Shown here in pieces: positions 1 to 39,103 of a stretch of DNA of 39,103 bases. Each line of letters starts with the position of its first letter. Position 1 is the first letter of the stretch. This DNA is from a virus. Where the stretch lies: the IMG/VR virus record IMGVR_UViG_3300027859_000040, positions 1 to 39,103 of that record; one strand, 5' to 3'. Under the pieces are notes generated by a model. The model did not search any database and was not told the DNA's origin. It saw only the letters and a program-made list of their open reading frames with translations. The translations under genes were made by a program, and so were the position numbers.

Positions 1-207
1 CTGCTTAAACGTGCCAACGGGGATAACGCACGCATCATGCAGCGACATATCTTTGTACCGCATGCGTTGTTCAGCAGTTTTAATAGACACGACGCGCCCG
101 GGGTAGTCCTTGATTTGCCGCTTGATAGACCGCGAGCCTGCGGCTAGACGCTGCTGGCGCTGCTGTTCGAATATCTGTTGTTCGTATTTGCTCATTGCTA
201 ATAGCAT
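1..207 (-). CDS. Hypothetical protein, N-terminal part (runs off left edge)
   Basis: The reading frame is open from an ATG at 207 to the window edge (69 codons seen). The start is supported by AAGGAG at about 214-219 on the minus strand with normal spacing; an in-frame ATG at 195 is the alternative. The visible protein begins MLLAMSKYEQQIFEQQRQ and continues with a basic, Gln/Arg-rich helix (about residues 6-30), then KDYPGRVVSIKTAEQRMRYKDMS. I do not recognise the family. A terminator lies just upstream (230-252), so it probably needs read-through or its own promoter. The C-terminus is outside the window. Confidence 0.75.
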   Translation of the reverse strand, partial: MLLAMSKYEQQIFEQQRQQRLAAGSRSIKRQIKDYPGRVVSIKTAEQRMRYKDMSLHDACVIPVGTFKQ

Positions 208-229
208 GATCCGCTCCTTTTTTGAGTAT

Positions 230-252
230 AAAAAAGCCCCGTCTCGTGGGGC
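230..252 (-). terminator. Rho-independent terminator (minus strand)
   Basis: On the minus strand GCCCC (248-252) pairs with GGGGC (236-240) around a 7-nt loop and is followed by a run of T (230-235). It would end transcripts coming from the DUF3310 gene and separates them from the gene at the left edge. Confidence 0.7.
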
Positions 253-415
253 GTACGGCGATTGCCCGAAACTACCACGATTGTGGTTGCCTGCGGCCCT
301 GTCGCATAGGGGTAGCGAGGCTAGGAGGCGTTTCGTCAATCGCTGCTGGCGTTATTGCTCCCCCACTAGGCCAGCTTTGGGTAAGCCCCGCTATTTACGC
401 CACGGGGCAGGCGTG
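253..415 (-). other. Gene-free, hairpin-rich intergenic stretch
   Basis: About 160 bases between the DUF3310 stop and the terminator hold no convincing reading frame. They contain several inverted repeats: GCCCCG...CGGGGC around 384-407 and GCTGGC...GCCAGC around 342-375. I see no tRNA TPsiC-like arm. It may be a structured 3' untranslated region or a small RNA processed from the early operon transcript. Confidence 0.35.
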
Positions 416-880
416 TTATCGGTGCTTTGCTAGGATGTACTGTTCCCAGCGGGCGCAATAGTCTTTCATTTTACGCACTTCTTTCAGCATGTCATCTTTT
501 TTACCCATGCGTCGGTTATATTTACCGATGGTAAACCGCATAGCGCCATGAAACTCTTCAGTCGTGGCCGTTCTAGCAAACTCGTCTATCCAGTCTTCTC
601 CTTTCGCATCCTGATAGCGTGGCTGCTTCATATCGCGCGCCAATTGATCATCCAGCCGCCGCGCATCCTGAGCATGTGGAGCGTTGGGGCAGTCGATGCA
701 ATAATCCTCCTGCCCGCATGGCTGTCCGTCGCTGCAGGTTTTTAATTCTTCAGCATATTCACGCGCCTGAGAGTCGGTCAATCTGCTGGTGTTTGGGTTT
801 AGCTGGCGGTCAACGCGATGCTTTACGCCTGTGATGCCATGCGGCTCATTTCGACTCTTAACTGGCTCATTTTTGCTCAT
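416..880 (-). CDS. DUF3310 protein (T7 gp1.7-like)
   Basis: 154 aa. The C-terminal half (about residues 108-152) carries the DUF3310 signature, RFTIGKYNRRMGKKDDMLKE followed by KMKDYCARWEQYI. The family includes T7 gp1.7, described as a nucleotide kinase involved in phage nucleotide metabolism, which fits the dUTPase a few genes upstream. The N-terminal half is hydrophilic and holds a Cys-rich patch (CSDGQPCGQEDYCIDCP, about residues 49-65) that may bind a metal. The ATG overlaps the stop of the upstream membrane protein gene (ATGA). It is the last gene of the minus-strand operon before a terminator. Confidence 0.8.
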   Translation of the reverse strand: MSKNEPVKSRNEPHGITGVKHRVDRQLNPNTSRLTDSQAREYAEELKTCSDGQPCGQEDYCIDCPNAPHAQDARRLDDQLARDMKQPRYQDAKGEDWIDEFARTATTEEFHGAMRFTIGKYNRRMGKKDDMLKEVRKMKDYCARWEQYILAKHR

Positions 881-1053
881 AACGTATACCCCATCTTCTC
901 AGCAATCCAAACACCCAGCGCGGCAATAAACAGCACCGCACCAATGCACAGAAACAGTCCCGCCCCAATCGCCAGCCCTTGTCCAAACGTTGTGTCGGGC
1001 ACATGGGTCATGATGGCGTTGGTGATGTCTTTGAGTGGGTTAAAACTGGTCAT
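877..1053 (-). CDS. Small single-pass membrane protein
   Basis: 58 aa. The start ATG at 1053 follows GAGGAG with good spacing. Residues 1-26 are polar (MTSFNPLKDITNAIMTHVPD), followed by a strongly hydrophobic segment, about residues 27-50 (GLAIGAGLFLCIGAVLFIAA onward), and a short tail WIAEKMGYTL, so one inner-membrane helix is expected. The start overlaps the upstream stop and the stop overlaps the DUF3310 start, so it is translationally coupled in the early operon. Function unknown. Confidence 0.8.
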   Translation of the reverse strand: MTSFNPLKDITNAIMTHVPDTTFGQGLAIGAGLFLCIGAVLFIAALGVWIAEKMGYTL

Positions 1054-1334
1054 GCGATACGCTCCTCAATAACCCCATCCGCTAACTCATGCAGCCGCGC
1101 TGCCAGCTCATACCCGGCTGTGCGAAGGTCGTTCCCGTGGTGGTAATCGCGCAGCAGGTTTAGCGCTTCTAGCGGATGCTCAGTCAACAGCTCTAGCACC
1201 TCGCCGATATCCCCATCATCGCTCAACATTTCATCCCATGCCGCTTGGCGCTTTGCTTCTTGCGCTAGGTCGCGGGCATCGCTGGCATCTGCGTCGATGT
1301 CGTCTAGCATGTGGTCGGGTACGGTGTGAGTCAT
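1050..1334 (-). CDS. Hypothetical acidic protein
   Basis: 94 aa, very acidic at the N-terminus (DDIDADASDARD near residue 11) and mostly helical by appearance. The middle part EVLELLTEHPLEALNLLRDY looks amphipathic. No family recognised. The ATG at 1334 follows GAGGG and overlaps the upstream gene stop (ATGA); the stop overlaps the membrane protein start. Overlaps on both sides support a real gene in the early operon. Confidence 0.7.
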   Translation of the reverse strand: MTHTVPDHMLDDIDADASDARDLAQEAKRQAAWDEMLSDDGDIGEVLELLTEHPLEALNLLRDYHHGNDLRTAGYELAARLHELADGVIEERIA

Positions 1335-1615
1335 GGGGTTTTCCCTCGGGCTTTCTCTAACACTAAAACTATTCGCTCAGATGCTGCATAGTCGCCATGT
1401 TCTTCTAGCAGCCTTCCTGCTCTCTCAAGCTCCTGGTAGAGCGTTTTAGAGCTGGCGATCAGGCAGGCATCAAACGGGTTATAAACGCCATCAACTAAAC
1501 GCATATCGGCAATAACTCCGCCAGTTCTGTCATTCATTGACCCTGTGCGGATGCAGCAATAGCCAATCCCGGTTGCTTGCTTCCACTCGCCTGGCGTTAC
1601 TCTTAACTGGTTCAT
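1331..1615 (-). CDS. Phage hypothetical protein, paralogue of the next upstream gene
   Basis: 94 aa. It starts VTPGEWKQATGI and has the pattern DACLIASSKTLYQELERAG, which matches a very common type of small phage protein (TPGPW...A.LIAAAPELLEAL). The neighbouring gene 1612-1968 has the same pattern (NAHLIAAAPELYESL) and a similar ARGxxx C-terminus, so the two look like a tandem duplication that has diverged. The start at 1615 follows GAGGGGAA. Function unknown. Confidence 0.75.
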   Translation of the reverse strand: MNQLRVTPGEWKQATGIGYCCIRTGSMNDRTGGVIADMRLVDGVYNPFDACLIASSKTLYQELERAGRLLEEHGDYAASERIVLVLEKARGKTP

Positions 1616-1968
1616 TGATGTTCCCCTCGGGCTCTGGCTAGCACTGTGCGAGCATCTTCTGCAGCGTTACGACCAATAAGCGTATCGTTTGCGGTTTTTT
1701 CAAGCACCTCTACAGCAATTTTTAAAGATTCATAAAGCTCAGGCGCGGCGGCGATTAGGTGGGCGTTGTAACGGTGGTGTTCGATGTAGTCTACGCCTTC
1801 GCCAAATTGCGGATACCCATCATCATCCTTAACCACTACATCTCTATCACTTACACGGGACTCAGCAACGGAGACAGCGGTATGTGTGTGCGTGTTGATG
1901 CTGTAGTCGCCGTCTGCTGTTAGCGTTACCATCCACGGGGCATCCGTAAACTTCGTTTCATTGCTCAC
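1612..1968 (-). CDS. Phage hypothetical protein (LIAAAPELYESL family)
   Basis: 118 aa, with a GTG start at 1968 overlapping the upstream stop (GTGA). The N-terminal half is beta-rich and includes THTHTAVSVAES; the C-terminal half carries YNAHLIAAAPELYESLKIAV followed by a helix ending in ARARGEHQ. This is a widespread phage family of unknown function. The C-terminal half is similar to that of gene 1331-1615, suggesting duplication. Confidence 0.75.
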   Translation of the reverse strand: MSNETKFTDAPWMVTLTADGDYSINTHTHTAVSVAESRVSDRDVVVKDDDGYPQFGEGVDYIEHHRYNAHLIAAAPELYESLKIAVEVLEKTANDTLIGRNAAEDARTVLARARGEHQ

Positions 1969-2141
1969 TTCACCACCTCCAATCCAGTCATCAAATTAGC
2001 CATGCGGCGCGCATACATGCGGGCGCGTGTCTTGTCGCGGACAATGCGCCTGCCGGGGAGTGCCCAGCCTGTTTCGGTGCCGACGACAGTAGCGTTACCG
2101 ATAACGATGTCGGGGTTGGGCTGGGGTTGTTCGTTGGTCAT
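1965..2141 (-). CDS. Small basic hypothetical protein
   Basis: 58 aa. ATG at 2141 follows AGGAG. Sequence begins MTNEQPQPNPDIVIGNATVV and ends with a basic helix (RRIVRDKTRARMYARRMANL). The stop overlaps the GTG of the next gene, a coupling typical of this operon. The basic C-terminal helix could bind nucleic acid, but no family is recognised. Confidence 0.7.
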   Translation of the reverse strand: MTNEQPQPNPDIVIGNATVVGTETGWALPGRRIVRDKTRARMYARRMANLMTGLEVVK

Positions 2142-2190
2142 GTGGTTCTCCTGTTCTGTTATGATTGCTGCGTTCTGTGTATGTACTCAC

Positions 2191-2214
2191 TATAAACCCC
2201 GCGCACTGGCGGGG
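2191..2214 (-). terminator. Weak terminator-like hairpin (minus strand)
   Basis: CCCCGC (2197-2202) pairs with GCGGGG (2209-2214) and on the minus strand is followed by TTTATA. It lies just downstream of the dUTPase stop. The U tract is short, so read-through into the small downstream genes is likely. Confidence 0.45.
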
Positions 2215-2259
2215 CTAATTGATTGTGGCTATACGATCCGTAGATTCGTTAGGTTTTGG

Positions 2260-2676
2260 CTATCGACCAGAGCTACCGAATCCACCCGCACCGCGCTCAG
2301 TGTCGTCTAATTCATTGACCTCTGCCGCATCGGTTAGGCAATACGTCACCACAAGCTGCGCAATCCGGTCACCTGGACGGAACTCCACAACGTCTAGGCC
2401 GTGGTTAATCAGCGATACGTGCAACTCGCCACGGTAGTCTGCGTCGATAAATCCCGCCAACCTATCAATACCGCGCTTTGCGGCCAATCCGCTGCGCGGC
2501 CATACCATTGCGCAGGTGCCATGCGGTAACGCCATGGCAATCCCCGTTGGCAATAACATCCGCAGCCCTGGCGGTAGGTCTACGCGCTCGGTGCAGTACA
2601 GATCAAATCCACCACTGCCACCGGTAGCGCGCGTTGGGATGGTGGCGTTTTTTGTTAGTCGTTTGAATTGGATCAT
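2260..2676 (-). CDS. dut: dUTPase (deoxyuridine triphosphatase)
   Basis: 138 aa, the normal length for a trimeric dUTPase, which hydrolyses dUTP to dUMP and pyrophosphate and so keeps uracil out of phage DNA while supplying dTMP synthesis. All five conserved motifs are visible in order: GFDLY (about 24-28), PRSGLAAKRGID (about 61-72), GFIDADYRGELHVSL (about 76-90), PGDRIAQLV (about 101-109) and the C-terminal RGAGGFGSSG (about 128-137) that closes over the active site. It belongs to the minus-strand early operon, downstream of a small conserved gene. Confidence 0.95.
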   Translation of the reverse strand: MIQFKRLTKNATIPTRATGGSGGFDLYCTERVDLPPGLRMLLPTGIAMALPHGTCAMVWPRSGLAAKRGIDRLAGFIDADYRGELHVSLINHGLDVVEFRPGDRIAQLVVTYCLTDAAEVNELDDTERGAGGFGSSGR

Positions 2677-2685
2677 AGTTTTTCC

Positions 2686-2847
2686 TCAGTGAACAGTATC
2701 GTTTTTTTCATCATCTTCCAGCGGCATTGTGTGCCCCAGCTCATCAAGCAATGCCAGCACTTCGCCTGCATCGCCTTTTAGCTCAGTGGTGTCAGTAACC
2801 GAACGGTCATCTATGCGCTGCGTTTTTGTGATTTTGACGGTTATCAT
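2686..2847 (-). CDS. Small hypothetical protein
   Basis: 53 aa from the ATG at 2847, chosen because GGAGG(AAA) precedes it at normal distance; a longer frame from 2913 lacks this support and overlaps the neighbour more. Sequence MITVKITKTQRIDDRSVTDT begins with a beta-strand and ends in an acidic tail (PLEDDEKNDTVH). The first 41 bases overlap the end of the HTH gene upstream. Function unknown. Confidence 0.65.
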   Translation of the reverse strand: MITVKITKTQRIDDRSVTDTTELKGDAGEVLALLDELGHTMPLEDDEKNDTVH

Positions 2848-3172
2848 TTGCTTTCCTCCGATTAACCCTATCAATGGTGGCCTTTGCGGCCTCTTTTTGC
2901 CGACCGCTGGCACCGATAGGGAACCGTATCCCCCACTTTCGGCACCAGTGGCCTAGCGTGTCCTTTTTGATACCCCATTCACGCGCCAAGTCTGCGCATG
3001 TATATCCTGTGTGTGGTGCTGTTTTGGCTGCCGCTGCCAGTATTTCGCGCAACGGCTGGCCTTCCTGTTCTTCAATTGCCCGCATCCAGCGCGGGCAGTG
3101 TTTGGGTAGCGTGTGCGCCTGCTCGTGGTCGTATCCAGCGGCTAGGCGTTTGTAGTAGGTGGTTCGGTGCAT
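2807..3172 (-). CDS. Helix-turn-helix DNA-binding protein
   Basis: 121 aa. A helix-turn-helix-like segment lies at about residues 57-83 (YTCADLAREWGIKKDTLGHW, then CRKWGIRF), followed by a basic tail rich in Arg, Lys and Asn. The N-terminus (MHRTTYYKRLAAGYDHEQAH) resembles the start of another small HTH. It sits immediately downstream of the DNA methyltransferase and may be a regulator or a DNA-binding partner; I cannot assign a target. Confidence 0.6.
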   Translation of the reverse strand: MHRTTYYKRLAAGYDHEQAHTLPKHCPRWMRAIEEQEGQPLREILAAAAKTAPHTGYTCADLAREWGIKKDTLGHWCRKWGIRFPIGASGRQKEAAKATIDRVNRRKANDNRQNHKNAAHR

Positions 3173-3174
3173 GG

Positions 3175-4125
3175 TTATTGGTCTAACAGATCGAACAAGC
3201 TGGTTTGAGCACCGCTACGCTCTTGGTGCTGCAAGTGTTTAACCGCCTGGTGGTAGTAAGTTGGGTGCAGCTCGGTGCCAATAAATTTGCGCTTCATGCT
3301 TAACGCGCTAACACCTTCCGACCCGATGCCCATAAATGGCGACCATACTACGTCACCTTCGTTCGTATACATTTCAATGCCGCGCTTAGTGATGTTCATT
3401 GGCATAGGGCATAAGTGCTTTTCTGCTTTTTCGTCAGCGGCCTGCTTAACATTCAGCACGTCAGTCGCTGGCAAATCATAATCGCCACGGCCACTCTGGT
3501 TGGATCCATATGCATTCCAGATTGGCGATGCCAGATCTTGCCATGCTTTCAGCGGCACCTCCGATGGCGGATGCGTTACGGGGCGCACTAGATCCTCTTC
3601 GCCATCCTTCGCCCATTTTCGATAAACCATTAAATACTCAGGCATTCCTACGCGGCAGAACGTGGCGTCACTCTTGAATGTTTTCCATAGTAATCCGTGC
3701 GCGTTGGTTTTGCTGCGCTCCAATACCGGGTCTCTAAAAATAGTGATACGGCACTGCAAATCAAAACCTTCCTCCAAATGTACTCGTGTACACATGTCGC
3801 TAAATGGCCGAATCCCAGACGTCCCGCGCTCGCTACTCCCCTGGTAATAAACCAAGTCTTTTACATGAATCGCTGTGCAGCGACCGGGTCGCAGGGCACG
3901 GAATTTTTCGCGCACCAAGTAGCGATATTGCTCTATAAACTCTTCATCTGAGTCAACGTTTCCCATATCAGCAATCGACTCGGAATAAACGTAGAGTGAG
4001 CTAAACGGCGGGCTATAAATTGAAAAATCAATAGAGTTGTCAGGTAACGATTTGGCAAACTCTACACAATCAGAGTGATAAGCGGCCCAATCGGTGCCTT
4101 TATCTTGATTCATTACGTTTTGCAT
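3175..4125 (-). CDS. DNA methyltransferase (N6-adenine/N4-cytosine, beta-type order)
   Basis: 316 aa from the ATG at 4125, which has GGAG six bases upstream; an ATG at 4131 is too close to it. The catalytic motif IV appears early as YSPPF (about 37-41) and the SAM-binding motif I-like FMGIGSEG near residue 260, so the motif order is that of the beta group (N6_N4 methylase fold). It transfers a methyl group from SAM to an adenine or cytosine base in DNA. The neighbouring SNF2-type helicase is separated by about 9 bases. A phage methylase without a cognate restriction enzyme usually protects phage DNA or marks it. Recognition site cannot be read from the sequence. Confidence 0.88.
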   Translation of the reverse strand: MQNVMNQDKGTDWAAYHSDCVEFAKSLPDNSIDFSIYSPPFSSLYVYSESIADMGNVDSDEEFIEQYRYLVREKFRALRPGRCTAIHVKDLVYYQGSSERGTSGIRPFSDMCTRVHLEEGFDLQCRITIFRDPVLERSKTNAHGLLWKTFKSDATFCRVGMPEYLMVYRKWAKDGEEDLVRPVTHPPSEVPLKAWQDLASPIWNAYGSNQSGRGDYDLPATDVLNVKQAADEKAEKHLCPMPMNITKRGIEMYTNEGDVVWSPFMGIGSEGVSALSMKRKFIGTELHPTYYHQAVKHLQHQERSGAQTSLFDLLDQ

Positions 4126-4134
4126 TGTCATCTC

Positions 4135-5505
4135 CTATAACCAGTTCGGTAATTGTGCATTTTCAGTGGGTTGGTATGCATGCTTGACGTGTTTTTCAAG
4201 CACTTCACGTTTCATTGCGTCAAACATCTCGCGCTTCATTGTTTCATGTTCGTCGCGCTTTCGCTTGATGGTCTGCCATATCGCTAGCTCGGTTTCTGCC
4301 ATTGCGATATGTGCATGAACTTCGCGCTGCTGACCGAATCGGTAGAAGCGGCGAATCGCCTGATAGTACATCTCATAGCTGAACGATAGTCCGACAAACG
4401 CCGTTCTTGCGCAATGCTGCCAGTTGAGTCCGTAGCCTGCAATTGAGGGCTTGCTGACAAGTTGCTTTATATCACCGTTGGTAAAAGCGTTTAGCCGCTC
4501 CTCTTTCATTTCCGGGGGCATTTTTCCGTTGACTTCAATCGCGTCAGGCAATAGGCGCATGATTGCCTCCGCATCATAATCGGTCTCTACCCATATCATC
4601 CACGGTTCATCAGGTTCTGCGCTGACGACTTCTGCTATTTTTGCGGCCCGGTCGTTTGCTGTGAGTCGTTTTTCTTTATGTATACCCGTCGCATTGGTGT
4701 TGGTCATGCGGAACAGCTCGCCCTCTGCCGCTCCTTCCGTCATGTCTGTTTCCACGAGGTGCATGTGCTCATGAAGCTTTGGCAGGTTATAGCCATGATC
4801 TTCATAGCCCAGGTCTGACGGTTTTCCAACGCAGCGCGCCCATGAGGCCACCCAGCTCCAAAAAGGCTTGACGCCGTGCCGCTTTAGGCGGTATTTGCCC
4901 ATCTGTTTTTGATCTGCAATAAAAAACCGTGCCAACATCTCATTAGATGCCATTGCGCCTGTGAACTGGCTGTGCTGACCTAGCTCCATGTGGTCATTGG
5001 GCGCAGGTGTGGCTGTCGCAGCTAATCGCCAGCGCATATCATTAGAGAACTCCATTAGTCCGCGGCTTATTTTTCCGTTAAACGATTTAACAATGCTGGA
5101 TTCGTCCAGCACAATTCCGCCAAATGATTGACGGTCAAACTTCCCCAAGCGTTCGTAGTTGGTGATATAGATGCCCGCTCCGTTAATATCCCCTTGGTCT
5201 CTCGCCAGCGTTACGTCGATGCCAAATCGCTGCCCCTCCCGTTGGTGCTGAAGACCTACTGCAAGGGGTGCAAAAAAAATCACTGGCTTATTGATGTGCT
5301 CGACAATGCACCGAGCCCATTCCAATTCGACTAGGGTTTTTCCGAGTCCTGTGTCCAGGAATGCCGCACACCTGCCAGCTCTTAGCAGGAAGTTGACCAC
5401 GTCGCGCTGGTGTGGGAACAGGTTTTTTGAAAGCTCAGGCAGGTCTGCCATGCCTGAAGGTAGCGCCTTGAACTCTTTTCGTTTTAAAAATTCGTGATAC
5501 TCCAT
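4135..5505 (-). CDS. SNF2-type DEAD/DEAH helicase/translocase
   Basis: 456 aa from the ATG at 5505, preceded by AGGAG. Walker A is DTGLGKT (51-57), the Walker B/DExx box is LDESS, motif III is AATATPAPND and motif VI is RRFYRFGQQREV near the C-terminus, the arrangement of SNF2/RAD54-like DNA translocases. ATP hydrolysis would drive movement on double-stranded DNA. It lies directly upstream of the methyltransferase in the same operon, a pairing seen in many siphoviruses, and may help the methylase or replication/recombination by clearing bound protein. Conventional helicase C-terminal motifs are present but shorter than in cellular SNF2 proteins. Confidence 0.85.
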   Translation of the reverse strand: MEYHEFLKRKEFKALPSGMADLPELSKNLFPHQRDVVNFLLRAGRCAAFLDTGLGKTLVELEWARCIVEHINKPVIFFAPLAVGLQHQREGQRFGIDVTLARDQGDINGAGIYITNYERLGKFDRQSFGGIVLDESSIVKSFNGKISRGLMEFSNDMRWRLAATATPAPNDHMELGQHSQFTGAMASNEMLARFFIADQKQMGKYRLKRHGVKPFWSWVASWARCVGKPSDLGYEDHGYNLPKLHEHMHLVETDMTEGAAEGELFRMTNTNATGIHKEKRLTANDRAAKIAEVVSAEPDEPWMIWVETDYDAEAIMRLLPDAIEVNGKMPPEMKEERLNAFTNGDIKQLVSKPSIAGYGLNWQHCARTAFVGLSFSYEMYYQAIRRFYRFGQQREVHAHIAMAETELAIWQTIKRKRDEHETMKREMFDAMKREVLEKHVKHAYQPTENAQLPNWL

Positions 5506-5584
5506 AACCGCTCCTAGTTGTGTTGCCTTGCCTGTCAAATACTGCCACCCCTAGCGCGGAGTGGCTAATTGGTTTTTTCTATCG
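5506..5584. other. Short gene-free gap with hairpin
   Basis: This gap between two minus-strand genes contains GCCACCC...GAGTGGC, a 7-bp inverted repeat with one wobble pair at about 5545-5566. On the plus strand it is followed at a distance by TTTTTT. It may be a weak terminator or a processing site that lowers expression of the SNF2 gene relative to the upstream genes. Confidence 0.3.
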
Positions 5585-6001
5585 TTATGATTGGGTTGAT
5601 AGCCAATCGCTAAACGCCTGCCATGCCGCTTCCCATCCTAGCGCCACACAGACGAAAGCCCCGGCGCTATGCGCTGCCTCAAGATATTCCACCTGCCCAT
5701 CCTGCCAACTGCACTTGGTATGGTCGCGACGTTTTAGCTCACACACAAACGAGGTAGCGCCTGGAATAACGATGTCTGACGCCCCTACAGACATGCCTTC
5801 GGCCTTTTTCTTGTCAATGCTGCTATGCTGTCCGCCGATTAGCTGGCCCTCGTTGCGTGGATGAAGCGCTATGCGCCCGTAGCTATCGGGGTATTTTGAG
5901 CGTAGCTGGTTGAAAAATGTAATCTGCTCAGCAGACTCAAGGGGGCACTTGCCCCGAAAGCTGGCATCGCCGTAGACGGGTAGCCAATCTGGAAATTTCA
6001 T
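5585..6001 (-). CDS. VRR-NUC domain nuclease
   Basis: 138 aa, the size of a stand-alone VRR-NUC protein of the PD-(D/E)XK superfamily. Visible catalytic features are the early Glu/Gln (ESAEQITFFNQL, about 23-34), GASDIVIPG (about 73-81) and CELKRRD (about 87-93), followed by WQDGQVEYLE. Such nucleases are structure-specific or Holliday-junction endonucleases. The ATG overlaps the stop of the helicase gene (ATGA at 5998-6001), so the two are co-translated and probably act together in replication or recombination. Confidence 0.88.
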   Translation of the reverse strand: MKFPDWLPVYGDASFRGKCPLESAEQITFFNQLRSKYPDSYGRIALHPRNEGQLIGGQHSSIDKKKAEGMSVGASDIVIPGATSFVCELKRRDHTKCSWQDGQVEYLEAAHSAGAFVCVALGWEAAWQAFSDWLSTQS

Positions 6002-7815
6002 TCAATCCCCCTTACCTCGAAAAATTTTGATCCGCGCTTCTTGGCGAACGCAATTGTGGTTGGTCGTGTCGCATCGCTAAAGCTATCGATAATGGCCTGA
6101 TTGTCTGGCAGTGTTTCGCAAAACACCGCTTGGCACCAATCAGCCGCCCGTTTACGCATCCAGTGGCTGTTATGCTCGGGTGCAATGTAGTCGTACAAGT
6201 GATGCGGGTGTTCGTCCACGTCATAGCGAACCTTGATCATCGGGATTCCCGAGCTACTGGTATGCTCAACCGCGAACCATCCGGTAATAGGCGCAATGCG
6301 CAGACGGTACGGATCGGAGGCCATTTTAATAGCTTCCTCGCGTAGCTTTTCGTTCGGGTCGATGATCTCGGCTTTGCATGTTGTGCAATAACGCGCCGCT
6401 ATATCGTTTTCACCGCCGCACTCCGGGCACTCTTTATAGCTCCATTTGTGCCCGCATTGGGTGTGGTGGCCTGCAATCAAAACTTCACCTTGGCAGCGCC
6501 TGCCGTAATGCGCTGGCAACGGCTGGCCTTCGGCTACTTCAATCCGCTGGCCTGCCAAATCGGTAAAGTAGCCCTCATCGTCAATGCCAAATCCTTCGTC
6601 GTTTTTGCGTGCGCCGAAGGTGTTGATATATGAACACATCGGGCACTTGACTTGCATTGGCTCGCTAGGCGTTTGCCGCTTGGCGCGAATATCCGGTTCA
6701 AACACGTCACCGCCGGGACAGTGGCGCTCGATGTTTTCGGCATAGTCCAAAATCAGGCAGTCTTTTTTGCCGTCATGCAGTCGCAGTCCACGACCGATAA
6801 TTTGTTGCAGTAAAGACACCGATTCCGTGGCGCGCATGATTGCCACTACGTCAACGTGTGGCGCATCAAAGCCTGTGGTTAGCACCGAAACGTTGACCAG
6901 GTACTTGACCCGCTGCGCTTTAAAGTCCGTCAGTATTTGCCGCCGCTCTTTTTTGTCAGTACCACCCGTCACAATGCGCGACAGCGACGGCGGCAACGAT
7001 TCCATGATCTCTTGGGCGTGCTGCACCGTGGCAGCAAATATCATTACCCCGTATCGGTTCTGAGATTGGTTTACAATGTCAGCCACGATAGCGCTGGTCT
7101 TGCGCCCACGGCCAACAAACGCGGCATCGACGGTGACAGATGACCATTGGCCGTTGCGGTTTTGCGTTAGCCCGCTGGTGTCGTAATGCTCTGCCGTTTG
7201 CTCAAAGACGGGTGGCGTTAGGTAGCCCGCGTCGATAAGTTCACGCGCCCCGATACTGTATACCAGCGTGTGAAAAAACGGATCAATCGCCTGCGTTTCG
7301 TCAATCGCGCCATACTGGTAGTGGTTGCCGTAAATGTAGCCGGTGCCCAACCTGAACGGCGTGGCTGATAGGCCTATCACTCGCAATTTAGGGTTTTGAC
7401 TGCGCATGTGATCCACAATTTTCAATAGCGTGGGTGTCACGCCGTGGGCTTCATCAATCACCACGGCGGCAAATTGATTGCCAAACTTGCGCACTTGGTT
7501 CGATATAGTGCCAGGTGTTCCGAAGATTACGTTGTGGCGCATGTCTTTTTTGCCCAGGCTGGCGCTAAAGATACTGGCCTTTTCGCCAGTGGCTAAATAT
7601 TTCTCAAAATTTTGTTCTACCAATTCACTCGAAGGCGCAATGCACAGAATCTTTTTGCCGCTCATGGCGTGAATGCTGGCGGCAACGGCAGCCACTAGCA
7701 GGCTCTTGCCCGACCCAGTAGCCGCTTCTATTAGGCACGGGTCGAGACAATCCTTAATCCAGTCAATTACTGCGTCATGCGCCGCCTGCTGATATGGCCT
7801 TAGTGTGTAGGTCAA
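5998..7815 (-). CDS. DEAD/DEAH-box helicase with zinc-ribbon insert
   Basis: 605 aa superfamily 2 helicase. Motif I AATGSGKS (31-38), motif II IDEAH, motif III GLSATPFR, motifs V-VI in VLTTGFDAPHVDVVAIMR and QQIIGRGLRLHDG. After the two RecA-like domains come three Cys-rich pairs (CPMCSY, then CQGEVLIAGHHTQCGH, CPECG...CTTC), indicating zinc ribbons that probably touch nucleic acid. It resembles the phage replication/recombination helicases related to UvsW/RecG-like branch migration enzymes. It is flanked by and overlaps two nuclease genes (ATGA on each side), forming a nuclease-helicase-nuclease set. Confidence 0.9.
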   Translation of the reverse strand: MTYTLRPYQQAAHDAVIDWIKDCLDPCLIEAATGSGKSLLVAAVAASIHAMSGKKILCIAPSSELVEQNFEKYLATGEKASIFSASLGKKDMRHNVIFGTPGTISNQVRKFGNQFAAVVIDEAHGVTPTLLKIVDHMRSQNPKLRVIGLSATPFRLGTGYIYGNHYQYGAIDETQAIDPFFHTLVYSIGARELIDAGYLTPPVFEQTAEHYDTSGLTQNRNGQWSSVTVDAAFVGRGRKTSAIVADIVNQSQNRYGVMIFAATVQHAQEIMESLPPSLSRIVTGGTDKKERRQILTDFKAQRVKYLVNVSVLTTGFDAPHVDVVAIMRATESVSLLQQIIGRGLRLHDGKKDCLILDYAENIERHCPGGDVFEPDIRAKRQTPSEPMQVKCPMCSYINTFGARKNDEGFGIDDEGYFTDLAGQRIEVAEGQPLPAHYGRRCQGEVLIAGHHTQCGHKWSYKECPECGGENDIAARYCTTCKAEIIDPNEKLREEAIKMASDPYRLRIAPITGWFAVEHTSSSGIPMIKVRYDVDEHPHHLYDYIAPEHNSHWMRKRAADWCQAVFCETLPDNQAIIDSFSDATRPTTIAFAKKRGSKFFEVRGIE

Positions 7816-8846
7816 AACGGAATCTCCTTATCCCAATCAATGCCATTCTCATCTACTGTGCTAAATGGCGCATCAATCGGCTTGGCGTCGAATGCTTTGG
7901 CGATGGCCATGTAGGTCGGATCATTCAGCATTCCGCCATCAAGCGAGCGCTTCATTTCATAGCTATTAAATACGGGCTTAGTTGGATGCTCCGCACCTGT
8001 GGCGGCCATGCAAAAATGCTCATATTCGACCATCGGCACGCTGCCATCGACGTTGACCATCGTGAAACCCATGCCTTCCATCAACTGCGGGTGCATAATA
8101 TGCTTGTCGCATGGCGTTTCGCATCCGTCGCTGCTGTGCGGGCATTCAAACTTACCGTCGTTGACGCTCACGTTAGCGCAGGTACGGCAATCAATTTCCG
8201 GCAACGTCTTGCCTTCGCAAACGCTCTGGTGCTGGCAGAAACGGCACTTATAAGATGTCGTAGGTGCCGGGTAAGCGTCGCTGGCAATCAATCTCTCTAT
8301 GCGCTCTGTTTGCAGTTGCGCGTAGGGTTTTTCGTAATGCACTTCTTCGGTGTGTAGCTCGCTGGTGTTTTTGTTGATGACAACAAACAGCGCCTTGGTA
8401 AGCTGGTTGCCTTTTGCGCTCAATTGAGCGCTGTGGTGCATGTAGAGCTGCACCTGGGCGAAGTAGTTGTCAGGCACACCTGTTTTCAGCCATGCTTTAA
8501 AACGGCTGTCGTTGGCGGTTTTCATTTCCAGTAGTTGAAACCCATCGGGTAGCACCGCGATGCCGTCAATGTGGCCTAGGCTGGTGCCATAGCTATTTTT
8601 CAGCGCGGCTTCACGCATGCCGATTTTAACGCCAGACGTTTCCAGCCACTTGACCATGCACTCCTCTAGCGCGTGGCCTATGTCAAATGTGCGTTGCGTT
8701 TGTGGCTCCACCCATTGCGGGCTAGCGCGGCGTAGTGATAACCACATCTTGCGGTCACACTCGCTCCACATGCTGGCGCTAATGCTCTTAATTGCGCGGT
8801 GCTTTTGGTTCGATGCCATCGCCTTGTCTATTGTGAGTGTGTCCAT
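7812..8846 (-). CDS. PD-(D/E)XK nuclease, Cas4/RecB-like with probable Fe-S cluster
   Basis: 344 aa. The nuclease core shows GHIDG (91-95), LEMKT with E-x-K at 107-109, and the RecB-type Q motif QVQLYM. One cysteine before the core (C30) and three after it (CRFCQHQSVC, about residue 200) match the spacing used by Cas4 and AddB-type nucleases to hold an iron-sulfur cluster. A second Cys-rich patch (CRTC...CPHSSDGCETPC) follows, and the last ~90 residues are of unknown fold. Likely a single-strand exonuclease that processes ends for recombination with the neighbouring RecA-like ATPase and ssDNA-binding protein. The start overlaps nothing, the end overlaps the helicase start. Confidence 0.85.
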   Translation of the reverse strand: MDTLTIDKAMASNQKHRAIKSISASMWSECDRKMWLSLRRASPQWVEPQTQRTFDIGHALEECMVKWLETSGVKIGMREAALKNSYGTSLGHIDGIAVLPDGFQLLEMKTANDSRFKAWLKTGVPDNYFAQVQLYMHHSAQLSAKGNQLTKALFVVINKNTSELHTEEVHYEKPYAQLQTERIERLIASDAYPAPTTSYKCRFCQHQSVCEGKTLPEIDCRTCANVSVNDGKFECPHSSDGCETPCDKHIMHPQLMEGMGFTMVNVDGSVPMVEYEHFCMAATGAEHPTKPVFNSYEMKRSLDGGMLNDPTYMAIAKAFDAKPIDAPFSTVDENGIDWDKEIPF

Positions 8847-8860
8847 ATTGAGACCCCATC

Positions 8861-9427
8861 CTATTTATGATAATGAGCTTTAGCCAATCCATGATTAGGG
8901 TTAAAGCCCAATGATATTCTTTTCTCCATTACATCCATTGCCGCAATATCTAAATCTTCAACGCTATAGGTGCCTAGTCGGTGCTTAACGCCTTTAGCAA
9001 ACACATCCGCGACCCATCGGCCTATTCTTTTGTCAAAGTAAACTCCGCAAACACCGCTTTTGTTGTTTTTGAACATGCTCATATTCTGATGATTTTTAAA
9101 ACCATCTGACTGTTGCAAATTATCCCATCTATTGTCCAATGCGTTTCTATTTTTATGGTCAATCTCGAAATCAGGAAAAATGCCGGTCATGTAAAGCCAT
9201 GCCAATTTGTGAGAAAGGTAAAGCTTGTTAAATATGCCTATAACCTCCCTCTCGTAGCCACTATCCTTTTTCCTAACTGATCCGGCGCGCATTCCTGCGT
9301 ATCGGTTGTTCCATGACTGAAATGAGCGCTCTGTCTTAAACCACTTTCTGCTCCTTATCTTCCAAGTGAATTTACCACTTGTCGGGCAATAATGTATTAG
9401 ATCTTTTAGAGTTTCTTGGTCAATCAT
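8861..9427 (-). CDS. HNH homing endonuclease with AP2 domain
   Basis: 188 aa. The central HNH core is seen as LSHKLAWLYMTG and FEIDHKNRNALDNRWDNLQQ (about 76-109), and the C-terminal part (GVCGVYFDKRIGRWVADVFA, about 125-145) is an AP2/ERF-type DNA-binding module. This is a free-standing homing endonuclease that cuts related phage DNA lacking the insert. Its codons are visibly more AT-rich than those of the flanking genes, consistent with recent transfer between the ssDNA-binding protein and the nuclease genes. A perfect hairpin TGGGCCA/TGGCCCA lies just upstream (9444-9461). Confidence 0.9.
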   Translation of the reverse strand: MIDQETLKDLIHYCPTSGKFTWKIRSRKWFKTERSFQSWNNRYAGMRAGSVRKKDSGYEREVIGIFNKLYLSHKLAWLYMTGIFPDFEIDHKNRNALDNRWDNLQQSDGFKNHQNMSMFKNNKSGVCGVYFDKRIGRWVADVFAKGVKHRLGTYSVEDLDIAAMDVMEKRISLGFNPNHGLAKAHYHK

Positions 9428-9467
9428 TTTTTAGGCTCCCGTGATGGGCCATCCTTGGCCCAATTTA

Positions 9468-10034
9468 TTAAAACCCTAGTTCGTTATCCGCTTTAGACAC
9501 ATCGGGATTATTCGTTTCTGTCTGTGGTTCGGGCTGTTGCTGTGGTTGTTGTGGCGCAGGTTGCGCTGGCGCTTGCGGCTTGCCGCTAGACACAGCGGAC
9601 ACCCAATTTCCAGAGCGTGTTTCACCATCCTGGCCTTCCATCTCCCACACTTCAACCTTGATGACCATCGGCTTATTGCAGAGATTGGACATCAGATCCA
9701 TATCGGTGGGCTCTGCGTTGAGCTGCATGATCTTGCCGCCACAGTTGGCATCAATCGCCGCTAACATTCGGATAGCCTTATCGCGCTTGTTAGCGTCGGT
9801 TTCGCACACCTGAACCTTCTGGAATACAACGCGCTTTTTGTATTCGCCGTCTACCACGTCCCAGCGGAGTTTGATATGGCGGTTGTTGTATTGCCCGCCA
9901 TCGTCCCACTTAGCCTCGACAATCATCGCCTTGAGTTGCGTGCCTGCCGGGATGGGTGGCAGGTTGCCGCCACCCATTTCAGCGGTGCCGTTCGTGGAAG
10001 GTGCGGTGCCGTCGGACATTTTGAAGAATGACAT
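9468..10034 (-). CDS. DUF669 single-stranded DNA-binding protein
   Basis: 188 aa. The N-terminal two-thirds match phage DUF669 proteins (PAGTQLKAMIVEAKWDDGG, IKLRWDVVDGEYKKRVVFQK), thought to be OB-fold ssDNA-binding proteins. The rest is a low-complexity Pro/Gln linker (about 150-172) and an acidic tip ending DNELGF, which mimics the C-terminal tail of bacterial SSB that recruits partners. It is placed next to the RecA-like ATPase and the Cas4-like nuclease, fitting a phage recombination and replication module. Its start is the ATG at 10034. Confidence 0.85.
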   Translation of the reverse strand: MSFFKMSDGTAPSTNGTAEMGGGNLPPIPAGTQLKAMIVEAKWDDGGQYNNRHIKLRWDVVDGEYKKRVVFQKVQVCETDANKRDKAIRMLAAIDANCGGKIMQLNAEPTDMDLMSNLCNKPMVIKVEVWEMEGQDGETRSGNWVSAVSSGKPQAPAQPAPQQPQQQPEPQTETNNPDVSKADNELGF

Positions 10035-10083
10035 GTTTTTGATTCCTTTTCGTTTGGCTGTTGGTTAGCGCTAATTGGTTGGC

Positions 10084-10365
10084 TTACTCAGCAAGCGTGA
10101 TATTAGTCACGCTAGTAGATTTCTTACGGTATGGCTCTACGTCAACATCGGGCGCAACATCGGATAGCGCCTTTTTGTAGTCAACGCTGCCCTTGCGCTC
10201 GATAAACTTCACGGCCACGCCTGCTCCGCGCGCGTCAACATCGGTGAGCTCTAGCAGCGTGAGCTTGGCTTCTTGCTCTGCCTGCTGCGCATCTTGCAGC
10301 GCGTGTTTTGCGTTTCGGTATGCCTGGGCGGCTTCACGCCATGCCATATCGTTGCGGGTTTCCAT
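10084..10365 (-). CDS. Small coiled-coil recombination-associated protein
   Basis: 93 aa. Residues 8-40 form a heptad-like helix (AAQAYRNAKHALQDAQQAEQ). The C-terminal part, AVKFIERKGSVDYKKAL ... VDVEPYRKKSTS, resembles the C-terminal segment of small phage proteins that accompany recombination nucleases (GSVDYKK...VDLEPYRKK), from memory of the family. It sits between the RecA-like ATPase gene (2-nt gap) and the DUF669 gene. The exact biochemical role is unknown. Confidence 0.7.
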   Translation of the reverse strand: METRNDMAWREAAQAYRNAKHALQDAQQAEQEAKLTLLELTDVDARGAGVAVKFIERKGSVDYKKALSDVAPDVDVEPYRKKSTSVTNITLAE

Positions 10366-10367
10366 TG

Positions 10368-11138
10368 TTATTCGCCCTCCTTCAAACTATCGATATACGG
10401 TGCCAGCGGGTTAGTGCCGATGGCAAAATCAATGTTATCGGTAATGCCGTAGCGGTTTTTGGTGATGCTGGCGGGGGTGGCGTGCATGGTGATAATGCGG
10501 TTGCCATTGCCCACGGCTTTCTTGCGTTTTTCGTCGTCGCCCATGGTGAAGGTCTCCAGGCGCACCAGTGCCACGCCGCTAACGTCATCGACATACGGAG
10601 CCATGCTGCGCTTGTTGAGGCGTAGCGAGTAACGGCTGTACGGGTCTTGGTCGGGCAAGTCGAGCGTGTCAATTTCAACGTGAGCCAGGAATAAAACATG
10701 GATGCCCTTGTCTTGAAGCAATGTCGCTGCACGGCGTACCCGCTGATGCAATCCGCCCACGGCCATGAAGCCCGCGCCGTAACCGCCCATTGCGGTGGTG
10801 ATACTCTTTGGCTTTTTCGGGTCGCTGTCTACGATGTGCTGCTGAAACAAGCGCTCCAAGGCGGTCACGCTGTCGATGACCACGGTCTTGAAGTGGTGTT
10901 CCTCGCTAACAAGACCATGCAGGTCTGCCCATAGCTGGTCAACGCTCTTAACCTCGGGTAGCTCAGCGATATTGTCTTTCAGCGACGCCGGGATACCTTC
11001 GGTGCCATCTTCAACTTTTATGAAAACGGGCGACGGAAACGCGGCGGCCAATGATGTTTTGCCCACGCCGGGTTCGCCCAAAATCGTCATAATGACGGGC
11101 TTGCTTTGTGGCTTGCTGATGCGGTCTAAGATGCTCAT
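10368..11138 (-). CDS. RecA-like ATPase of the phage AAA_24/Sak4 type
   Basis: 256 aa from the ATG at 11138, preceded by AGGAG; the frame continues upstream into the promoter and that part is not used. Walker A is GEPGVGKTS (21-29), Walker B is FKTVVIDSV near residue 85, and LFLAHV near 155 contributes a strand. Sak4-type proteins are minimal RecA-like single-strand annealing or recombination ATPases. It is the first gene of the minus-strand operon, directly after the promoter at 11172-11200, and is followed by the ssDNA-binding protein and nuclease, so these likely work as a phage recombination unit. Confidence 0.88.
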   Translation of the reverse strand: MSILDRISKPQSKPVIMTILGEPGVGKTSLAAAFPSPVFIKVEDGTEGIPASLKDNIAELPEVKSVDQLWADLHGLVSEEHHFKTVVIDSVTALERLFQQHIVDSDPKKPKSITTAMGGYGAGFMAVGGLHQRVRRAATLLQDKGIHVLFLAHVEIDTLDLPDQDPYSRYSLRLNKRSMAPYVDDVSGVALVRLETFTMGDDEKRKKAVGNGNRIITMHATPASITKNRYGITDNIDFAIGTNPLAPYIDSLKEGE

Positions 11139-11159
11139 GTGTTGTGCTCCTGTTGTGCG

Positions 11160-11189
11160 TTGACAGGACGAACTATAGCAACGGTAAAA
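11160..11189 (+). promoter_or_regulatory. Possible rightward promoter
   Basis: A consensus -35 TTGACA (11160-11165) faces right, but the best -10 18 bases on is only GTAAAA (11184-11189). It overlaps the leftward promoter, so the two would compete. The rightward operon may need an activator. Confidence 0.35.
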
Positions 11190-11200
11190 ACGGCTTGCAA
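11172..11200 (-). promoter_or_regulatory. Sigma-70-like promoter of the leftward early operon
   Basis: On the minus strand TTGCAA (11195-11200) and TATAGT (11172-11177) are separated by exactly 17 bases. Transcription would start near 11165, about 27 bases before the ATG of the RecA-like ATPase gene. Confidence 0.7.
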
Positions 11201-11211
11201 CATTTTTTTTC

Positions 11212-11231
11212 ATGCCCCAGAATAGAGGCAT
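11212..11231. promoter_or_regulatory. Operator-like palindrome
   Basis: ATGCC (11212-11216) and GGCAT (11227-11231) form a 20-bp dyad with a 10-bp spacer. It lies between the leftward promoter and the start of the small HTH gene at 11250, the usual place for a Cro/CI-type operator. The neighbouring HTH protein is the obvious candidate ligand. Confidence 0.45.
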
Positions 11232-11249
11232 CAACTAAGGGGCTAGACA

Positions 11250-11468
11250 ATGAAAACTAAACAGATGATTGCACTACTCACAGACGCCGGATACAGCCTT
11301 AAACTACTTTCCACGCAATCTAAAGTCAGCTATATGAAGCTATTTAGGTACGTTCGCCGCGATGGCTCGCTGACGCCAGACGAAAAAGCTAAAATCTGGC
11401 GGTTTGGTATTGCGCAACCAATTATTTCAGATGCGCTTGAAAGCGACATTCAGGAGGTTAAAGAATGA
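11250..11468 (+). CDS. Small helix-turn-helix regulator (Cro/CII-like position)
   Basis: 72 aa. Residues 2-36 read as an HTH (MIALLTDAGYSLKLLSTQSK, then VSYMKLFRYVR), with a polar C-terminus ending SDIQEVKE. First gene of the rightward operon, opposite the leftward early operon, with an operator-like palindrome just upstream. By position it should control the divergent promoters. The ATG follows AAGGGG; the stop overlaps the HNH gene start (ATGA). Confidence 0.65.
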   Translation: MKTKQMIALLTDAGYSLKLLSTQSKVSYMKLFRYVRRDGSLTPDEKAKIWRFGIAQPIISDALESDIQEVKE

Positions 11469-12004
11469 CAGCACGATTAGAAGGCCCAAGCGACGCGGCA
11501 AAAATGCGCGTCATGCGGCGCGACCGTTACACATGCGTTTATTGTGGCGTAGAAGGCAAGGATGCAGAGCTGCAAATAGATCATGTTGTTCCAGTTGCAA
11601 AAGGTGGTAGCCACCATATTGCCAACTTGGTAACAGCGTGTCGCAACTGCAATCAAAGCAAAGGTGTGAAGGATGCGCCCAAGATGAATGGAGCAAAACC
11701 GATGAACAACAGCGGATTCGATGGACTGTTTGTCCACACCTACAAAAACGGAAAGATTCACAACCAAGGGCGAATTATCGGTAAGGATGAAGGGCTGTAT
11801 GCGTTGCAGTTATTTTCGTTTCTGGACGGCAGGCCAACCATTGTGCGTTTTATCACGCAAGATTTTTTGGTTAATGAATGCAAGGTTTACTCAACAGAAG
11901 ATGAGTGGATTTATGCCCATCTGTTGGAAATGGAGAGTATGGGGTTATTGCGCGGAACAGTAGAAGAAAACATGCAGATGCGGGAGAAAATGAACAATGG
12001 CTAA
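11465..12004 (+). CDS. HNH protein with C-terminal replication-type domain
   Basis: 179 aa. The N-terminal 75 residues are a classical HNH nuclease: CVYCG (about 23-27), LQIDHVVPVAKGGSHHIANL (about 36-55), CRNCNQSKG (about 59-67), four zinc-binding cysteines. The rest (GRIIGKDEGLYALQLFSFLD and onward) is a second domain also seen in phage replication-region proteins. Strong GGAGG precedes the start. It is translationally coupled to the HTH gene upstream and overlaps the primase gene by 8 bases, so it may act in replication rather than being a selfish homing enzyme. Confidence 0.8.
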   Translation: MTARLEGPSDAAKMRVMRRDRYTCVYCGVEGKDAELQIDHVVPVAKGGSHHIANLVTACRNCNQSKGVKDAPKMNGAKPMNNSGFDGLFVHTYKNGKIHNQGRIIGKDEGLYALQLFSFLDGRPTIVRFITQDFLVNECKVYSTEDEWIYAHLLEMESMGLLRGTVEENMQMREKMNNG

Positions 12005-14288
12005 CATTCACGACTACATCGACGCGGGACGCCGCGTCTTTCCGCTACATGAAATAAAGCCGGATGGCGCATGTGGCTGCGAAGATCCAGAATGTACCGC
12101 AAAAGGGAAGCACCCTCGCATATCGAACTGGCAACATTCACCCCACTGGTCGGAAGAGCAGATTGACGCGATGACCGAATCAGGCCAGTTTGCCACTGGG
12201 TTTGGCGTGTGCATTGACGACCAGTTGGTCATTGACGTAGACCCCCGGAACGGGGGGTTTGAATCTTACGGTAAGTTGTGCGCCAACCTCGGGCTAGATT
12301 TTAAAGAGCTTTCAGGCCATGTGGTCGCCACCGGGGGCGGGGGCTGGCATATCGAATTTAAGCGCCCCCCAGGCGTCTCGCTGGTGCAGCACTTGCACGA
12401 CTATCCCGGCTTGGATTTTAAATCGAGTGGGTTCGTCGTTGGCGCTAGCTCTCTTCATGCCAGCGGTGCCGAGTACGAAACCGAAAAAGGCAACCCGGAT
12501 GACTTGACTGATGCCCCCGGGGCATTGATTGCATTGCTACGCAGGCCAGACCATCATCGGGGGCGCGTTTCCGGCGAATCGGTGGACGTGTCACTAGACG
12601 AATTGCGCGAAATACTGCGCTCAGTGCCTAACGATGAAGCGCATTATGACGACTACGTTAGCGTAGGCATGGGTATCCACCACACCACCGGGGGCGACAA
12701 TGACGGCTTCACGTTGTGGCAAGAATGGGCGCAACGGTCGCAAAAATACAACCCGTGGGGCATGGACAAGAAGTGGCATAGCTTCGGCAAGTCGCCCAAC
12801 CCGATAACGCTAGGCACGCTTATCGCCAAAGCGGAGGCCAACGGGTATCAACGCCCGGTCACGTTCCCAGTGGTTGAGGATGAAGCGCCTACGCCTGACG
12901 GCCACCCCTTCCCCATTGACAGCATTGACCTACTTCGCCCACCCGGCTTTGTGGGTAAGGTCACTGAGTGGATTAACGGTCAATCGCGCTTCCCGCGTGA
13001 GCGTTTAGCCGTAGCCGCGTCGCTGGTGGCGGTGGGTAATATCATTGGCCTGCGCATGATTGACGATAAAGACGGCGTGACCGCCAACCTATTCATGTTC
13101 TGTGTTTCCGCATCGGCCACGGGGAAAGAGGCCGTGCTACAAGCCACATCGGCAGTGCATCAGGCCGCTGGCATTCAATCGGCGGTGCATGGCTCTATCA
13201 AATCTGAGCAAGAGATTACCCGCAACCTAGTCCGGCAACAAAGCGCCTATTACATCATTGACGAATTGGGCTACCTACTACGCAAGATTACCAAGGCGCA
13301 GGAGAACGGCGGCGCTGCCTACCTAGATGGCATTATTGGCTTGTTGATGTCTGCCTATTCAAAAGCCAACGGCTTCATGTTGCTAACGGGTGATATGAAA
13401 GAAGAAGTGCGCGGCCTGTTATTGCGCGAATACGCACAAGCGAAAAAGGCCATTGATGAGGGTGACGACCCCGGCGGTCGAATGTCAGCACGCACCAAGG
13501 AGATAGAGCGGGCGCTGGATATGATAGACACCGGATTAGAGCGGCCTTTCCTATCGCTCATCGGCTTCACCACGCCTGTGACGTTTGACGAACTGGTAAC
13601 GGCGGAGCAGGCCACCAACGGGTTTATTGGTCGTGCCGTATTGGTGCGTGAGCGCGAAACCAACCCGAAGCGAAAGCGTGGATTTAAAAAGCAGCCCATG
13701 AGTATGGGACTTCGTTCTGCGCTGCAAAACCTGTACAGCCCCGGCGGTTTTGACGCCAAAGGCGGGCGCATTGAGAACTATAACGAACCGACGCGGGTGC
13801 CTACTGAGGCCAAGGCGCTTGATATGCTGGAGCAGGTGGCCGATTGGGTGGAGGAATACGCAGAGGAGCATAAGGGCCGTACAGGGCTTGAGGCTATCGT
13901 AAGGCGCGCCTATGAACAGGTTTCTAAGGTGTCACTGATACTATCGGGGCCGGAAGGTGTGCGTACGCCTAGCCATGTTCGTTGGGCGTATGCGTTTGTT
14001 CGCCAGGACATTGACGAGAAAATCATGCTGGCGCATTCCAACCAGCTTGAAAAGCGTACGGATGCCAGCAGCCAAGGGGAGGCATTGATGGCGCGCATCT
14101 ACTCGCTGGTGGATGATAAAGATGGGGAGACCATTGGCGTGATTGCCAACCGCTGCCGCAAGTGGGCGCGAGATGACGTAGAGCAAGCGGTTGAGCATCT
14201 TGTTGCCACCGGGCGCATTGAAAAGCGCGAATACAAGCATGCAGGCAATGGCCGGGTAGTTGCCAAATTCTACCGCGTGGGTGTATAG
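11997..14288 (+). CDS. Bifunctional primase-polymerase with C-terminal ATPase-like region
   Basis: 763 aa. The N-terminal domain is an archaeo-eukaryotic PrimPol fold: the metal-binding VIDVDPRNG (78-86; DVD at 80-82), GGWHIEFKRP (about 115-124) with the conserved His, and a CGCEDPEC cluster near residue 26. The middle (LDELREILRSVPNDEAHYDD) is the linker helix bundle often following PrimPol. The C-terminal half has CVSASATGKE near 370 and YYIIDELGYLL, a Walker-A/B-like pair resembling DUF3987-type primase-helicase regions, though the Walker A Lys is followed by Glu and not Ser/Thr. It would prime and perhaps unwind at the origin-like block immediately downstream. Confidence 0.88.
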   Translation: MANIHDYIDAGRRVFPLHEIKPDGACGCEDPECTAKGKHPRISNWQHSPHWSEEQIDAMTESGQFATGFGVCIDDQLVIDVDPRNGGFESYGKLCANLGLDFKELSGHVVATGGGGWHIEFKRPPGVSLVQHLHDYPGLDFKSSGFVVGASSLHASGAEYETEKGNPDDLTDAPGALIALLRRPDHHRGRVSGESVDVSLDELREILRSVPNDEAHYDDYVSVGMGIHHTTGGDNDGFTLWQEWAQRSQKYNPWGMDKKWHSFGKSPNPITLGTLIAKAEANGYQRPVTFPVVEDEAPTPDGHPFPIDSIDLLRPPGFVGKVTEWINGQSRFPRERLAVAASLVAVGNIIGLRMIDDKDGVTANLFMFCVSASATGKEAVLQATSAVHQAAGIQSAVHGSIKSEQEITRNLVRQQSAYYIIDELGYLLRKITKAQENGGAAYLDGIIGLLMSAYSKANGFMLLTGDMKEEVRGLLLREYAQAKKAIDEGDDPGGRMSARTKEIERALDMIDTGLERPFLSLIGFTTPVTFDELVTAEQATNGFIGRAVLVRERETNPKRKRGFKKQPMSMGLRSALQNLYSPGGFDAKGGRIENYNEPTRVPTEAKALDMLEQVADWVEEYAEEHKGRTGLEAIVRRAYEQVSKVSLILSGPEGVRTPSHVRWAYAFVRQDIDEKIMLAHSNQLEKRTDASSQGEALMARIYSLVDDKDGETIGVIANRCRKWARDDVEQAVEHLVATGRIEKREYKHAGNGRVVAKFYRVGV

Positions 14289-14304
14289 TTGATGAATTGC
14301 GTTA

Positions 14305-14640
14305 AATGCTTGTTTTTAAACAAAAACCGCAAATAACGTGCTAACCTGCTGCTAGGCTGATAACCCTTTAAAATCAACTGGATAGCAGGATATCAACTAA
14401 GCAGACACCCCCCCTTTCAAAATCAAAATTACCGCAAATAGCAAAGCAGCCCATACTAAGCTGCTATCCTGCTATTGTGCGGTTTTTTTATGTCTATAAG
14501 AAGTAAAAGAAATATATAAAAATATATATAAAACAGTATCTTATAGGCCTATCAAACGCTTGTTTTAAACGGTTGTTTGAATTACTAAGCAGCCCGCTAT
14601 CCAGCCGCTAATTAGCAACGATAGCCAAAACCTTAATTTT
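14305..14640. repeat. Origin-like block A: iterons plus AT-rich element
   Basis: A 430-base gene-free stretch after the primase gene. It holds an inverted site ATAGCAGGATATCAACTAAG (14382-14401), a direct site ACTAAGCTGCTATCCTGCTA (14455-14474) built from two 8-bp units of the form NCTGCTAT, an AT-rich run (14511-14533) and a further half-site ACTAAGCAGC (14583-14592). The same elements in the same order occur at 25264-25500. Iterons next to an unwinding element beside a primase gene suggest a replication origin. Confidence 0.55.
14431..14489 (+). terminator. Long terminator-like hairpin after the primase gene
   Basis: ACCGCAAATAGCA (14431-14443) pairs, with one bulge, with TGCTATTGTGCGGT (14470-14483), inner GCAGC/GCTGC pairs extend it, and seven T residues follow. 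It overlaps the iteron-like direct site, so folding of the transcript and protein binding to DNA may share this sequence. Confidence 0.6.
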
Positions 14641-14724
14641 TAGGCTAACCGATAAAAATTACTCATTAGCCACCACGCCACGGCGGGTGCATACTTTGAG
14701 TATCACAACGGAGGAGGTCAGGGC

Positions 14725-14823
14725 ATGAGCACAGGAATCGGACGGCATAAGTTTGTAGGTGGTGACGAATACGCTCGCAGTGCGTACAGCACGCCGAACA
14801 ATATGCCCTTACTGTGGCTATGA
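14725..14823 (+). CDS. Short leader ORF with strong ribosome binding site
   Basis: 32 aa (MSTGIGRHKFVGGDEYARSA...). GGAGGAGG at 14710-14717 is the best Shine-Dalgarno in this region and sits at normal distance from this ATG. The frame ends inside the Cys-rich gene 14759-15085, which runs in the +1 frame and lacks a good site of its own. It could be a coupling peptide, or the true N-terminus of the Cys-rich protein joined by a frameshift. Confidence 0.45.
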   Translation: MSTGIGRHKFVGGDEYARSAYSTPNNMPLLWL

Positions 14824-15085
14824 CGGCTGCGAAGCAGATTATGTAGATGTTGGTGTTGGTATGGTTCAGTGTGGCCCGTATTACTGCACAGAATGCCACG
14901 CTAGCGAAGCCAGTTATTTGGACACCAGAGAGCTCTCAAGCCGAGAAAAAGAAACGGGCTGGTATGAGCCAGAGTCCCCGGTAAGCGAAAACGCCAATAC
15001 GGTGGGCGGGATGCTGGTAGATCATAAAACAGCTAAGGCTATGTACGTTAATGGCCTACTTGACAGTAAGGAGTTAAACCAATGA
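14759..15085 (+). CDS. Zinc-ribbon (Lar-like) protein
   Basis: 108 aa from a GTG at 14759; the start is uncertain. The core is TICPYCGYDGCEADYVDV ... CGPYYCTECHASEAS (about residues 14-51), a CxxC...C...CxxC zinc ribbon like those of Lar-type (restriction alleviation) and other phage zinc-finger proteins. The C-terminal half (VGGMLVDHKTAKAMYVNGLL) is of unknown fold. The upstream ORF at 14725 may couple its translation. Two more zinc-ribbon genes occur at 21359 and 23568. Confidence 0.65.
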   Translation: MVTNTLAVRTARRTICPYCGYDGCEADYVDVGVGMVQCGPYYCTECHASEASYLDTRELSSREKETGWYEPESPVSENANTVGGMLVDHKTAKAMYVNGLLDSKELNQ

Positions 15086-15369
15086 CCGCAACCACCATCC
15101 AAACAGACTCAGCACACGCCCTATGCGGCCGCATACAGGCCGCTGCGATTAAATGCGACACTTACCACGTGTTTGTTAATTACGCGGCGCATACGAAAGA
15201 ATTGACCGTTTGCGTGCGTGATTCAATAATGGATTACAGCGCGCCTGTTGCCACGTGGCCTGAACCGCTGATTTACGAAAGTGTTTATCTCGATGGCAGA
15301 TGGGGCGACCCGATCGCTGAGCTGACCGCCATCATTGAACAGCTACAACGCCTGGGGGTTGAGGTATGA
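15082..15369 (+). CDS. Hypothetical protein
   Basis: 95 aa, ATG at 15082 overlapping the upstream stop (ATGA) and preceded by AAGGAG. Mixed alpha/beta in appearance: YHVFVNYAAHTKELTVCVRD then a C-terminal helix LTAIIEQLQRLGVEV. No family recognised. The stop overlaps the next start, so it is a member of the small-gene operon that runs from 14.7 to 16.9 kb. Confidence 0.7.
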   Translation: MTATTIQTDSAHALCGRIQAAAIKCDTYHVFVNYAAHTKELTVCVRDSIMDYSAPVATWPEPLIYESVYLDGRWGDPIAELTAIIEQLQRLGVEV

Positions 15370-15902
15370 GCGCAGCAACACAAAACGAGATGGAGCGATT
15401 ACGCCAGGAGCGCGACGCCCTACAAGAGCAACTATCCGCCGCCCTTGAGCGCGAGGCGGCGTTGGTGGCGCATGTTGAGCGGCTGCGAAAAGCAGCCCTC
15501 GACGCAATCCACTATCTGCCAGGTGGAGAGATCAAGGCCGAGCTGCGAGACGCCTACGACGACACCCCAGAAACCAGCCTCGCCAATCTCAAGGCCGAAT
15601 GGGACCAAGATGAGCTGCAACCGATATGGGAAACCCTTATCAAGGTTGCCGACATGCTAGGCATCGACCCCGAGAAGGCGCGAAGGGCAGGAGGCAAGCA
15701 AAGCGAGACCTATGCCGCGCATCTCACCCGCAGCGACCTGATTAAGCAGGCGGAGGCGTTGGAACTTGTTAATTGTCAGTCAGGGCCGCAAGAAGATACG
15801 CCGCAGGAGGATGCGTTTGATGCCGGGTGGGACGCTGCATTTGAACTTATTCGCCAGTTTGCATCAGAACTACGCCAACGCGCCCAGGAGCTAACTCCAT
15901 GA
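15366..15902 (+). CDS. Coiled-coil hypothetical protein
   Basis: 178 aa. Residues 6-45 are a strong coiled coil (NEMERLRQERDALQEQLSAA onward), followed by a helix-rich middle and a C-terminus with DAFDAGWDAAFELIRQFASE, a motif common in phage accessory proteins. The ATG overlaps the upstream stop. Function unknown; the coiled coil suggests oligomerisation. Confidence 0.7.
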   Translation: MSAATQNEMERLRQERDALQEQLSAALEREAALVAHVERLRKAALDAIHYLPGGEIKAELRDAYDDTPETSLANLKAEWDQDELQPIWETLIKVADMLGIDPEKARRAGGKQSETYAAHLTRSDLIKQAEALELVNCQSGPQEDTPQEDAFDAGWDAAFELIRQFASELRQRAQELTP

Positions 15903-16108
15903 TCGCCCCTAGACCCTTCACGTTAATATACGGCAAAACCCGCGACACGATGACGGAGGAGCTGACGTTCGAGGCGTTAGCACGGGCCAAGGTGGCGTAC
16001 TACGCCATGACGATGAACAACTATTGCGCGTTGCAGCGGGATGGGTATACGCTTATGAGTAATATTAACGAGGGACCGGTATCGGCAAATTTAGGAGGTG
16101 GGGAATGA
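15899..16108 (+). CDS. Small hypothetical protein
   Basis: 69 aa. The ATG at 15899 has AGGAG upstream and overlaps the preceding stop; an internal ATG at 15950 (MTEELTFEALARAK) is a second possibility. Helical middle part, Gly-rich end (SANLGGGE). No family recognised. Confidence 0.6.
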   Translation: MIAPRPFTLIYGKTRDTMTEELTFEALARAKVAYYAMTMNNYCALQRDGYTLMSNINEGPVSANLGGGE

Positions 16109-16350
16109 AAAACGCAGATATGGCGGCAATGCCCGTCACGTTGACCGACGAACAGTTAAATGAATATCAGCATCCCATGGTAGTGCTGAATGGAAGTCGC
16201 GGCCTAACCAAACGCGAATACATGGCAACAGCCATCATTCAAGGCATGTTTGCACAGTATGACCATCTTGGCAGTGAGGTTGATGCCGCTGAACGCGCTG
16301 TGCTGGTTGCAGACGCCTTACTTAACGCACTAGAGGAGAGCCACCAATGA
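16105..16350 (+). CDS. Phage hypothetical protein (GLTKREYMA type)
   Basis: 81 aa, start overlapping the previous stop and preceded by GGAGG. The segment GLTKREYMATAIIQGMFAQY (about 33-52) and the C-terminal helix AVLVADALLNALEESHQ are typical of a small protein widespread in phages of Gram-negative bacteria, of unknown function. Part of the coupled small-gene operon. Confidence 0.7.
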   Translation: MKNADMAAMPVTLTDEQLNEYQHPMVVLNGSRGLTKREYMATAIIQGMFAQYDHLGSEVDAAERAVLVADALLNALEESHQ

Positions 16351-16448
16351 TCCACTTCACGATGATAATTATCCACCTGCTAGCACTGCTGTTTTTCTTC
16401 CCTGCGCTGCTGATTACGATTCCGCTGCATATTTTGATTGCGAAGTAA
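16347..16448 (+). CDS. Very small membrane peptide
   Basis: 33 aa. ATG at 16347 overlaps the preceding stop (ATGA) and follows GAGGAG. Nearly the whole peptide is one hydrophobic helix (MIIIHLLALLFFFPALLITI), ending LIAK. An inner-membrane role is likely; the function cannot be read from the sequence. Confidence 0.65.
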   Translation: MIHFTMIIIHLLALLFFFPALLITIPLHILIAK

Positions 16449-16458
16449 ACTAACCGCA

Positions 16459-16474
16459 CGCCCGCTTCGGCGGG
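16459..16474 (+). other. Hairpin directly before a ribosome binding site
   Basis: GCCCGC-TTCG-GCGGGC is a stable UUCG-capped stem. There is no T run; the sequence goes straight into ATTAGGAG, the binding site of gene 16490. The same layout occurs at about 23535-23551 before gene 23568, so it may protect or mark the 5' end of the message. Confidence 0.5.
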
Positions 16475-16489
16475 CATTAGGAGAATGAG

Positions 16490-16930
16490 ATGAACGAACA
16501 AGCCCAGCAAGTGTTAGCCGATATGCTAGAACGCGCCCTAAGTGGCGTAGATGCGGCGGTGGAGTTTAGCCAAGCACAGATACCCGATGTGGTTGAGCAG
16601 TTGTTGATGTGGCACGCCGTCAAGTCCGGGGCTATTGGCCTTATTGGGATATCTGCCATGGCGTTATCAGTAGCTTTGGCATTGCTTATCATTAATGCAA
16701 AACCTGGAAAAGTGATTTCTGACAACGGTCGCTTCGGCAGAAAAGAACATGAGCCCACCATTTTTTATGACCGCGATGGTGACTCTAATGGGATGCAGGC
16801 GGTAGCTATGGTTTTGATCCTGCCATTTGCCGGAGGCTTTTTGGCGTCATGGGAGTTAATGACGCTGGCTCAGATCATCATTGCCCCCAAGTTCTACCTA
16901 CTTGAGTATGCTGCTGGCCTAGTTAAGTGA
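16490..16930 (+). CDS. Two-helix membrane protein
   Basis: 146 aa. An amphipathic N-terminal half (about 1-45) is followed by one membrane helix at about 47-68 (AIGLIGISAMALSVALALLI), a polar loop with DNGRFGRKEHEP, and a second at about 102-125 (QAVAMVLILPFAGGFLASWE), ending KFYLLEYAAGLVK. Similar small membrane proteins with this C-terminus are common in phages just before the terminase genes; their role is not established. AGGAG precedes the start and a strong terminator follows. Confidence 0.75.
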   Translation: MNEQAQQVLADMLERALSGVDAAVEFSQAQIPDVVEQLLMWHAVKSGAIGLIGISAMALSVALALLIINAKPGKVISDNGRFGRKEHEPTIFYDRDGDSNGMQAVAMVLILPFAGGFLASWELMTLAQIIIAPKFYLLEYAAGLVK

Positions 16931-16949
16931 TACACTAGCAGCAGCACGG

Positions 16950-16983
16950 CCCCTCTTGCGCACTGCGTACTGAGGGGTTTTTT
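16950..16983 (+). terminator. Rho-independent terminator
   Basis: CCCCTC (16950-16955) pairs with GAGGGG (16972-16977), the loop contains a further GCGC/GCGT pairing, and six T residues follow. It ends the small-gene operon before the terminase cassette. Confidence 0.8.
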
Positions 16984-16984
16984 G

Positions 16985-16993
16985 TGCTAGTAT
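16985..16993 (+). promoter_or_regulatory. Extended -10 promoter of the terminase cassette
   Basis: TGC-TAGTAT, a variant of the TGC-TATACT element found before other cassettes in this genome. It begins right after the terminator T run and lies 35 bases before the ATG at 17023. No good -35 is visible. Confidence 0.45.
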
Positions 16994-17022
16994 GGACGCA
17001 ATAGAAACCAGAGGAGATGACT

Positions 17023-17202
17023 ATGCCAATTCCGCAAACGGTCGATAAAACCGGCCATATCACGTATCACTTAAATGCAGAGCAGACCGCTTTCTTTGAC
17101 GACGTTACCAGTCGTCAGATTAGTGAATGTCCGCGCATGATGGAGCTGCTAAACAAGACGCCGATTTGGGCGCGTAATGCTGACGAAAATGATGGGCTTT
17201 GA
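17023..17202 (+). CDS. Small hypothetical protein before terminase
   Basis: 59 aa. ATG at 17023 is chosen because GAGGAG lies six bases upstream; the ATG at 17017 is too close. MPIPQTVDKTGHITYHLNAE then a helical part ending WARNADENDGL. First gene after the terminator and promoter, just before the small terminase subunit. Function unknown. Confidence 0.65.
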   Translation: MPIPQTVDKTGHITYHLNAEQTAFFDDVTSRQISECPRMMELLNKTPIWARNADENDGL

Positions 17203-17204
17203 TT

Positions 17205-17627
17205 ATGGGCAATCCAGTAGGGCGGCCACGGCTGTATTCATCGCCGGACGAATTTGACGCGAAGGTGTACGAATATCAGGCGCATTGCCAAGAAAATAAA
17301 GAGCCAGTCACCTGGACTGGCCTTGCCTTGTTTATGGGCTTTTCAAGCCGCCAAAGCATTGACGAATACCAAAAATATGACGGTTTTTCTGACTCTGTAA
17401 AAAGAGCGAAAACGTTTGTCGAATGGGAATACGAAAAGCGCTTGTGCGGTGACAAGCCGACCGGGGCTATCTTTGCGCTCAAGAACTTCGGGTGGGCAGA
17501 CAAGACCGAGTTGGCGCACACGTCACCCGATGGCAGCATGACACCAAAAGCCGTTGATGCGTCTACGCTATCCGACACAACACTTGAGGAGCTAATGCGT
17601 GCCCGCCGCGCTGAGTCTGACAAGTGA
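17205..17627 (+). CDS. terS: Terminase small subunit (P22 gp3-like)
   Basis: 140 aa. The protein begins GNPVGRPRLYSSPDEFDA and has an HTH-like segment (VTWTGLALFMGFSSRQSIDE, about 36-55) and GAIFALKNFGWADKTEL, the pattern of gp3-type small terminase subunits that recognise the packaging site and hand DNA to the large subunit. The ATG at 17205 was chosen over a TTG at 17199. Its 3' end overlaps the large subunit gene by 29 bases, as is usual for this pair. Confidence 0.85.
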   Translation: MGNPVGRPRLYSSPDEFDAKVYEYQAHCQENKEPVTWTGLALFMGFSSRQSIDEYQKYDGFSDSVKRAKTFVEWEYEKRLCGDKPTGAIFALKNFGWADKTELAHTSPDGSMTPKAVDASTLSDTTLEELMRARRAESDK

Positions 17628-19044
17628 TGATTGGCTCGCAATAGAGCGTGAGTATTGCGCCCGGTCGCTCGCTAATTTTGTGCGTGAGGCTTGGCATGTT
17701 CTTGAGCCTGGTCAGCCGTACATTCACGGGTGGCACGTTGACGCAATCTGTGAGCATTTAGAGGCTATCACCAATGGCGACCTAAACCGCCTGCTGATCA
17801 ACATCCCGCCAGGCACAATGAAGTCCACGCTTACTAGCGTGTTTTGGCCAGCGTGGGAGTGGGGGCCGAGAGGCATGCCACATATACGCATGATTGGCGC
17901 GTCACATGAGCAAGGGCTGGCAGTGCGCGACACGCGCAAGATGCGCAATTTAATCACTTCCCCATGGTTTCAAGAACGTTGGCCCACTGCGCTCACCAGC
18001 GACCAGAACCAAAAAACGTTCTACGAAAACAGCGCTACTGGGTGGCGTCAAGCGTGCGCCGTGGCATCCATGACGGGAAAACGTGGCGACCGTGTAGTCT
18101 GGGATGATCCGCACAGCGTCGAGGCGGCGTTGTCCATTGCGCACCGTGAAACGGCGTTGCGCGTATTTCAGGAGACGCTGCCGACCCGCCTAAATAACCC
18201 TGACAAATCAGCTATTGTTATCGTAATGCAGCGCTTGCACGAGTCGGACGTTTCTGGGTTTATCCTTGAGGACGACTACGGCTACGAGCACTTGTGCTTA
18301 CCCATGGAGTTTGAGCCGGAACGCCGATGCACCACAAGCCTGGGTTTTGTTGATCCGCGCACCGAAGATGGGGATCTGCTTTTTCCGCAGCGGTTTAGCC
18401 GTGAAACGGTAGACCGTGACAAAAAGGTCATGGGCAGCATGGCCGTAGCTGGGCAATTCCAGCAGCGGCCCGCGCCTCGTGGTGGTGGCTTTTTTGAGTG
18501 GGAAAAGCTGCAAGTGGTCAAGTCAGCACCCACCAAGCTACGCAAAATTGTGCGCTATTGGGATAAGGGTGGAACCGATGGCGGTGGCGACTGGACGGCA
18601 GGCGTTAAGATAGGCCATGGCGATGATGGAATTTTTTACGTGATGGACGTGGTGCGCGGGCAATGGGCAGCGCCACAGCGGGAGCGCGTCATACGCCAGA
18701 CAGCAGAACTAGACGGTACTGGTGTTGAGGTGTGGGTAGAGCAAGAGCCGGGTTCTGGCGGCAAGGAGTCAGCGGAAAGCACCGTTCGCAACCTTGCCGG
18801 GTATCGCGCCTACATGGAGCGCCCCACTGGCGAGAAGTCAGTACGTGCCGAGCCGTACAGTGTCCAGGTGGAGGCGGGCAACGTCAAGCTGGTGCAAGGC
18901 GAATGGAATAAAGCGTTTGTCGAGGAGCATAAGACGTTTCCGGTTGGTAAGCATGACGACCAAGTGGACGGCGCAAGCGGGTCGTTCAACAAGCTAGCTG
19001 TTCCCGGCGGCGGCCCCGCCGTGCTACTCAAGCGGCGGCGTTAG
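17599..19044 (+). CDS. terL: Terminase large subunit
   Basis: 481 aa, GTG start at 17599 with GAGGAG at normal distance. The ATPase domain has Walker A NIPPGTMKST (68-77) and Walker B VVWDDPH near residue 170. The C-terminal RNase H-like nuclease shows RYWDKGGTDGGGDW (about 319), VWVEQEPGSGGKE (about 380) and GKHDDQVDGAS near the end, giving the acidic metal ligands. It drives ATP-dependent DNA packaging at the portal and cuts the concatemer. The next genes encode portal and head proteins. Confidence 0.95.
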   Translation: MPAALSLTSDDWLAIEREYCARSLANFVREAWHVLEPGQPYIHGWHVDAICEHLEAITNGDLNRLLINIPPGTMKSTLTSVFWPAWEWGPRGMPHIRMIGASHEQGLAVRDTRKMRNLITSPWFQERWPTALTSDQNQKTFYENSATGWRQACAVASMTGKRGDRVVWDDPHSVEAALSIAHRETALRVFQETLPTRLNNPDKSAIVIVMQRLHESDVSGFILEDDYGYEHLCLPMEFEPERRCTTSLGFVDPRTEDGDLLFPQRFSRETVDRDKKVMGSMAVAGQFQQRPAPRGGGFFEWEKLQVVKSAPTKLRKIVRYWDKGGTDGGGDWTAGVKIGHGDDGIFYVMDVVRGQWAAPQRERVIRQTAELDGTGVEVWVEQEPGSGGKESAESTVRNLAGYRAYMERPTGEKSVRAEPYSVQVEAGNVKLVQGEWNKAFVEEHKTFPVGKHDDQVDGASGSFNKLAVPGGGPAVLLKRRR

Positions 19045-19089
19045 ATAAAACTATCACCACCCCGCACCACGATTAAAAATTACAATTAG

Positions 19090-19118
19090 CCACCCTGTCA
19101 TGGGTGGTTTATTGTTTT
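19090..19118 (+). terminator. Terminator-like hairpin after terL
   Basis: CCACCC (19090-19095) pairs with GGGTGG (19102-19107) across a 6-nt loop, followed by TTTATTGTTTT. A moderate terminator between terL and the next gene. Confidence 0.55.
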
Positions 19119-19151
19119 GGGGTGTCAGTAAACAACCAGGAGCAACCAACC

Positions 19152-19931
19152 ATGATAAACCTAATCACGCGCACCAACGGCGACCCGTTCGCTACCGAAG
19201 GCAACGCCAAGTGCGCACGCACGTGGAAGGGGCTGACGCATACGCACGAGGTTATTCAGCATGGCGGCGGGTGGGTGCTGCGTGAGAAGCAGAGTGGTGC
19301 TGAGCAGGATGGCTCGGCGGTAACATTACAGCCAGGCGATTACATCGCTACCGAAGGGCTTAGCGAAGATGACTATCACACCGTGGCGCGGGCGTTTATG
19401 GCGGCGGGTGCAGATGAAAACGAATATGACAAAGACGACATCATGCCGGATCGTTGGGATCTATTTGGGTGGAATGGAGATGATGGATTGGCCCACTGGG
19501 ATTCACCTAATTCCTTTGAGGGCAGCCCACGCCAACTCACCCTAACCCAAATCCTGAGCGCGACGAATGCGGGTAATAACACAACCGAACCGAAAACCGA
19601 GGCAGCACCCATGCACCTAGCCGACCAACTGGAAGCTGCGTTATCAGCGCTCGAAAAGGCGCAATCTGAGGTTGACCGACTGCAAGCAGAATACCGCGTC
19701 GCGTATCCGAAGATTCATGGCGAGGTGGTGCCGAGTGAGGATATGAGCGACCCTAGCAACTGGCGGGCGGGGGATGTTGTCAAGGCGATAGGGTATGGCG
19801 CTGACATTACCATGGGTCGGGAGTACACCATAACTGGCTTTGATTCCGATGAAGATCCTGTGATTGTTGACGACTCAGGCGATGAAGAGCCGCGATACCC
19901 TGACAACTTCCGCTTCGTCCGCCGCCCATAA
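19152..19931 (+). CDS. Hypothetical protein with coiled coil and SH3-like end
   Basis: 259 aa from the ATG at 19152, preceded by AGGAG. Three parts are visible: an N-terminal beta-rich region (1-130), a coiled coil of about residues 157-185 (HLADQLEAALSALEKAQSEV), and a C-terminal segment WRAGDVVKAIGYGADITMGR ... NFRFVRR that looks like a small SH3-type barrel. It sits between terL and the portal gene with terminators on both sides, the typical position of an accessory insert. Function unknown. Confidence 0.65.
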   Translation: MINLITRTNGDPFATEGNAKCARTWKGLTHTHEVIQHGGGWVLREKQSGAEQDGSAVTLQPGDYIATEGLSEDDYHTVARAFMAAGADENEYDKDDIMPDRWDLFGWNGDDGLAHWDSPNSFEGSPRQLTLTQILSATNAGNNTTEPKTEAAPMHLADQLEAALSALEKAQSEVDRLQAEYRVAYPKIHGEVVPSEDMSDPSNWRAGDVVKAIGYGADITMGREYTITGFDSDEDPVIVDDSGDEEPRYPDNFRFVRRP

Positions 19932-19948
19932 CACCACAGCGCACTAAA

Positions 19949-19957
19949 TGCTATACT
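19949..19957 (+). promoter_or_regulatory. Extended -10 promoter of the portal gene
   Basis: TGC-TATACT; -10 at 19952-19957. The next base is the first of the terminator hairpin, so a transcript starting about 7 bases on would lack most of its 5' arm. The ATG follows 34 bases after the -10 start. Confidence 0.55.
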
Positions 19958-19983
19958 GCCCCTATCCACCATAGGGGCTTTTT
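19958..19983 (+). terminator. Terminator hairpin overlapping the portal promoter
   Basis: GCCCCTAT (19958-19965) pairs with ATAGGGGC (19971-19978), then five T. The only SD-like bases for the portal gene, AGGGG, are in the 3' arm, so read-through RNA would hide them while RNA starting at the adjacent promoter would expose them. Confidence 0.75.
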
Positions 19984-19985
19984 AA

Positions 19986-21362
19986 ATGGCAGAACACGAC
20001 AAAGAAACACGGCTAACGATGGCCGTTAATCAGTACATGAGCGAGCGAAAGCTGACAGCGATGCGCCAACAGCTTGCATACGGCAGCGGTTACAACGGCA
20101 GTATCGACACGAAGCGTGACCGCGCATGGCACGAATTCGGTTTTCCGAATACGCTATGCTTTTTCGACTTCCTGAACCTGTACCAGCGCAACAGCATTGC
20201 CAAAGCGGGCATTAACCGCATTAGCCGAAAATGCTGGCAGGATAACCCCTGGATTATCCAGGGCGACACCACGGACGAAAAAACCACCGAGAAGCCCTGG
20301 GAGCGCGACGTTCGTAAGCTGTTCAAACGGCTAAACATCTGGCAGAAATTCCAGGATGCTGACCGCCGCCGGATGGTGGGCGCGTATTCAGGCCTAATAT
20401 TGCGCGTTGCGGATAATGCGCGATGGGATGAAGAGCTACAGCCGGGAGGGGATTTAATCGAGGTTATCCCGGCATGGGAAGGCCAGTTAACGCCGGGTAC
20501 ATGGGACGAAAACCCCAACAGCCCGCGCTACGGCCAGCCGACCACCTGGAACTACAACGAAGGCAACGTACAAACGGCTGACACGCCGACTCCGGCGCGT
20601 AGCGTCACGATTCACCATAGCCGTGTCGTGATTGTAGGCGATTACCGGGAAGGCGTTAGCGAGCTGGAAGCGGCGTATAACGACTTCGTTTCGGTAGTGA
20701 AAATTACCGGGGGCTCGGGCGAAGGGTTTTTGAAGAATGCCAGTCGCCAGCTATCGGTAGAGTACAGCGACTCGCAAAGCCTGCCAGAGCTTGCCCGGTC
20801 GTATGGCGTCGGTATGGATGAGCTGCAAGAGCGCCTGAATGAGATGATGGCCGACCTAAACTCAGGCATCGACGCCGCCGCGTTTACCACCGGGGGCAAA
20901 ATCAACCCGTTGGTCGCCAACGTGCCCCAGCCGAAAGAACATTTTGAGATGCAGGTGCAGTGCATCGCGGCATCGTTGGAGATTCCGACCAAAGTTTTAA
21001 TCGGCAACCAGCAGGGTGAGCGGGCATCGACTGAAGACCAAGACGACTTTAATAACCGCTGCCAGGCGCGCCGTGTGGGCGAACTGCAAACGGATATCCG
21101 GCGTCTCATTGACCGCCTGATGGAATACCGCATCATTCCGCCCGTGCCGGGTGATGAATATGAGGTGATGTGGTCTGAGCTGAACGACGCCTCGCTTGCT
21201 GATAAACTGGCGATGCTCAAAACCGCAACCGAAGCCGTTAAAAATATGGCAGGCACCGGGGAGATTATCGCGACAGGTGACGAATTGCGGGCTATCATGG
21301 GTTGGGAGGCGCTGGCAGAGCCTGAGGTGCCTGCGGATGATAATAGTGAGGAGGATTTATGA
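19986..21362 (+). CDS. Portal protein (DUF1073 family)
   Basis: 458 aa. The N-terminal and central parts match the DUF1073 phage portal family: FGFPNTLCFFDFLNLYQRNS, AGINRISRKCWQDNP, GAYSGLILRVADN and a C-terminal half containing IAASLEIPTKVLIGNQQGER. Portals form a dodecameric ring at the head vertex through which terminase threads DNA. It lies after terL and before the minor head protein. The ATG at 19986 follows a terminator hairpin and has only a weak AGGGG in the hairpin arm as a ribosome binding site. Confidence 0.9.
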   Translation: MAEHDKETRLTMAVNQYMSERKLTAMRQQLAYGSGYNGSIDTKRDRAWHEFGFPNTLCFFDFLNLYQRNSIAKAGINRISRKCWQDNPWIIQGDTTDEKTTEKPWERDVRKLFKRLNIWQKFQDADRRRMVGAYSGLILRVADNARWDEELQPGGDLIEVIPAWEGQLTPGTWDENPNSPRYGQPTTWNYNEGNVQTADTPTPARSVTIHHSRVVIVGDYREGVSELEAAYNDFVSVVKITGGSGEGFLKNASRQLSVEYSDSQSLPELARSYGVGMDELQERLNEMMADLNSGIDAAAFTTGGKINPLVANVPQPKEHFEMQVQCIAASLEIPTKVLIGNQQGERASTEDQDDFNNRCQARRVGELQTDIRRLIDRLMEYRIIPPVPGDEYEVMWSELNDASLADKLAMLKTATEAVKNMAGTGEIIATGDELRAIMGWEALAEPEVPADDNSEEDL

Positions 21363-21523
21363 CAGAACCATTAGTAAAGAGCTGTCCATTTTGTGGCGAA
21401 AAACCAGAGATTCGCGATAGTAATAGTGTGTGCAAATGCAGAACCATGCTTTGCCCAGCATCTATGGGATGGTCGCTAATTGATGCCTGGAATGATCGTA
21501 AACAACAGGAGCCACCACAATGA
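21359..21523 (+). CDS. Lar-like zinc-ribbon protein
   Basis: 54 aa. SCPFCGEKPEIRDSN followed by VCKCRTMLCPASM and LIDAWNDRK is the pattern of Lar (restriction alleviation)-type small zinc ribbons common in phages. The ATG at 21359 overlaps the portal stop and follows GAGGAG; the stop overlaps the next ATG. Its position inside the head module, between portal and minor head genes, is unusual. Whether it counteracts host restriction is inference only. Confidence 0.75.
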   Translation: MTEPLVKSCPFCGEKPEIRDSNSVCKCRTMLCPASMGWSLIDAWNDRKQQEPPQ

Positions 21524-21681
21524 CCGAAGTCCACCAACACTGGTACGAAACGGCGCGCTACCAAGAGGTGGCTGCGTTTCAGTGGTATTTGCAGATGAAG
21601 TGGCTGGATATGCGGCCTAAGGGGTGGTATGACCATATTGCAAACATGGCGCTGGGTAGCCGCAACCGCTACGCTCGATAA
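21520..21681 (+). CDS. Small hypothetical protein
   Basis: 53 aa, start overlapping the upstream stop (ATGA) with AGGAG upstream. Rich in aromatic residues (HWYETARYQEVAAFQWYLQM, then KWLDMRPKGWYDH). Overlaps the next gene by 53 bases. No family recognised. Confidence 0.55.
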   Translation: MTEVHQHWYETARYQEVAAFQWYLQMKWLDMRPKGWYDHIANMALGSRNRYAR

Positions 21682-21820
21682 GTGGTACCTTGCCGCTCGA
21701 TTGCCCAGCAATCATAGCCAGCTAGGGTGTCGTGCGGCTGGCCTAGTGTGGCATGACCGCTATTTGTGTGGTGATGCGGACCGTGGGCGTAAGTGGCGTG
21801 GTCGGAATGTTGTTAATTGA
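21629..21820 (+). CDS. Small basic hypothetical protein
   Basis: 63 aa if started at 21629; the real start may be later. The C-terminal part (KWYLAARLPSNHSQLGCRAA, then LVWHDRYLCGDADRGRKWR) looks like a genuine compact protein. It overlaps the previous gene. GAGG at the 3' end serves the next gene. No family recognised. Confidence 0.45.
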   Translation: MTILQTWRWVAATATLDKWYLAARLPSNHSQLGCRAAGLVWHDRYLCGDADRGRKWRGRNVVN

Positions 21821-21832
21821 GGAGTGGTTGGG

Positions 21833-22063
21833 ATGATTAACGAATGGTTAGGCGTATGGGTTATAGCAGGGACGCTATCGCTTGCAATCAACATTTGGCG
21901 CACACTTGATAACCGCAAGATTGGCATTGTGCCAAACATTGGTAAATCAAGCCTCGCCTTTGCTACGCTATGTGTGTTTTTGCATATAGCATTGTGGCCA
22001 ATACCGCTAGTTATGCACCACATAACAATTAGCCGTTACAAGAAGCAGGGCCGTGTTTTATGA
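21833..22063 (+). CDS. Small two-helix membrane protein
   Basis: 76 aa from the ATG at 21833 (GAGGAG upstream). Two hydrophobic segments, about 7-25 (VWVIAGTLSLAINIW) and 44-66 (LAFATLCVFLHIALWPIPLV), with a short basic end (YKKQGRVL), indicate an inner-membrane protein. The stop overlaps the minor head gene (ATGA). Function unknown. Confidence 0.65.
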   Translation: MINEWLGVWVIAGTLSLAINIWRTLDNRKIGIVPNIGKSSLAFATLCVFLHIALWPIPLVMHHITISRYKKQGRVL

Positions 22064-22965
22064 TCCGATACCCCACCCTACCCCGCAACACAGAGAACCC
22101 AATCGGGCACGCCCGACTGCAACAACAAACCATTAGCCGCCTAAAGCGCGGCTTACGTGACGTGCGCCGATGGGTGCTTAAGCGTTTTGAGGAGATACCG
22201 AAGCGTGAGGTCACGATTAACGCCAGCGTCACGGGCTACGTGGTCAACGAAACCCGATACGAATACCTGATTAGCGTTGAGGAGCTTCGGCTTATTGTGG
22301 AGGAGATTCGCCGCCGCCTGGGTATCGAGGTGCCACCGGACTACATGGCCGCGCAAACGGTGCTAGCGTATGAAGCAGGCACCGGAACCGCCGTGGCACA
22401 GTTAGCGGCGCTGACGGATGACTATACGCGGGAGATAACGCAGGTCTTGGCGTCGGAACCGTGGCAGCGGCGGGTGGCGTTGATTCGTTCGCGGGTGTTC
22501 GAGCAGATGGACTCATTCAACGGCGATACAGCTACGGAATTGGGGCGCGTGCTTAGCCAGGGCGTTGAGGATGGTTTGAACCCGCGCGATGTGGCGAAGG
22601 ATATTCGCAAGCGTTTTGGCATTGCTGAGCGGCGGGCGGAGACGATTGCGCGGACTGAGATAGGTAGCGCATTAAGGCGGGCTACAAGAGACGAAACGCA
22701 GGATGCACGCGAACGGCTAGGCATTAACACGCAGCTACTTTGGCTGAGCGCATTAAGTCCGACTACCCGAGCGAGCCATGCACGTAAGCACTCGCAGGTG
22801 CTGACAGCCCAAGAGGTGGCAGAGTTTTATAGCCAGGGGGGAGAATCAGTGAATTGCAAATGTTCGCAACAACCAGTATTGATTGACGAATCAGGCGAAC
22901 CCATCCTTGGCCCGCTAAAAGCACGCCTTGAAAAACAGCGCGCCGCGTTTGATCCTGATAGCTAA
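22060..22965 (+). CDS. Minor head / head morphogenesis protein (Mu F / SPP1 gp7-like)
   Basis: 301 aa. The C-terminal third carries the family signature: AERRAETIARTEIGSALRRA (about 194-213), LLWLSALSPTTRASHARKHS and ESVNCKCSQQPVLIDES, with the conserved T/R-ASH and Cys pair. These proteins associate with the portal and enter the head. The first half is helical (RLKRGLRDVRRWVLKRFEEI). The ATG overlaps the previous stop. It follows the portal gene after four small inserted genes. Confidence 0.88.
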   Translation: MIRYPTLPRNTENPIGHARLQQQTISRLKRGLRDVRRWVLKRFEEIPKREVTINASVTGYVVNETRYEYLISVEELRLIVEEIRRRLGIEVPPDYMAAQTVLAYEAGTGTAVAQLAALTDDYTREITQVLASEPWQRRVALIRSRVFEQMDSFNGDTATELGRVLSQGVEDGLNPRDVAKDIRKRFGIAERRAETIARTEIGSALRRATRDETQDARERLGINTQLLWLSALSPTTRASHARKHSQVLTAQEVAEFYSQGGESVNCKCSQQPVLIDESGEPILGPLKARLEKQRAAFDPDS

Positions 22966-23005
22966 CGCCTATCCATAAACACAACACTATAGTAACAATC
23001 AATTG

Positions 23006-23026
23006 GCCGCCTTTGGGCGGCTTTTG
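23006..23026 (+). terminator. Rho-independent terminator after minor head gene
   Basis: GCCGCC (23006-23011) pairs with GGCGGC (23016-23021), followed by TTTTG. Stable stem but short U tract. Confidence 0.65.
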
Positions 23027-23059
23027 TATGCTGTGGTTACTGACTGAGGAGAAGACCAA

Positions 23060-23305
23060 ATGAACAGCACTGAGTTATCCAAATTCTACTACACCGCAAT
23101 GAATGCGCAGCCTGTTGAGTTCTGGAATACTTATGAAAGTATCGACGCGCACAGAAACATTGCCCATGTTCTGAAACAGTATCCCAGTCGTATTATTTCG
23201 CCAGAGGCTTATGACACTACTGGTTGTCAGAGCGCTGCGGAGATTGCCGCTTACCTGGAGCGCCGAGCTGATCGCATCGAGACTTATGGCGAGAACTACG
23301 CATAG
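23060..23305 (+). CDS. Hypothetical protein
   Basis: 81 aa, ATG at 23060 after GAGGAG. Mostly helical (MNSTELSKFYYTAMNAQPVE...) with a C-terminal helix SAAEIAAYLERRADRIETYG. First gene after a terminator in a block of seven accessory genes (23.1-25.1 kb) inserted in the head module. No family recognised. Confidence 0.65.
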   Translation: MNSTELSKFYYTAMNAQPVEFWNTYESIDAHRNIAHVLKQYPSRIISPEAYDTTGCQSAAEIAAYLERRADRIETYGENYA

Positions 23306-23345
23306 CTTGGTTTATTGTTTGGGTATCACTGGATATGAGATTGAT

Positions 23346-23525
23346 ATGAATTGCGAAAACAGAAAAGACGTATTGCTGCGTGCCGCATATGACATTCTCA
23401 AAAAATGTGATGAAGGCCCGTATGTCAAAAACGCGCTCGAAGAGACAGCCTTATGGGATGGGGTTGATTGCGACGGATACTGCCTGATGGAGGAAATAAA
23501 AGACCTACTAGGTATTGACGATTAA
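23346..23525 (+). CDS. Small acidic hypothetical protein
   Basis: 59 aa from the ATG at 23346; a longer in-frame start upstream runs over the previous gene and is not preferred. LLRAAYDILKKCDEGPYVKN and WDGVDCDGYCLMEEIKDLLG form a helical acidic protein of a type often found in phage accessory regions. Ribosome binding site weak. Function unknown. Confidence 0.6.
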   Translation: MNCENRKDVLLRAAYDILKKCDEGPYVKNALEETALWDGVDCDGYCLMEEIKDLLGIDD

Positions 23526-23567
23526 CAACCAACCCGCCCGCCTAGCGCGGGCATTTAGGAGGGAGTG

Positions 23568-23843
23568 ATGAATAAATACGAGAAGAAAGTGCGACGCAAG
23601 CTAGCAAGAATTAAGCCTTGTCCGTTTTGCGCAAAAACGCCCAAAGTTAGCTCATATGTAGACATCAAGCATTCTTCACGCGGCTCTATAGGCCACTTTG
23701 TAAGGCAAGAGGGATGCTGTAGCGTTATGAGCATGGGCAGGAGTGATCTATTTTTCTGCAATGATTTTAAAGATCCTGATTATCGATTATGGGCATCCAT
23801 GGTTAGTCGGTTTGTTGATGATTGGAACATGAGGTTGTCATGA
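23568..23843 (+). CDS. Lar-like zinc-ribbon protein
   Basis: 91 aa, ATG at 23568 after AGGAGG. KPCPFCAKTPKVSSY near residue 17, then HFVRQEGCCSVMSMG and a C-terminal VSRFVDDWNMR: the usual Lar-type order of a Cys pair, a second Cys cluster and a W-N-x-R end. A hairpin GCCCGC/GCGGGC lies just upstream of its ribosome binding site. Third zinc-ribbon gene of this window. Confidence 0.7.
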   Translation: MNKYEKKVRRKLARIKPCPFCAKTPKVSSYVDIKHSSRGSIGHFVRQEGCCSVMSMGRSDLFFCNDFKDPDYRLWASMVSRFVDDWNMRLS

Positions 23844-24025
23844 CCAACCAAACACTACCCAGCTTCACAGGCCGCCGCATTCAGGGCGGACAGTCAGAAA
23901 CAAAGCACCAAAGCCGCATCCGCAACGACCTATACGCCAGCAGTCGGTATGCACGGCGGCTGGATATTGATCGCCGTCTGGAAGAGCGCCGACTGCAACG
24001 AGAACTGAAGGAGATGGAGTTATGA
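23840..24025 (+). CDS. Small basic hypothetical protein
   Basis: 61 aa. ATG at 23840 overlaps the previous stop. Very basic, with FTGRRIQGGQSETKHQSRIR followed by a charged helix (DIDRRLEERRLQRELKEMEL). The stop overlaps the next gene. Could bind nucleic acid; no family recognised. Confidence 0.6.
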   Translation: MTNQTLPSFTGRRIQGGQSETKHQSRIRNDLYASSRYARRLDIDRRLEERRLQRELKEMEL

Positions 24026-24291
24026 TGACTGAGAGAGAACGGTTTGAGTCGTGGGTAAAATCACGCGGCAATCAGATGCAAATGATTGATGGCGAGTATA
24101 CTTGCCCCATTACCAGTGACCTGTGGGAGGCATGGCAAGCCCGCTGCCCGGAGGGGTGGAAGTGCGTACCTATCGAACCAACCGAGGAGATGATAGACGC
24201 TGCCAGTGAGGCTTACATGCCGTTTGGTGATATGGCGCTCGCGATCCAGGCGGCGATTGTTTATGCGCCAGGCGTGGAGAGCTACCAATGA
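24022..24291 (+). CDS. Phage hypothetical protein (GWKCVPIEPTEEMIDAA type)
   Basis: 89 aa. Begins MTERERFESWVKSRGNQMQM and has EAWQARCPEGWKCVPIEPTE followed by EMIDAASEAY, a pattern shared by a very common phage protein of unknown function. Coupled to both neighbours by ATGA overlaps. Confidence 0.7.
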   Translation: MMTERERFESWVKSRGNQMQMIDGEYTCPITSDLWEAWQARCPEGWKCVPIEPTEEMIDAASEAYMPFGDMALAIQAAIVYAPGVESYQ

Positions 24292-24719
24292 ACCGCGCCC
24301 AAAAACGCGCCCAGGCGGGCGAGATCAAGCGCCGTAAGCGTCTTGTTAGCCAGCGGCAGTATCAGCACTACCAGACCAACGCCCGCCGCTGGTGTGTGGG
24401 TCTACGCGCCACCGGAAGGCATATCGGCAGCGAGTTTGAGGGCGAGTGGTCGTTCCCGGCGCATGTGCCAGTGAGCAAGCAGCAGGATATTGCCACTTAT
24501 GCCACGCACGCGCCGTTGCGGTGGCGCATCATTGCCCGGCTAGTGCTGCGCTACGATGATGGCAGCATGGAGTCGCGCGAGGCTGATGCTGAGCTAGGGC
24601 AGCAAATGATTATTAGCGAGCTGCAAGAGGCGCGCGAGGAGTTGATGCGGGATTTGGAGCGTACTGCTAACTTGCGGTATGTTTGGGATAAATTCTACGT
24701 GATGGAGTGTTTGGGATGA
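24288..24719 (+). CDS. Hypothetical protein
   Basis: 143 aa. Basic N-terminus (MNRAQKRAQAGEIKRRKRLV), a middle beta-rich part (WRIIARLVLRYDDGSMESRE) and a C-terminal helix (ELQEAREELMRDLERTANLR). No family recognised. Both ends overlap neighbouring genes. Confidence 0.65.
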   Translation: MNRAQKRAQAGEIKRRKRLVSQRQYQHYQTNARRWCVGLRATGRHIGSEFEGEWSFPAHVPVSKQQDIATYATHAPLRWRIIARLVLRYDDGSMESREADAELGQQMIISELQEAREELMRDLERTANLRYVWDKFYVMECLG

Positions 24720-25099
24720 ACGAGAAAAAGATAATTGAGCCTAGAAAAGTAAAGGCAAGTGATTTTATTTTAACCTGGACGGTAACAGCTGCGGCCATTG
24801 CCGTCCCTCTTACCGATGGAGGATGGTTTAACCTAGCAAATTACACCGTGCTGTTTTACGGATGGATGTTCGGCGTTCTGTTATTCATTGCGATGCTCAG
24901 CGGGCCGCTTGAAAAACTCCCGGTAGCAAAACCATGGCACCATGCGCTAACCGATATCCCCCGGTTCTTTGCTATTGGGTTCCTGATTTATAGTGAATAT
25001 TATTGGCATGGCTCGCTGCTTGTTTGTTGCTGGCTGTTCGCATCTGCTGTCCACGGCAATACCAAGAGAGCATACGAGGAGCAGCAAGCATCAGGCTAG
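24716..25099 (+). CDS. Polytopic membrane protein
   Basis: 127 aa from the ATG at 24716 (ATGA overlap). After a short polar start there are about four hydrophobic segments: near 17-33 (FILTWTVTAAAIAVPL), 41-62 (LFYGWMFGVLLFIAMLSG), 78-92 (FFAIGFLIYSEYYW) and 95-112 (LLVCCWLFASAVHG). Last gene of the accessory block, followed by a strong terminator. Function unknown. Confidence 0.65.
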   Translation: MNEKKIIEPRKVKASDFILTWTVTAAAIAVPLTDGGWFNLANYTVLFYGWMFGVLLFIAMLSGPLEKLPVAKPWHHALTDIPRFFAIGFLIYSEYYWHGSLLVCCWLFASAVHGNTKRAYEEQQASG

Positions 25100-25115
25100 C
25101 CACTACATCACCCCA

Positions 25116-25139
25116 ACCCGCCACCCCGGCGGGTTTTTT
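25116..25139 (+). terminator. Strong rho-independent terminator
   Basis: ACCCGCC (25116-25122) pairs with GGCGGGT (25128-25134) and is followed by a run of T to 25139. Ends the accessory block 23.1-25.1 kb. Confidence 0.85.
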
Positions 25140-25217
25140 GTTGCATACGAAAGCAGCTAAGGCTAGACTAGATAAATCCCACCGAGACAGCATGTTATCA
25201 GCGCAGAATACCGCTAA

Positions 25218-25500
25218 ATAGCACGCTGAATAGTCAAAAAAAACCATACGAAACAACTTCTTAGCAGGATAGCAGCTTAGTAGACGGGTCAGTTAAAAAT
25301 CGAATTTTCGATAAATTGACAAGCCAACCCTACTAAGCTGCTATTCTGCTATCCTGCGCGTAAAATAAGCACTTTAAGAGACTCTTAAAGAGATATATAT
25401 AAAAATATATATATAAATCAATGTCTTATAGAGTGAGAATGATTATATTTTCGATTAGCTGCTTAGTGAGGTTTTTACTATCCTGCCGTTATCCTGCCCA
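25218..25500. repeat. Origin-like block B: second copy of the iteron/AT-rich element
   Basis: This ~450-base gene-free stretch repeats the architecture of block A. GCAGGATAGCAGCTTAGTAG (25264-25283) faces CTACTAAGCTGCTATTCTGC (25330-25349) in inverted orientation; the right arm holds three tandem 8-bp units NCTGCTAT. Between the arms TCGAATTTTCGA forms a further palindrome. Then come an AT-rich run (25391-25416), CTTATA, GCTGCTTAGT and two TATCCTGCC copies. A replication origin or replication-control site is the simplest reading. Confidence 0.55.
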
Positions 25501-25554
25501 TGCCCTTTGGATTCAGCATTGCCGCTTGCGCTACTTTGCGCGCCGTGATAGCCG

Positions 25555-25563
25555 TGCTATACT
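25555..25563 (+). promoter_or_regulatory. Extended -10 promoter of the protease/scaffold gene
   Basis: TGC-TATACT with -10 at 25558-25563, 34 bases before the ATG at 25592. A weak TTGCGC lies 16 bases upstream. Unlike the other copies no hairpin follows. Confidence 0.55.
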
Positions 25564-25591
25564 GTGGTCATTGTTTTTATAGGCTGTCGCT

Positions 25592-26881
25592 ATGACGCAA
25601 ATCAGAGCCAATATCACAACGGCAGTGAACGCCGCTAACATTCGGCGCGAAACCCGCAACGGGCGCGCCGTCATTGTTGTGCCTAGCGCTACGCTACCTG
25701 ACAACGTGGTAATGAACCGCATCATGTACCCGGCGGACGTTATCGAGGCTGGCTACAAAACGCTAGAGCGCACCCCAGCGCCGCTAGGCCACCCGACAGT
25801 GAACGGCGTCTACATCAACGCAAGCGACCCCGAAGCCATCAACGGTTTTTGGGTGGGCGCGTGGAATGAGAACGTGCGCCGTGAAAATGGGCGCGTGAAG
25901 CTGGATAAGGTCATCGACGTTGAGCGCGCCGAAAGCACCGAAGAAGGCCGCCGCCTGCTGGAAGCTATCAACAAGCAGCAGCCTATCCACACCAGCACTG
26001 GCCTAATGCTCGCCGTCAATGACGTTGAGCATGACGACTATGACCGTGTAGCCACGCAAATGGTAGGCGATCACGATTGTTTCCTGCTAGACGCCCCAGG
26101 CGCTGCCACCCCAGAGCAGGGCGTAGGCGTTTTCGTCAACAGCGCTGGTGAGCAAGTCGAAGTCGTCAATAGCGAGCTGGTGCTGAACGAAGAGCTACCC
26201 GGCAGCGTTGATAATATGCGCCAAGAGCTTCAGCGCGTTGCTAGAGATAAATACGGCGAAGGCTATGTAGACGATTTTAATGCTGACTCGATAATCTTTT
26301 TCGAGATGGATACCAACAAGGCGTACAAAATCGGCTATGGCGTTATTGATGGCGTTATCACGCTTTCCGATACACGCCAAGAAGTTCAACGCCAGACTTC
26401 CTGGGAAGCCGTCACCAACACCATCCGCAACACACTTTCCAAAATGTTCGGCAATACGCCGGGCAAACCACACGAGGCCGCTGGCCTGCAAACCAACTCT
26501 CAAACGTCTACCGAGGAACCGCAAATGACGACTGAAGAGCTACAGGCCATGCTCGACAAGCAGGCCGAAACACTGCAAGCGAATCAGGCGCAAGCCATTG
26601 CCGACGCAGTTAAACCCCTGCAAGACAAGCTCGACGCGATTAACGCCGAAGCCGAAGCCGCTGCCGAAGCCGAAAAAACCACTCTGGTAGAAACCGTGGT
26701 AGAAGCCAAGCTGGCGACCGAAGACGAAGCCAAAGCGCTTGACGTTAACGCCCTGCGCATCATGGCGCGCAACTGCAAAACGCCTAAATCAGCGGATCAT
26801 GCGCTGAATGGTGGGCGGTTGAGCACTAACAGTGATCAAAACCCGCTGGATATGTACGCCGCTCCGAAGGGGGACGAATAA
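25592..26881 (+). CDS. Prohead protease-scaffold fusion (DUF2213)
   Basis: 429 aa. The N-terminal ~190 residues match DUF2213, the family of putative head maturation proteases in this phage type (LERTPAPLGHPTVNGVYINA, PIHTSTGLMLAVNDVEHDDY, VGDHDCFLLDAPGAATPEQG). The C-terminal ~120 residues (MTTEELQAMLDKQAETLQAN onward) are a long, Glu/Ala-rich coiled coil typical of a scaffold. An internal ATG at 26525 with its own ribosome binding site would make the scaffold alone, as in lambda C/Nu3. It precedes the decoration and capsid genes. Confidence 0.85.
   Translation: MTQIRANITTAVNAANIRRETRNGRAVIVVPSATLPDNVVMNRIMYPADVIEAGYKTLERTPAPLGHPTVNGVYINASDPEAINGFWVGAWNENVRRENGRVKLDKVIDVERAESTEEGRRLLEAINKQQPIHTSTGLMLAVNDVEHDDYDRVATQMVGDHDCFLLDAPGAATPEQGVGVFVNSAGEQVEVVNSELVLNEELPGSVDNMRQELQRVARDKYGEGYVDDFNADSIIFFEMDTNKAYKIGYGVIDGVITLSDTRQEVQRQTSWEAVTNTIRNTLSKMFGNTPGKPHEAAGLQTNSQTSTEEPQMTTEELQAMLDKQAETLQANQAQAIADAVKPLQDKLDAINAEAEAAAEAEKTTLVETVVEAKLATEDEAKALDVNALRIMARNCKTPKSADHALNGGRLSTNSDQNPLDMYAAPKGDE
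26525..26881 (+). CDS. Nested scaffold protein (in-frame internal start)
   Basis: 118 aa sharing the C-terminus of the DUF2213 protein. The ATG at 26525 is preceded by GAGGAA at 26513-26518, a good distance for initiation, in the middle of a long gene where such a site is otherwise unexpected. The encoded part is almost entirely coiled coil (residues 1-80, Glu/Ala/Lys-rich) followed by a short structured end, the composition of a capsid scaffold. Confidence 0.6.
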   Translation: MTTEELQAMLDKQAETLQANQAQAIADAVKPLQDKLDAINAEAEAAAEAEKTTLVETVVEAKLATEDEAKALDVNALRIMARNCKTPKSADHALNGGRLSTNSDQNPLDMYAAPKGDE

Positions 26882-27331
26882 ATGCCTAACCTGATTTTTG
26901 CAGGCCCGACGACTCAGAACGTCCCGCAGGTTAAAGAAAAACTGGCGGGCGCTGCGTTCTTACCGGGCGCTATCATCGTGCTAAATGGTTCCGACGAGTT
27001 CATCCCTCACGGCACCGCGGGCGCGCGTGGTCGTTACTACGTTGCCCAAGAAAACTACTTGGCCATGAAAAACGTAGACGACACGTACTCTGAAGGCGAT
27101 CTTGCCATTGGCATGATTCCGCTTGATGAGCAGTTTTTCTATGTGCGTGTAGCTGCTAGCCAGACCATCACCGAAGACGAAGCGCTTGCTTCTAACGGCG
27201 CTGGCTTGCTGGTATCCGCTGTCGCTACGGATGAAGTTTTGTTCTACGCAGAAGAGGCCGTCACCACTGGGGCGGGCGAAACGGCGCTAGTATTGGCGCG
27301 TGTGGCTACTGGCGTTGTACCCGGCCCATAA
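26882..27331 (+). CDS. Probable capsid decoration/cement protein
   Basis: 149 aa, starting one base after the preceding stop and followed by the major capsid gene 12 bases on. Beta-rich sequence (FLPGAIIVLNGSDEFIPHGT, FYVRVAASQTITEDEALASN, ALVLARVATGVVPGP) like the small structural-cement proteins located between scaffold and major capsid genes. Assignment rests on position and composition. Confidence 0.7.
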   Translation: MPNLIFAGPTTQNVPQVKEKLAGAAFLPGAIIVLNGSDEFIPHGTAGARGRYYVAQENYLAMKNVDDTYSEGDLAIGMIPLDEQFFYVRVAASQTITEDEALASNGAGLLVSAVATDEVLFYAEEAVTTGAGETALVLARVATGVVPGP

Positions 27332-27343
27332 GGAGACGAATAA

Positions 27344-28378
27344 ATGCGCTATTTTGACGAAAAGCTAATCACTAATTCCAAGCTGCACAAGCAGTGGTGG
27401 GATGAGCAAAACCTAGAGCGTGAAGCATGGCGTCGTGCCGAGGCGTCCGTTCTCAGCGTTAACGAGGCCGCACTGCTGCCGCGTGACGCTTGGCGCTCGC
27501 TGGATGATATTACCCGCCGCGTGATGCGTAACGACGAAGGTCAAGCCTACATGGCCGACCTGATGCCGTTAGCGCGTGCAGTCAACATCGGCAAGCTGGT
27601 ACACGTAAACCGCGTATCAAGCGACGCTGGCCGCGTTATCCGCACGATGACAGGCCAAGAGCCTGCGTCTCTGGATAAAGTGCAGTACGACTACCGTGGC
27701 ACGCCCGTACCGATGTTCTTAACGGGCTACAGCCGTAACTGGCGCGAATGGAACACGCTGCAAAGCGAAGGCTTCGACACGCTGGCAGACGACCAGGAAG
27801 CCGCCGTTGCAGGTATCCGCCAGGATATGGCGCAATACGTGCTGAACGGTGATTCCAGCATCGTCACTGAGGGCTACGTGGGCTACGGTATCAAAAACCA
27901 CCCGCTCACCAATCAGATTGACCTGGGCGCGTCTGGCGTCAACGTTGACTTCACTGGTGCCACCCCTGCTGAATGGGAAGCGTTTATCAGCCAGACGCTT
28001 GGCGGCGCGATGGACGACAACTACATCGGCGTTGGCGTTAATATGTACGTCTCGCCAGAGATTGGCCGCAACCTTGACCTAGGTTGGTCTGCCCCCGCCG
28101 AGTTCAAGATGGGCAGCCGTCGCGAATGGATTGAGCGCAGCCGTCGCGTTAACAAGGTCGTCGTAACGTATGAGCTAACTGGCAACGAAATGATGTTCTT
28201 CGTACCCGATGCTCAATACATTCGCCCGCTGGTAGGCATGGCAGTCAGCACTATCGCCATTCCGCGCAACATGCCGCGTGCGAACTACAACTTCGACGTG
28301 TCCGGAGCGATGGGCATCGAGATCCGTGGTGACTTCAACAGCCGTTCCGGTGTGTTCTATGCCAGTGCCGTGACCTGA
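27344..28378 (+). CDS. Major capsid protein
   Basis: 344 aa, preceded by AGGAG. Sequence features such as LIPRDAWRSLD-like ALLPRDAWRSLDDITRRVMR, LVHVNRVSSDAGRVIRTMTG, GYGIKNHPLTNQ and FEVSGA-like YNFDVSGAMGIEIRGDFNSR match the major capsid proteins (DUF6260/DUF2184-like, HK97 fold) that accompany DUF1073 portals and DUF2213 proteases. The gene position after scaffold and decoration genes and before a strong terminator agrees. Which exact family name applies I cannot verify. Confidence 0.88.
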   Translation: MRYFDEKLITNSKLHKQWWDEQNLEREAWRRAEASVLSVNEAALLPRDAWRSLDDITRRVMRNDEGQAYMADLMPLARAVNIGKLVHVNRVSSDAGRVIRTMTGQEPASLDKVQYDYRGTPVPMFLTGYSRNWREWNTLQSEGFDTLADDQEAAVAGIRQDMAQYVLNGDSSIVTEGYVGYGIKNHPLTNQIDLGASGVNVDFTGATPAEWEAFISQTLGGAMDDNYIGVGVNMYVSPEIGRNLDLGWSAPAEFKMGSRREWIERSRRVNKVVVTYELTGNEMMFFVPDAQYIRPLVGMAVSTIAIPRNMPRANYNFDVSGAMGIEIRGDFNSRSGVFYASAVT

Positions 28379-28401
28379 TAGTTAGCTAGGCACCACACAG
28401 A

Positions 28402-28428
28402 AACCCCGGCTTAGGCTGGGGTTTTTTT
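28402..28428 (+). terminator. Rho-independent terminator after the capsid gene
   Basis: AACCCC (28402-28407) pairs with GGGGTT (28418-28423), with an inner GGC/GCT pairing, followed by seven T. It isolates the capsid operon from the RNA/RAMP-like cassette that follows. Confidence 0.85.
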
Positions 28429-28440
28429 ATCGCGTGGGTA

Positions 28441-28469
28441 TTGACGCAGTAAGATAGACGCGCTAAATT
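28441..28469 (+). promoter_or_regulatory. Sigma-70 promoter of the structured-RNA cassette
   Basis: TTGACG (28441-28446), a 17-base spacer, and TAAATT (28464-28469). It lies just behind the capsid terminator and would start transcription near 28476, about 485 bases before the first start codon, an exceptionally long leader for a phage. Confidence 0.7.
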
Positions 28470-28475
28470 GAACAC

Positions 28476-28582
28476 ATAACGCGGGGTCAGAGCCGCTAAG
28501 AAATTGGGAATAAATGAGCTGCTTATTTTATCCGGTGGGTGCCCAAGCCCTTCTCTGACCCGGTTAAATGAGCAGCTTTTTT
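28476..28582 (+). ncRNA. Leader RNA with two interleaved helices and a T run
   Basis: GGGTCAGAG (28484-28492) pairs with CTCTGACCC (28553-28561), and AGCTGCT (28517-28523) pairs with AGCAGCT (28571-28577), which is followed by six T (28577-28582). The order A-B-A'-B' means the two helices form either a pseudoknot or two exclusive states. The second helix plus T run is terminator-like, so this could be an attenuator that decides whether the pentamer units are transcribed. Confidence 0.55.
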
Positions 28583-28590
28583 GTGCCCGC

Positions 28591-28709
28591 GAGGCTTGGT
28601 CGGGTGCGGCTAGGCGGGGTCTGGCGAGGCAGGGCGCGGAATGGCAAGGGCTGTAATCAGCCGGTGATACATTGGCAACAGTGTTGATCCGGGTGGCGAT
28701 AGCTATCAC
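28591..28709 (+). repeat. Pentamer-array unit 1
   Basis: Twelve exactly phased pentamers (28591-28650), mostly NNGGC, the last being AAGGG. Then GGCTG-TAAT-CAGCC (28649-28662), a small tetraloop hairpin, a possible ATTGGCA/TGTTGAT stem (28671-28688), the motif ATCCGG-GTG (from 28687) and an outer GTGATA/TATCAC pairing (28664-28709). Unit 2 begins on the next base. Confidence 0.75.
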
Positions 28710-28826
28710 AGGGCGCGGCACGACGTGGCGGGACGTGGCGAGGCATGGCGAGGCGGGGCATGACAAGGGCTGCAAAGCGTCTAGCATCTGTTTCAGGTGT
28801 TAGGCGGTGGGTAGCCACCGCGCGGA
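28710..28826 (+). repeat. Pentamer-array unit 2
   Basis: Twelve phased pentamers again (28710-28769), ending ATGAC AAGGG. Next comes GCT-GCAA-AGC (28769-28778) with a GNRA-type loop, then a 12-bp hairpin with a TTT loop (28779-28805, three G-U pairs) and GCGGTGG-GTAG-CCACCGC (28804-28821). The same order of elements as in units 1 and 3. Confidence 0.75.
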
Positions 28827-28936
28827 GAGGCAAGACACGGCCAGGCCTGGCGAGGCGCGGCGAGGACGGGCAACGCAACGCAAGGGCTGTTTACAGCGGT
28901 TGGCATCCGGTTTGGGTGCCCTCCGGTGCAAGCACC
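28827..28936 (+). repeat. Pentamer-array unit 3
   Basis: Twelve phased pentamers (28827-28886; a thirteenth, GCGGA, may precede them), ending AAGGG. Then GCTG-TTTA-CAGC (28886-28897), a 7-bp hairpin GGCATCC/GGGTGCC with loop GGTTT (28902-28920) and a final GGTG-CAAG-CACC (28925-28936). It ends about 25 bases before the start codon of the RAMP-like gene. Confidence 0.75.
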
Positions 28937-28961
28937 AAAACACACTCAGAGAAGGCATATC

Positions 28962-29531
28962 ATGGAAATTATCAAAGTACGAATTACGGGCAACCGCCCG
29001 CTACTAATGCACAGCGACAAGTTCGCCGACCCGCTAAACCCGCTAACCAAAGCGCACAAAGAGCTAACCGGGAAGCGGAAAAAGTCAGATGACGACCACG
29101 AAGCTATCGCCAAAAGCGAATGGGCGGGTGGTATGTATTTTGACGACGACATGGGGCCATACGTCCCCGGCGTCAACATAGAGGCCGCGATGTGGCAGGC
29201 GGCAAGCTGTCAAAAGCTAGGTACTCAGCTAAAGCGCAGCGTTGAAGTGCTAGATGAGCGATGTAAGCTGGAATATGACGGCCCGAGAACAATGTCTGCA
29301 ATGTGGGACGCAGGTATGTATGACGCTCGCAGCGTAAAGGTAACGACTAGCCGTTTGATGCGCTACCGCCCCATATTTAAAAAATGGTCGCTGGTCTGCG
29401 AAATTATGTATGACGAAACCAGCATTGACCGCTCACAAGTAATGAAGTGCCTAAAAGACGCAGGAATGTACTGCGGTATTGGCGACTACCGCCCAAAATT
29501 TGGCCGATTCGACGTTGAGGAGGTGAAGTAA
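28962..29531 (+). CDS. Phage protein with RAMP/Cas7-like features
   Basis: 189 aa from the ATG at 28962, chosen because GAGAAGG lies eight bases upstream; an in-frame GTG at 28926 falls inside the last RNA hairpin. It belongs to a widespread phage family: IIKVRITGNRPLLMHSDKFA at the N-terminus, KAHKELTGKRKKSDDDHEAI, GPYVPGVNIEAAMWQAA and CGIGDYRPKFGRFDVEEV at the C-terminus. A beta-strand start, a strand-helix-strand near the end and the final glycine-rich loop recall RAMP folds such as Cas7, but this is inference. It is directly downstream of the pentamer units and shares their promoter, so it may bind that RNA. Confidence 0.7.
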   Translation: MEIIKVRITGNRPLLMHSDKFADPLNPLTKAHKELTGKRKKSDDDHEAIAKSEWAGGMYFDDDMGPYVPGVNIEAAMWQAASCQKLGTQLKRSVEVLDERCKLEYDGPRTMSAMWDAGMYDARSVKVTTSRLMRYRPIFKKWSLVCEIMYDETSIDRSQVMKCLKDAGMYCGIGDYRPKFGRFDVEEVK

Positions 29532-29992
29532 TGGACGCATGGCTGGAGCACGCAATCAATGAGTACGACCGGACTAATCACCAAGATGGAGATCTGCTAT
29601 CGCATGACTGGCTAGCATATGCCTTGCAATTAGAAAAGCCGCGCCATTTGGATGAGGTACAGGAAAAGCAGTGGCAGGCCATGAGCCGCGTGGACGCGCT
29701 GAGGGATTATTTGCTAGTAGATCGGCAAGTTGCACTGCAAAGCGTTAGGGGCCAAGGTTATAGGATTGTCCCACCCAGCGAGCAGGCGCGCTATGCTGCC
29801 GAGCAGGCGATGCGTCAAGTGGCAAAAGGGTTGCAAAAGGGGAGTAAGATACTCGCGCATACCAGGGTTGCAGAGCTATCGGACGAGCAGCGCAGGCAGC
29901 ATACTGACACCGAGGTTAAGTTGTCTGGAATAGGTCAAATGATAAAACGCCAGAAGCGTGATGTTTTCGCTCTCTTCTCGCCTAGCAAATGA
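29531..29992 (+). CDS. Hypothetical protein, possible winged-helix
   Basis: 153 aa. ATG at 29531 overlaps the last base of the upstream stop (TAATG) and GAGG is close by. VDALRDYLLVDRQVALQSVR followed by GQGYRIVPPSEQAR (about 56-90) looks like a helix-turn-helix plus wing; the C-terminal part is basic (IKRQKRDVFALFSPSK). It is the partner of the RAMP-like gene, with a terminator right after it. Its basic character suggests nucleic-acid binding. Exact role unknown. Confidence 0.65.
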   Translation: MDAWLEHAINEYDRTNHQDGDLLSHDWLAYALQLEKPRHLDEVQEKQWQAMSRVDALRDYLLVDRQVALQSVRGQGYRIVPPSEQARYAAEQAMRQVAKGLQKGSKILAHTRVAELSDEQRRQHTDTEVKLSGIGQMIKRQKRDVFALFSPSK

Positions 29993-30000
29993 CCAAGTCG

Positions 30001-30024
30001 GCCCGCCACAGCGCGGGCTTTTTT
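30001..30024 (+). terminator. Rho-independent terminator closing the RNA/RAMP-like cassette
   Basis: GCCCGC (30001-30006) pairs with GCGGGC (30013-30018), then six T. Together with the terminator at 28402 it makes 28441-30024 a closed transcription unit. Confidence 0.85.
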
Positions 30025-30025
30025 G

Positions 30026-30034
30026 TGCTAAAAT
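30026..30034 (+). promoter_or_regulatory. Extended -10 promoter of the connector genes
   Basis: TGC-TAAAAT, starting two bases after the terminator T run and 31 bases (from the -10) before the ATG at 30060. Same type as the other TGC-extended elements. Confidence 0.45.
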
Positions 30035-30059
30035 CAGGGAAACATCTTAGGAGCCATTT

Positions 30060-30323
30060 ATGCTAATCGAAATTACCCGCCGTGGCGTCTATCGCAGCGC
30101 TGGCGAAATGCTGCCCATTGGCACGCAGGTTGAAGTGCCGGACGATTTTACCGGATGGGCGAACAAATACCGTGTCGTGTCTAGTAGCGCTGGTAAGACG
30201 TTAGAGGTAGCCACGCCAAAACGCCCGCGCAAGAAACGCGAGCCAAAGCAAGAGCAAGAGCAAGGGCAAGAGCCGGAACAGCCTAGCTTAGACACTGAGG
30301 CCGAGTCTGATGATAACGACTGA
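30060..30323 (+). CDS. Small protein with charged tail, head-tail region
   Basis: 87 aa after AGGAG. The first 50 residues (EITRRGVYRSAGEMLPIGTQ, VEVPDDFTGWANKYRVV) look like a small beta-barrel; the rest is a low-complexity basic then acidic tail (KRPRKKREPK, then EQEQGQEPEQPS). This type of short protein is often found directly after the capsid gene in siphoviruses. Overlaps the next gene by 14 bases. Confidence 0.65.
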   Translation: MLIEITRRGVYRSAGEMLPIGTQVEVPDDFTGWANKYRVVSSSAGKTLEVATPKRPRKKREPKQEQEQGQEPEQPSLDTEAESDDND

Positions 30324-30693
30324 GGAAGCCACAGCCTACCTACGCGAGCTAGGCATCACAATGCCCGCCCCACTGCTGTCGCTGGTGGTTACAAAATCCC
30401 AAGGCATTCAAGACTGCCTCGATGCCAACGGCGTTGACGAAACCGACCAAACGCTGATTTATTACTATCTGGTGGGGCTGTTGGCTATCTCTGGCGGTGG
30501 CCGTCGCGTTAAGTCACAAGCCGCGCCGTCTGGTGCGTCTCAGTCGTTCGAATACAGCGACATAGGCGATTTATACGACCAGTTGCTAGGGTCGCTAGAC
30601 GTCGTTGATAGGTACGGCTGTGCGACTGCGTTAGTGCCTGCTAAGCCGGGTGGCTCAACGGGGTTTATGGTTGTTAAGGGGACTAGGTGCTAG
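30310..30693 (+). CDS. Head-tail connector (adaptor-like)
   Basis: 127 aa, helical (TEEATAYLRELGITMPAPLL, QTLIYYYLVGLLAISGGGRR) with FEYSDIGDLYDQLLGSLDVV, resembling gp6/gp15-like head completion adaptors by length, helix pattern and position between capsid and tail genes. Followed by the 30.7 kb intergenic region. Family identity not certain. Confidence 0.65.
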   Translation: MITTEEATAYLRELGITMPAPLLSLVVTKSQGIQDCLDANGVDETDQTLIYYYLVGLLAISGGGRRVKSQAAPSGASQSFEYSDIGDLYDQLLGSLDVVDRYGCATALVPAKPGGSTGFMVVKGTRC

Positions 30694-30759
30694 ACACCAC
30701 GGCGTAATGCTGCCATACTCTAACCACTCCTTGTTGTGTTGTGTGTTGCTCCTCCTATT

Positions 30760-30786
30760 GACCGCCCTTCTGGCGGTCTTTTTTTT
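30760..30786 (+). terminator. Rho-independent terminator
   Basis: GACCGCC (30760-30766) pairs with GGCGGTC (30772-30778), followed by eight T. Ends the connector transcript before an accessory gene block. Confidence 0.9.
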
Positions 30787-30789
30787 GGG

Positions 30790-30798
30790 TGCTATACT
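30790..30798 (+). promoter_or_regulatory. Extended -10 promoter
   Basis: TGC-TATACT, -10 at 30793-30798, just after the terminator. Start would be near 30805, inside the 5' arm of the hairpin that presents the anti-16S sequence. Confidence 0.55.
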
Positions 30799-30800
30799 GG

Positions 30801-30905
30801 TGGTAGATACGGCCACGCCGCCTAGGAGGTGATCCTATCTACCAAAGGGTGCGGCGCTGTGAAGCGACACCCGCATACTAGACGCCCCGGCACCTACCGG
30901 GGCGT
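30801..30905 (+). ncRNA. Structured leader with a 12-nt 16S rRNA-complementary loop
   Basis: TGGTAGATA (30801-30809) pairs perfectly with TATCTACCA (30836-30844). The loop holds AGGAGGTGATCC (30824-30835), a perfect complement of the 16S rRNA 3' end. Further on GGGTG/CACCC (30847-30872) and ACGCCCCGG/CCGGGGCGT (30882-30905) make two more stems. No start codon lies at normal distance downstream. A 39-codon frame from GTG 30829 (VILSTKGCGAVKRHPHTRRP) is possible but weakly supported. The stretch 30694-31017 holds no other gene. Confidence 0.45.
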
Positions 30906-31017
30906 TGCCGTTTATAGTCGGTTGCTATCGAGTGGCGTGAGTCGATAGAAAAATACCATTAGCGGGCAGGTGGTGAGGTGGGCTATTGTTTGGTGACACC
31001 AAAAAAGGAGAGTGAAA

Positions 31018-31161
31018 ATGTTTGAAGAAATTGAGAAAAAAGCGCGTCAAATGATCACGGATGGACACGATGAGCATGCATTTACCATGTGGGTCGACGG
31101 CCATTACGTTACTGTGGTGGTAAATGTGGCTGGGCCTGACACTCAGCAGGCTGACGAATGA
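31018..31161 (+). CDS. Small hypothetical protein
   Basis: 47 aa, preceded by AAGGAG. MFEEIEKKARQMITDGHDEH then FTMWVDGHYVTVVVNVAGPD: an N-terminal helix and two strands, rather acidic end. The stop overlaps the next ATG. First gene of an accessory block (31.0-32.5 kb). No family recognised. Confidence 0.65.
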   Translation: MFEEIEKKARQMITDGHDEHAFTMWVDGHYVTVVVNVAGPDTQQADE

Positions 31162-31364
31162 CCCACGCCCAGCACCATCACGACGAAGCCCGCGCCCGCG
31201 CATTGCTGATAGCACTCAAGCAGCGCAGCACATGGCCTGCCTTGAGCGAGCGCACGGGTATCGACAAAACACGGCTGATTGACATTGCCACAGGCGATAC
31301 GGCAGCCACCTTCGCGGAACAGACGCTGTTTCGTGTTATTTGGAATGAGGAGAATGAGGCATGA
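31158..31364 (+). CDS. Small helix-turn-helix protein
   Basis: 68 aa. His-rich start (MTHAQHHHDEARARA), then an HTH-like segment, about 26-50 (STWPALSERTGIDKTRLIDI, then ATGDTAATF), like the DNA-binding part of XRE-type regulators. Coupled on both sides by ATGA-type overlaps. It might regulate the local block. Confidence 0.6.
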   Translation: MTHAQHHHDEARARALLIALKQRSTWPALSERTGIDKTRLIDIATGDTAATFAEQTLFRVIWNEENEA

Positions 31365-31993
31365 TTTATGCAGTGAATAGGCTAACTAAAGAACATCGGG
31401 TGGTTGAAGAGCGGTATTCGGGTGGAATGCGACTTCCGTGCCGCAATCCAAACCTTGGTAAAGGGTGGGATTACATCCAAGCCGACGCCGATGGGTGGAT
31501 TGAGTGGAGTGGTGGGGAGTGTCCGTTGCCGGATGACCAACCCTACAAAACAAAACACAAGAGCGGATGTTTTTTTAACGGCAGCATGCCGCAAACTTTT
31601 GGCGCACATTGGCGAGGACTATCTGATCCGGTAGTGGCCTACCGCCCCATCCTAGACCAGCCCGATAGTGAGGAGGTGAATAGGTGGAATGGCGAGGGGT
31701 TGCCGCCTGTGGGCGAAAAGATTTTGGTACGCAAAAATGACAACGACTGGCTAACTGTCGAGGTGGTCGCACATGACGACGGGGGCATTATTTACCGCGA
31801 CCCAGCAACAACGGATCACGGTTACAAGTGGGCTATTGCCGGTGGAATTAGACCCCTACCATCACCTCGTGCCCAGTGGGTACATGCGGCCAAAAAGTTA
31901 ATAATGGGGCCGTTGAGCGGGAAAACAGGAATAGAAGCCATCTACGACGCCCTAGCTAGCGGCGAGCTACCGACACCGGAGAAAACACAATGA
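31361..31993 (+). CDS. Phage hypothetical protein (WIEWSGGECPLPDDQ type)
   Basis: 210 aa, with ATG overlapping the previous stop. ADADGWIEWSGGECPLPDDQ and the following FGAHWRGLSDPVVAYR match a common phage protein family without known function. After it, PPVGEKILVRKNDNDWLTVE forms a second beta-rich domain, and the C-terminal IMGPLSGKTGIEAIYDALAS looks helical. Probably two small domains fused. Confidence 0.7.
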   Translation: MIYAVNRLTKEHRVVEERYSGGMRLPCRNPNLGKGWDYIQADADGWIEWSGGECPLPDDQPYKTKHKSGCFFNGSMPQTFGAHWRGLSDPVVAYRPILDQPDSEEVNRWNGEGLPPVGEKILVRKNDNDWLTVEVVAHDDGGIIYRDPATTDHGYKWAIAGGIRPLPSPRAQWVHAAKKLIMGPLSGKTGIEAIYDALASGELPTPEKTQ

Positions 31994-32247
31994 CCCACAA
32001 CATCGTAACGCATAAGTCAAAAACCGCTGCCGTATTGCTATGCCTAACCCTGGGTAGCATTGGCGCGCACCGCTGGTATCTTGGCCACCCGTGGCTTGCC
32101 TGCGGGTGGATTCTGATTACCTTTGCTTGCTTTGCATCCGGCGCGATGTTGGTGATTGCCGCGCTGTTATGCATTGAAGCGTTGGTGTTGCTGTTTCGGA
32201 GCAAGACGTATTATCGGCGGTTTAAGTGGGTGGAGGTGGTGGCGTGA
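31990..32247 (+). CDS. TM2-domain membrane protein
   Basis: 85 aa. KSKTAAVLLCLTLGSIGAHR followed by WYLGHPWLACGWILITFACF is the TM2 domain: a first helix (about 11-25), the G-x-H-R-x-Y-L-G turn and a second helix (about 36-62), here with an additional hydrophobic stretch. TM2 proteins are small inner-membrane proteins of uncertain function occurring in bacteria and phages. Coupled to both neighbours. Confidence 0.85.
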   Translation: MTHNIVTHKSKTAAVLLCLTLGSIGAHRWYLGHPWLACGWILITFACFASGAMLVIAALLCIEALVLLFRSKTYYRRFKWVEVVA

Positions 32248-32513
32248 GCGAGTGGCAGCCAATAGAAACAGCGCCAAAAGACGGCACGATGGTAGATTTG
32301 TGGGTAGTTTCCGTTCCTGTCTATAATTCGTATTTTGGTAAGTATTTTGAAGATGGCGAAGATCAAAGGCTTACAGATTGCGTGTTTGAAGATGGCGTAT
32401 GGAAATTCTGGACAGAATCAGGAGACCATGAGTACGACCCGCATCATGAAGAGATAGGGCGAGAATTTAAACCCACCCACTGGATGCCATTACCCGAGCC
32501 GCCTAGCCAATAA
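32244..32513 (+). CDS. DUF551-like protein
   Basis: 89 aa, with GTG at 32244 overlapping the TM2 stop (GTGA) and GGAGG upstream. It starts SEWQPIETAPKDGTMVDLWV and ends FKPTHWMPLPEPPSQ, the two hallmarks of DUF551 proteins, very common phage and prophage accessory proteins of unknown function. Last gene before the next promoter-terminator pair. Confidence 0.8.
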   Translation: MSEWQPIETAPKDGTMVDLWVVSVPVYNSYFGKYFEDGEDQRLTDCVFEDGVWKFWTESGDHEYDPHHEEIGREFKPTHWMPLPEPPSQ

Positions 32514-32530
32514 CACACCCCGCCACGCCA

Positions 32531-32539
32531 TGCTATACT
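32531..32539 (+). promoter_or_regulatory. Extended -10 promoter of the tail-connector genes
   Basis: TGC-TATACT with -10 at 32534-32539, two bases before a terminator hairpin; the ATG lies 35 bases after the -10 start. Same layout as at 19949. Confidence 0.55.
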
Positions 32540-32540
32540 A

Positions 32541-32568
32541 AGCCCCATATCTTTTATGGGGCTTTTTT
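32541..32568 (+). terminator. Terminator hairpin abutting a start codon
   Basis: AGCCCCATA (32541-32549) pairs with TATGGGGCT (32555-32563), with T to 32568 and ATG directly at 32569. The only SD-like bases are GGGG in the 3' arm. Confidence 0.8.
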
Positions 32569-32934
32569 ATGTCAAACATAGCGAGCTGGTCATACGCCCA
32601 CGGCCCCGCGACCGTGTGGCCCGCAGGCGGCACCGATGAATGGGGGCAACCTATCGGCGGCACGCCTTACATTATCCCTCGCGTGGGCTATGAGGGCGGC
32701 GGAGATGTAGCGCGTGACGACAACGGGACTGAGTTCACGCCCAACCAAACCTTCCGCTTTGAAGCCGCGCTTGACTCCCCGTTGGTGCCAGAGCGTGAGT
32801 GGTACATTCAGTTGGGCGACCACATCGACCTAACCGCCGCGCCCGCTACTGCCGAGCGTATCCGCGCCATCCGATTTTGGCCGATTGACGAGCTAGAACC
32901 GGGCGGATTGCCTGATTTTGAGGTGATGACGTGA
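32569..32934 (+). CDS. Head-tail joining/stopper-like protein
   Basis: 121 aa. Beta-rich sequence with ATVWPAGGTDEWGQPIGGTP, FTPNQTFRFEAALDSPLVPE and REWYIQLGDHIDLTAAPATA, length and position typical of head-closure proteins that sit between connector and tail completion genes. No recognised signature, so the role is inferred from context. It has a weak ribosome binding site in a hairpin arm. Confidence 0.6.
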   Translation: MSNIASWSYAHGPATVWPAGGTDEWGQPIGGTPYIIPRVGYEGGGDVARDDNGTEFTPNQTFRFEAALDSPLVPEREWYIQLGDHIDLTAAPATAERIRAIRFWPIDELEPGGLPDFEVMT

Positions 32935-33317
32935 GTACGTTTGACGACATTAACCAGCGGTTTCAAGAGGCATTGCGCGGTATTGGTGTGCGAGATACTG
33001 AACGGGCGGTGACAAAGATTCTGTTTTCAGTCAGCACTCAGTCAGCCGCGCTAACGCCGCGTGATACGTCGTTTCTGATTAACAGCCAGTTCCGGCGCGT
33101 CGAGCAAACACCAGGTGGATGGAAGGGCGAAACGGGATACGGCGCACGCTATGCCGCTGCTGTGCATGAGGCATCGGGCAAGCTGGTCGGACAGCCCAGG
33201 CCGAAGAATCGTGGGACGTACTGGGCGCCGGGTGGTGAGCCTAAGTTCCTAGAAAAAGGCATCGAAGCGACTATCCCGCTTCTGCCCCAAATTCTGCGCG
33301 AGGAGTATAGCGAGTGA
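32931..33317 (+). CDS. HK97 gp10-like tail completion protein
   Basis: 128 aa, GTG start overlapping the preceding stop. STQSAALTPRDTSFLINSQF and TGYGARYAAAVHEASGKLVG and the C-terminal FLEKGIEATIPLLPQILREE match the HK97 gp10/minor tail completion family, placed at the neck between head-closure and tail-terminator proteins. Coupled to both neighbours. Confidence 0.8.
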   Translation: MSTFDDINQRFQEALRGIGVRDTERAVTKILFSVSTQSAALTPRDTSFLINSQFRRVEQTPGGWKGETGYGARYAAAVHEASGKLVGQPRPKNRGTYWAPGGEPKFLEKGIEATIPLLPQILREEYSE

Positions 33318-33694
33318 CCACACGCACGATATTGACCGACCTGCGCGCCTACATTGACGACCTGATAACTGGATATGCCGTCAAATACTTCCGCTGGACA
33401 GACGCGGACGAAACAAGCGAAGGCCCGTTCGTAATGATGCGCTTTCCCGGTAGCGGTAACAGTGATCAGCTACTACAGCGTATTGACGTACTGCTAACAC
33501 TGGTGCAGCGACCCACGGGGGCGGTATCCGGTCACGACACAATGGCGGCGATTGCACGGCGTATCCGCGAAGGCGGTGGGCAAGGTAGTGTGCTACGTTT
33601 TGAGGTGCTTTCAGAGCCTGCGGGGCCAATGTATTTGGAAAACGGTCGCCCTGTGTGGGTGATGGATGTGAGATGTTATACGGAGGGTAATTGA
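33314..33694 (+). CDS. Tail terminator-like protein
   Basis: 126 aa. ILTDLRAYIDDLITGYAVKY, then FVMMRFPGSGNSDQLLQRID and LLTLVQRPTGA have the alpha-beta layout of minor tail proteins U/tail terminators, which cap the tail tube. Position after the gp10-like gene and before tail tube genes agrees. Start overlaps the previous stop. Confidence 0.7.
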   Translation: MTTRTILTDLRAYIDDLITGYAVKYFRWTDADETSEGPFVMMRFPGSGNSDQLLQRIDVLLTLVQRPTGAVSGHDTMAAIARRIREGGGQGSVLRFEVLSEPAGPMYLENGRPVWVMDVRCYTEGN

Positions 33695-33695
33695 T

Positions 33696-33881
33696 ATGGC
33701 TATTTTTATCGAAGATAACGGTAGCGCGCTCTATATCAAGCGCGATGAGGATGGAAATATCCTGCTGTGCAACAAAGACGGCGAAACGATACAGGGGCAG
33801 TATAGCGTTGTTGTTGGTAATGCGGTTGACGAGATAACTAGCGCTACTGTGTCGCTACATTTAGCGGGATGGGTGGACTAA
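33696..33881 (+). CDS. Small hypothetical tail-region protein
   Basis: 61 aa after GGAGG. Beta-strand rich: FIEDNGSALYIKRDEDGNIL, then QGQYSVVVGNAVDEITSATV. Between tail terminator and a tube-like protein, so possibly a minor tail component. No family recognised. Stop overlaps the next start (TAATG). Confidence 0.6.
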   Translation: MAIFIEDNGSALYIKRDEDGNILLCNKDGETIQGQYSVVVGNAVDEITSATVSLHLAGWVD

Positions 33882-34279
33882 TGAGCGAAATAATCGACGG
33901 CCAAAGCGCCATGCTAACGTTTGGCGGCGAGACGGTGGGCAACGTCTACCAATACCAGTTTTTCAACGGCTCGCCCACCGTGGTCCGTCATCAGTCGTTA
34001 TCCGCCCCTGCGCGTGAATACCTACCTGCACAGCCAGACTACGGCACCGCTACGTTACAGCTATACCGCAACCATGCCGACCCAGGGCAGCAGCGCATGG
34101 CGCAATCTCAGGCCACGCGGAAAGTTGAGCCTTGCGTGCTAACGCTAGAGGATGGCGCTACGCTATCGTTTGACGCGTTCTGTGAGGCCATTCCACTGAT
34201 TGGCGGCAAGCAGACAGGGCAGACGATTAACCGCAGCACGGCACGAATCCGCATTACTGGCATAATCACCACCGCATAG
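33881..34279 (+). CDS. Tail protein, tube-like
   Basis: 132 aa. ATG at 33881 overlapping the preceding stop. Beta-rich (AMLTFGGETVGNVYQYQFFN, ATLQLYRNHADPGQQRM, CVLTLEDGATLSFDAFCEAI), ending TINRSTARIRITGIITTA. It resembles the short beta-barrel proteins of the tail tube family and lies upstream of the larger tube protein at 34712, but could also be a minor tail component. Followed by a promoter, not a terminator. Confidence 0.6.
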   Translation: MSEIIDGQSAMLTFGGETVGNVYQYQFFNGSPTVVRHQSLSAPAREYLPAQPDYGTATLQLYRNHADPGQQRMAQSQATRKVEPCVLTLEDGATLSFDAFCEAIPLIGGKQTGQTINRSTARIRITGIITTA

Positions 34280-34304
34280 TCAAATTGTAATTCCCTATCG
34301 GCAA

Positions 34305-34333
34305 TCGACATGGTCATTGTTTTAACCTATAAT
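34305..34333 (+). promoter_or_regulatory. Sigma-70 promoter before the tail tube genes
   Basis: TCGACA (34305-34310), 17-base spacer, consensus TATAAT (34328-34333). It starts transcription about 30 bases before the ATG at 34371 and would boost the two abundant structural proteins that follow. Confidence 0.7.
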
Positions 34334-34370
34334 AGTGGGCGGATATATCCAACCAATTTGAGGTAACGCA

Positions 34371-34700
34371 ATGGCTACATTGACTCCACAGCGCGCGGAC
34401 TTTGACGGCTTAACGCCTGTCTTTTCCGCTGCTAGCGCTGGCGGTGACGAGTTCCCGTGGGCACAACAGACCGTTCTCTACGTGAAGAACGGCGACGCCA
34501 GCCCGCACACCGTCACTATCGCATCACAATACACTGCCCGGCCCGGACTGACACCAACTGACGTTGCAGTTACGGTCGCCGCTGGCGAGGAGGCCATTAT
34601 CGGTGGCCTCACCCGAGACGGTTTCCGCGACGCAGACGGCAACGTTCAAATCACTTATGACGGCGTGACTTCTGTCACTGTCGCAGCCATTACCGTTTAA
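34371..34700 (+). CDS. Small structural protein (beta-sandwich)
   Basis: 109 aa after GAGG. Alternating strands, TVLYVKNGDASPHTVTIASQ and VAVTVAAGEEAIIGGLTRD, and the end GNVQITYDGVTSVTVAAITV suggest an immunoglobulin-like or jelly-roll sandwich. It has its own strong promoter and sits just before the tail tube gene, so it is probably a highly expressed virion component such as a decoration or tube partner. Family not recognised. Confidence 0.65.
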   Translation: MATLTPQRADFDGLTPVFSAASAGGDEFPWAQQTVLYVKNGDASPHTVTIASQYTARPGLTPTDVAVTVAAGEEAIIGGLTRDGFRDADGNVQITYDGVTSVTVAAITV

Positions 34701-34711
34701 GGGGGTTAAAA

Positions 34712-35167
34712 ATGGCCTATTACACAGCAGCAGGTACGGTATTTAGCGTTGCATCGGGCGCGCCGGTTACGTTTGACGCGGCAGGCTTTGAGGCGCTGGC
34801 TTACACCACCGTTGGCGAAGTGACCAGCGTTCCTTCTCACGGCGCTGAGTATGCCCTGGTAACGCATAACCCGCTAGCCGACCGCGTAACGCGCAAGCTC
34901 AAGGGTTCCGTTAACTACGGCTCATTGACTATCCCCATGGCACTGGACACTGCCGACGCTGGCCAAGACATCATGCGCGACCATGCCGATGGCACCCAAA
35001 TAGACGAAGTGGTGAGTGCTAAGGTCGAATACCCCGATGGCGGCGTTGAGTATTTCACCGCTCTGGTAATGTCCTTCACCACCGCTGGCGACGGCGTGGA
35101 TTCTATTCTGTCCGCCGAAGCGATGGTTGAGATTGATTCCAAAGTGGTGTCGGTAGACGCCGTTTAA
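34712..35167 (+). CDS. Major tail tube protein
   Basis: 151 aa. AYYTAAGTVFSVASGAPVTF, PSHGAEYALVTHNPLADRVT, KLKGSVNYGSLTIPMALDTA and the end SAEAMVEIDSKVVSVDA have the length, beta-rich pattern and position of a siphoviral major tail tube protein, the hexameric building block stacked around the tape measure. It precedes the frameshifted tail chaperone genes, as usual. Preceded by a promoter one gene upstream and followed by a structured leader. Confidence 0.85.
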   Translation: MAYYTAAGTVFSVASGAPVTFDAAGFEALAYTTVGEVTSVPSHGAEYALVTHNPLADRVTRKLKGSVNYGSLTIPMALDTADAGQDIMRDHADGTQIDEVVSAKVEYPDGGVEYFTALVMSFTTAGDGVDSILSAEAMVEIDSKVVSVDAV

Positions 35168-35188
35168 CGCGCATAGCTTCGGCTAAGC

Positions 35189-35256
35189 CGTCCGGGTGGC
35201 CCCGCCAGCGCCCGGACGTTAAACCAAAGACTGGCGGGGATACTTAACTGGCGGAG
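35189..35256 (+). promoter_or_regulatory. H-type pseudoknot / ribosome-binding-site switch before the chaperone gene
   Basis: CGTCCGGG (35189-35196) pairs with CCCGGACG (35211-35218), and CCCCGCCAG (35200-35208), lying in that loop, pairs with CTGGCGGGG (35231-35239): two crossing stems of 8 and 9 bp with loops of 3, 2 and 12 nt, the last A-rich. A second CTGGCGG (35248-35254) overlaps the GGAG ribosome binding site (35253-35256) of the gene at 35265 and can pair with the same CCGCCAG, so two exclusive states are possible. Confidence 0.6.
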
Positions 35257-35264
35257 TACCTAGC

Positions 35265-35663
35265 ATGACTGATTTAACTAACGTATTTGACCTAGAAACT
35301 GGTGCCGATAAAGGCGCATTCCTGCACCTTGAGCATCCGGTTACTGGCGAGAAGCTCTACACCGAAGACGGTAAAGTCATTGGCATTGACGCGGTAGGCG
35401 TGGACAGCGCGCAATATCGCCGCAAAGTATCGCAAATGGCGAACCGCAAGATGGGTAAGCGTCAGAAAAACCCCACGCTGGAAAAAGCAGAACAGGAAGG
35501 TGCTGAGCTGTTAGCCGCGTGCGTGGTGCGTTGCCACAACATGCAATTTGGCGACGACGAGATGACACCCAAAAACGCTGAGCAATTCCTGCTCAAATAT
35601 CGCAGCATTCGCGAACAGCTCGATGAGTTTGTAGGCGACCGCCGTAATTTTTTCAATGCGTAG
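35265..35663 (+). CDS. Tail assembly chaperone (lambda gpG-like)
   Basis: 132 aa, zero-frame product of the tail chaperone gene. Starts MTDLTNVFDLETGADKGAFL, with helical VSQMANRKMGKRQKNPTLEK and FLLKYRSIREQLDEFVGDRR. In lambda-like tails such proteins hold the tape measure and tube subunits before assembly and are not in the finished virion. Its 3' end holds a slippery heptamer, so part of the ribosomes make the longer G-T protein. Lies between tail tube and tape measure genes, the canonical position. Confidence 0.85.
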   Translation: MTDLTNVFDLETGADKGAFLHLEHPVTGEKLYTEDGKVIGIDAVGVDSAQYRRKVSQMANRKMGKRQKNPTLEKAEQEGAELLAACVVRCHNMQFGDDEMTPKNAEQFLLKYRSIREQLDEFVGDRRNFFNA

Positions 35664-36097
35664 AGGATGATTTAGTCCTCTACGCTCGAATGATGGGGTG
35701 GCTATCGGCCACCCCGGATAAGCGCCAAGAAACGCGGTACAAGGATTACGTCAACCGCAACCATGGGGCGCCGCCCATGCCGGAGTTAGAGTTTGGCGAG
35801 CATGTTATTGGCTACCTGCAAGAAGTAGGGCCAGCGCTAAATACAGGGCAGGGGCTTGTGCCACTGACGTTTAGCGAAATAGACGCATGGATGCGGATGG
35901 TAGGCGTAGCGCTAACAAGCTGGGAAGCGTCAATGCTGAAGCGCCTATCGGATGAATACGTGGCAGAGCATCACGCCGCAAGAAAACCGCAACACCCGCA
36001 GCCATGGACGCCAATTCAAGGATTCGATAAAGAGGCTATCGCCAAAGGTATGCGCGGCATATTGGGCAAAATCAGCGCAAAACGCGATAAAAAGTAG
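35265..36097 (+). CDS. Tail assembly chaperone G-T fusion by -1 frameshift
   Basis: Joined frame 35265-35654 plus 35654-36097, about 277 aa. After the shift the protein reads ...RNFF then QCVEDDLVLYARMMGWLSAT, entering the downstream frame (gpT-like) that has no ribosome binding site of its own. That frame contains ELEFGEHVIGYLQEVGPALN and a charged end (GKISAKRDKK). The T part binds tail tube subunits in lambda. The conserved G-GT ratio is set by the frameshift signal at 35648-35686. Confidence 0.85.
35648..35686 (+). promoter_or_regulatory. Programmed -1 ribosomal frameshift signal
   Basis: Slippery heptamer T-TTT-TTC (35648-35654) in the zero frame, a 3-nt spacer, and a perfect 10-bp stem GCGTAGAGGA (35658-35667) / TCCTCTACGC (35676-35685) with an 8-nt loop. 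The zero-frame stop lies inside the stem. Confidence 0.9.
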
Positions 36098-36105
36098 GGG
36101 TATCT

Positions 36106-39103
36106 ATGGATTTAGGCACACTTAATTGGTCGGTTGAAGTAGATACCTCAGACCTCAGTCGCGCTGAGCGCGAAATGGATGGTATGGGCAGTGAGTCAGA
36201 GGTGGCTCAACGTCGTGTTACTACCGCCACAGAACGAATGAACAATGGGCTAAACGGTCTTGCAAAAACAGCAGCATTAGCAACGGCAGCACTGGCATCG
36301 ATTGGTGTAGGCATGGGGGTTTCAAACGCTGTTCGCGAGATAGCAAACTTTCAAGAGGCAATGAACGGGCTAGCGGCGGTGTCGGGCGCAACTGCCGCGC
36401 AAATGAAAACGCTAGAAGCGCAGGCGCGCACGCTAGGCGCTACGTCGATGTTTAGCGCGCAACAAGCTGGCGAAGCTCAAAGGTTTCTAGCGCAAGCTGG
36501 CTTTGAGGTTAATGAGGTGCTTGGCGCAACGCCGGGCATATTAAAACTCGCAACGGCGGGACAGCTAGACCTTGCTAGTGCCGCCGATATTGCGTCTAAC
36601 GTGCTGGGGGGTATGCGGCTTGAGGTCGATCAGCTCAACCGCGTCAACGATGTTTTGGCAGCTACGGCGGCGAGATCAAATACTACCATTGAGCAGTTAG
36701 GCCAAGCGCTATCCTTTGCTGCACCGTTTGCCGCATCTGCCGGAATCAGCATCGAAGAGGCCGCTGCTGCTATTGGTAACATGTCAGACGCGGGTATTCA
36801 GGGATCGCGAGCTGGCACGGGCTTAATTGGTGTTATTCGCCAGCTATCAAATGTCACTGACGTCGGCGAAGAGGTACTTGACAAGTACAGTCTATCTCTT
36901 GGGCAGGTTGATATTGAGGCGCGCGGATTACAGCCAGTGCTAGAGTCGCTACGCGAGGCAAATCTATCGATAAGCGACGCCATCGCACTGTTTGGTAGCG
37001 AGGCTGGTGCAGCGGCTCAGGTGCTAGTCAACGACTACAGCGGCGCAATACAGAATGCCGCTGGCGAATCTGACAGGATGGCGCTAATTATTGGCGATGG
37101 TCTAAACCCTGCGTTTAAGGCGCTCGGCAGTGCGATTAGTGAGGCTGTGCTGCAAATGGGTGATAGCGGCTTAGCCGCCAACCTTGAGACATTGGTTGAG
37201 ACTGCGGCAGGCGTGGTATCCGTTTACAACGGCCTGCTCGATGAATTTGCCGACGCAAACGATTTGACAGCAGAACAATCACAGCGTTTGCAATCGCTCG
37301 CAGGGATGATAAATAACGCGGCAACTGCACTCACGGCACTGGCAGCCATTTATGCCACTAATCTCGTTACGTCGATTGGTGCTGCCACTATTGCCAGTGT
37401 TAAGAACACGCTGGCGCTTAATGCCAACCTTAAAGCGGGCGCCGCCGCCGCCGCCGCTACAGCTAGGCGCACCGCTGCCGAGCGCCAAGCCGCTTTCGCG
37501 TTACTGAGCACCACCAAGCTAGAGGTTGCTGCAACGAGAGGCACCAACGCTCACGCATTCGCACTTCAGCAGCTAAGCGTTGCTCGTACGCGAGCGGCCA
37601 CAGCAGCAGGCGCTCACACCGCTGCCATGAACACAGCAACAGCCGCTGCCGCCAGGGCAAGCGTTGCAGCACGCGGATTAAGCACTGCACTGGCACTGGT
37701 TGGCGGCCCCATTGGGTTGATGATTGGCGCGGGCGGGCTACTATACGTATTCCGCGACGAACTAAACCTAACCGGACACCGCGCCGGGTTAACCGAGGAT
37801 CAAATTGCAGACCTGCGCGATGAAATGCAGGAAATGTCGCAAGAGGATCTGAGTCAGTCGCTGTCGTCGCTGAATACCGCGCTAGATGCGGCCACTGTTA
37901 AGGCCGCCACGGCGCGTGAAGAATTAGCTAGGTTGAGAAGTGAGAACCGTGGTAGCGGTGTGCTGGGGGTAGATAATTTTGGGGCAGAAGTGCGCGGAAT
38001 GCAGGCTGTGGCCGAAGCCCAAGAGCGCATCGTTGAATTGAATCAGAAAATCAACGTAGCGCGTAGCGAAACAGCACAACGAATTGAGGATAACGCCAAT
38101 GCGTTTATTGTGTATGCCGACCGATTAGAGCGCACGCGAGAAGAAACAGCGCTAGCCGATGATGCCACCAAGGCGCTAAACGACACGGCGGAAACATCGG
38201 CGGAAAATTTTGGCAACCTGTCAGACTCTCTAAACACCCTCCTCAACCGCCTAAATCCCGCTCGCGCTCGCACACAGGCATACGCTCAGGGCGTTGGCTT
38301 GCTAAATACCGCACTCGCTACCGGAACGCTGAATTTTGGCGACTACCAGCGGGCGATGGTGGCGCTGCAGGAAGAGCTATACAACGTTGAAGATGCGACG
38401 GAAACGGCCACAGAAGAAATGAGCCGCGAGTGGGAACGCTTCGGTAATTCGGTCGATGAAACGTTCAAAGATGCGTTTAAGGGCGCGTTTGATTCGTTTG
38501 AGTCGTTTGCAGACCGCCTAAAGGGCGCGTTTGAAAACCTCATGGCAGAGCTAGCCTACGCTGCGCTGAAAAACGAGATCAAAATACAGCTTGGCATGGG
38601 TACCAGCGGGCCGATGTCGGGCGGGATTGGGCAGTTGTTTGGCGGGCAAGGGGGCGGTCTAGGCAGCATTGGCAGCCTAGTCAACGGCGCTAAGTCGTTG
38701 TTTGGTTTTGGTGGGGGTGCTGCAAGCGGCGGGTTCATGGGGGCCGCTGCGACGCAAACAGCAGGCACGCTGTACGGTAGCGCAGCTACGGGGAGTGCTA
38801 TTGGCGCAGCATCAAGCGGCGGATTTCTAAGCAGCATCGGCAGTGCTGCTAGCGCCGCCATGCCATGGCTAGCAGGTGGCGCACTGATTGATAACGTGCT
38901 AGGGCTGGGCATTACTGACGGCATCGTTAAGGGCATTAGCGGCCTATTTGGCGGCGGAAAAACCGCCCCTAAATTTGAGCTGGCTACAGTTGATTCTAAC
39001 ACTCGCGGTCATGGTGTTTTTGAAGACTATGGTTCAGGTGTTGTTTCCCGTGGAGCGTTTGGCGCGGTGGGCTTTACCGACGAGGGGACAGCACGACTAG
39101 AAG
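36106..39103 (+). CDS. Tail tape measure protein, N-terminal part (runs off right edge)
   Basis: At least 999 aa, open to the window edge. Start ATG at 36106 after AGGGG. Residues 60-320 match the phage tape measure core (AMNGLAAVSGATAAQMKTLE, MFSAQQAGEAQRFLAQAGFE, GLIGVIRQLSNVT). Long Ala-rich coiled-coil stretches follow (about 445-530, ATAAAARASVAAR), then a hydrophobic segment GGPIGLMIGAGGLLYVF near 535-555, and a Gly/Ala-rich end. It sets tail length and sits inside the tail tube. Antisense open frames across this gene come from its Ala/Gly codons. Confidence 0.93.
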   Translation, partial: MDLGTLNWSVEVDTSDLSRAEREMDGMGSESEVAQRRVTTATERMNNGLNGLAKTAALATAALASIGVGMGVSNAVREIANFQEAMNGLAAVSGATAAQMKTLEAQARTLGATSMFSAQQAGEAQRFLAQAGFEVNEVLGATPGILKLATAGQLDLASAADIASNVLGGMRLEVDQLNRVNDVLAATAARSNTTIEQLGQALSFAAPFAASAGISIEEAAAAIGNMSDAGIQGSRAGTGLIGVIRQLSNVTDVGEEVLDKYSLSLGQVDIEARGLQPVLESLREANLSISDAIALFGSEAGAAAQVLVNDYSGAIQNAAGESDRMALIIGDGLNPAFKALGSAISEAVLQMGDSGLAANLETLVETAAGVVSVYNGLLDEFADANDLTAEQSQRLQSLAGMINNAATALTALAAIYATNLVTSIGAATIASVKNTLALNANLKAGAAAAAATARRTAAERQAAFALLSTTKLEVAATRGTNAHAFALQQLSVARTRAATAAGAHTAAMNTATAAAARASVAARGLSTALALVGGPIGLMIGAGGLLYVFRDELNLTGHRAGLTEDQIADLRDEMQEMSQEDLSQSLSSLNTALDAATVKAATAREELARLRSENRGSGVLGVDNFGAEVRGMQAVAEAQERIVELNQKINVARSETAQRIEDNANAFIVYADRLERTREETALADDATKALNDTAETSAENFGNLSDSLNTLLNRLNPARARTQAYAQGVGLLNTALATGTLNFGDYQRAMVALQEELYNVEDATETATEEMSREWERFGNSVDETFKDAFKGAFDSFESFADRLKGAFENLMAELAYAALKNEIKIQLGMGTSGPMSGGIGQLFGGQGGGLGSIGSLVNGAKSLFGFGGGAASGGFMGAAATQTAGTLYGSAATGSAIGAASSGGFLSSIGSAASAAMPWLAGGALIDNVLGLGITDGIVKGISGLFGGGKTAPKFELATVDSNTRGHGVFEDYGSGVVSRGAFGAVGFTDEGTARLE

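Follow-up and report, generated by a model that had tools for sequence, protein, structure and literature searches.

We analyzed a 39,103-nt stretch of viral DNA (IMG/VR record IMGVR_UViG_3300027859_000040, positions 1 to 39,103), hereafter the window, which is a virus record in itself, without surrounding genome. Between 28378 and 30060 it carries a conserved leader, three arrays of phased NNGGC pentamers, each followed by a structured 3' tail, a gene for a RAMP protein (vipr), and a probable accessory gene (vap) (Table 1). Elsewhere it has genes of a tailed phage, including those for primase, helicases, terminase, portal, and tail proteins. The early region (3175-8846, minus strand) holds two helicase-like genes, a methyltransferase-like gene, and a gene for a Cas4-domain exonuclease (phrog_1990). 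No DNA similarity to phage records was found for the array region and the first 25 kb.

Table 1. Features of the array-bearing cassette (positions in the window)
Feature	Position	Strand	Basis or remark
Hairpin and T run, CCCCGGC-TTAG-GCTGGGG-TTTTTTT	28401..28428	+	Read by eye; absent from the list of the terminator scan
Sigma-70-like promoter candidate, TTGACG-17-TAAATT	28441..28469	+	Promoter scan
Leader RNA, conserved, structured, ending TTTTTT	28482..28582	+	119/119 aligned bases identical to L006
vrRNA 1 repeat array	28591..28650	+	Guide GA TT CG GC TA GG CT GA AG GC AT, then constant AAGGG
vrRNA 1 3' tail	28648..28709	+	GGGCTGTAATCAGCC hairpin, then longer hairpin; alignment and covariation
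vrRNA 2 repeat array	28710..28769	+	Guide AG GC AC GT GG GT GA AT GA GG AT, then constant AAGGG
vrRNA 2 3' tail	28767..28821	+	Tail alignment and covariation
vrRNA 3 repeat array	28822..28886	+	13 pentamers with GCGGA at 28822; guide GC GA AA AC CA CT GA GC GA CG (AA AA), then constant AAGGG
vrRNA 3 3' tail	28884..28940	+	Tail alignment and covariation
vipr, RAMP protein, 189 aa, phrog_4652	28962..29531	+	C-terminal glycine-rich loop GIGDYRPKFGRF
vipr-accessory gene (vap1-like), 153 aa, phrog_5926	29531..29992	+	Sequence similarity
Intrinsic terminator closing the cassette	30000..30029	+	7-pair stem (6 G-C), then TTTTTGTGCT

Sinorhizobium phage phiLM21 has a homologous capsid gene (55% identity), and a relative of the window gene at 30060-30323 starts 58 bases after it. 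Because the genes that flank the cassette (28378-30060) adjoin in phiLM21, the cassette appears to have been inserted between head genes as a transcription unit of its own. The hairpin at its upstream end probably terminates the capsid operon. The promoter candidate is weak, since the scan found two promoter-like sites where 1.4 are expected by chance. A capsid search in 16 genomes with related vipr genes found nothing.

The three arrays had been predicted from the letters of the DNA at 28591-28650, 28710-28769, and 28827-28886, and their coordinates, phase, AAGGG-CTG ends, and unit-start distances of 119 and 117 bases all proved exact. The phased-pentamer score reaches 24.6 at the arrays; resampling these 310 bases 2000 times under a first-order Markov model gave at most 15.9, and neither strand of the rest of the window exceeds 7.5. 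The three in-phase arrays are far above chance expectation. G at pentamer positions 3 and 4, claimed for all units, holds throughout unit 1 (12/12), whereas units 2 and 3 have it in only 9/12 pentamers each. The count of exactly twelve pentamers per unit hinges on where counting starts, because GCGGA at 28822-28826 fits unit 3 as a 13th pentamer.

We then compared the arrays with those of related loci. Seven viral relatives of the 28962 gene product share 68-72% identity with it, and all seven genes have phased arrays within about 400 bases upstream, which bears out the proposed link between the arrays and a RAMP-like gene. When DNA alone was searched for a pattern of seven NNGGC repeats, with protein information unused, at least 120 viral stretches were returned, many with several arrays; a Vipr-like ORF was detectable by phmmer in 65 of them. 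From both lines of co-occurrence, the arrays travel with vipr across large evolutionary distances.

The number twelve is not conserved, because counts vary among the relatives: the arrays of the orthologous locus L006 hold about 11, 14, and 12 pentamers, and in the clade the mode is 11-14, with most arrays at 9-18. Selection on exactly twelve, which the original prediction had put forward, is therefore unsupported. The equal length of 60 bases is partly a coincidence, because array lengths in L006 and the clade differ, yet a limited size range is real. Free variation of length and phase had been named as what would count against the idea; what we found is length changing in whole pentamers within that range, and phase kept.

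The comparison with L006 separates fixed from variable positions. Beside the unchanged leader, the tails are identical at 196/205 positions and GG is conserved at 57/64, whereas NN is conserved at just 25/64; the length differences are 5 or 10 bases, that is, whole pentamers. Such a pattern marks the guides as exchangeable and the scaffold as fixed. At the DNA level the leader, tails, vipr ends, and vap are mostly 87-100% identical to L006, and the middle of vipr (29164-29463) is 47-65% identical, reading as a mosaic or fast-changing segment within the gene.

Among the loci compared, the leader was found solely in the window, L002, L003, L005, L006, and L008. Long invariant blocks are common to the window, L002, and L008, and the folding z-score is -3.3. 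The pairing GGGTCAGAG/CTCTGACCC is fully conserved; a further pairing, AGCUGCUUA/UGAGCAGCU, is followed by U6, and its complementarity survives changes in L002. Because the two pairings cross, the leader could fold as a pseudoknot or act as an attenuator switch. Rfam scans of the leader and the array region matched no family.

The 3' tails are structured and conserved. An alignment of 39 clade tails has two common helices, GCTG/CAGC followed by a longer hairpin, with 95.4% of the alignment cells paired. Covariation is 0.609, against 0.176 for shuffled alignments and at most 0.127 for slid partners.

The product of vipr matches PDB entry 36pp, 'SUSP1 Vipr protein', with E = 1.3e-44 as a single sequence and E = 1.1e-55 as a profile, and is 40% identical over its full length to ALH47069 of SUSP1. 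Its AlphaFold model (pLDDT 89) has Csm and Cmr complex subunits, which are Csm3/Cas7-type RAMPs, as best solved matches in Foldseek, and the motif GxGDxRPxFGRF is invariant in the Vipr protein alignment. The protein is thus a RAMP with a G-loop, homologous to SUSP1 Vipr; its 189-aa length, taken alone, suggests that it has no second RRM. PADLOC, Pfam, and NCBIfam gave no family match for it. The following gene starts on the last base of vipr (29531). Its product is 38% identical to that of the gene after LESphi2 vipr and 23% identical, a low value (E = 9e-13), to that of the gene after SUSP1 vipr, which we take to be vap1. The families phrog_4652, of unknown function in the PHROG library, and phrog_5926, likewise listed as unknown, now have an annotation: Vipr for the former and probable Vap for the latter.

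These parts correspond to the Viral Interference Programmable Repeat (VIPR), described in a preprint of April-June 2026 (PMC13142463). A VIPR system, a CRISPR-like phage weapon against rivals, has two kinds of protein, the RAMP protein Vipr and the accessory Vap, together with vrRNAs in which 9-16 YNNGG repeats precede a structured 3' tail; the published tail structure includes a pseudoknot. The vrRNA guides read double-stranded DNA as NNxNNx, and competing phages are repressed (PMC13142463). In SUSP1, changing the NN bases alone is reported to redirect repression to a new DNA site (PMC13142463). Seven types are distinguished, of which type II, the SUSP1/P. fulva kind, combines its Vipr clade with a DNA-binding vap1 (PMC13142463). 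The window arrays, of 12, 12, and 12-13 repeats, fall within the published range and have conserved GGY and hypervariable NN. The original prediction knew of no named element like this, which fails because VIPR and its vrRNAs had been described in 2026 (PMC13142463); the arrays are a further copy of the known VIPR kind, not a new element class. Its idea of one protein subunit per pentamer came close to the model of the preprint (PMC13142463), where RAMP subunits occupy the GGY triplets and display NN.

As a whole, the locus is almost certainly a VIPR cassette, most likely of type II, that would repress rival genes through Vipr-coated vrRNAs. We propose that one transcription unit of about 28476-30029 would yield three vrRNAs, Vipr, and Vap. 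Each vrRNA would comprise a YNNGG pentamer array and a folded tail, with processing into single vrRNAs as in the published system (PMC13142463). Vipr subunits would line up along the array and hold the GGY triplets, leaving the NN dinucleotides exposed to pair with double-stranded DNA as NNxNNx, if assembly and DNA binding follow that model (PMC13142463). The skipped base would mostly be the codon wobble position, and the bound complexes would, again by analogy (PMC13142463), repress genes of competing phages, prophages, or satellites.

A different reading is that the arrays form a regulatory leader, in which the neighboring protein controls its own synthesis by binding its own mRNA once per five bases, much as TRAP binds NAG repeats, and NN are only spacers. 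In the window and in its relatives the arrays do immediately precede the gene, and fixed GG with a constrained period would suit a repeat-binding protein. However, NN differ between orthologous loci while the remainder is frozen, and arrays also occur downstream of the gene in L004, L007, L022, L137, and L138, with L022 having them on both sides. In addition, one guide of the clade decodes to a 22/22 DNA match, described below, and the SUSP1 vrRNAs guide DNA repression (PMC13142463). We consider this reading very unlikely, although autoregulation may exist on top of the VIPR function.

That the arrays are a functionless, slippage-prone GC-rich simple repeat, or act at the DNA level, for instance as an iteron or a recombination site, has an almost vanishing probability. 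Short tandem repeats are common and the length changes are whole units, but adjacent pentamers differ at NN and are not copies of each other, the phase persists for 60 bases, the tails show RNA covariation, and one protein family is associated with the arrays across very diverse viral contigs. The earlier view that neither slippage nor coding sequence accounts for the arrays stands, and they are best described as an RNA-level repeat. The RAMP fold, which is closest to Csm3/Cas7-type subunits, would fit a stray Cas7 beside a CRISPR-like or degenerate CRISPR array. Yet direct repeats with contiguous spacers are replaced here by pentamer arrays, the database searches matched no family, and the sequence match is to Vipr, not Cas7, so that we give this explanation next to no credence.

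A Pseudomonas typographi vrRNA (L141:3268-3327), whose Vipr is 49% identical to that of the window, matches L144:1645 at 22/22 NN positions with one base skipped. The target is a putative BRO-type antirepressor gene in an Alcaligenaceae locus, named from the motif EIDGEPWFVGKDVA, and the match covers the codons of its DGEPWFVGKDVA stretch. The skipped bases are wobble positions, and wobble-skipping lets one guide potentially hit many synonymous variants. The constant terminal AA is mismatched in this target, which suggests that the final AAGGG lies outside the guide. The match, a single case, independently supports the published one-base-skip code in this clade.

An all-against-all target scan with about 350 guides gave no overall enrichment of skip-1 matches, bar the one 22/22 match, and matches at 17-18 of 20 positions were little or no more frequent than in controls. 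For the three guides of the window, one of which predicts the NNxNNx target pattern GAnTTnCGnGCnTAnGGnCTnGAnAGnGCnAT, no convincing target was found in viral contigs. An exact 10-pentamer scan with guide 2 hit one homologous family of large proteins at 20-21 of 24 positions, which we judged to be chance; 8-pentamer scans with the window guides hit scattered unrelated proteins, often coiled-coil, with no convincing target. Guide 2 had 6 hits with up to 3 mismatches in 201 Halomonadaceae-family genomes, hardly above the 3 for the reversed control, and a P. mendocina guide had no excess in 199 genomes of its genus. Read as codons, guides 1, 2, and 3 give [DE][FL]RAYGL[DE][SR]A[IM], [SR]ATVGV[DE][IM][DE]G[IM], and A[DE][NK]T[HQ]L[DE]A[DE]R, so all three could represent coding sequence. 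TA is rarer among NN dinucleotides than expected (0.74-0.78 of expectation), which is compatible with codon phasing but weak.

Among known systems, the Escherichia phage SUSP1 (type II; KT454805; PDB 36pp; PMC13142463) shares with the window a Vipr homologue followed by a vap-like gene, and multiple vrRNAs in which NNGGY pentamers lead into a conserved 3' tail. It belongs to another phage family; its pentamers end in T where those of the window mostly end in C, and it has one vrRNA upstream of vipr and three downstream (PMC13142463), whereas all three of the window lie upstream behind the conserved leader. VIPR-like loci also occur in the Pseudomonas phages LESphi2 and Medea1 and in Pseudomonas and Vreelandella genomes (L130-L134, L136, L139-L141), with the GGGCTG-type tail start and hairpins of the window; these loci probably include the P. 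fulva clade of the preprint (PMC13142463). The gene after vipr in LESphi2 and Medea1 belongs to the vap family of the window. Among the loci compared, those of this type did not show the leader of the window, and their guides are unrelated.

Csm3/Cmr4 (Cas7) of type III CRISPR share with Vipr the RAMP fold, the glycine-rich loop, and, presumably, stepwise coating of a guide RNA, at only about 10-14% sequence identity. The window differs in having no CRISPR array, and in its 5-base step with two read bases. TRAP is likewise a protein multimer on regularly spaced RNA triplets (NAG repeats). We found no sequence or fold link between TRAP and Vipr, and the TRAP spacers carry no target information.

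VIPR is thereby placed in another phage lineage, and independent data back its published anatomy: gapped guides, a frozen scaffold, covarying tails, a RAMP protein, and a one-base-skip code. The window/L006 pair makes guide turnover directly measurable and brings the question of gapped-guide acquisition into sharper focus. Block-copying from a contiguous target cannot produce a gapped guide, so a dedicated guide-writing process may exist; that the NN bases are actively renewed by such a writing or diversification process, which nobody has described, seems to us unlikely.

Very long in-phase arrays without intervening tails were observed in L017 (6309-7013), L046 (1097-1981, minus strand), and L086 (1086-1460), with 141, 177, and 75 pentamers, respectively, of which 79-91% are NNGGY. 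They are far above the 9-16 repeats of the preprint and possibly correspond to its 'staggered' arrays (PMC13142463).
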